A stretch of DNA of 32,063 nt from Chitinophagaceae bacterium (lineage in GTDB: Bacteria > Bacteroidota > Bacteroidia > Chitinophagales > Chitinophagaceae). The number at the start of each line of letters is the position of its first letter. Position 1 is the stretch's first letter. Below are positions 1 through 32,063 of the stretch, in pieces. The position numbers were made by a program, and so were the translations under genes. Where the stretch lies: NCBI GenBank assembly GCA_947451985.1, contig CANGBQ010000008.1, positions 1 through 32,063 of the forward strand, read 5' to 3'. The notes under the pieces are model-generated. The model was not told the DNA's origin. It ran no database searches and worked only from the letters and a program-made list of their open reading frames with translations.

Positions 1-1
1 A

Positions 2-1501
2 TCTGCCAACTATCGTAAAAGCACCTACGAATTTGCCATTGATTACACAAAGACTCATCCAACAAATGACTATCATTTTTCTCCAGTGAATGTAGGAAGC
101 GGGATCAATACCGTGGCCTTGGAATATTATCCATCCCTGACAATTGATGGAAAAAAAATGATTTTCAACCGAAGGGTGAACAACGATGAGGATTTTTACG
201 AGAGCGATTTTGTCAATGGCACTTGGACCGAAGCCTTGCCTGTTCCTGGAAAAATTAATACCAACTTGAATGAGGGCGCCCAGAATATTTCGCAAGACGG
301 CGAATGGCTCATTTTTACCGGATGTAATTATCCAGAGGGAATCGGAAGCTGCGACTTATATATATCTTATAAGAAAAAAAATGGAAGCTGGAGTGAAGCC
401 ATCAACCTGGGAGACAACATCAATACCGATCAATGGGAATCGGCGCCTTCATTATCGCCCGATAAAAAAGATCTTTACTTTTCCAGCAATCGGATGGGCG
501 GATATGGCGGCAAAGATATTTGGGTGTCGCATCGAAACAACAATGGCAGCTGGAGTTTGCCCAAAAACATGGGGCCTGTCATCAACACTTCTGCCGACGA
601 AACCTGTCCTTTCATACATGCTGACAACAGCACTTTGTATTTCAATAGCAATGGTCATCCGGGATACGGACAATCAGATATCTTTTTGAGCAAAAAAACA
701 AACGATAGCACTTGGGGGAAACCGGAGAACCTCGGCTATCCCATCAACACGATCAATGATGAAGGATCTTTGGTAGTGGCTTCAGATGGTAAAACATCTT
801 ATTACGCAAGCGACAGGGGCAACCATGAAAACGCCTTGGATATTTACAGCTTTGAATTGAGAGACGATATCCGCGCTGCAAAAACCTTGTGGATCAGGGG
901 AAAGGTATTTGACAAAAAAACAAACCTTGGTCTTCCCTGCACTGTTGAATTGTTCGACTTGCAGCTTCAAAAAGGTGTATCCACCATTCAGACAGACGAA
1001 GAGGGAAATTATCTGATTACCCTGCCCGCAGGAAAGGAATATGGATTCAATGTAAACAGAAAAGGATACCTTTTTTATTCCGATCATTTTGCTTTGGGTC
1101 AAGAAAACCCAGATCATTCGTTTGAAATTAACATCCCAATGCAACCCATTGAGCCGGGAGCATCTGTCATTTTAAAGAATATATTTTTTGATAACAACCA
1201 ATACCATTTGCAATCCTCTTCGTATCCTGAATTAGATAAGCTAGTGTGGCTGTTGCAAGAAAATAAAAAAATCATTTTGCAAATCAGCGGCCACACAGAC
1301 AATGTGGGCAGTAAAGAAAGCAACAATAAGCTCAGTCAGCAACGCGCCCAAGCCGTGATGCAATACCTGGTTTCGAAAGGGATTGCTTCCAATCGTTTGG
1401 TAGCAAAAGGTTTTGGCGACACCAGGCCTATTCAATCCAACAATACTGAAGAAGGGAAAAGCCTCAACAGAAGAACAGAAATTAACATTCTCTCCAATTG
1501 A
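2..1501 (+). CDS. OmpA family protein with PD40/WD40-like propeller repeats, carboxypeptidase-regulatory-like domain and C-terminal OmpA peptidoglycan-binding domain; 5' truncated by window (PorE-like architecture)
   Basis: The ORF track starts at an internal GTG (86), but the frame is open to the window edge (SANYRKSTYEFAIDYTKTHPTNDYHFSPVNVGS...). Repeats such as SAPSLSPDKKDLYFSSNRMGGYGGKDIW; CRD-like WIRGKVFDKKTNLGLPCTVELFD...GNYLITLPAGKEYGFNV; OmpA_C LQISGHTDNVGSKESNNKLSQQRAQAVMQYL...NRRTEINI. Confidence 0.9.
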   Translation, partial: SANYRKSTYEFAIDYTKTHPTNDYHFSPVNVGSGINTVALEYYPSLTIDGKKMIFNRRVNNDEDFYESDFVNGTWTEALPVPGKINTNLNEGAQNISQDGEWLIFTGCNYPEGIGSCDLYISYKKKNGSWSEAINLGDNINTDQWESAPSLSPDKKDLYFSSNRMGGYGGKDIWVSHRNNNGSWSLPKNMGPVINTSADETCPFIHADNSTLYFNSNGHPGYGQSDIFLSKKTNDSTWGKPENLGYPINTINDEGSLVVASDGKTSYYASDRGNHENALDIYSFELRDDIRAAKTLWIRGKVFDKKTNLGLPCTVELFDLQLQKGVSTIQTDEEGNYLITLPAGKEYGFNVNRKGYLFYSDHFALGQENPDHSFEINIPMQPIEPGASVILKNIFFDNNQYHLQSSSYPELDKLVWLLQENKKIILQISGHTDNVGSKESNNKLSQQRAQAVMQYLVSKGIASNRLVAKGFGDTRPIQSNNTEEGKSLNRRTEINILSN

Positions 1502-1524
1502 TATAGGTATTATCATTGCCGGTT

Positions 1525-2628
1525 ATGAGCAATGAATTAGTATCCCAAATTGCACTCACCCAGATTCCCCAGATTGGCGACGCGTATGCCAAATTATTGA
1601 TTCAGCATTTCGGTTCTGCACTGGCTGTATTTCAAGCATCCAAAAGACAACTGGAATGCATTGAAGGCATTGGCACTTTAAGGGCGCAACAAATCAAACA
1701 ATTCAAGAATTTTGAGCACTGCGAAAAAGAAGTTGAATTCATAGAAAAAAATAAAATTGAAGTACTGTTCTTTTCTTCTGAAAAATATCCCAAACGATTG
1801 TTGCATTGCCCAGACAGCCCTTTGTTGTTGTACTATAAAGGCACAGCCGACTTGAATGCATCAAAAATCATCTCCGTTGTAGGAACCCGACAGCCATCGT
1901 CATATGGAACGATCCTCTGCCAACAATTCATAGAAGCCCTTCGGCCTTTTGAGGTGATCATTATGAGCGGATTGGCCTATGGCATTGATGCCACCGCTCA
2001 TCGCTCCGCGCTTCAGCACCAACTCCCTACCGTTGCTGTCTTGGGGCATGGGCTAGACCGCATCTACCCTGCTGCTCATCGTGCCTTGGCAGCGCAAATC
2101 AGTCAGCAAGGAGGATTGTTAACAGATTATATAAGCGGCAGTTTGGCGCATCCTCAAAACTTTCCAAAAAGAAACCGCATTACTGCCGGACTATGCGATG
2201 CGGTCATTGTCATAGAGTCCGGAATTAAGGGAGGCTCTTTAATCACAGCGTCTATTGCCAATAGTTACCATAAAGATGTATTTGCATTTCCAGGTAAAAC
2301 AACTGATGCCAAAAGCCAAGGTTGCAATTACCTGATACAAAACCATCTAGCCGGATTGATTACAGAGGCAAGCGATTTTATTCAATTGATGAACTGGTCA
2401 TCGAATCGAACTTCTATTCAACAAGGAGAATTGTTTGCTTCATTAACTGAGACAGAAAAAAAGATGGTTGACAAAATGAACCCTTCCCAAACCATACACA
2501 TTGACCAACTGATGCACCAAGCCGGTATTCCATATTCAGAAGCCGCGAGTGTACTTTTGCAACTGGAAATGAAAAAAATCATTCAGTTGCTTCCGGGGAA
2601 GATGTATAAACTTTTAAAAATCAATTAA
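1525..2628 (+). CDS. dprA: DNA-processing protein DprA
   Basis: Motifs VVGTRQPSSYG, SGLAYGIDATAHRSAL, AVLGHGLDRIYPAAHR, FPKRNRITAGLCDAVIVIESGIKGGSLITA. ATG at 1525 preferred over the TTG at 1516 used by the ORF track. Confidence 0.95.
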   Translation: MSNELVSQIALTQIPQIGDAYAKLLIQHFGSALAVFQASKRQLECIEGIGTLRAQQIKQFKNFEHCEKEVEFIEKNKIEVLFFSSEKYPKRLLHCPDSPLLLYYKGTADLNASKIISVVGTRQPSSYGTILCQQFIEALRPFEVIIMSGLAYGIDATAHRSALQHQLPTVAVLGHGLDRIYPAAHRALAAQISQQGGLLTDYISGSLAHPQNFPKRNRITAGLCDAVIVIESGIKGGSLITASIANSYHKDVFAFPGKTTDAKSQGCNYLIQNHLAGLITEASDFIQLMNWSSNRTSIQQGELFASLTETEKKMVDKMNPSQTIHIDQLMHQAGIPYSEAASVLLQLEMKKIIQLLPGKMYKLLKIN

Positions 2629-2674
2629 ATGAATGCAGCGCTGGAGGGGTTTTTAAAAATTACTATTTTCATCT

Positions 2675-2682
2675 TATCTTTG
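2675..2682 (+). promoter_or_regulatory. Putative Bacteroidota -7 element TATCTTTG upstream of guaB
   Basis: Exact match to TAnnTTTG, 3 nt before the ATG at 2686; no clear -33 TTG at the usual spacing. Confidence 0.4.
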
Positions 2683-2685
2683 CCT

Positions 2686-4179
2686 ATGGCAAGCAAAATT
2701 TCCCCCAAAAAAAATCAGCAATCAAGTAAAATCATTTCCAAAGGACTCACTTTTGATGATGTCTTATTGGTGCCTGATTATTCACAAGTATTGCCCAGAG
2801 AAGTGGACATCACCACCCAGCTCACTAAAAACATAACTTTAAAAATTCCTTTGTTGAGTGCTGCCATGGATACCGTGACGGAAGCTCAACTGGCCATTGC
2901 ATTGGCAAGAGAAGGCGGATTGGGTATCCTGCATAAAAATATGAGCATTGCACAGCAAGCTGAGCAAGTGCGGAAAGTGAAAAGAAGTGAAAGCGGATTG
3001 ATTTTGGATCCCATTACATTGACACCTGATGCGAGCATTGGTGAAGCCATGAGGCTGATGAAAGAAAATAAAATCGGCGGCATCCCCATTGTTGACAAAC
3101 AACACAAACTAGTAGGCATTTTGACCAACCGAGATTTGCGATTTGAAACAAATCTCAGCAACAAGGTAGGTGGCGTGATGACCAAAGAGAATTTGATCAC
3201 CGCTCCAGAAGGAACCGATTTGAAAAAAGCCGAACTGATTTTTAAGAAAAATAAAGTTGAAAAACTTCCAGTGGTAAACAAGGCTGGCAAGCTGATTGGC
3301 CTGGTTACATTTGGCGATATTTTAAAACTCAAAAGCTACCCTCATTCTATTAAAGATGGGTTTGGAAGATTATTGGTTGGCGCAGGTGTAGGGATTACAA
3401 CCGATATACTGGATCGTGTAGATGCATTAAGCCATGTGGGGGTAGACGTGGTTTGTTTGGACAGCGCCCATGGCCATACCAAAGGCGTGATGGATGCCCT
3501 TAAGAACATTAAAAAGTCATTCAAGAAGCTACCTGTAATTGCTGGGAATGTAGGAACGGGTGCCGGTGCATTGGCCCTAGCGAATGCAGGTGCAGATGCC
3601 GTAAAAGTAGGTATTGGACCAGGCTCTATTTGCACCACGCGTATTGTGGCCGGAACAGGTGTCCCCCAAATCACGGCTGTCATGGAAGTAGCGGCTGCTT
3701 TGAAAAATAAAAATATCGGTATTATCAGCGATGGAGGCATCCGGTATACTGGAGATATGGTGAAAGCAATTGCGGCCGGCGCCAGCTGTGTGATGATGGG
3801 CAATATGTTTGCGGGCACTGAGGAAAGTCCTGGAGAAACCATTATTTACGAAGGAAGAAAATTCAAACAATACAGAGGAATGGGCTCCATGGGCGCCATG
3901 GCCCAAGGCAGCAGTGACCGATATTTTCAGGATGTGGAAGAAGATGTAAAAAAGTTTGTTCCTGAAGGCATTGAAGGAAGGGTTGCCTTCAAAGGCAGCA
4001 TGAAAGAAGTGGTGCATCAATTTACCGGTGGTCTTAGGGCAGGTATGGGTTATTGCGGAGCTGCTACCATTAAAGATTTGCAACATGCAAGATTTGTACA
4101 AATAACGCATGCAGGAATCAGAGAGAGCCATGCGCATGACGTGTTTATCACCAAAGAAGCGCCTAATTACAGCCGATAG
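2686..4179 (+). CDS. guaB: Inosine-5'-monophosphate dehydrogenase
   Basis: [28 protein letters not shown]; two CBS domains; [18 protein letters not shown] active-site loop; [19 protein letters not shown]. Start at MASKISPKK preferred; the 19-residue upstream extension in the ORF track is probably spurious. Confidence 0.96.
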
Positions 4180-4207
4180 TACCTTCATTCACTCGTCATT
4201 CAGTCCA

Positions 4208-5356
4208 ATGAAAAAAAAGATTCTCGCATTAGTAATTCTATTGTTGTCTTTGGGATCTATGCAGACAACCAATGCCCAAGACTCTTCTCATTTGAGAATC
4301 TCCCTTTTGACTTGCACCCCAGGGGAAGAATTGTATTCAATCTTTGGACACAGCGCTATTCGAATCGTTGACAGCAGCAGTGTAACAGATTATGTTTTTA
4401 ATTACGGCACTTTCAATTTTGACGACGAAGGCTTTTACATTAAGTTCATGAGAGGCAAATTGCTCTACTATGTCAATGCAGAAAGATTTGACAATTTTGT
4501 ATACAATTATCAAATGGAAGGAAGGGGCATTCGAGAACAAGAGCTTGACTTTACACCTGCTGAAAAAATAACCATACAACGATCGTTGTTGGAAAATCTA
4601 AAAGAAGAAAATAAATATTATCAATATGATTTCTTTTTAGACAATTGTACTACTCGCTTAAGAGACATTCTGCTGTCTTACAAACAACCCCGACCTCAAT
4701 TGCCTGCTGCAATGCCTGCCAACACCACATTCAGACAAGCGATATATACTTATTTGAACAAAGGAGGTAAAAACTGGAGCAAACTCGGCATTGACTTGTT
4801 ACTAGGAGCCAAAACAGATAAGGTAATGAGTGTGTCGGAGCAGGCTTTTCTTCCAGATAATTTGATGCAATCCATAGACAGCTGCCGCAATTTGAAGCTA
4901 GTTGCCGGATCAAAACAATTGTATTGGATTGAAAACAAAAAGGAACCGGCCCATTGGTTTACACCTCTTGTTTTTTTTACACTGCTCTTGTTGATCATCT
5001 TTATCACTGGTTTGTCATCCAATGAAAAGGCAGTATCCGTCTTGTTCAATTTTGACAGGATGCTGTTTTTTACCACCGGATTGTTGGGCATCCTATTGCT
5101 CTTGATGTGGTTTGGAACTGACCACAGCATGACCAAAAACAATTACAACCTCATCTGGGCCCTGCCCACCCATACCATTGCTGCTTTTCTTCTGAATAAA
5201 AAAAATAAGTTTGTCACTTTGTATTTTACTGGCACGTCTATTGCCATGGGACTGTTGCTGATCAGTTGGTTTTTGATTCCCCAGACACTGAACATTGCCT
5301 TGATTCCATTTGTTATCCTATTGCTATACAGAGCCGCCTTGGCTGCTACCAAATAG
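4208..5356 (+). CDS. DUF4105 (Lnb-like N-terminal periplasmic) domain protein with signal peptide and C-terminal TM helices
   Basis: MKKKILALVILLLSLGSMQTTNAQ signal; LRISLLTCTPGEELYSIFGHSAIRI...YNYQMEGRGIREQELDFTPAEK...YQYDFFLDNCTTRLRD; the ORF-track start at 4109 overlaps guaB and is unlikely. Confidence 0.85.
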   Translation: MKKKILALVILLLSLGSMQTTNAQDSSHLRISLLTCTPGEELYSIFGHSAIRIVDSSSVTDYVFNYGTFNFDDEGFYIKFMRGKLLYYVNAERFDNFVYNYQMEGRGIREQELDFTPAEKITIQRSLLENLKEENKYYQYDFFLDNCTTRLRDILLSYKQPRPQLPAAMPANTTFRQAIYTYLNKGGKNWSKLGIDLLLGAKTDKVMSVSEQAFLPDNLMQSIDSCRNLKLVAGSKQLYWIENKKEPAHWFTPLVFFTLLLLIIFITGLSSNEKAVSVLFNFDRMLFFTTGLLGILLLLMWFGTDHSMTKNNYNLIWALPTHTIAAFLLNKKNKFVTLYFTGTSIAMGLLLISWFLIPQTLNIALIPFVILLLYRAALAATK

Positions 5357-5380
5357 CTGACTCTTTAAAGACACGTTGCC

Positions 5381-6205
5381 ATGGCATCCAAATATGTCAC
5401 CTACAAAGGGATAAATGTACATTATGAAATATCCGGAAAAGGATTACCTGTGGTATTGCTGCCTGGCTTTGCCGAAACACAAAAAATTTGGCAAGAGCAA
5501 AAAGAAATACTGAAAGACAGATTTATGGTGATTACACCTGATATTCCGGGTTCGGGAAAATCATCTGCCTTTACTCATTCAGTCGCCACCATGGATGACT
5601 ATGCACATGCCATCCAAAAAATAATAGAGGCTGAAAAGATTGATCGACTGGTCATGATTGGACATAGCATGGGAGGCTATATTGCCTTGGCTTACTTGGC
5701 TTTGTTTCCTTCCAGCCTGACGGGAATCGGGTTTTTTCATTCCACTGCTTATGCAGACAACGCCGAAAAGAAAGTACTCAGAAAAAAAGCCATAGATTTT
5801 ATCGAAAAAAACGGCGGTGAATCTTTTTTACAAACCAGTTTGCCAGGATTGTTTCATCAACCCGACCATCATCTTGACTCTATCCAAACAATTCTGAGGG
5901 ATGCTGAGACTATAGACAAAAGTACATTGATTCAGTACTACCGTGCCATGATGGACCGACCCGACCGCACCCACTTATTGAAGAACACTGAGATACCTGT
6001 TTTGTATATTGCTGGATTGCACGATCAAGCTACCCCCTGTATGCACGCTGTGCAGCAATCTGTTCTACCCTATTTCTCCGAGATTCATATTCTTCGGGCG
6101 TCTGGCCACATGGGTATGATAGAAGAGCCCACTGCTAGTGCCCAAATTTTAAGTAAATTTTTAGATGGGTCTGAACGAAGATCAGGACAAGCTTTTGTTT
6201 TTTAA
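5381..6205 (+). CDS. Alpha/beta hydrolase
   Basis: GLPVVLLPGFAETQKIW, nucleophile elbow GHSMGGYIAL, C-terminal SGHMGMIEEP. Confidence 0.92.
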   Translation: MASKYVTYKGINVHYEISGKGLPVVLLPGFAETQKIWQEQKEILKDRFMVITPDIPGSGKSSAFTHSVATMDDYAHAIQKIIEAEKIDRLVMIGHSMGGYIALAYLALFPSSLTGIGFFHSTAYADNAEKKVLRKKAIDFIEKNGGESFLQTSLPGLFHQPDHHLDSIQTILRDAETIDKSTLIQYYRAMMDRPDRTHLLKNTEIPVLYIAGLHDQATPCMHAVQQSVLPYFSEIHILRASGHMGMIEEPTASAQILSKFLDGSERRSGQAFVF

Positions 6206-6247
6206 GTACCTTAGCCGTTCACTGAAGTAGCGTGAAAAGACAGCCCA

Positions 6248-8878
6248 ATGCGTAAACTCATTTTCATTATCATTTTTGCTTTCTGTTTTCTCAATGGTTT
6301 TGCTAGTCATATCATTGGGGGCGAAATGATATATCAGTTTATTTCAGCCACCCCGACCACTAAAACTTATCGGGTTACCTTGATTTTGTTTAGAGATGAA
6401 GATTGCGTCAATTGTGCGCCCATGCCAAATTTCGTAACCATTGGCATTTTCAACAACGACAATAACCAACCCTATGGTGGGGCAGGCACCTCGCCTACCA
6501 TAGACGTCAATCTCAACAGCACTGAGCTCTTGCCGCTGATCAATGTACCACAATGTATCTCGAATCAACCTTCATTAAGTTACAGAGCAGGATACTACCC
6601 TTTTACCATTACCCTCAATAACAACAGCAAAGGATATACAGCCGCCTATCAAACTTGCTGCAGGGTTGACAATATCAATAACATCAACAACGGAACGAAT
6701 GGCGCTGGAGCTACTTACACCACCAATATTCCTGGATCGGACATTCTGGGGAGTACTTTGACTGACAACAGTGCGCGTTTTGGCAAAGGCATTTCCATCG
6801 TTTGTGCCAATAACTCTTTTTCTTTTGACTTTAGCGCGACCGATCCCGATGCAGACCAGTTGGTCTATAATTTTTGCGATGCATATGATGGAGGCGCCGC
6901 TACCAATGCAACCAATATCACTCCTAGCCTTCCGCCCTATGGCTCCCTCATCTATAATTTCGGTTATAATGGAGGTATTCCTTTGGGACCGCAATGTAGC
7001 ATCAATAGTCAAACCGGCATCATTTCGGGCATTGCACCTCCTGTAGGTGAATATGTGCTGTGCGTGTGCGTTAGTTCTTTTAGAAATGGAAAATTGATGA
7101 ACGTACATCGAAAAGATTTTATCATTACCGTTGCGGATTGTGATTTTGCTAGTGCCGATTTGTTGCCGGATTATATTACTTGCGATGGCTTTTCATTTCA
7201 ATTTGCCAACAGAAGTCAGTCTCCTTTGAACCAAACATTTTATTGGGATTTTGGCGATCCCGCATCTGGCGCAAATAATACATCTACCAATCCAACCCCT
7301 ACCCATACCTTCTCTGCGGCCGGTGACTTTACAGTGAAATTCTATGTTAACAAAGGAACACCCTGCGAAGATTCCGCCATCACGTTGGTAAAAGTATACC
7401 CTGGCTACTTCCCTGACTTTTCTAACAACTCACCCATGTGTAAGGGTTTGCCCGTTCAGTTCAGCGACCTGACCACCGCCAATTATGGCGTAGTGAATTC
7501 ATGGCATTGGGATTTTGGAGTCGGTGGCACCAAGGCCGATACTAGTAATATTCAATTTCCTGCTTACGCCTATACCCAGCCCGGCACTTACAATGCGTCT
7601 TTGATTGTGGGGAGTTCGAAAGGGTGCATTGATACCATCAGCAGGACGGTTACAATTGTCGAACAGCCTCCATTGACAGCTACCAATGATACCCTTATGT
7701 GTTCTGCTGACAATTTACAACTGCAAGTCAGCAGTACTTCTGTCGGAACGGTGGTATGGTCTCCCAATTATAATATCAACAACATCAACAGCTTTAATCC
7801 GATTGTGGCTCCGGATGTGGATACAACCTACTTTGTTTCTTTCAGTGATCAGTATGGTTGTAAAAATAAAGACTCAGTAAGAGTTCGGGTTGTAGATACT
7901 GTTACCCTTAAAGCAGGGTACGATACGACCATTTGCAGAACAGACAAGCTGGTATTGAACATTAATAGCAATGGGTTAATTTATAGTTGGACGCCACCGA
8001 CAACATTAAACAATCCTGCTGTTCAAAATCCTGTGGCGACTCCTACTGCATCCGTCACAACCTATTATGTGAAAGCAACTATTGGATCTTGCTTTAGAAG
8101 GGATTCCATTAAAGTATTTACGGTACCTTACCCAGTAGCTGCAGCAGGGCCAGATACCCTGATTTGCTTTGGAACTTCTGCTCTCTTACATGCATCCGGA
8201 GGCAGCAGCTATACTTGGTCACCTGCCAACTTTTTAAATAGTACAAACATTCCAAATCCAATATCGGTTCAGCCAACGGGAAACTTTATAGATTACATTG
8301 TTTCTGTGAGCGATACATTTGGCTGCCCGAAAGCTTCCTTTGATACCATCCGGGTAAATATTGAAAACATCATAGCCAATGCGGGTCCTCGAGACACTAC
8401 TGTAGTGGCGGGGCAGCCCCTGCAATTGAATGCAACGGGCAGCAGCATCTATTCTTGGTACCCCTCATTATGGCTAAACAACCCATCAATTTCAAATCCT
8501 GTGTCATTGCCTCAAGGAGATGTTGATTATATTGTAACGGTCAGCAATGCTGCTGGATGTCTGGACAAAGACACTATATCAGTACATTATTATACCGTTA
8601 TTCCAGATTTTTATGTCCCGAGTGCATTTAGTCCTAATGGAGATGGCTTGAACGATGTGATCAAACCCTTAACATTGGGCCTTCGCTCAATTGATATCTT
8701 TAGTATATACAACCGCTGGGGACAGCAAGTATTCACCACTTCTCAAATAGGGGCTGGATGGGATGGAAGATTCAAAGGTAAACTTCAGGATGCAGGTACT
8801 TTTGTTTGGTTTGCAGAAGGGACAGATTACACCAATCAAAAACTAAAAAGAAAAGGAACCATTGTACTGGTGAGATAA
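6248..8878 (+). CDS. Secreted cell-surface protein with PKD domains, tandem Ig-like repeats and T9SS type B (gliding motility-associated) C-terminal domain
   Basis: Signal peptide; PKD motifs FYWDFGDPASG and SWHWDFGVGG; four ~78-aa repeats; C-terminus VPSAFSPNGDGLNDVIKPL...IDIFSIYNRWGQQVF...GWDGRFKG...AGTFVWFAEG...KGTIVLVR. Confidence 0.93.
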   Translation: MRKLIFIIIFAFCFLNGFASHIIGGEMIYQFISATPTTKTYRVTLILFRDEDCVNCAPMPNFVTIGIFNNDNNQPYGGAGTSPTIDVNLNSTELLPLINVPQCISNQPSLSYRAGYYPFTITLNNNSKGYTAAYQTCCRVDNINNINNGTNGAGATYTTNIPGSDILGSTLTDNSARFGKGISIVCANNSFSFDFSATDPDADQLVYNFCDAYDGGAATNATNITPSLPPYGSLIYNFGYNGGIPLGPQCSINSQTGIISGIAPPVGEYVLCVCVSSFRNGKLMNVHRKDFIITVADCDFASADLLPDYITCDGFSFQFANRSQSPLNQTFYWDFGDPASGANNTSTNPTPTHTFSAAGDFTVKFYVNKGTPCEDSAITLVKVYPGYFPDFSNNSPMCKGLPVQFSDLTTANYGVVNSWHWDFGVGGTKADTSNIQFPAYAYTQPGTYNASLIVGSSKGCIDTISRTVTIVEQPPLTATNDTLMCSADNLQLQVSSTSVGTVVWSPNYNINNINSFNPIVAPDVDTTYFVSFSDQYGCKNKDSVRVRVVDTVTLKAGYDTTICRTDKLVLNINSNGLIYSWTPPTTLNNPAVQNPVATPTASVTTYYVKATIGSCFRRDSIKVFTVPYPVAAAGPDTLICFGTSALLHASGGSSYTWSPANFLNSTNIPNPISVQPTGNFIDYIVSVSDTFGCPKASFDTIRVNIENIIANAGPRDTTVVAGQPLQLNATGSSIYSWYPSLWLNNPSISNPVSLPQGDVDYIVTVSNAAGCLDKDTISVHYYTVIPDFYVPSAFSPNGDGLNDVIKPLTLGLRSIDIFSIYNRWGQQVFTTSQIGAGWDGRFKGKLQDAGTFVWFAEGTDYTNQKLKRKGTIVLVR
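7667..8602 (+). repeat. Four tandem ~231-237 bp (about 78 aa) Ig-like domain repeats inside the T9SS type B cargo gene
   Basis: Repeat starts at about 7667, 7904, 8135 and 8372, each with the pattern DT-(C)-L-Y/W-W-P-N-P-V-Y-V-S-GC-D-I/V. Confidence 0.75.
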
Positions 8879-8944
8879 AAATCTGCTAGAGGTTCGAACC
8901 TATTCTATTGACGCTTGTTCTATTAAAGAAATTAAAATTTTCAA

Positions 8945-9709
8945 ATGAAGAAAGTAGCATTGATAACAGGCGCCACTTCGGGTATTGGAAAAGCATGCGC
9001 CTGGAAGTTTGCAGCGGCGGGCTATGCCATTATAGCAACTGGCAGGCGTTCAGACCGATTGACAGCACTGGAACAAGAACTAAAAAAAGAATTTCACGCA
9101 GAGGTGCTTACTGCTTGTTTTGATGTGCAGGATAAAAAAGCAGTTCAAACAGCCATTGATGCCATCCCGGCAACTTGGAAAGAGAATATTGATGTACTGA
9201 TCAATAATGCAGGTCTGGCGCTGGGAAGAGACCGATTCCACCAGGCCAATATGGACGATTGGGAAACCATGATTCAAACCAATGTAAACGGACTATTGTA
9301 TGTTTCGCGGGTGATCCTGCCTTTTATGATTGCTCGAAATAAAGGTCATGTAATCAATATTGGTTCCATTGCCGGAAAACAAGTGTACGAAAATGGAAAT
9401 GTATACTGCGCTACCAAATTTGCCGTAGACGCCATCAGTCAATCCATGCGCATCGACCTGCTTGCTCATCACATCAAAGTCACCGCTATCCATCCTGGTG
9501 CAGTCGAAACAGAATTTTCTTTGGTAAGATACAAAGGAGATGAAACCAAAGCTTCTGCTACCTACGAAGGCTTTCAGCCACTTACCGGCGCAGATGTAGC
9601 AGAAACCATTTTTTACTGCGCCACTTTGCCTTCGCATGTTTGCATCAATGATTTGGTAATAACCTGTACTCAACAAGGCAGTGCCACTCATTTTAACAAA
9701 AACCAATAG
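8945..9709 (+). CDS. SDR family NAD(P)-dependent oxidoreductase (YdfG-like)
   Basis: ALITGATSGIGKA, NNAGLALG, GSIAGKQVYENGNVYCATKFAVDAIS (YxxxK), HPGAVETEF. Confidence 0.93.
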   Translation: MKKVALITGATSGIGKACAWKFAAAGYAIIATGRRSDRLTALEQELKKEFHAEVLTACFDVQDKKAVQTAIDAIPATWKENIDVLINNAGLALGRDRFHQANMDDWETMIQTNVNGLLYVSRVILPFMIARNKGHVINIGSIAGKQVYENGNVYCATKFAVDAISQSMRIDLLAHHIKVTAIHPGAVETEFSLVRYKGDETKASATYEGFQPLTGADVAETIFYCATLPSHVCINDLVITCTQQGSATHFNKNQ

Positions 9710-9785
9710 AATTCATTGCGGGAAAATGCAATAAAAAGCAAGATTTGAACGTCTATTTCCTTTAGTCTATTGAAATCAAATCCTC

Positions 9786-10277
9786 ATGGTCATCAAACGC
9801 CTATTTATATTTTTGACTCCTTGCTGGTTTTTCTTGTTGTCATTCTTGCCTGCCATCGTCAAATCTCAAGATACCCTTCGAATCATTCCTTGCGAAAATG
9901 CAGGCATACAACGACAAGCCGACAGTATTAAAAAAATATACCAAGGAAAAGGATTTATTGTCGTTAAGGAATCCTCTGTTTCGATGGAAAGTCAATATGA
10001 ACTTCCTGTGATTGTTCCCCTGAAAGCAGGCACCTGGTATGAGGTTGTTTTTATAGGAGAACCAAGCTCCAGAATATACGAAGCGAGATTATTCGACTGG
10101 AACGAAAAGCAAGTGGTCTATCAAAAAAAAATGTGGGGAGACGTAGATGGAAATATCATCGACTTTTCCTATATCCCCGACTTTACTGAATACCATATGA
10201 TCAAATTCGTACAGACCAACAAAAAGAAACGACAAACACTTTGTGGATACCTGATGCTGCTTAAGAAAAATCAATAG
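9786..10277 (+). CDS. Hypothetical secreted protein
   Basis: 163-aa ORF, N-terminal hydrophobic signal-like segment ending SQDT; typical intergenic spacing; no family recognised. Confidence 0.65.
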   Translation: MVIKRLFIFLTPCWFFLLSFLPAIVKSQDTLRIIPCENAGIQRQADSIKKIYQGKGFIVVKESSVSMESQYELPVIVPLKAGTWYEVVFIGEPSSRIYEARLFDWNEKQVVYQKKMWGDVDGNIIDFSYIPDFTEYHMIKFVQTNKKKRQTLCGYLMLLKKNQ

Positions 10278-10281
10278 AATT

Positions 10282-13200
10282 TTAAGGCGCTAAAGAAATT
10301 CTGATCTGAACTCCCGCTCTGGTATTGGTGGTGGGTGAGCTAGAGGAAATGTACGGCTTCACTTTACGCTGGTCGAAATAGAGTTTGATGTTTACCCTGC
10401 TGTTCAGGAAATAATCGATGGTAGGACTAATAGTTACTTCTTTACTACCCCCTGTGGCAAAGTTGTTATCCTGATCCAATCTGCTGTTGGCAGTCACATT
10501 GTCTCGAATTCTAACATCCACCCTGAAATTGATTTCATTGTCTAACTTGGAAGAATTGTTCTTGCTCAAGAAAGAAGGCAATTTCAAGCCGCCCAGTAAT
10601 TTCAATCCTCTTTTTCTAAATCCAGCCCCAATGGTGTATTCTGTACTTCTTACTTCACTCAGCTGGAAATCATTCAAACTCAAACTCAGTTGTCTAGTTT
10701 TGGCAAATTCAAATTTCGCTTGAAGTTGGTTCACGAACATCATGTCCAATCCAATGAGTGGTGAGAATTGCTCTTGCATCGTTACATTGGGCACCAAGAA
10801 ATAGGGTATATAGTTTTTAGAAATGGTGTCGTAAAAAGAGGGATAGCCATATTTGGATATATCCTGATATAATAAGGCAGAAGTAAATCCATTCATACTC
10901 AGATTGCCTGAATAACCATGAGACACCGTGAAGCTAGTGAATAGCTTATCCAAAGGCTTAACCCTACTCAGGCCATTGTAATCGATTTTCCAATTGGGCT
11001 TGGGTATAATGGCCCTAAAAGGATTGGAGCGAATATTCGGATTGTTTTGCCTAATCAATCCCACGGAATTGGGGTCCTGTCCAGTGTAAGCTGCAATAAA
11101 AGAAGGAATCAACACATCCACCGCATATTTACCATACCCATAATAGTACCCATCCGAGCCAACAGGCTGTCCTGCACTATAAGGATTGAGATTGCCCAAT
11201 CTTTGTGACAATATCAACCGGTTGCTCTCAAAGGTTTTGAATGTTTCGGAAACCCTATTGGGATCAAATTTTCCAAACAGTGTCTTGTAAGCAATATAAG
11301 AAACATCAAATCCGCCACCTGCGTATGGATTCAAGTGCTGAAAACTTGGATTCTGACCGTTCAAACTGGTGTCAATGTATCGGAAAGTTTCACTGTAATT
11401 CTTGGTAAACGTTTTGCTGATGTTGATGGATATGTTCAAATCTCGCACCGGCTCTAATTGCGCCGTAAAAGTCAAACGCTGATCGAAGTTTTGTTGGAAC
11501 AGTGCATTGAAGTTGCTGTCTCTGGTAATCAATCCTGCTGCAGCTTTTGTATTGAGCCAGTTAGTATCTGGCTGACGGCCCATGACAAAATCCCAGCCCG
11601 GCGCCATGCTTTTGAAATTCTGTCCAAAAAAGCCAGTACTATCGGTGTATCCAGGCAATCGAGTACTTGCTACTTCTGCAATAGCAAGATTTACTTGCTT
11701 GACGCTTGTCAATAGTTTTCCAATCACCTTCCATCCATTGCTTACATAAGGGACAGCAGAGCGATCTATTCGCTTTTTGGTTACTTCAATTCTTTTGCCC
11801 GACTTGGTGGTAATGGAATCTTTCACTTTTGTAATGCGATTGCGCCATCTATCCTGATCCTCTTTGTTAGAAGGCTGGTCCAGCTGACGAATCCATTTTG
11901 ATTTTTGATACAGTCGATTGAAATCCATTTGTACTGTCGCTTCTTTCTGCTGACCATTCTCCAGGAAATTACCCAAATTAACAGCCAATCTCGAAGCGCC
12001 TATCCAACGGTAAGTTGCCTGGTATCGCACATTCATGGTTGTCCAATCCAAGAGGGGCAATTTGGTGGTGGGCAAGGTATAAGACAGATTGGCTGTTTGA
12101 TTAAAAATAGTATTGCGACCCCCTTTCAAAAGATTTCTCCAAACAGTATCTCTTTTTTCTTTGGAATCAAGCCTTCCAGCTGGCTCGTCGATTCTTGAAT
12201 TGTTGGTGGCAGTATAATCAAAGTTGATAGATCGAGTAAAATTCCATCTGACTATATAGTCCCTTTGCATCGTGAAATACTTGTCATAGGTTTCTGGTAT
12301 AGCATATTTAGACACCCCGACACTTCTTGGACGAACAGCTCCAAACTGACGATTGACATCGGCACGGAAACTCAGCTGCGCGGGCAGGTAGCCAACATTA
12401 AAATCTTTGATAAAAGCAACCCATTTTGTTTTGGAATGCTTAAACATGTTTTTAAAGGGTTCCAAATATTTGGGTTTGGGAGCAAAATTATATCCAATGG
12501 CTGCACGGTGACGGGTTACTTCATTGTTTTCAATGAGCGGGTTATGGGTAGTGGTGTTGATGTAAGAATAGCTGAGATCAATATTTTCTACATCATAAAT
12601 TTTGGGGGCCTTTCCGTTGGTTTTATTTTTTCGAACATTGGTAAAGTTGAGCGTTTTGACAGCGGTAAAATCGATGGCGTTGTTGCGGATGGAATCTCGC
12701 TGAGCAGTCGGTGCCGAACGCAATTTGTCTTTCAATTTTATATCCATATCATATGGATCGTATTCTGGCGTACTAGTGGATTGAGAATAACTAGCATAAA
12801 CCGGAATACTCATGCCTGCTTTTTTAGGCAACAACTTGCCCAATTCCAGGCTACTGGCTATATCAAATTGCAGGAAATCTTCTCTGTATCTTTCTGTGAT
12901 GCGCTGCTCCAGCGTTCCAAAACCTTTGGAATGCATGTTGGCAGAAACCGATACGGTTCCTAAGTCGGCCAAATTCACATCCACCCTGCCCAATGCAGCC
13001 CAGCCGCCCTGTTCATTCATCGAAGACAAACGAAGTTCATTGACCCATATCTGTCCACACGCAGTAGGTGTTTTGGTATTCTCCACCCCAATTAAAATAC
13101 CCCTGATTTCCCCTAAATTCGGATTTCCCATTACCGAATATTCTTGTCCGTTAGCTTGCAATATTTTATATAATTGTGAAAGAGAGGCATTCGATAAATT

Positions 13201-16200
13201 TCTTTCCTGCTTCAATTGGGTAAGGGCTTGCAAATCAAGATCCAATGAATTGTTGGGATTCCACAAGGAGTCATTGTAAGCATCTGTATCCGGATTCAGG
13301 CTGAGGGTTAAAGGAGTAAAGACAAGCGGAATCCTTACTTCATAGTAGTTGCTCACGAAGTCTGTACCCATTCTAATTACTGCAGTCAGGTCTTTGTCTT
13401 GTGATAAATTGGCTTCCGTTTGTTCTGCATGCACATACATGGAAAGCTTTCTAAACTGACGAAGGTCTCTATTGGCAAAAGTTTGGAATACCGCCTTGGC
13501 ATCTCCTTTTCGCAAGTCACAAAAATTCAGACTCATTGCTTGTTCATTCTGTAACAAATTGACACCATTGTTACTCAAGGTTTGAACTCGTTGAATCTCT
13601 TTGGGCGTTCGATAAGGCAATGGCGTACGCTTGTCATTTTCTTCAATATTGACCGCGCCCACATTAAATGAAGCATTCGAGGCAGGTGCATACAGACCGG
13701 TAGAATCTACCCTATATTGAAATTTACGCCAAACGTTTCGGGTCAACTGCAAAGCGCCGAATCGCATCACCACACTGTCTTCAAAACCAGTGAGGAACAT
13801 GCGCATGAATCGAATAGATTTAAAGTCGGGAATCTTACCCACTCTGTTATTGTAGCTGCCAATCGGTATTCTGAATTGATACCATGTTTCTGTTCGGGTG
13901 GTTCCATTCACTAGATTTACCGTCACTTCTTTTTTGTCAACAATGAAATTGTTTCCGATGGTCATTTCCGGTGCATCTTTGGGCTTGATGTCTACCACGT
14001 ATTGAAAATATTCCTCTGTTTCATTGAGGGTATTGTCTTTATTCAAATCTTCTGCATCCGGATACATCGTGGCAGCGGTAGAGTAAACACCTCCGTTTGA
14101 AATAGGGGAATTTCCTTCGGGACTGTTGTAATGCTTATACCTTGCTAAAATTCCGTCGGTACTGGTAAACGATGCGTCTCTATAGTTTTTATAATCATCG
14201 CTGGAGGGATCCAACAACGCATTTTTATAAATAGAAGAGTTGGAACCAAAATTGTTTGCCAATGCATTCAAGAACTGGGCACGCTGACTGACTTCTGCTG
14301 TATCATTCAACCCATCAAAACCTACATCCTGATAAGAACGATCGGTTGGAATGTTGCTGAAAGCATTGGTTACCTGAATGGGGTTTCTGGGAACCTGTCC
14401 CCAATTGGTAACATCAATAGGTGAAGGCGCATTGGGTGTACTCAATCCATTTTCATAAAATCTCCTGCCATCTTTCAATACGTCCTCGGAAACATTACCC
14501 AGATTGAAATAAAGTTTACCTCCTGAAGAGGCACTGTATTGAGACAAAATAAAAGGATCTTGCACCCAGCATTCAATGAACTCGATGTTGCTGGTTTCAA
14601 AATCAGACTGATCAATGCTGCGCATCAAGCCGCCAAATTTTGCTGACGGATTCAACAGCTTGCCATTGGCATCTACTTTGGCTGTGTTGTCTTCATAGTT
14701 GTAGGGACCTTTTTCTGTCGGATAATATGCCAAATCGAAAGTCACGAGTTGGCTTTCTCCAAAACCGGTAGTGCGTTGAGGGAAAATTTCTTTTTGATAC
14801 ACTTGCCTAACCCTTGGATCACTCAACTCGTTCCGATCTTTAATGGGATTGTTGGCAGCATCGATTTGCTGAAGCGTCTGTTCAATTTGATACCAAGCAA
14901 TTTTAGCCCTGCTCTTTCCATAATCTAGATTGTCGTTGGCAGTAGCTTCCGGAAATAATATGTTTCCATTATTGTCTGTAGCTCCTACAGGAGTAGAAGC
15001 GAGTGCCCAGCTGATCAGCGGAAAGCGCAAATCTATCCCTGACTTGCTTCCTTCAAAATCATCAATATATACCAAGCCATTGCTACCTTTTCCAATTTGA
15101 GGCGCATGTCCGGGTTTAAGAATCGCTCCTTCTGCATACGCATTGATGGTAGATGGCGCAGTCGTACTGTAAAAAGGCAACTTGTCCAGGAACTTGGTCA
15201 ACCTGGGCATTTCTTTTCGATAGTTTACATCGAGCCCATACATGGCATTTCGAATGGGTTCTTCGTTATAATTGACTTTAGTAAAAAACGGACGTTCACC
15301 CAATCGAACCAGACTTCCGCCAAAAGAAAGCTGTTCTTTGGCAGTAGTTTTGGCAAGATAATCCAACCGAAGACCCAAGTAATTTCTTTGTTGCAAACCA
15401 AAGCTTGCATTGTTTTCAAAATTCACCTGCACAGGCAATCCTGCATTTAGAATGGCCTGGTTGGTCATTTTGATAGTGCCCAAATCATAGTTGATATCAT
15501 AATCTACCCCTTCTTGCAAGGTTCTGCCTCCGGCGGTAACAATCACCGATCCCTTTGGAATATTGTATCCTATGCTGATGTCAGAAGATCCGGACGTCTT
15601 GGCTGTTCCTTTTAATATAAAACGATTGAGATTAGGATATTGCTGTGCAACCGCCTTGATTGAATCATACAAAGCATAATATAGTGTATCCTTCGCCGTT
15701 ACTGGCGGGCTGGCATACATTTTATTAGCGAGGTCTCTTCCAAATGGTTCCAGCACTGGAAAAACTACCCGGCTATATTGAGATACCACTGTAAAGCCTT
15801 CTACAAAATCAAATACCCCATCCGGTTGCGGATCCAACTGGCTGTTGAGTCGATCGAGATTGATCATAGAAATAATCGGCGATCCTAAATTTTGATCACC
15901 ATACGGAAAATAGCGCTTCGCTCCCAATCCTGGCTCTTGGTACAACACATCCAATTTGAAATCGGCAGGAGACAATGTGCCATACCCAATGGTATAGACA
16001 TTTTTCATCATCAACCCCCAAATAGGAAGCGTGGGCCTCTGTGAAGTTGCTTTCAATAATTTCAAGAACAATACTTTTTGCGTAGCAGAGCTACTGTCAG
16101 GCGGTACGTCCTGGGAAAATTCACCTACTTGATAGATTCTTCCATTATATGAATATTGATAAGCCACGCCCAACACTTCATCTGGCTGAAGGGGTTGAGA

Positions 16201-17556
16201 CAAAGAAAGCATACCCAATTGACGATTGTAAGCATATTGAGTAGAATCCAATTTGCGTGCAAATGTTTTTTCAAAATCCTGCACCGGACTTAATCCTAAA
16301 TTGAGCAAGTTGTTAAATACCTGTGCCGGGTTGCGAGAACCAGTTTGATTGATGATTTTAGAAAGTAAATCGTTGGTAGCGTTCGAAGGAACTACCTGTC
16401 CGGTCAATACATTTACAATAGGTGACGAAAGGTAGGGATTCACTTCAGCTAAGTCTGCTAACCCTACCACATCTCTTGTGTCAATGGTGGCGCCCGTTTT
16501 ATTGGTTACCCATACTTCCATGCGCAAAATTTGTACAGGCGCTGTGATAGCCGGCAGATTGGACATTACTTTGTTGTAATTATCCTTGAAATATTGTGCT
16601 ACCAAAAAGTGCCGGTTCTCCTCGTACTCATCTGCTTTGATTTCAAAAGGCGTGGAAGCTGTACCACCTTGCAGGTTGACACTTTGCCGTTGAGACTTTT
16701 GATTGGCTAATACTCCCGATATGTACAGCTTACCGAATTGAAGCTGTGTTTTGACACCGAACAACTGTTGGGCACCGGGAATCAATGTTCCTCTTGCAGG
16801 GAAGGAAACATTTCCCGCTTCGAAACGTTTCAAAATCTCATCATCTTTTCCCGTGTAATCCAATTTTAGTTGATTGTCTAAATCAAAATTGGCCAATGTG
16901 TTGTAGTTGATGGGAAACTTAAGTTTATCCCCAATATTCGCATTTACATTCAACTGCGCATTCATTTGAAAATCCAGTCCGCCGTTTTTTCTGGCTCTTT
17001 CAGGCAAGGTAGGATTATCAATTTTTTGTCCCTGATAACCGGCAGCAATATCAACATTTCCTTGGGGTACAATCTCTATTTTACCATTGCCAAAGAGACG
17101 ATTGAAAAGATTGTCAGTCAACGAAAGTTTTGGTTTGCTGAATTTACCTCTGTTTAAAATACTGGTGGTGTTCGCGCGCTTTTGAAAATATTCGATTTCG
17201 GCTTGACGATTCACCAATTGCCAGTACTCGTCAAATGAATAAGTAGTAGGTGTTTTATAATACTTGTTGCCCACTTTTTCGTATACCACATATTTGTGCA
17301 AGGCATAATCATACACCACAGAGTCTTTGAGGGAGGAGGGCTGGAAAGCATCAAATGCATTGGAGGACGCACCTGACAAACGATCGCCCCTGTTATCAGT
17401 AAGGGGATAATGCAGGCTGGGATTGATAATGGTATCTGGCTTCGTTGAAGGTGTAGAAGCAGACGCAACGCTCCGACCCAGACCCATGAGCAAAATAAAC
17501 AGTAAAAGACCCGACCGCCTCCTTAGAAGGATCGCAAAATTTTTGGTAAGCAACAT
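10282..17556 (-). CDS. sprA: Cell surface protein SprA, T9SS outer-membrane translocon
   Basis: 2424-aa protein with signal peptide and SprA-type regions (TPTTYSFDEYWQLVNRQAEIEYFQKR; KPKLSLTDNLFNRLFGNGKIEIVPQGNVDIAAGYQGQ; very long beta-rich sequence). Confidence 0.95.
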   Translation of the reverse strand: MLLTKNFAILLRRRSGLLLFILLMGLGRSVASASTPSTKPDTIINPSLHYPLTDNRGDRLSGASSNAFDAFQPSSLKDSVVYDYALHKYVVYEKVGNKYYKTPTTYSFDEYWQLVNRQAEIEYFQKRANTTSILNRGKFSKPKLSLTDNLFNRLFGNGKIEIVPQGNVDIAAGYQGQKIDNPTLPERARKNGGLDFQMNAQLNVNANIGDKLKFPINYNTLANFDLDNQLKLDYTGKDDEILKRFEAGNVSFPARGTLIPGAQQLFGVKTQLQFGKLYISGVLANQKSQRQSVNLQGGTASTPFEIKADEYEENRHFLVAQYFKDNYNKVMSNLPAITAPVQILRMEVWVTNKTGATIDTRDVVGLADLAEVNPYLSSPIVNVLTGQVVPSNATNDLLSKIINQTGSRNPAQVFNNLLNLGLSPVQDFEKTFARKLDSTQYAYNRQLGMLSLSQPLQPDEVLGVAYQYSYNGRIYQVGEFSQDVPPDSSSATQKVLFLKLLKATSQRPTLPIWGLMMKNVYTIGYGTLSPADFKLDVLYQEPGLGAKRYFPYGDQNLGSPIISMINLDRLNSQLDPQPDGVFDFVEGFTVVSQYSRVVFPVLEPFGRDLANKMYASPPVTAKDTLYYALYDSIKAVAQQYPNLNRFILKGTAKTSGSSDISIGYNIPKGSVIVTAGGRTLQEGVDYDINYDLGTIKMTNQAILNAGLPVQVNFENNASFGLQQRNYLGLRLDYLAKTTAKEQLSFGGSLVRLGERPFFTKVNYNEEPIRNAMYGLDVNYRKEMPRLTKFLDKLPFYSTTAPSTINAYAEGAILKPGHAPQIGKGSNGLVYIDDFEGSKSGIDLRFPLISWALASTPVGATDNNGNILFPEATANDNLDYGKSRAKIAWYQIEQTLQQIDAANNPIKDRNELSDPRVRQVYQKEIFPQRTTGFGESQLVTFDLAYYPTEKGPYNYEDNTAKVDANGKLLNPSAKFGGLMRSIDQSDFETSNIEFIECWVQDPFILSQYSASSGGKLYFNLGNVSEDVLKDGRRFYENGLSTPNAPSPIDVTNWGQVPRNPIQVTNAFSNIPTDRSYQDVGFDGLNDTAEVSQRAQFLNALANNFGSNSSIYKNALLDPSSDDYKNYRDASFTSTDGILARYKHYNSPEGNSPISNGGVYSTAATMYPDAEDLNKDNTLNETEEYFQYVVDIKPKDAPEMTIGNNFIVDKKEVTVNLVNGTTRTETWYQFRIPIGSYNNRVGKIPDFKSIRFMRMFLTGFEDSVVMRFGALQLTRNVWRKFQYRVDSTGLYAPASNASFNVGAVNIEENDKRTPLPYRTPKEIQRVQTLSNNGVNLLQNEQAMSLNFCDLRKGDAKAVFQTFANRDLRQFRKLSMYVHAEQTEANLSQDKDLTAVIRMGTDFVSNYYEVRIPLVFTPLTLSLNPDTDAYNDSLWNPNNSLDLDLQALTQLKQERNLSNASLSQLYKILQANGQEYSVMGNPNLGEIRGILIGVENTKTPTACGQIWVNELRLSSMNEQGGWAALGRVDVNLADLGTVSVSANMHSKGFGTLEQRITERYREDFLQFDIASSLELGKLLPKKAGMSIPVYASYSQSTSTPEYDPYDMDIKLKDKLRSAPTAQRDSIRNNAIDFTAVKTLNFTNVRKNKTNGKAPKIYDVENIDLSYSYINTTTHNPLIENNEVTRHRAAIGYNFAPKPKYLEPFKNMFKHSKTKWVAFIKDFNVGYLPAQLSFRADVNRQFGAVRPRSVGVSKYAIPETYDKYFTMQRDYIVRWNFTRSINFDYTATNNSRIDEPAGRLDSKEKRDTVWRNLLKGGRNTIFNQTANLSYTLPTTKLPLLDWTTMNVRYQATYRWIGASRLAVNLGNFLENGQQKEATVQMDFNRLYQKSKWIRQLDQPSNKEDQDRWRNRITKVKDSITTKSGKRIEVTKKRIDRSAVPYVSNGWKVIGKLLTSVKQVNLAIAEVASTRLPGYTDSTGFFGQNFKSMAPGWDFVMGRQPDTNWLNTKAAAGLITRDSNFNALFQQNFDQRLTFTAQLEPVRDLNISINISKTFTKNYSETFRYIDTSLNGQNPSFQHLNPYAGGGFDVSYIAYKTLFGKFDPNRVSETFKTFESNRLILSQRLGNLNPYSAGQPVGSDGYYYGYGKYAVDVLIPSFIAAYTGQDPNSVGLIRQNNPNIRSNPFRAIIPKPNWKIDYNGLSRVKPLDKLFTSFTVSHGYSGNLSMNGFTSALLYQDISKYGYPSFYDTISKNYIPYFLVPNVTMQEQFSPLIGLDMMFVNQLQAKFEFAKTRQLSLSLNDFQLSEVRSTEYTIGAGFRKRGLKLLGGLKLPSFLSKNNSSKLDNEINFRVDVRIRDNVTANSRLDQDNNFATGGSKEVTISPTIDYFLNSRVNIKLYFDQRKVKPYISSSSPTTNTRAGVQIRISLAP

Positions 17557-17584
17557 TCGGCGAATTAATTAAAGTAGAATTTTC

Positions 17585-18169
17585 TCAAATGGCTTTTAAT
17601 GCTTTTTTTATTAAATCTTCTAAGATGGTTGTTTCAGGCTCTGAACGCATGACTTTCTGTATAGACTGTTCGGCCTGTGCCCTTGAAATGCCGAGTGCTG
17701 TCATTGCTATTAGTGCGTCTTGCTCTATTCTATTGGCCACTCCCAAAACGACGTTCTGGTTGCTGGTGTGTTTGCCGACTTTGTCTTTCAACTCAAGCAC
17801 CAATCTTTCGGCGGTTTTTTTCCCGATTCCCTTTACTCTTTCAATCAATTTCACGTCACCTTGCAAAATAGCTCTCTGGATTTCTTCTGGTTTCATGGAG
17901 GAAAGCATCATTCTGGCGGTGGCCGCTCCAATACCTGATACCCCAATCAACAACAAGAATATTTCTTTTTCTTCTTTATCAAAAAAACCAAACAATACAT
18001 GAGCATCTTCCTTGACCTGCAAATGGGTATACAATCTTCCTTCCTGCAATCCCTGTATGGCAGAATAAGTATGTAAGCTGATGTTCAAATCGTATCCTAC
18101 GCCGTTTACCTCTAAATAAACTTGCGCCGGACTTTTGTGTGTGAATTGACCCTGCAAATAAGCGTACAT
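17585..18169 (-). CDS. ruvA: Holliday junction branch migration protein RuvA
   Basis: MYAYLQGQFTHKSPAQVYLEVNGVGYDLNIS; LIGVSGIGAATARMMLSSM; VKGIGKKTAERLVLELKDK (HhH motifs). Confidence 0.96.
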   Translation of the reverse strand: MYAYLQGQFTHKSPAQVYLEVNGVGYDLNISLHTYSAIQGLQEGRLYTHLQVKEDAHVLFGFFDKEEKEIFLLLIGVSGIGAATARMMLSSMKPEEIQRAILQGDVKLIERVKGIGKKTAERLVLELKDKVGKHTSNQNVVLGVANRIEQDALIAMTALGISRAQAEQSIQKVMRSEPETTILEDLIKKALKAI

Positions 18170-18249
18170 ATAATCCTAATCTGACAATAGCGAAAATACG
18201 GATATTTTAGCAGCCTATACCCTAAAAGACGGATCAAGTTTTTTTACGT

Positions 18250-18257
18250 TAAATTTG
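18250..18257 (+). promoter_or_regulatory. Putative Bacteroidota -7 element TAAATTTG upstream of fabH
   Basis: Exact TAnnTTTG match 28 nt upstream of the fabH ATG; no clear -33 element. Confidence 0.45.
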
Positions 18258-18285
18258 CAATGAACGACATCTAAAATATTCTAAT

Positions 18286-19284
18286 ATGGAAAAAATCAAT
18301 GCCGCCATTACTGCTGTTGGAGGTTATGTACCAGAATTTCGCCTGACCAATCAGATTCTCGAAACAATGGTAGATACCAATGATGAATGGATCCGGACCC
18401 GTACTGGCGTGGAAGAAAGAAGAATATTAAAAGGAGAAGGATTGGGCACCAGTGATTTGGGTGTGGGTGCAGTGAATGATTTATTGGCCAAACGCGGGAT
18501 TTCACCTGACGAAATTGATTGTTTGATCTGCGCCACAGTGACCCCGGATATGTTATTCCCTGCTACTGCCAACATTATTTGTGACAAAGTAGGCATCAAA
18601 AATGCTTTCGGATTTGATATTGGAGCCGCCTGTTCGGGTTTTCTGTTTGCATTGACCACCGGTGCCAGCTTCATCGAAAGCGGTCGATATAAGAAAGTCA
18701 TTGTAGTGGGTGCAGATAAAATGAGCAGTATTGTGGATTATACTGACAGAGCCACCTGCATCATCTTTGGCGATGGTGCCGGCGCTGTGCTATTGGAAGC
18801 CACCACAGAAAAATTGGGCGTAATGGATAGCATTTTAAAAAGCGATGGTAGCGGAAGAAATCACCTGCACATGAAAGCGGGCGGATCTGTTAAGCCTGCA
18901 TCTTTAGAAACCATTGCAGCCAAAGAACATTATATCTATCAGGAAGGTCAAGTGGTTTTTAAGTTTGCGGTGAAAGGCATGGCTGACGTAAGTTATGATC
19001 TCATGCAAAGAAACAACCTGACCGCCGATGATATTGCTTGGTTGGTGCCTCACCAGGCAAACTTGCGGATTATTGATGCCACTGCCAACCGTATGGACTT
19101 ACCCAAAGAAAAGGTGATGATCAATATTCAAAAGTATGGCAACACCACTGCAGGTACCATTCCATTGTGTTTATGGGAATGGCAAAAGCAATTGAAAAAA
19201 GGTGATAACATTATCTTGGCTGCATTTGGAGGCGGTTTCACCTGGGGTGCTACCCTGGTGAAATGGGCATACGACAGCAAATAA
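18286..19284 (+). CDS. fabH: Beta-ketoacyl-ACP synthase III
   Basis: [17 protein letters not shown]; active-site [50 protein letters not shown]. Confidence 0.96.
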
Positions 19285-19318
19285 TTAGACGTTTACATTG
19301 TTGATTAATATTTGGATT

Positions 19319-21271
19319 ATGAGAAGAGGATGGCTCTTTATTGTCCTGATGAGCTTTTGTATGGTGTCTCAGGCACAATTCAATCGGTATGTCATTGTTT
19401 TTAAAAACAAAGGAACCAGTCCTTATAGTTTATCCAATCCTTCTGCTTACTTGTCTGCAAGAGCCATCGACAGAAGAACGCGGTATCAAATTTCCATCGA
19501 CAGTGCAGATCTGCCCGTTACCCCTAGGTATATTGACAGCATCCGGCTGTCCGGCAATGTCAGCGTGTTGAATGTGTCTAAATGGCTCAACCAGGTTTCC
19601 ATTGAAACCACCGATGCGTTAGCCCTAGCCAAGATCAATGGTTTCTCCTTTGTGCAACAGACCCAACCGATCGCCGCCAAAACTTCTTTGTCACCTGTCA
19701 ATAAAACAATGAATCCGCCCAGCACTTCCATTGTTTCCGGCACAACTACAACCCAAGAAAACCTGAACAATGTTTTCAATTATGGCAAGTCAAATGGTCA
19801 AATCACCATTCACCAGGGTGAGTTTCTGCACAACCATGGATTCAGAGGCGAAGGCATGCAGATGGCTGTCTTGGATGGCGGGTTTTATCATTACAACACA
19901 CTTCCCACATTCGATAGCATCAACCTCAACCAACAAGTATTGGGCACCTGGGATTTTGTAGACAATGAATTGAGTGTATCAGAAGATGCCACTCACGGCA
20001 TGGCTTGCTTGAGCACCATCGCGGCTAATCTTCCCGGCGTTTTTGTAGGCAGCGCACCTAAAACTGCATTCTACTTGTACAGGACAGAAGATGTCAACAC
20101 AGAATATCCCATCGAAGAACACAATTTTGCTGTGGGAGCAGAAAGAGCCGATAGTCTGGGGGTTGATATTTGCTCTACCTCTTTGGGTTACACCACTTTC
20201 GATGATCCCGTTTTTGATTATTCCTACAATGACATGAACGGCCATACGACCATCAGCGCTAAGGCTGCAAACATGGCTGCCAGAAAAGGGATGCTCATGG
20301 TAATGGCAGCAGGAAACGAAGGCAACAATTCCTGGCATTTTATTGCTACACCTGCCGATGCAGACAGTGGCTTTGCAGTTGGAGCGGTAGACACGCTTGG
20401 GTTAGCGGCTTCCTTTAGTAGTTATGGCCCCAGCAGTGATGGAGACATCAAACCCAACGTAGCTTCTGTGGGAAGGTCTGCAGTGGTAGCCAATTCCGCC
20501 ACCGGCATGCCTACCTTTAGCAACGGCACTTCATTTGCATGTCCCAACATGGCTGGCATCACCACTTGTTTGTGGCAAGCTTTTCCCGAAGCCAACAATA
20601 TGGAAATCATATCTACGCTTCAACAAAGTGCAAACAATGTAGCTACACCGAATGATAGAATTGGCTTTGGTATTCCCAATGCAAAAAAAGCATTCGTAAT
20701 GCTCCAACAAAAATACCATACCCAATCTGCACAATTGAATCAATGCAAGGCAGTTTTGCAGTTCTCGGTAAAGACAGATCTCACCATGTCAATCGAGCTA
20801 GAGAGAAGACCGCTGTTTCAATCTAACTACACCACCATTGCTAGTCTGCAAAGCAACTTACCTTATGGCATGCATGATTTTAATTACACCGACGATTTGT
20901 CCAGTGCTACCGGAAGCGGTGTCCAGTATCGATTGAAAATGAATATTGATGCAGACACATCTTACTATCTGGATTCCACCACCCTATATCTGAACAGTTC
21001 GTGTCAACCCAATCCTTCACCTGATTCGCTGATTCAAATTGCACCCAATCCGGTAACTGACCATATGCAATTGAGTATTACAAACATAACATACAACCAC
21101 CTGCAAGTTCTGATTGTCAATGCTTCAGGACAGAAAGTGTTGACCCAAACATTCAATTATCAAGCAAATCCCTACAGTATCCCCCTGCAAGGTTGCAGCA
21201 AAGGCGTTTATTTTGTGACCATATTCTTGGACAACAAAAAAATGCTAACGAAAAAAATCACCAGGCTGTAA
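19319..21271 (+). CDS. S8 family serine peptidase with T9SS type A C-terminal sorting domain
   Basis: Catalytic motifs MAVLDGGF (Asp), THGMACLS (His), AAGNEGNN (Asn), NGTSFACPNMAGI (Ser); C-terminal IAPNPVTDHMQLSI...VLIVNASGQKVL...GVYFVTIFLDNKKMLTKKITRL. ATG at 19319 preferred over the TTG at 19298. Confidence 0.93.
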   Translation: MRRGWLFIVLMSFCMVSQAQFNRYVIVFKNKGTSPYSLSNPSAYLSARAIDRRTRYQISIDSADLPVTPRYIDSIRLSGNVSVLNVSKWLNQVSIETTDALALAKINGFSFVQQTQPIAAKTSLSPVNKTMNPPSTSIVSGTTTTQENLNNVFNYGKSNGQITIHQGEFLHNHGFRGEGMQMAVLDGGFYHYNTLPTFDSINLNQQVLGTWDFVDNELSVSEDATHGMACLSTIAANLPGVFVGSAPKTAFYLYRTEDVNTEYPIEEHNFAVGAERADSLGVDICSTSLGYTTFDDPVFDYSYNDMNGHTTISAKAANMAARKGMLMVMAAGNEGNNSWHFIATPADADSGFAVGAVDTLGLAASFSSYGPSSDGDIKPNVASVGRSAVVANSATGMPTFSNGTSFACPNMAGITTCLWQAFPEANNMEIISTLQQSANNVATPNDRIGFGIPNAKKAFVMLQQKYHTQSAQLNQCKAVLQFSVKTDLTMSIELERRPLFQSNYTTIASLQSNLPYGMHDFNYTDDLSSATGSGVQYRLKMNIDADTSYYLDSTTLYLNSSCQPNPSPDSLIQIAPNPVTDHMQLSITNITYNHLQVLIVNASGQKVLTQTFNYQANPYSIPLQGCSKGVYFVTIFLDNKKMLTKKITRL

Positions 21272-22444
21272 TTATTTTTTGAAAATGGCCACAAACATCG
21301 TGTCGGCTGCGTTTTGATATCCTTTCAGATACTGCTCATCCATCAATGAGAGCTTCGCTGTATCCTTGATATACTGCACCATTCCTTCGTTCTCTTTTTC
21401 AAAAACAGAACAGGTAATGTATACAAAGAGCCCGCCGGGAACCAGGTGAGGCAATACATTGGAAAGAATGGCTTTTTGTCTGGACACAAAACGATCCAGC
21501 TCAGTTGTTTTAAAGGAATGCAATTGTTCTGGGGTTCTGCTCCAGGTACCACTTCCTGTGCAGGGCGCATCACAAACAATCCAATCGAATTGCTCTGAGA
21601 GGGGCAGTCCAGTTTTATGGGTTAAGTCGGCTACAAATCGATTGTACAAGCGAATACCCGCCTGCTGCAAACGAACAGATAAATTCTGTAAAATATTTTC
21701 CCTGATATCCGAAACCATGAGTTGTATTCTTTTCCCAAATTCATCGTGCAACAAAATGGCCTTCCCCCCACTGGCGGCGCAGCAATCCCAAACCCGAACG
21801 GATTTTTGGTCTTTTGAATCCAAGGCTAGCACTTTGATGCTATTGAACACCTGTTGGGAGTTCAGGTCTTGCACCACAGCCTCTTTATTCAGCTTCAGCA
21901 GCTGATCAATGGATGTTGCAGCTTTTAAACGCACTGCTTTCTCAGATACCCATTCAAATGGTACACCCGCTTCCTGTAAAGCGCTCTGAACTCGTTGCCG
22001 ATAATTTGGGCGGACCCTTATAAATACATCTGGCTGTTTAATAAAAGAGTGGCCGTATTCAATAGGATCAATGTTTGGACTCAGTATGTTGGAGAATGGA
22101 AAGATTTGGCCACTGGAAAGATGTAAAAAAGTAATTTTTTCTTCTAATGATAGCGCTACCCGTTCGTTTAACCCAGGATTCAACGACTGCAGACAATCAT
22201 TGGACTCTTGCTTGCAAATAAAAAAAGACGCAATGATTTTTTCTTCGAGGGGAATCGATTTGTCGAAAGCATGCGACAATCTAAAGTAATCATAGCAAAG
22301 CGAGGAGATTGTTTTTCTGTCTTTAGAACCGTATTTCTTATCCGCTGCAAAAAACTTTTTAGCATGCATCGCAAAAGGCGTTCCTGATGGATACGTATTA
22401 ATCAAACGAACAGCGGAGGATAAATAAGAATGGTAACGACTCAT
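21272..22444 (-). CDS. RsmB/NOP family class I SAM-dependent RNA methyltransferase (rRNA m5C)
   Basis: VWDCCAASGGKAILL, DAPCTGSGTWSRTPEQ, YITCSVFEKENE. ATG at 22444 (MSRYHSYL) preferred; the ORF-track start at 22477 lies beyond a terminator hairpin. Confidence 0.9.
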   Translation of the reverse strand: MSRYHSYLSSAVRLINTYPSGTPFAMHAKKFFAADKKYGSKDRKTISSLCYDYFRLSHAFDKSIPLEEKIIASFFICKQESNDCLQSLNPGLNERVALSLEEKITFLHLSSGQIFPFSNILSPNIDPIEYGHSFIKQPDVFIRVRPNYRQRVQSALQEAGVPFEWVSEKAVRLKAATSIDQLLKLNKEAVVQDLNSQQVFNSIKVLALDSKDQKSVRVWDCCAASGGKAILLHDEFGKRIQLMVSDIRENILQNLSVRLQQAGIRLYNRFVADLTHKTGLPLSEQFDWIVCDAPCTGSGTWSRTPEQLHSFKTTELDRFVSRQKAILSNVLPHLVPGGLFVYITCSVFEKENEGMVQYIKDTAKLSLMDEQYLKGYQNAADTMFVAIFKK

Positions 22445-22472
22445 AAAAAAAATCCCGCACAACAGCGGGATT
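22445..22472 (-). terminator. Rho-independent terminator of odhB
   Basis: Minus-strand AATCCCGC-TGTTGT-GCGGGATT with 8-bp perfect stem, 6-nt loop and a T-tract of 8; 20 nt downstream of the odhB stop. Confidence 0.85.
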
Positions 22473-22491
22473 GACAATATTTAAAAAGAGA

Positions 22492-23700
22492 TTATAATTC
22501 CAACAAGGCACTCACCGGATCTTTGCCAAACAACAACAAAGCAGGATTCTCCAACAATTGTTTCACCATCACCAAAAAGCCCACCGATTCTCTGCCATCA
22601 ATGATGCGATGATCATAACTCAATGCCACATACATCATGGGCTTGATAACCACCTGTCCATTCACAGCCATCGGACGCTCTACAATATTGTGCATGCCCA
22701 AAATGGCGCTTTGAGGAATATTGATGATAGGCGTACTCATCATTGAACCGAAAATACCTCCATTGGTAATGGTAAAAGTGCCGCCGGTCATTTCCTCTAT
22801 TGTTAATTTATTGTTTTTGGCTTTGTTAGCAAGATCAACCACTGCCAATTCAATCTCTGCCATGCTTAAGCTCTCCGCATTTCTAATCACGGGCACCACC
22901 AATCCTTTGGGAGCACTGACTGCAATAGACACATCGCAATAATCGTGAAAGATGATTTGATCGCCATCAATATATGCGTTCACAGAAGGATAGGCCTGCA
23001 ATGCATAGCAACAGGCTTTGGTGAAAAAGCTCATGAAACCCAGATTCACTCCATGATGCTCTTTGAATTGATCTTTATATTTTTTTCTGATGTCCATGAT
23101 GGCACTCATGTCTACTTCGTTAAAAGTAGTCAGCATGGCGGTGGTGTTTTTGGCTTCCACCAATCTGCGGCTAACTGTTTTGCGCAAATTGCTCATCTTT
23201 TCGGGACGGTCGTTTCTGCTAAACAGAGGTGCACCTGGTTTTCTTCCAGGAGTATTCAGCGCTTCCAAAACATCTTGCTTCACTATTTTACCATTGGAAC
23301 CAGAGGGGACAATTTTTTTGCTGTCAACGTGCTTGTCGGCTATGATAGCAGCTGCGACAGGTGTAGCTTTCACTTCAGCGGCAACAGGTTGGGGGGCTGC
23401 TTTTTGAACAGGCACTACAGGCACTTCTTCTTTTTTAACGGGTGCCGCTTCCGCTGGTTTAACGGCTGCGGTATCAATAGTGCACACCAAATCACCAATG
23501 GCTAAAGTGTCTCCTTCTTTTGCTACATGACTGATGGCGCCAGCCTGCTCAGCGTTGATCTCAAAGGTAGCTTTCTCGCTTTCGAGTTCTGCTATGACTT
23601 CGTCTCTATCAGCATAGGCACCATTTTCCTTCAGCCATTTTACGAGGGTTACCTCACTGATGCTTTCTCCTACAGTAGGCACTTTAATTTCAATAGCCAT
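22492..23700 (-). CDS. odhB: 2-oxoglutarate dehydrogenase E2 (dihydrolipoyllysine-residue succinyltransferase)
   Basis: Lipoyl domain [20 protein letters not shown]3-binding [18 protein letters not shown]; catalytic [50 protein letters not shown]. Confidence 0.93.
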
Positions 23701-23778
23701 TTGATTGATTTAATAGGGCAAATTTCGGAAAAAAACAGGATTATCAGCCTATTTATTTAGAATCGGCTCCCCATATAC

Positions 23779-23802
23779 AAAAAGCTGCCCCCGGCAGGCT
23801 TT
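23779..23802 (-). terminator. Rho-independent terminator downstream of the sigma factor gene
   Basis: Minus-strand AAAGCCTGCCGGGGGCAGCTTTTT: GC-rich stem with one bulge plus T5, about 25 nt after the stop codon. Confidence 0.7.
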
Positions 23803-23826
23803 CATTCTTCCATCACATCAGTTTTA

Positions 23827-24693
23827 TTATCCTAGAAAACCCCTTAATAAATTGGCCTGTGCGGAACCCCTTAGCTCAATGATTGCTTTGTCTTTTATCT
23901 GACGAACCCTTTCTCGGGTGAGATTGTATCGACGACCAATGTCCTCCAACGTCAGTGGTTGTTCTATCCCAATGCCGAAGAACTGGCTGACTACTTCTTT
24001 TTGCCGAACCGTCAAAGAGCCAAGCGTTCGTTCCAATTCGGTATGCAAGGAATCTTGCTCGGTCAGTGGCGCATCCGTAGCCGCGGCCTGTTTGTCCTGA
24101 AACAGATCCAGGAAGCTGGTTTCTTCTCCTTGTTGAATCGGTTGATCCATACTGATGTGTTTGGCGGCTACAGAAAGCGTGGCAAATATTTCGCCAGCAT
24201 CTGTGTTCAACCATTCAGCGAGCTCCTCGGGGGAGGGTTCTCTTTCATATTGCTGCTCCAGTTGTGCATAGGCCTGGCTGATTCGATTGGTCAATCCAAC
24301 TTTGTGAACAGGCAATCGAACAATCCGGCCCTGCTCTGCCAGTGCCTGCAAGATGCTTTGTCGAATCCACCACACCGCATAAGAAATAAATTTAAACCCC
24401 TTGGTTTCGTCAAATTTTTGTGCAGCTTTCATCAAACCCAGATTTCCTTCATTGATGAGGTCGGCAAGGGAGAGTCCTTTGTTTTGATATTGTTTGGCAA
24501 CCGATACCACAAACCGGAGGTTGGCTTTGACCAAAGTGTCCAGCGCAACCTGTTCTCCTCTTTTGATCAAGGCAGCCAATCGGAATTCTTCGTCGGTAGT
24601 CAACAACGGGATCTTGCTGATTTCTTGTAAGTACTTGTCTATGGATTGGCTGTCCCGATTGGTGATGGAGACGGCTATTTTTATTTGTCGCAT
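23827..24693 (-). CDS. Sigma-70 family RNA polymerase sigma factor (RpoD/SigA-like, possibly a group 2 paralogue)
   Basis: NLRFVVSVAKQYQNKGLSLADLINEGNLGLMKAAQKFDETKGFKFISYAVWWIRQSILQALAEQGRIVRLP; region 4 LTLEDIGRRYNLTRERVRQIKDKAIIELR. Confidence 0.93.
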   Translation of the reverse strand: MRQIKIAVSITNRDSQSIDKYLQEISKIPLLTTDEEFRLAALIKRGEQVALDTLVKANLRFVVSVAKQYQNKGLSLADLINEGNLGLMKAAQKFDETKGFKFISYAVWWIRQSILQALAEQGRIVRLPVHKVGLTNRISQAYAQLEQQYEREPSPEELAEWLNTDAGEIFATLSVAAKHISMDQPIQQGEETSFLDLFQDKQAAATDAPLTEQDSLHTELERTLGSLTVRQKEVVSQFFGIGIEQPLTLEDIGRRYNLTRERVRQIKDKAIIELRGSAQANLLRGFLG

Positions 24694-24777
24694 AGGAGTA
24701 GGTTGTTTTCTTGGATTCGAATCTGTGTGGTCTTAGGGATAAACGTATTGGATGGAGATTAAAGTATATATGTGGAT

Positions 24778-24805
24778 AAAAAGCCTGAATTGTGCAATAC
24801 CAGGC
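24778..24805 (-). terminator. Weak terminator-like hairpin upstream of the sigma factor gene
   Basis: Minus-strand GCCTG-GT-ATT-GCAC-AAT-T-CAGGC followed by TTTTT, about 85 nt upstream of the sigma ATG; no minus-strand gene called upstream. Confidence 0.35.
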
Positions 24806-24915
24806 ATGATATGGACCCAAAAAGGTCAGTTAATCAAAAAAATAGATGCAAATATTTTGTCACGTTGAATATTTTTCTATTATTGCAACAGACTAGGCCA
24901 ATTTAAAAAGCAAGC

Positions 24916-25296
24916 ATGAGTAAGAAAGTGTTATTTACATTAGAATATCCCGTACGCTGCTCTCCGAGTATCCTGTATGAATTCCTGACAAGTCCGGCTG
25001 CCCTGCAAGAGTGGTTTGCTGAAAAGGTAGATGAAAGAGAAGGCGTGTTCAGTTTTTCTTGGGATGGAGTTGAGGAAAAAGCTACCATGATTGAAAAAGA
25101 GCAGGACAAATTCATCCGTTTTCGCTGGACTCATATGCAAAAAGATGAATATTTCGAATTCAGAATCGACCGATCCGAAGTGACCAATCAAACGATTCTC
25201 ATTATTAAAGATTTTGCCGACAAAAAAGACATCAAAGACCAAAGCCAACTTTGGGAGTACCAGGTGAAAGACTTGTTTCACCGCTTGGGTAGCTAA
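24916..25296 (+). CDS. START-like (SRPBCC/AHSA1-type) domain protein
   Basis: YPVRCSPSILYEFLTSPAALQEWFAEKVDEREGVFSFSWDGVEEKATM...FRWTHMQKDEYFEFRI...LWEYQVKDLFHRLGS. Confidence 0.85.
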   Translation: MSKKVLFTLEYPVRCSPSILYEFLTSPAALQEWFAEKVDEREGVFSFSWDGVEEKATMIEKEQDKFIRFRWTHMQKDEYFEFRIDRSEVTNQTILIIKDFADKKDIKDQSQLWEYQVKDLFHRLGS

Positions 25297-25406
25297 TGTC
25301 CTATATCCCCTATTTCATTCCGATTGTTATAAAAGTGTTGCCATTCTTTTTGATTACTGGCATTGGCATGTTCCTAACGAGAAAGAACTATTTTTGTTGG
25401 GGTTGA
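25296..25406 (+). CDS. Putative small single-pass membrane protein (36 aa), not in the ORF track
   Basis: ATG overlaps the preceding TAA (TAATG); translation MSYIPYFIPIVIKVLPFFLITGIGMFLTRKNYFCWG* has one hydrophobic span followed by RK. Confidence 0.4.
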   Translation: MSYIPYFIPIVIKVLPFFLITGIGMFLTRKNYFCWG

Positions 25407-25440
25407 ATGACGCAGGAAATTGTCAAACACCCATAGCTGT

Positions 25441-26877
25441 ATGATCAAAAAACTTGACAAGCTCATATTAAAATCTTTCATCGGCCCATTCATTGCCACT
25501 TTTTTCATTGCTTTCTTTGTTTTGATGATGCAAAGCTTGTGGAAGTACTTGGATGATCTGGTAGGAAAAGGACTCGACTTCATCACCATTTGCCAATTTT
25601 TATGGTATGCCAGTGCCTCTTTGTTGACACTGGCCATGCCCATCGCTATTTTGATTTCTTCCATCATGACTTTTGGAAACCTCGGAGAAAGTTTTGAATT
25701 GGTGGCCATTAAGTCTTCGGGCATTTCATTGCTACGTTTCATGCGGCCTTTGATGTGGGTAGCCGTTTTTTTGTGTGGTATCACCTTTGTATTTTCCAAT
25801 TATGTCATCCCTTACGCAAATTTAAAATTCATTACACTTTACAGTGATATCTACGTTAAAAAACCTGCATTTGATTTAAAGGAAGGCGTATTTTTTACGC
25901 ATATCCCCAATTATGCCATTAAAGTAGGCAAAAAAGACAGCGATGGTAAAACCATTCACAACGTTGTAATATTTGAACAATCCAATTCGGTGCAAGACAA
26001 TTGCATTGTAGCCGAAAAAGGTCTGATGAAAATTTCAGATGATGGAGATTTTTTAGAGTTCAACCTGGAAAACGGATGCCGGTATCAAGAAAAGGGGAAC
26101 TTGATGGACAGCGCTACTGAATACACCCGTCTTAGCTTCAAAAATTTCAAAAAGCTGTTTGATTTGAGTGTGCTCCAAAAACAACAAACCAACGACAGTG
26201 TATTCAAGAATAACTTTAAAATGCTCAGTGCCAGACAGCTGAGTAGAAATGTAGATTCATTGAACCTGATTGCTGTTGCGATTGAAAAAGACTTTAATAA
26301 AAAAATAAACAAGCAACTTATTTATAGCCAAGTACCAACCGATTATTGGAAACAAGCCGAGAAAACTGCCATCAAAATAAATTACCATCAACTGATTCCG
26401 GATTCAGCAAAAATGATGGTGAAACACAATGCCATCAATAAGGCCAATGCCATTAAAAGTGCCATGATTCAAAATCAGATAGAAATGGAAAGCAGGCAAA
26501 AGGAAATCATTCTTCATAATATTGAATGGCATCGTAAATTTTCCCTCTCCCTGGCCTGCTTGGTATTGTTTTTTATTGGGGCGCCCTTGGGTTCGATCAT
26601 ACGAAAAGGGGGTATGGGTATGCCTTTAGTAGCAGCCATTGCATTCTTTTTGATTTTCCACCTGCTCAATATGTTTGGAGAGAAATTTGTGAAAGAAAGC
26701 ATTGCCTCTCCTTTTGTTGGCATGTGGCTGGCAGTCATTGTCCTCATCCCTGTGGGTGCATTCCTGACCTATAAAGCCATGCATGATTCTCAATTGTTTA
26801 ATAAAGATTATTACCTCCGTTTGGCTAGAGCTTTTAAGTCCTTGGGAAAGAAGAAAAGCGAAATAAAAACAATCTAA
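25441..26877 (+). CDS. LptF/LptG family permease (YjgP/YjgQ)
   Basis: KLDKLILKSFIGPFIATFFIAFFVLMMQSLWKYLDDLVGKGL; C-terminal FFIGAPLGSIIRKGGMGMPLVAAIAFFLIFHLLNMFGEKFVKE. Confidence 0.92.
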   Translation: MIKKLDKLILKSFIGPFIATFFIAFFVLMMQSLWKYLDDLVGKGLDFITICQFLWYASASLLTLAMPIAILISSIMTFGNLGESFELVAIKSSGISLLRFMRPLMWVAVFLCGITFVFSNYVIPYANLKFITLYSDIYVKKPAFDLKEGVFFTHIPNYAIKVGKKDSDGKTIHNVVIFEQSNSVQDNCIVAEKGLMKISDDGDFLEFNLENGCRYQEKGNLMDSATEYTRLSFKNFKKLFDLSVLQKQQTNDSVFKNNFKMLSARQLSRNVDSLNLIAVAIEKDFNKKINKQLIYSQVPTDYWKQAEKTAIKINYHQLIPDSAKMMVKHNAINKANAIKSAMIQNQIEMESRQKEIILHNIEWHRKFSLSLACLVLFFIGAPLGSIIRKGGMGMPLVAAIAFFLIFHLLNMFGEKFVKESIASPFVGMWLAVIVLIPVGAFLTYKAMHDSQLFNKDYYLRLARAFKSLGKKKSEIKTI

Positions 26878-26887
26878 ATAGATTCAT

Positions 26888-27661
26888 ATGGAAACATCAT
26901 CCAACAACAGCAGAAGAGCTTTTCTAAAAACTTCTGCCATGGCAAGCACTTTATTATTGTCCGGCATCAGTGCCTTCAGTAACCTCTTAAAAGGATCTGA
27001 ATCTTCTGAAGAAGCAACTCATAGGGTTACTTCCTTTTCCACGGGATTTGATCAAGATCCATTGCCTTATGGGTACAATGCACTCGAACCCGTCATCGAT
27101 GCCACTACTATGGAAATTCATTACAGCAAACATGCTGCTGCCTACTCAAAAAATTTGAAAGAAGCTGCCATTGCAGAAAAGGTAAATATGCAAGCCTCCC
27201 TCGAAGAAGTGATGGCAACTATTTCCAATTACTCAATGAAAATGAGAAACAATGGCGGTGGGCATTATAACCACGAAATGTTTTGGAAGTGCATGCAGCC
27301 GGCTCGTTCCAACAATCAACCCGATGGCTTGCTTCTGGCAGCCATTGAGAAACAGTTTGGAAGTTTTGAGAATTTTAAAACCAGCTTTTCCGAAGCAGCC
27401 AAAACCAGGTTTGGAAGTGGGTGGGCTTGGTTATACACCAATCCTTCGGGCGAATTAAAAATCGGCAGTACCGCCAATCAGGACAATCCTTTGATGAATA
27501 TCCCTTCCGTTGAACACAAAGGTTTCCCCTTGTTGTGTCTGGATGTATGGGAACATGCTTATTATCTCAAATACCAAAACAGACGGATTGAGTACATTCA
27601 AAACTGGTGGAACCTGGTCAACTGGAGTTACGTAGAAAAGCGCTTCCTGGCCGGTAAATAA
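26888..27661 (+). CDS. Superoxide dismutase, Fe/Mn family (Mn-type signature), with Tat signal peptide
   Basis: Tat-like SRRAFLKTSAMASTLLLSGISAF; IHYSKHAAAYSKNL; NNGGGHYNHEMFW; GSGWAWL; STANQDNPLM; DVWEHAYYLKYQNRR. Confidence 0.94.
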   Translation: METSSNNSRRAFLKTSAMASTLLLSGISAFSNLLKGSESSEEATHRVTSFSTGFDQDPLPYGYNALEPVIDATTMEIHYSKHAAAYSKNLKEAAIAEKVNMQASLEEVMATISNYSMKMRNNGGGHYNHEMFWKCMQPARSNNQPDGLLLAAIEKQFGSFENFKTSFSEAAKTRFGSGWAWLYTNPSGELKIGSTANQDNPLMNIPSVEHKGFPLLCLDVWEHAYYLKYQNRRIEYIQNWWNLVNWSYVEKRFLAGK

Positions 27662-27700
27662 CCGCTCATCTTGTTTCAATGAATATTATTGCAAAAGGTA

Positions 27701-27708
27701 TACTTTTG
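27701..27708 (+). promoter_or_regulatory. Putative Bacteroidota -7 element TACTTTTG upstream of the dipeptidase gene
   Basis: Exact TAnnTTTG match 32 nt upstream of the ATG at 27741. Confidence 0.45.
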
Positions 27709-27740
27709 TCCTTCTTCCGATCATTTTAAACAAACTTATT

Positions 27741-29117
27741 ATGCAGGCTTGGAAAGATTATCAGTCACAAAACAAAGACAGATTTTTAAATGAATTGCTG
27801 GAACTGCTGCGCATCCCCAGCGTAAGTGCCAAAAGTGAGCACAAAGCAGATATGATCCGTTGCGCCGAGGCGTTCAAACAAAGATTGCTTGAAGCAGGTG
27901 CCGATACAGTCGAAATATATCCAACCGACGGACATCCCATTGTGTATGGAGAAAAAATAATTGACCCGAGCAAACCAACCGTATTAGTGTACGGACATTA
28001 CGATGTTCAACCGGCCGAACCTTTAGAACTATGGACCAATGGGCCTTTCGATCCGACCATTGTAGACGGAAAAATTTTCGCCAGAGGAAGCTGCGACGAC
28101 AAAGGCCAGGTATATATGCATGTAAAGGCATTGGAAACGCTGGTGCAAACCAATTCACTCTCCGGCAATATCAAATTTTGCATTGAAGGAGAAGAAGAAG
28201 TAGGGTCACCCAATCTGGGCAAGTTTGTTGCCCAACACAAAGAATTGCTCAAAGCAGATTGTGTGCTCATCAGCGACAGCGCCATGATCAGTTTGGATAC
28301 GCCGAGTATTGACATTGGGGTAAGAGGCTTGAGTTATATAGAAGTGGAAGTAACAGGACCCAATCGTGATTTGCACAGTGGTGTATATGGAGGAGCGGTA
28401 GCCAATCCGATTACCATCTTAGCAAAAATGATTGCCTCCTTACACGATGAAAACAATCACATCACCATTCCCGGATTCTATGATGACGTGGTAGTAGCCA
28501 CTCCCGATGAAAGAGCGTTAATGGCCAAAGCACCTTTCAACGAGAACGACTATGCGAAAGATTTGGGTGTACAAGCATTGTGGGGTGAAAAGGGGTATAC
28601 CACCAATGAAAGAACGGGCATCCGTCCTACGTTGGAATTGAATGGCATTTGGGGTGGTTATACCGGCGAAGGCGCTAAGACCGTATTGCCTTCAAAAGCA
28701 TACGCTAAAATTTCAGCCAGACTCGTACCGAATCAGATTTCAAAAAAAATGACCGATTTGCTGATCAATCATTTTGCCAAAATAGCACCGCCTTATGTGA
28801 CTGTAAAGGCATCTTTACACCACGGGGGAGAGCCTTACATGACCCCCATTGACAGTGTGGCATATCAAGCTGCTTCCAAAGCCATGGAAACAACCTTTGG
28901 CAAAGCCCCTATCCCTGTGAGAGGCGGCGGCAGCATTCCTATCTGTGCATTGTTTGAAAAAGAGCTGGGCATTAAGATTGTATTTATGGGATTTGGATTG
29001 GACAGCGACAACCTGCATAGTCCAAATGAAAAATATGATATTGCCAACTACTATAAAGGCATCGAGACGATTCCATATTTTCATCACTTTTTTGCAGAGA
29101 TGAACGTATCCATATGA
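27741..29117 (+). CDS. M20 family dipeptidase
   Basis: VLVYGHYDVQPAEPLELW, GRGSCDDKGQ-like ARGSCDDKGQVYMHVKAL, CIEGEEEVGSPNL, DLHSGVYGGAVANP, GGSIPICALFEKELG. Confidence 0.95.
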   Translation: MQAWKDYQSQNKDRFLNELLELLRIPSVSAKSEHKADMIRCAEAFKQRLLEAGADTVEIYPTDGHPIVYGEKIIDPSKPTVLVYGHYDVQPAEPLELWTNGPFDPTIVDGKIFARGSCDDKGQVYMHVKALETLVQTNSLSGNIKFCIEGEEEVGSPNLGKFVAQHKELLKADCVLISDSAMISLDTPSIDIGVRGLSYIEVEVTGPNRDLHSGVYGGAVANPITILAKMIASLHDENNHITIPGFYDDVVVATPDERALMAKAPFNENDYAKDLGVQALWGEKGYTTNERTGIRPTLELNGIWGGYTGEGAKTVLPSKAYAKISARLVPNQISKKMTDLLINHFAKIAPPYVTVKASLHHGGEPYMTPIDSVAYQAASKAMETTFGKAPIPVRGGGSIPICALFEKELGIKIVFMGFGLDSDNLHSPNEKYDIANYYKGIETIPYFHHFFAEMNVSI

Positions 29118-29123
29118 TTGAAT

Positions 29124-29155
29124 AAAAAAGCCTCGAATAACTCGGGGCTTTTTTT
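29124..29155 (+). terminator. Rho-independent terminator of the dipeptidase gene
   Basis: AAAAAAGCCTCGA-ATAAC-TCGGGGCTTTTTTT, 7-bp core stem with one G-U, extended by A/T tracts. Confidence 0.85.
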
Positions 29156-29219
29156 ATAGGCTTGTTGTTTTGAGAAACAAATTCAAAACTGTTTATAGAA
29201 GCAGTTTGAGAATAATTAA

Positions 29220-29248
29220 TTTGGCATTCCTGACGACAAATAGGTTTG
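29220..29248 (+). promoter_or_regulatory. Bacteroidota-type promoter inside the intergenic region: TTTG (29220-29223) - N17 - TAGGTTTG (29241-29248)
   Basis: Both elements match the TTTG / TAnnTTTG consensus with permitted spacing; no ORF follows. Confidence 0.6.
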
Positions 29249-29253
29249 TAAAC

Positions 29254-29512
29254 ACCAACGGTCATTTTTAGCGCTCCTACATAAGGCTATTTTTACGTCA
29301 GATTCATTCAATAATCATTGGAATAATAGGAAATCAGATATAACCGTTGTAATAGACCGTAAACTGATGCTTCTGAACCGATAGAATAAAAACTGTGTTT
29401 ATTCCTGGATGGTTGGGAATGGAAGAAGAAATTACAGAATAGCAATTGCAAAAGATTGCAAAACTGTAAAATCGTTCGAAGGCGGGGTTTAATACACCCG
29501 CCTTCTTTTTTT
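29254..29512 (+). ncRNA. Candidate ~260-nt noncoding or leader RNA of unknown family
   Basis: Promoter at 29220-29248, intrinsic terminator at 29478-29512, several internal complementary segments (e.g. CAACGGT 29256-29262 with ACCGTTG 29343-29349) and no credible ORF. Confidence 0.5.
29478..29512 (+). terminator. Strong Rho-independent terminator with no annotated gene upstream
   Basis: GAAGGCGGG-GTTTAATACA-CCCGCCTTC, 9-bp perfect stem, followed by T7. Confidence 0.9.
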
Positions 29513-29578
29513 ATACGTATCTACGACAATTCATTCAGCCATTTCTTCGTAGATTTAGCTTATTGAAACTTACTGCTC

Positions 29579-30328
29579 ATGCATTATTTTTTATCGTCTT
29601 TACTGGCATACTTACTCACGCCATTCTATTGGTTGGCGGCATTGACCTGCTTGGGCTTCTTGGCCAAATCGGCTGAGAAAAGAAAACGATATGCCATAGC
29701 AGCACTGATGCTGTTTCTGTTGTTCAGTAACAATTGGCTGCTCATCAGTTATGCACGTTACTGGCAACAGCCAAATACCAAAGTGTCCTCCTCAAAGACA
29801 TATAGCAGTGCCATTCTATTGGGTGGTTTTGGAAGTCCCGGGGCCAGTGAAGAAGGCTATTTCAATGGAACAGCCGATCGGTTTATCCAGGCCGCCAAAC
29901 AGTACAAATTGGGAAAGATTCAGCATATCCTCATCTCTGGCGGCAATGGAAAAAATGAGGTGGCCACGTTTAATGAAGCCTCCTGGGCGAAGAAAGAATT
30001 GATGGTTTTTGGGATACCCGACAGCGCCATCCTGGTCGAAGACGCTTCTGCCAATACCGCAGACAATGCAGCCATCGCTAAAAAAATACTTGATTCTTTG
30101 AAACTTACACCACCCTACCTATTGATTACTTCTGCACACCACATGCCCAGGGCCAGTTTGCTTTTCAAAAAAGCAGGCCTGAACACCCACTCACTCTCTT
30201 GTAATTATATCTCTGGAAATGAAAAATACCGATGGGAGGATTGCATACCAAGGGCCGATGTATTATTCAACTGGAGTTTCTATTTTAAAGAAACCTTCGC
30301 GTATTGGCTTTATCGTCTCAAAGGATGA
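29579..30328 (+). CDS. YdcF family (DUF218, SanA/ElyC-like) protein
   Basis: N-terminal TM helices; SAILLGGFG...RFIQAAKQYKLGKIQHILISGGNG...EDASANTADNAAIAKKIL...LLITSAHHMPRASLLFKKAGL. Confidence 0.9.
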   Translation: MHYFLSSLLAYLLTPFYWLAALTCLGFLAKSAEKRKRYAIAALMLFLLFSNNWLLISYARYWQQPNTKVSSSKTYSSAILLGGFGSPGASEEGYFNGTADRFIQAAKQYKLGKIQHILISGGNGKNEVATFNEASWAKKELMVFGIPDSAILVEDASANTADNAAIAKKILDSLKLTPPYLLITSAHHMPRASLLFKKAGLNTHSLSCNYISGNEKYRWEDCIPRADVLFNWSFYFKETFAYWLYRLKG

Positions 30329-30378
30329 TTCACCAAACTTCTTATCATTTATAGAGAGGTGGTATAAGCAGCGAATTG

Positions 30379-31029
30379 CTAATCTTTAATTACTCTTACT
30401 GAGAATCCACCCATTTTGATGCTGTTTTGCCTGCCTAATGCAGTACTTTTGAAGTCAAGGCCTCTGCACCAAGATTGTTTTGAATTGTCGGCAGGAGCAC
30501 ACCACCAATAGCCGTTGCTGCCGAGCTTAATAAATCCACCATTGTTGCTTCTAAATCCTCCTGGCAAAGCATCAAAACCGCTACTGTTGGTTCCATTTTC
30601 ATTGTTTTTCCAGCCTTTCTTGGATTTTAACTTCATTCCGGCAACAGAAGCACCGCCTACAAATGATTCAAGATTAGACCATTCTAAATCAGTCGGCACA
30701 TGCCAGCCCTCCGGAGCGATGCCTCTTGGGTCATTTACAGCATACCAATTGTATAACTTTCCGAATTTCTCTCCATTTTTACTGTTGTTTTCATAATAGC
30801 ACCAAGCTGCCTCTCCCGCTGCCCCATAAGTCTCCCATTCTTTAGCTGTTTTCGCTTCGGGAATGGCATCACCATTTTTAAAACTAGACACTTCTAAATT
30901 TTTAACTGCCCAAACCTGATCTCCAATCTTTACACTTGAAAATTCAATAATATTTAATTGGACATTCTGTGATTGGCCTTGAAGAAAAAGAAAGCAGCAA
31001 GAAGAGATAAAAAAACAGATTGTTTTCAT
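30379..31029 (-). CDS. FISUMP (Fibrobacter succinogenes major paralogous) domain protein
   Basis: IGDQVWAVKNLEVSSFKNGD...WCYYENNSKNGEKFGKLYNWYAVNDPRGIAPEGWHVPTDLEWSNLE...GFDALPGGFRSNNGGF...YWWCAP...FSVRVIKD. Confidence 0.9.
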   Translation of the reverse strand: MKTICFFISSCCFLFLQGQSQNVQLNIIEFSSVKIGDQVWAVKNLEVSSFKNGDAIPEAKTAKEWETYGAAGEAAWCYYENNSKNGEKFGKLYNWYAVNDPRGIAPEGWHVPTDLEWSNLESFVGGASVAGMKLKSKKGWKNNENGTNSSGFDALPGGFRSNNGGFIKLGSNGYWWCAPADNSKQSWCRGLDFKSTALGRQNSIKMGGFSVRVIKD

Positions 31030-31155
31030 ATGCTTTATTTATATATTGAAATGAAGTTAATAAAATTTTAAGGAAAAACATCCTCTTTTGCCCACAACAA
31101 AAATCAATTATTCATTATATTCGTTGCCTATCTTTTACATATTAAAATATTCCAA

Positions 31156-31806
31156 ATGAAACCAATGAAGCAATTATTATTGATCATCATATTGTTTACA
31201 GGTATTTCAGCCAGTGGTCAATTTATGGGAGAATCTGCCAAACAGATTTACAAATCACCTAATTACAAAGAAGTATTGGAGACGCACCATACAGTAGCTA
31301 TATTGCCTTTCAAGGCTACAATCTCCTACAAGAGAACACCTAAAAATTTCAATGCCGAAGCAAATACAGCAGAAGAAAAAAAATTGGGGCTAAATATGCA
31401 AGAAGGCATGTTTACTTATTTATTGAGAAAAAGCGACAAATACACTGTGCAGTTTCAGGACATTCAACGAACCAATGCGTTGTTGAAACAGAAAGAATTG
31501 TTTGATCATTTGGATGAAATACTCCCTGATTCTTTGTGCAAAGTATTAAATGTAGATGCCGTCATCAAATGTACCTACGAGTATGAAAAAACAGGAAGCG
31601 AAGCCGGCGCGATTGTTTCTGCTGTATTGATTGGGAACGCCAAAACCGGCTCGGGTGGTTTGACCATGCAAATCAATGACAAAAAACAAGGTGATTTGGT
31701 ATGGCGTTTTTACAAAGAAATGAACGAAAGCATCACCAGCAACGCCAATGAAATCATGGACAGAATGATGAGAAAAGTTTCGCGCAACTTCCCTTACGAA
31801 AAATAA
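31156..31806 (+). CDS. Secreted protein of unknown function
   Basis: Signal peptide MKQLLLIIILFTGISASGQ; 216 aa; THHTVAILPFKATISYKRTP loosely resembles CsgG/GNA1162-type N-termini, not firmly assignable. Confidence 0.75.
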   Translation: MKPMKQLLLIIILFTGISASGQFMGESAKQIYKSPNYKEVLETHHTVAILPFKATISYKRTPKNFNAEANTAEEKKLGLNMQEGMFTYLLRKSDKYTVQFQDIQRTNALLKQKELFDHLDEILPDSLCKVLNVDAVIKCTYEYEKTGSEAGAIVSAVLIGNAKTGSGGLTMQINDKKQGDLVWRFYKEMNESITSNANEIMDRMMRKVSRNFPYEK

Positions 31807-31824
31807 TAACCCCAGCAGGATTTT

Positions 31825-32063
31825 ATGACATTCGAAGAGGCCTTTCAAAAATACATTCACAACCAGAAAGTAGTTGGCTGGGGATTCAGGCAACAAAAGC
31901 GGGTACAGTTACCCGATGGAAATTTTTCCTTTCCTTGTGGGTATTATACTGAATATGAAAATGGCTATAAGTTAATCGCTAGTGGTGAGTCATTGGGTAA
32001 TACACCCGTACAAGAGGCCCTCATACTAGATCCCAACTTTGTGCCCATTGCCAGGGATACCGA
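31825..32063 (+). CDS. 3'-truncated CDS, hypothetical protein, missing from the ORF track
   Basis: ATG at 31825, open to the window end: MTFEEAFQKYIHNQKVVGWGFRQQKRVQLPDGNFSFPCGYYTEYENGYKLIASGESLGNTPVQEALILDPNFVPIARDT... Confidence 0.75.
   Translation, partial: MTFEEAFQKYIHNQKVVGWGFRQQKRVQLPDGNFSFPCGYYTEYENGYKLIASGESLGNTPVQEALILDPNFVPIARDT

Follow-up and report, generated by a model that had tools for sequence, protein, structure and literature searches.

The gap between a dipeptidase gene and a YdcF-like gene in a Chitinophagaceae bacterium holds what comparison of homologous sequences strongly supports to be a free-standing non-coding RNA (ncRNA) gene, with a promoter and a terminator of its own, no open reading frame (ORF) and no tie to its neighbours. 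The predicted RNA is about 213 nt long, starting at about 29298-29302 (accurate to a few nucleotides) and ending at 29512 of the 32,063-nt stretch of DNA that was analysed, here called the window (Table 1). It belongs to a new RNA family with 62 full-length members and strong covariation, none of which is in Rfam. This undescribed Chitinophagales family probably consists of structured, trans-acting ncRNAs that would be switched by a CRP/FNR-type regulator and would present A-rich modules to a partner.

An orphan transcription unit in this gap had been proposed in a first-pass annotation of the same DNA, and its description of the letters is accurate. The 9-bp GC-rich hairpin followed by T7 is present as described, with a stem of GAAGGCGGG (29478-29486) and CCCGCCTTC (29497-29505) ahead of the T-tract (29506-29512); only tiny ORFs lie between its promoter candidate and this terminator, the longest being 27 aa, at 29409; and the ATG of the YdcF-like gene does stand past the terminator. 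The promoter candidate was also read correctly as TTTG (29220-29223), a 17-nt spacer and TAGGTTTG (29241-29248), but its interpretation as the promoter has to be revised, since it is not conserved at L074 and L075, the two homologous loci with the same gene order as the window, where the TTTG is lost and TAGGTTTG reads TAGTTTTA. When upstream regions are aligned on the RNA start, TAnnTTTR is common at one position, and the element at a fixed distance over the 62 homologues is TATTTTTA; a sigma-ABfr -7 consensus of TAnnTTTG is documented for Bacteroidetes (PMC7366714). The fixed distance between this -7 element and the RNA places the start at the position given above and not near 29254, and thus the promoter and 5' end of the ~260-nt RNA that had been proposed lie ~45 nt too far upstream.

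Table 1. Features of the ncRNA locus and its neighbours (window coordinates).
Feature	Position	Strand	Basis or remark
Dipeptidase gene, M20-type, upstream neighbour	27741-29117	+	Called from sequence; common to L074 and L075
Promoter candidate of the first-pass annotation	29220-29248	+	Not conserved; probably not the promoter of the ncRNA
CRP/FNR-type palindrome position, TGA-N6-TCATT	29253-29266	+	Full palindrome in 25 of 62 homologues
-7 promoter element TATTTTTA (TAnnTTTR)	29288-29295	+	Constant distance from the RNA in most homologues; kept in the syntenic L074 and L075
ncRNA, predicted transcript	29298-29512	+	62 homologues aligned end to end; fixed -7 distance; terminator
Helix H1, 5' strand, closing stem of three-way junction	29303-29326	+	Covariation; partner 29399-29423
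Hairpin H2, module CAG-AUAUA..GUU-loop-GAC..AAA-CUG, core 29335-29366	29327-29375	+	Covariation
Hairpin H3, loop AAUAAAAA closed by AG/CU, short form of module	29381-29396	+	Alignment covariation; base conservation over 62 copies
Helix H1, 3' strand	29399-29423	+	Covariation
Hairpin H4, module CAG-AAUA..loop AAAA..AAA-CUG, core 29435-29466	29432-29469	+	Alignment covariation; base conservation over 62 copies
Intrinsic terminator, 9-bp stem and T7	29478-29512	+	11 of 11 terminator pairs covary
YdcF-like gene, downstream neighbour	29579-30328	+	Name from the first-pass annotation; a neighbour only in L074 and L075 besides the window

The RNA is predicted to fold more stably than shuffled versions of its sequence: the segment 29302-29511 reaches -58 kcal/mol, compared with -39.1 +/- 4.2 in shuffles (z = -4.5, beating 200 of 200 shuffles), and the longer segment 29254-29512 is likewise more stable than all 200 of its shuffles (z = -3.1). 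A further hairpin, at 29124-29155, follows the dipeptidase gene on its 3' side and is flanked by an A-tract on one side and a T-tract on the other; it may thus be a bidirectional terminator.

Homologues of the RNA are found well beyond this locus. A BLASTN search of the gap against 60 relatives gave one strong match, in G012 (74% over 215 nt, terminator included), and a second, short one in G016, both in gene contexts other than that of the window; the candidate ncRNA is thus conserved in relatives and not bound to one context. A covariance model seeded with three sequences (the window and two diverged homologues) retrieved seven strong further copies and one in G024 with an initially low score, and after two rounds of refinement the full-length homologues gathered with covariance models numbered 62. 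Five matches of the early model were discarded, four of them (L052, L055, L056 and L057) covering the terminator only and the fifth (L053, in G036) being the rpmH gene for ribosomal protein L34. The hosts, many of them Bacteroidota of soil and freshwater, are Ferruginibacter, the genus of the window, together with Niabella, Niastella, Flavitalea, Flavisolibacter, Ginsengibacter and other Chitinophagales. At E < 1e-10, the model finds at least 29 copies in at least 26 of 93 Ferruginibacter genomes; across the Chitinophagaceae, the RNA is present in at least 34 of 399 genomes and at least 14 of 95 genera, and two further families of the order carry it (G250 and G186). In a sample of 393 genomes across the phylum, it was found only in the Chitinophagaceae, and the other sampled Bacteroidota classes gave no match. 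The distribution is therefore patchy across the genomes scanned; since the large scans scored few candidates per genome, the carrier counts are lower bounds, the absences are soft and the patchiness is no proof of absence. A check independent of the model, in which a sequence pattern for hairpin H2 was scanned over 84,980 species genomes, returned 18 loci, and every one is a full-length model match at 125-178 bits. Those with informative names are all Chitinophagaceae (Ferruginibacter, Niabella, Niastella, Flavitalea, Flavisolibacter, Ginsengibacter and Chitinophagaceae MAGs), and five are MAGs labelled Bacteroidota only.

The homologues share one consensus fold, in which a long closing helix (H1) leads into a three-way junction with hairpins H2 and H3 and is followed by hairpin H4 and the terminator. 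Compensatory changes were seen in 22 of 68 pairs in the first alignment, of the window and the early homologues. With 38 sequences, changes on both sides occur in 56 of 60 pairs, and 87.4% of the cells are paired, compared with 67.5% in shuffles and 37-48% with slid structures; none of 500 shuffles reaches the alignment in any measure. Because these 38 sequences had been fitted to the structure, the test was repeated on a structure-naive MAFFT alignment of 32 homologues with the minimum free energy (MFE) fold of the window alone. Here, too, both sides change in 54 of 69 pairs, 74.8% are paired as against 31-51% with slid structures, and 0 of 500 shuffles match this, so that the fold finds support in both alignments of relatives. 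By mutual information, the structural pairs rank top, and the model contains nearly all of the column pairs that covary most strongly; the same search of the alignment gave no pseudoknot beyond the nested model.

Neither a small protein nor the neighbouring genes account for this conservation. Within the RNA, the longest ORF has a median length of 17.5 aa, as against 22 aa in shuffles; these ORFs differ in position between species, and the 27-aa ORF of the window is not conserved in homologues. The products of the flanking genes form 77 clusters, among which no Pfam family recurs, and the four combinations of neighbour strands occur 16, 15, 15 and 13 times, i.e. at random. One may argue that the RNA acts in cis on the YdcF-like gene, be it as a leader or attenuator, which the first-pass annotation had listed among its alternatives, or as a riboswitch, given that in the window, L074 and L075 this gene lies on the same strand and begins 64-122 nt past the RNA. 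However, the window and these two close relatives are the only loci with the dipeptidase and YdcF-like pair around the RNA. In the other homologues the next gene is a different one, varies between clades and is encoded on the opposite strand in roughly one copy in two, and almost all copies have a terminator of their own. We therefore reject a leader or attenuator role for the family as a whole and give it almost no credence for the YdcF-like gene itself. A link to mobile elements or defence, considered in view of the patchiness and the extra copies in some genomes, was dropped, as the neighbours show no recurring family. Taken with the homologues and the covariation, the absence of coding potential bears out the central proposal of the first-pass annotation, a stand-alone and undescribed ncRNA.

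No known RNA family was recognised at the locus. Against Rfam 15, nothing scored above the gathering threshold in the whole window or in 18 loci with diverse homologues. The matches of a permissive search of the locus are weak and lie mostly over the two terminators, and BSnc120, Phe_leader and greA, which match terminator hairpins, fall far below gathering and were set aside. The literature searched, which covered few subscription journals, contains no description of the present RNA. The most obvious comparison is with 6S RNA (RF00013) and 6S-Flavo (RF01685), which are likewise free-standing, structured and of similar length. 6S RNA forms a single long hairpin whose large, open central bubble mimics an open promoter; it binds RNA polymerase and templates product RNAs. 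The present RNA could be an unrecognised 6S RNA of the Chitinophagaceae that binds RNA polymerase. H1 would then be its closing stem, H2 its terminal stem and H3 the small hairpin on the bubble's 3' side, a topology that resembles 6S loosely. In addition, 6S RNA seems to be missing here: the window locus has no 6S match even at E up to 5, RF00013 has none in 38 relatives, and RF01685 is above its cut-off in 0 of 60 genomes, with no match in the genome of the window. Nevertheless, the RNA is branched, with a three-way junction in place of the open bubble and a separate extra hairpin, H4. It occurs twice in some genomes and is undetected in most, it has a class II activator site, and its conserved internal loops are A-rich with no promoter-like duplex. 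The 6S-type alternative raised in the first-pass annotation is thus very unlikely on architecture as well as on covariance-model matches. In another family of the order, a sub-threshold 6S-Flavo match (L039, G053:C56:29553-29701; 38 bits, E 4.7e-4) may be a real but diverged 6S RNA.

Other described RNAs of the Bacteroidota are comparable in part. FopS of Bacteroides has a single-stranded 5' stretch and a terminator hairpin and represses susC-like mRNAs (PMC11697453). FopS and GibS are, like the present RNA, stand-alone Bacteroidota sRNAs that may be multicopy and have an intrinsic terminator (PMC11697453), whereas the present RNA is fully structured, with four helices before the terminator and no such seed. 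Rfp18 is a conserved, structured, stand-alone sRNA of Flavobacterium, also without an Rfam entry (PMC9723704); its host differs, and the present RNA is set apart from it by taxon.

The upstream regions point to the way in which the RNA may be controlled. A perfect TGA-N6-TCA palindrome occurs at one fixed distance in 25 of the 62 copies (mean in shuffles 1.0, maximum 6), 26-27 nt upstream of the -7 element wherever the latter could be located, and many other copies without the full palindrome keep a GTCATT half. The palindrome is centred near -41.5 from the likely start, and -41.5 is the class II position of activators of the CRP/FNR family. Thus, a regulator of this family probably switches the RNA on, and CRP/FNR-type control is supported for much of the RNA family by this promoter layout. 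For the copy in the window such control is uncertain, because its palindrome is incomplete, with TCATT (29262-29266) retained on the right and CAC in place of the left half. One HTH_Crp_2 protein was detected in the genome of the window (57 aa, cut by a contig edge; L185 1-172, G000:C79). Judged by eye, the Glu and Arg with which FNR-type proteins contact TGA cores are both present in its recognition helix.

A composite promoter pattern (TGACN4RTCATTN21-22TAnnTTTR) was then scanned over the 93 Ferruginibacter genomes and gave 41 matches (L137-L166) compared with 7 for the reversed pattern, so that the 41 are a pattern list of which about 7 may be chance. The RNA copies themselves account for several matches. 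Genes beside the matches include FixS, for maturation of the cbb3 oxidase, twice, a COX1/CcoN-type oxidase subunit, universal stress proteins, four DUF892-type proteins, a PfkB kinase, a lactamase-B/rhodanese protein, two baeRF proteins, a pyridoxamine oxidase-like protein and an FtsH-like protease. In the genome of the window, the single match lies upstream of a Usp-like gene, whose product matches Pfam weakly (E = 0.09), relatives matching better. We infer that these genes form a candidate CRP/FNR-type regulon of Ferruginibacter for oxygen limitation or stress, and the RNA is most likely a trans-acting member of such a low-oxygen or stress regulon. A CRP/FNR-family regulator would switch it on under low oxygen or a related stress, together with the cbb3 oxidase, universal stress and DUF892 genes, and it would then act in trans and not in cis on the next gene.

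What the RNA may offer to a partner is suggested by its unpaired bases. Those conserved over the 62 copies are almost all A and lie in three similar modules: AG-AnAUA..AAA-CU in H2, AG-AAUAAAAA-CU in H3 and AG-AAUA..AAA-CU in H4. H2 and H4 also have similar inner loops, and the unpaired A338, A340, U341, A342 and A361-363 of H2 are 90-100% conserved. Repeated similar hairpin modules within one RNA are likewise found in protein-sequestering RNAs of the CsrB/RsmZ type, and the repetition here suggests several binding sites for one partner. In contrast to the GGA in the loops of those RNAs, the present repeat is an A-rich internal or terminal loop (AG-AAUA../AAA-CU), and no GGA is conserved in the loops of the 62 homologues. 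The modules of H2 and H4 and the short form in H3 would thus be presented to a protein or another partner, which may thereby be titrated or held on a scaffold, as the repetition of conserved loops would suggest.

The main rival to this reading is an antisense-type sRNA similar to FnrS, the FNR-activated sRNA of enterobacteria, which is stand-alone, has a terminator, is co-regulated with respiratory genes and pairs with its targets with the help of Hfq. A CRP/FNR-activated RNA of this type would pair with mRNAs through the A-rich loops or the junction and change their translation or stability, the fold serving mainly for stability. The promoter logic is the same as that of FnrS, the present RNA is also stand-alone and intergenic, with a terminator, a CRP/FNR-family site in the activating position and putative respiratory co-regulation, and it does have conserved unpaired stretches. 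On the other hand, at 213 nt it is the larger of the two, it is heavily structured, with four helices ahead of the terminator, and it has no detected sequence relation to FnrS. Moreover, almost its full length keeps its structure despite deep sequence divergence, which is unusual for seed pairing, the conserved loops consist almost entirely of A and would make a poor seed, and Hfq was not found in 90 Ferruginibacter genomes, that of the window included, which removes the usual sRNA chaperone. The antisense reading is therefore possible yet doubtful, and the deep structural constraint together with the three A-rich modules favours protein binding, as decoy or scaffold, over simple seed pairing. 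Only tentatively may the decoy or scaffold reading be extended to a global riboregulator of the oxygen-limitation and stress response in Chitinophagales without detectable Hfq, acting through the three A-rich repeats as a multivalent decoy or scaffold for an RNA-binding protein and kept in two to four copies in some lineages.

To our knowledge, Hfq is often missing in Bacteroidota and the mechanisms of their sRNAs are little known. Should a protein bind the A-rich modules, the RNA would serve as bait for a post-transcriptional regulator of this phylum. The promoter layout, by linking the RNA to a probable CRP/FNR-type regulon (cbb3 oxidase, universal stress), gives a concrete condition for its induction, and culturable hosts (Ferruginibacter paludis, Niabella drilacis, Niastella vici and Ginsengibacter hankyongi) make the RNA testable.

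Some genomes carry more than one copy. G250, from another family of the order, has three full copies and a fourth, partial match (4260-4478 and 1593-1810 of L109, C219; 3215-3432 and 4516-4620 of L110, C261). Between them lie VIT/rubrerythrin-like, CoA-disulphide reductase/rhodanese and P-type ATPase genes, of a kind that one would expect to share a regulon with the RNA. At L124 (G645:C2), two near-identical copies (166-374 and 1501-1710) stand 1.3 kb apart, which is evidence of local duplication. A strongly diverged second copy in Ferruginibacter paludis (G062; L161, 1550-1754), with another at G016:C54:8129-8333, scores 30.8 bits at L161 and was revealed by a promoter-pattern match overlying it. 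A perfect CRP/FNR-type promoter immediately precedes this diverged copy, a gene for an FtsH-like protease lies downstream of it, and its H4 seems reduced.
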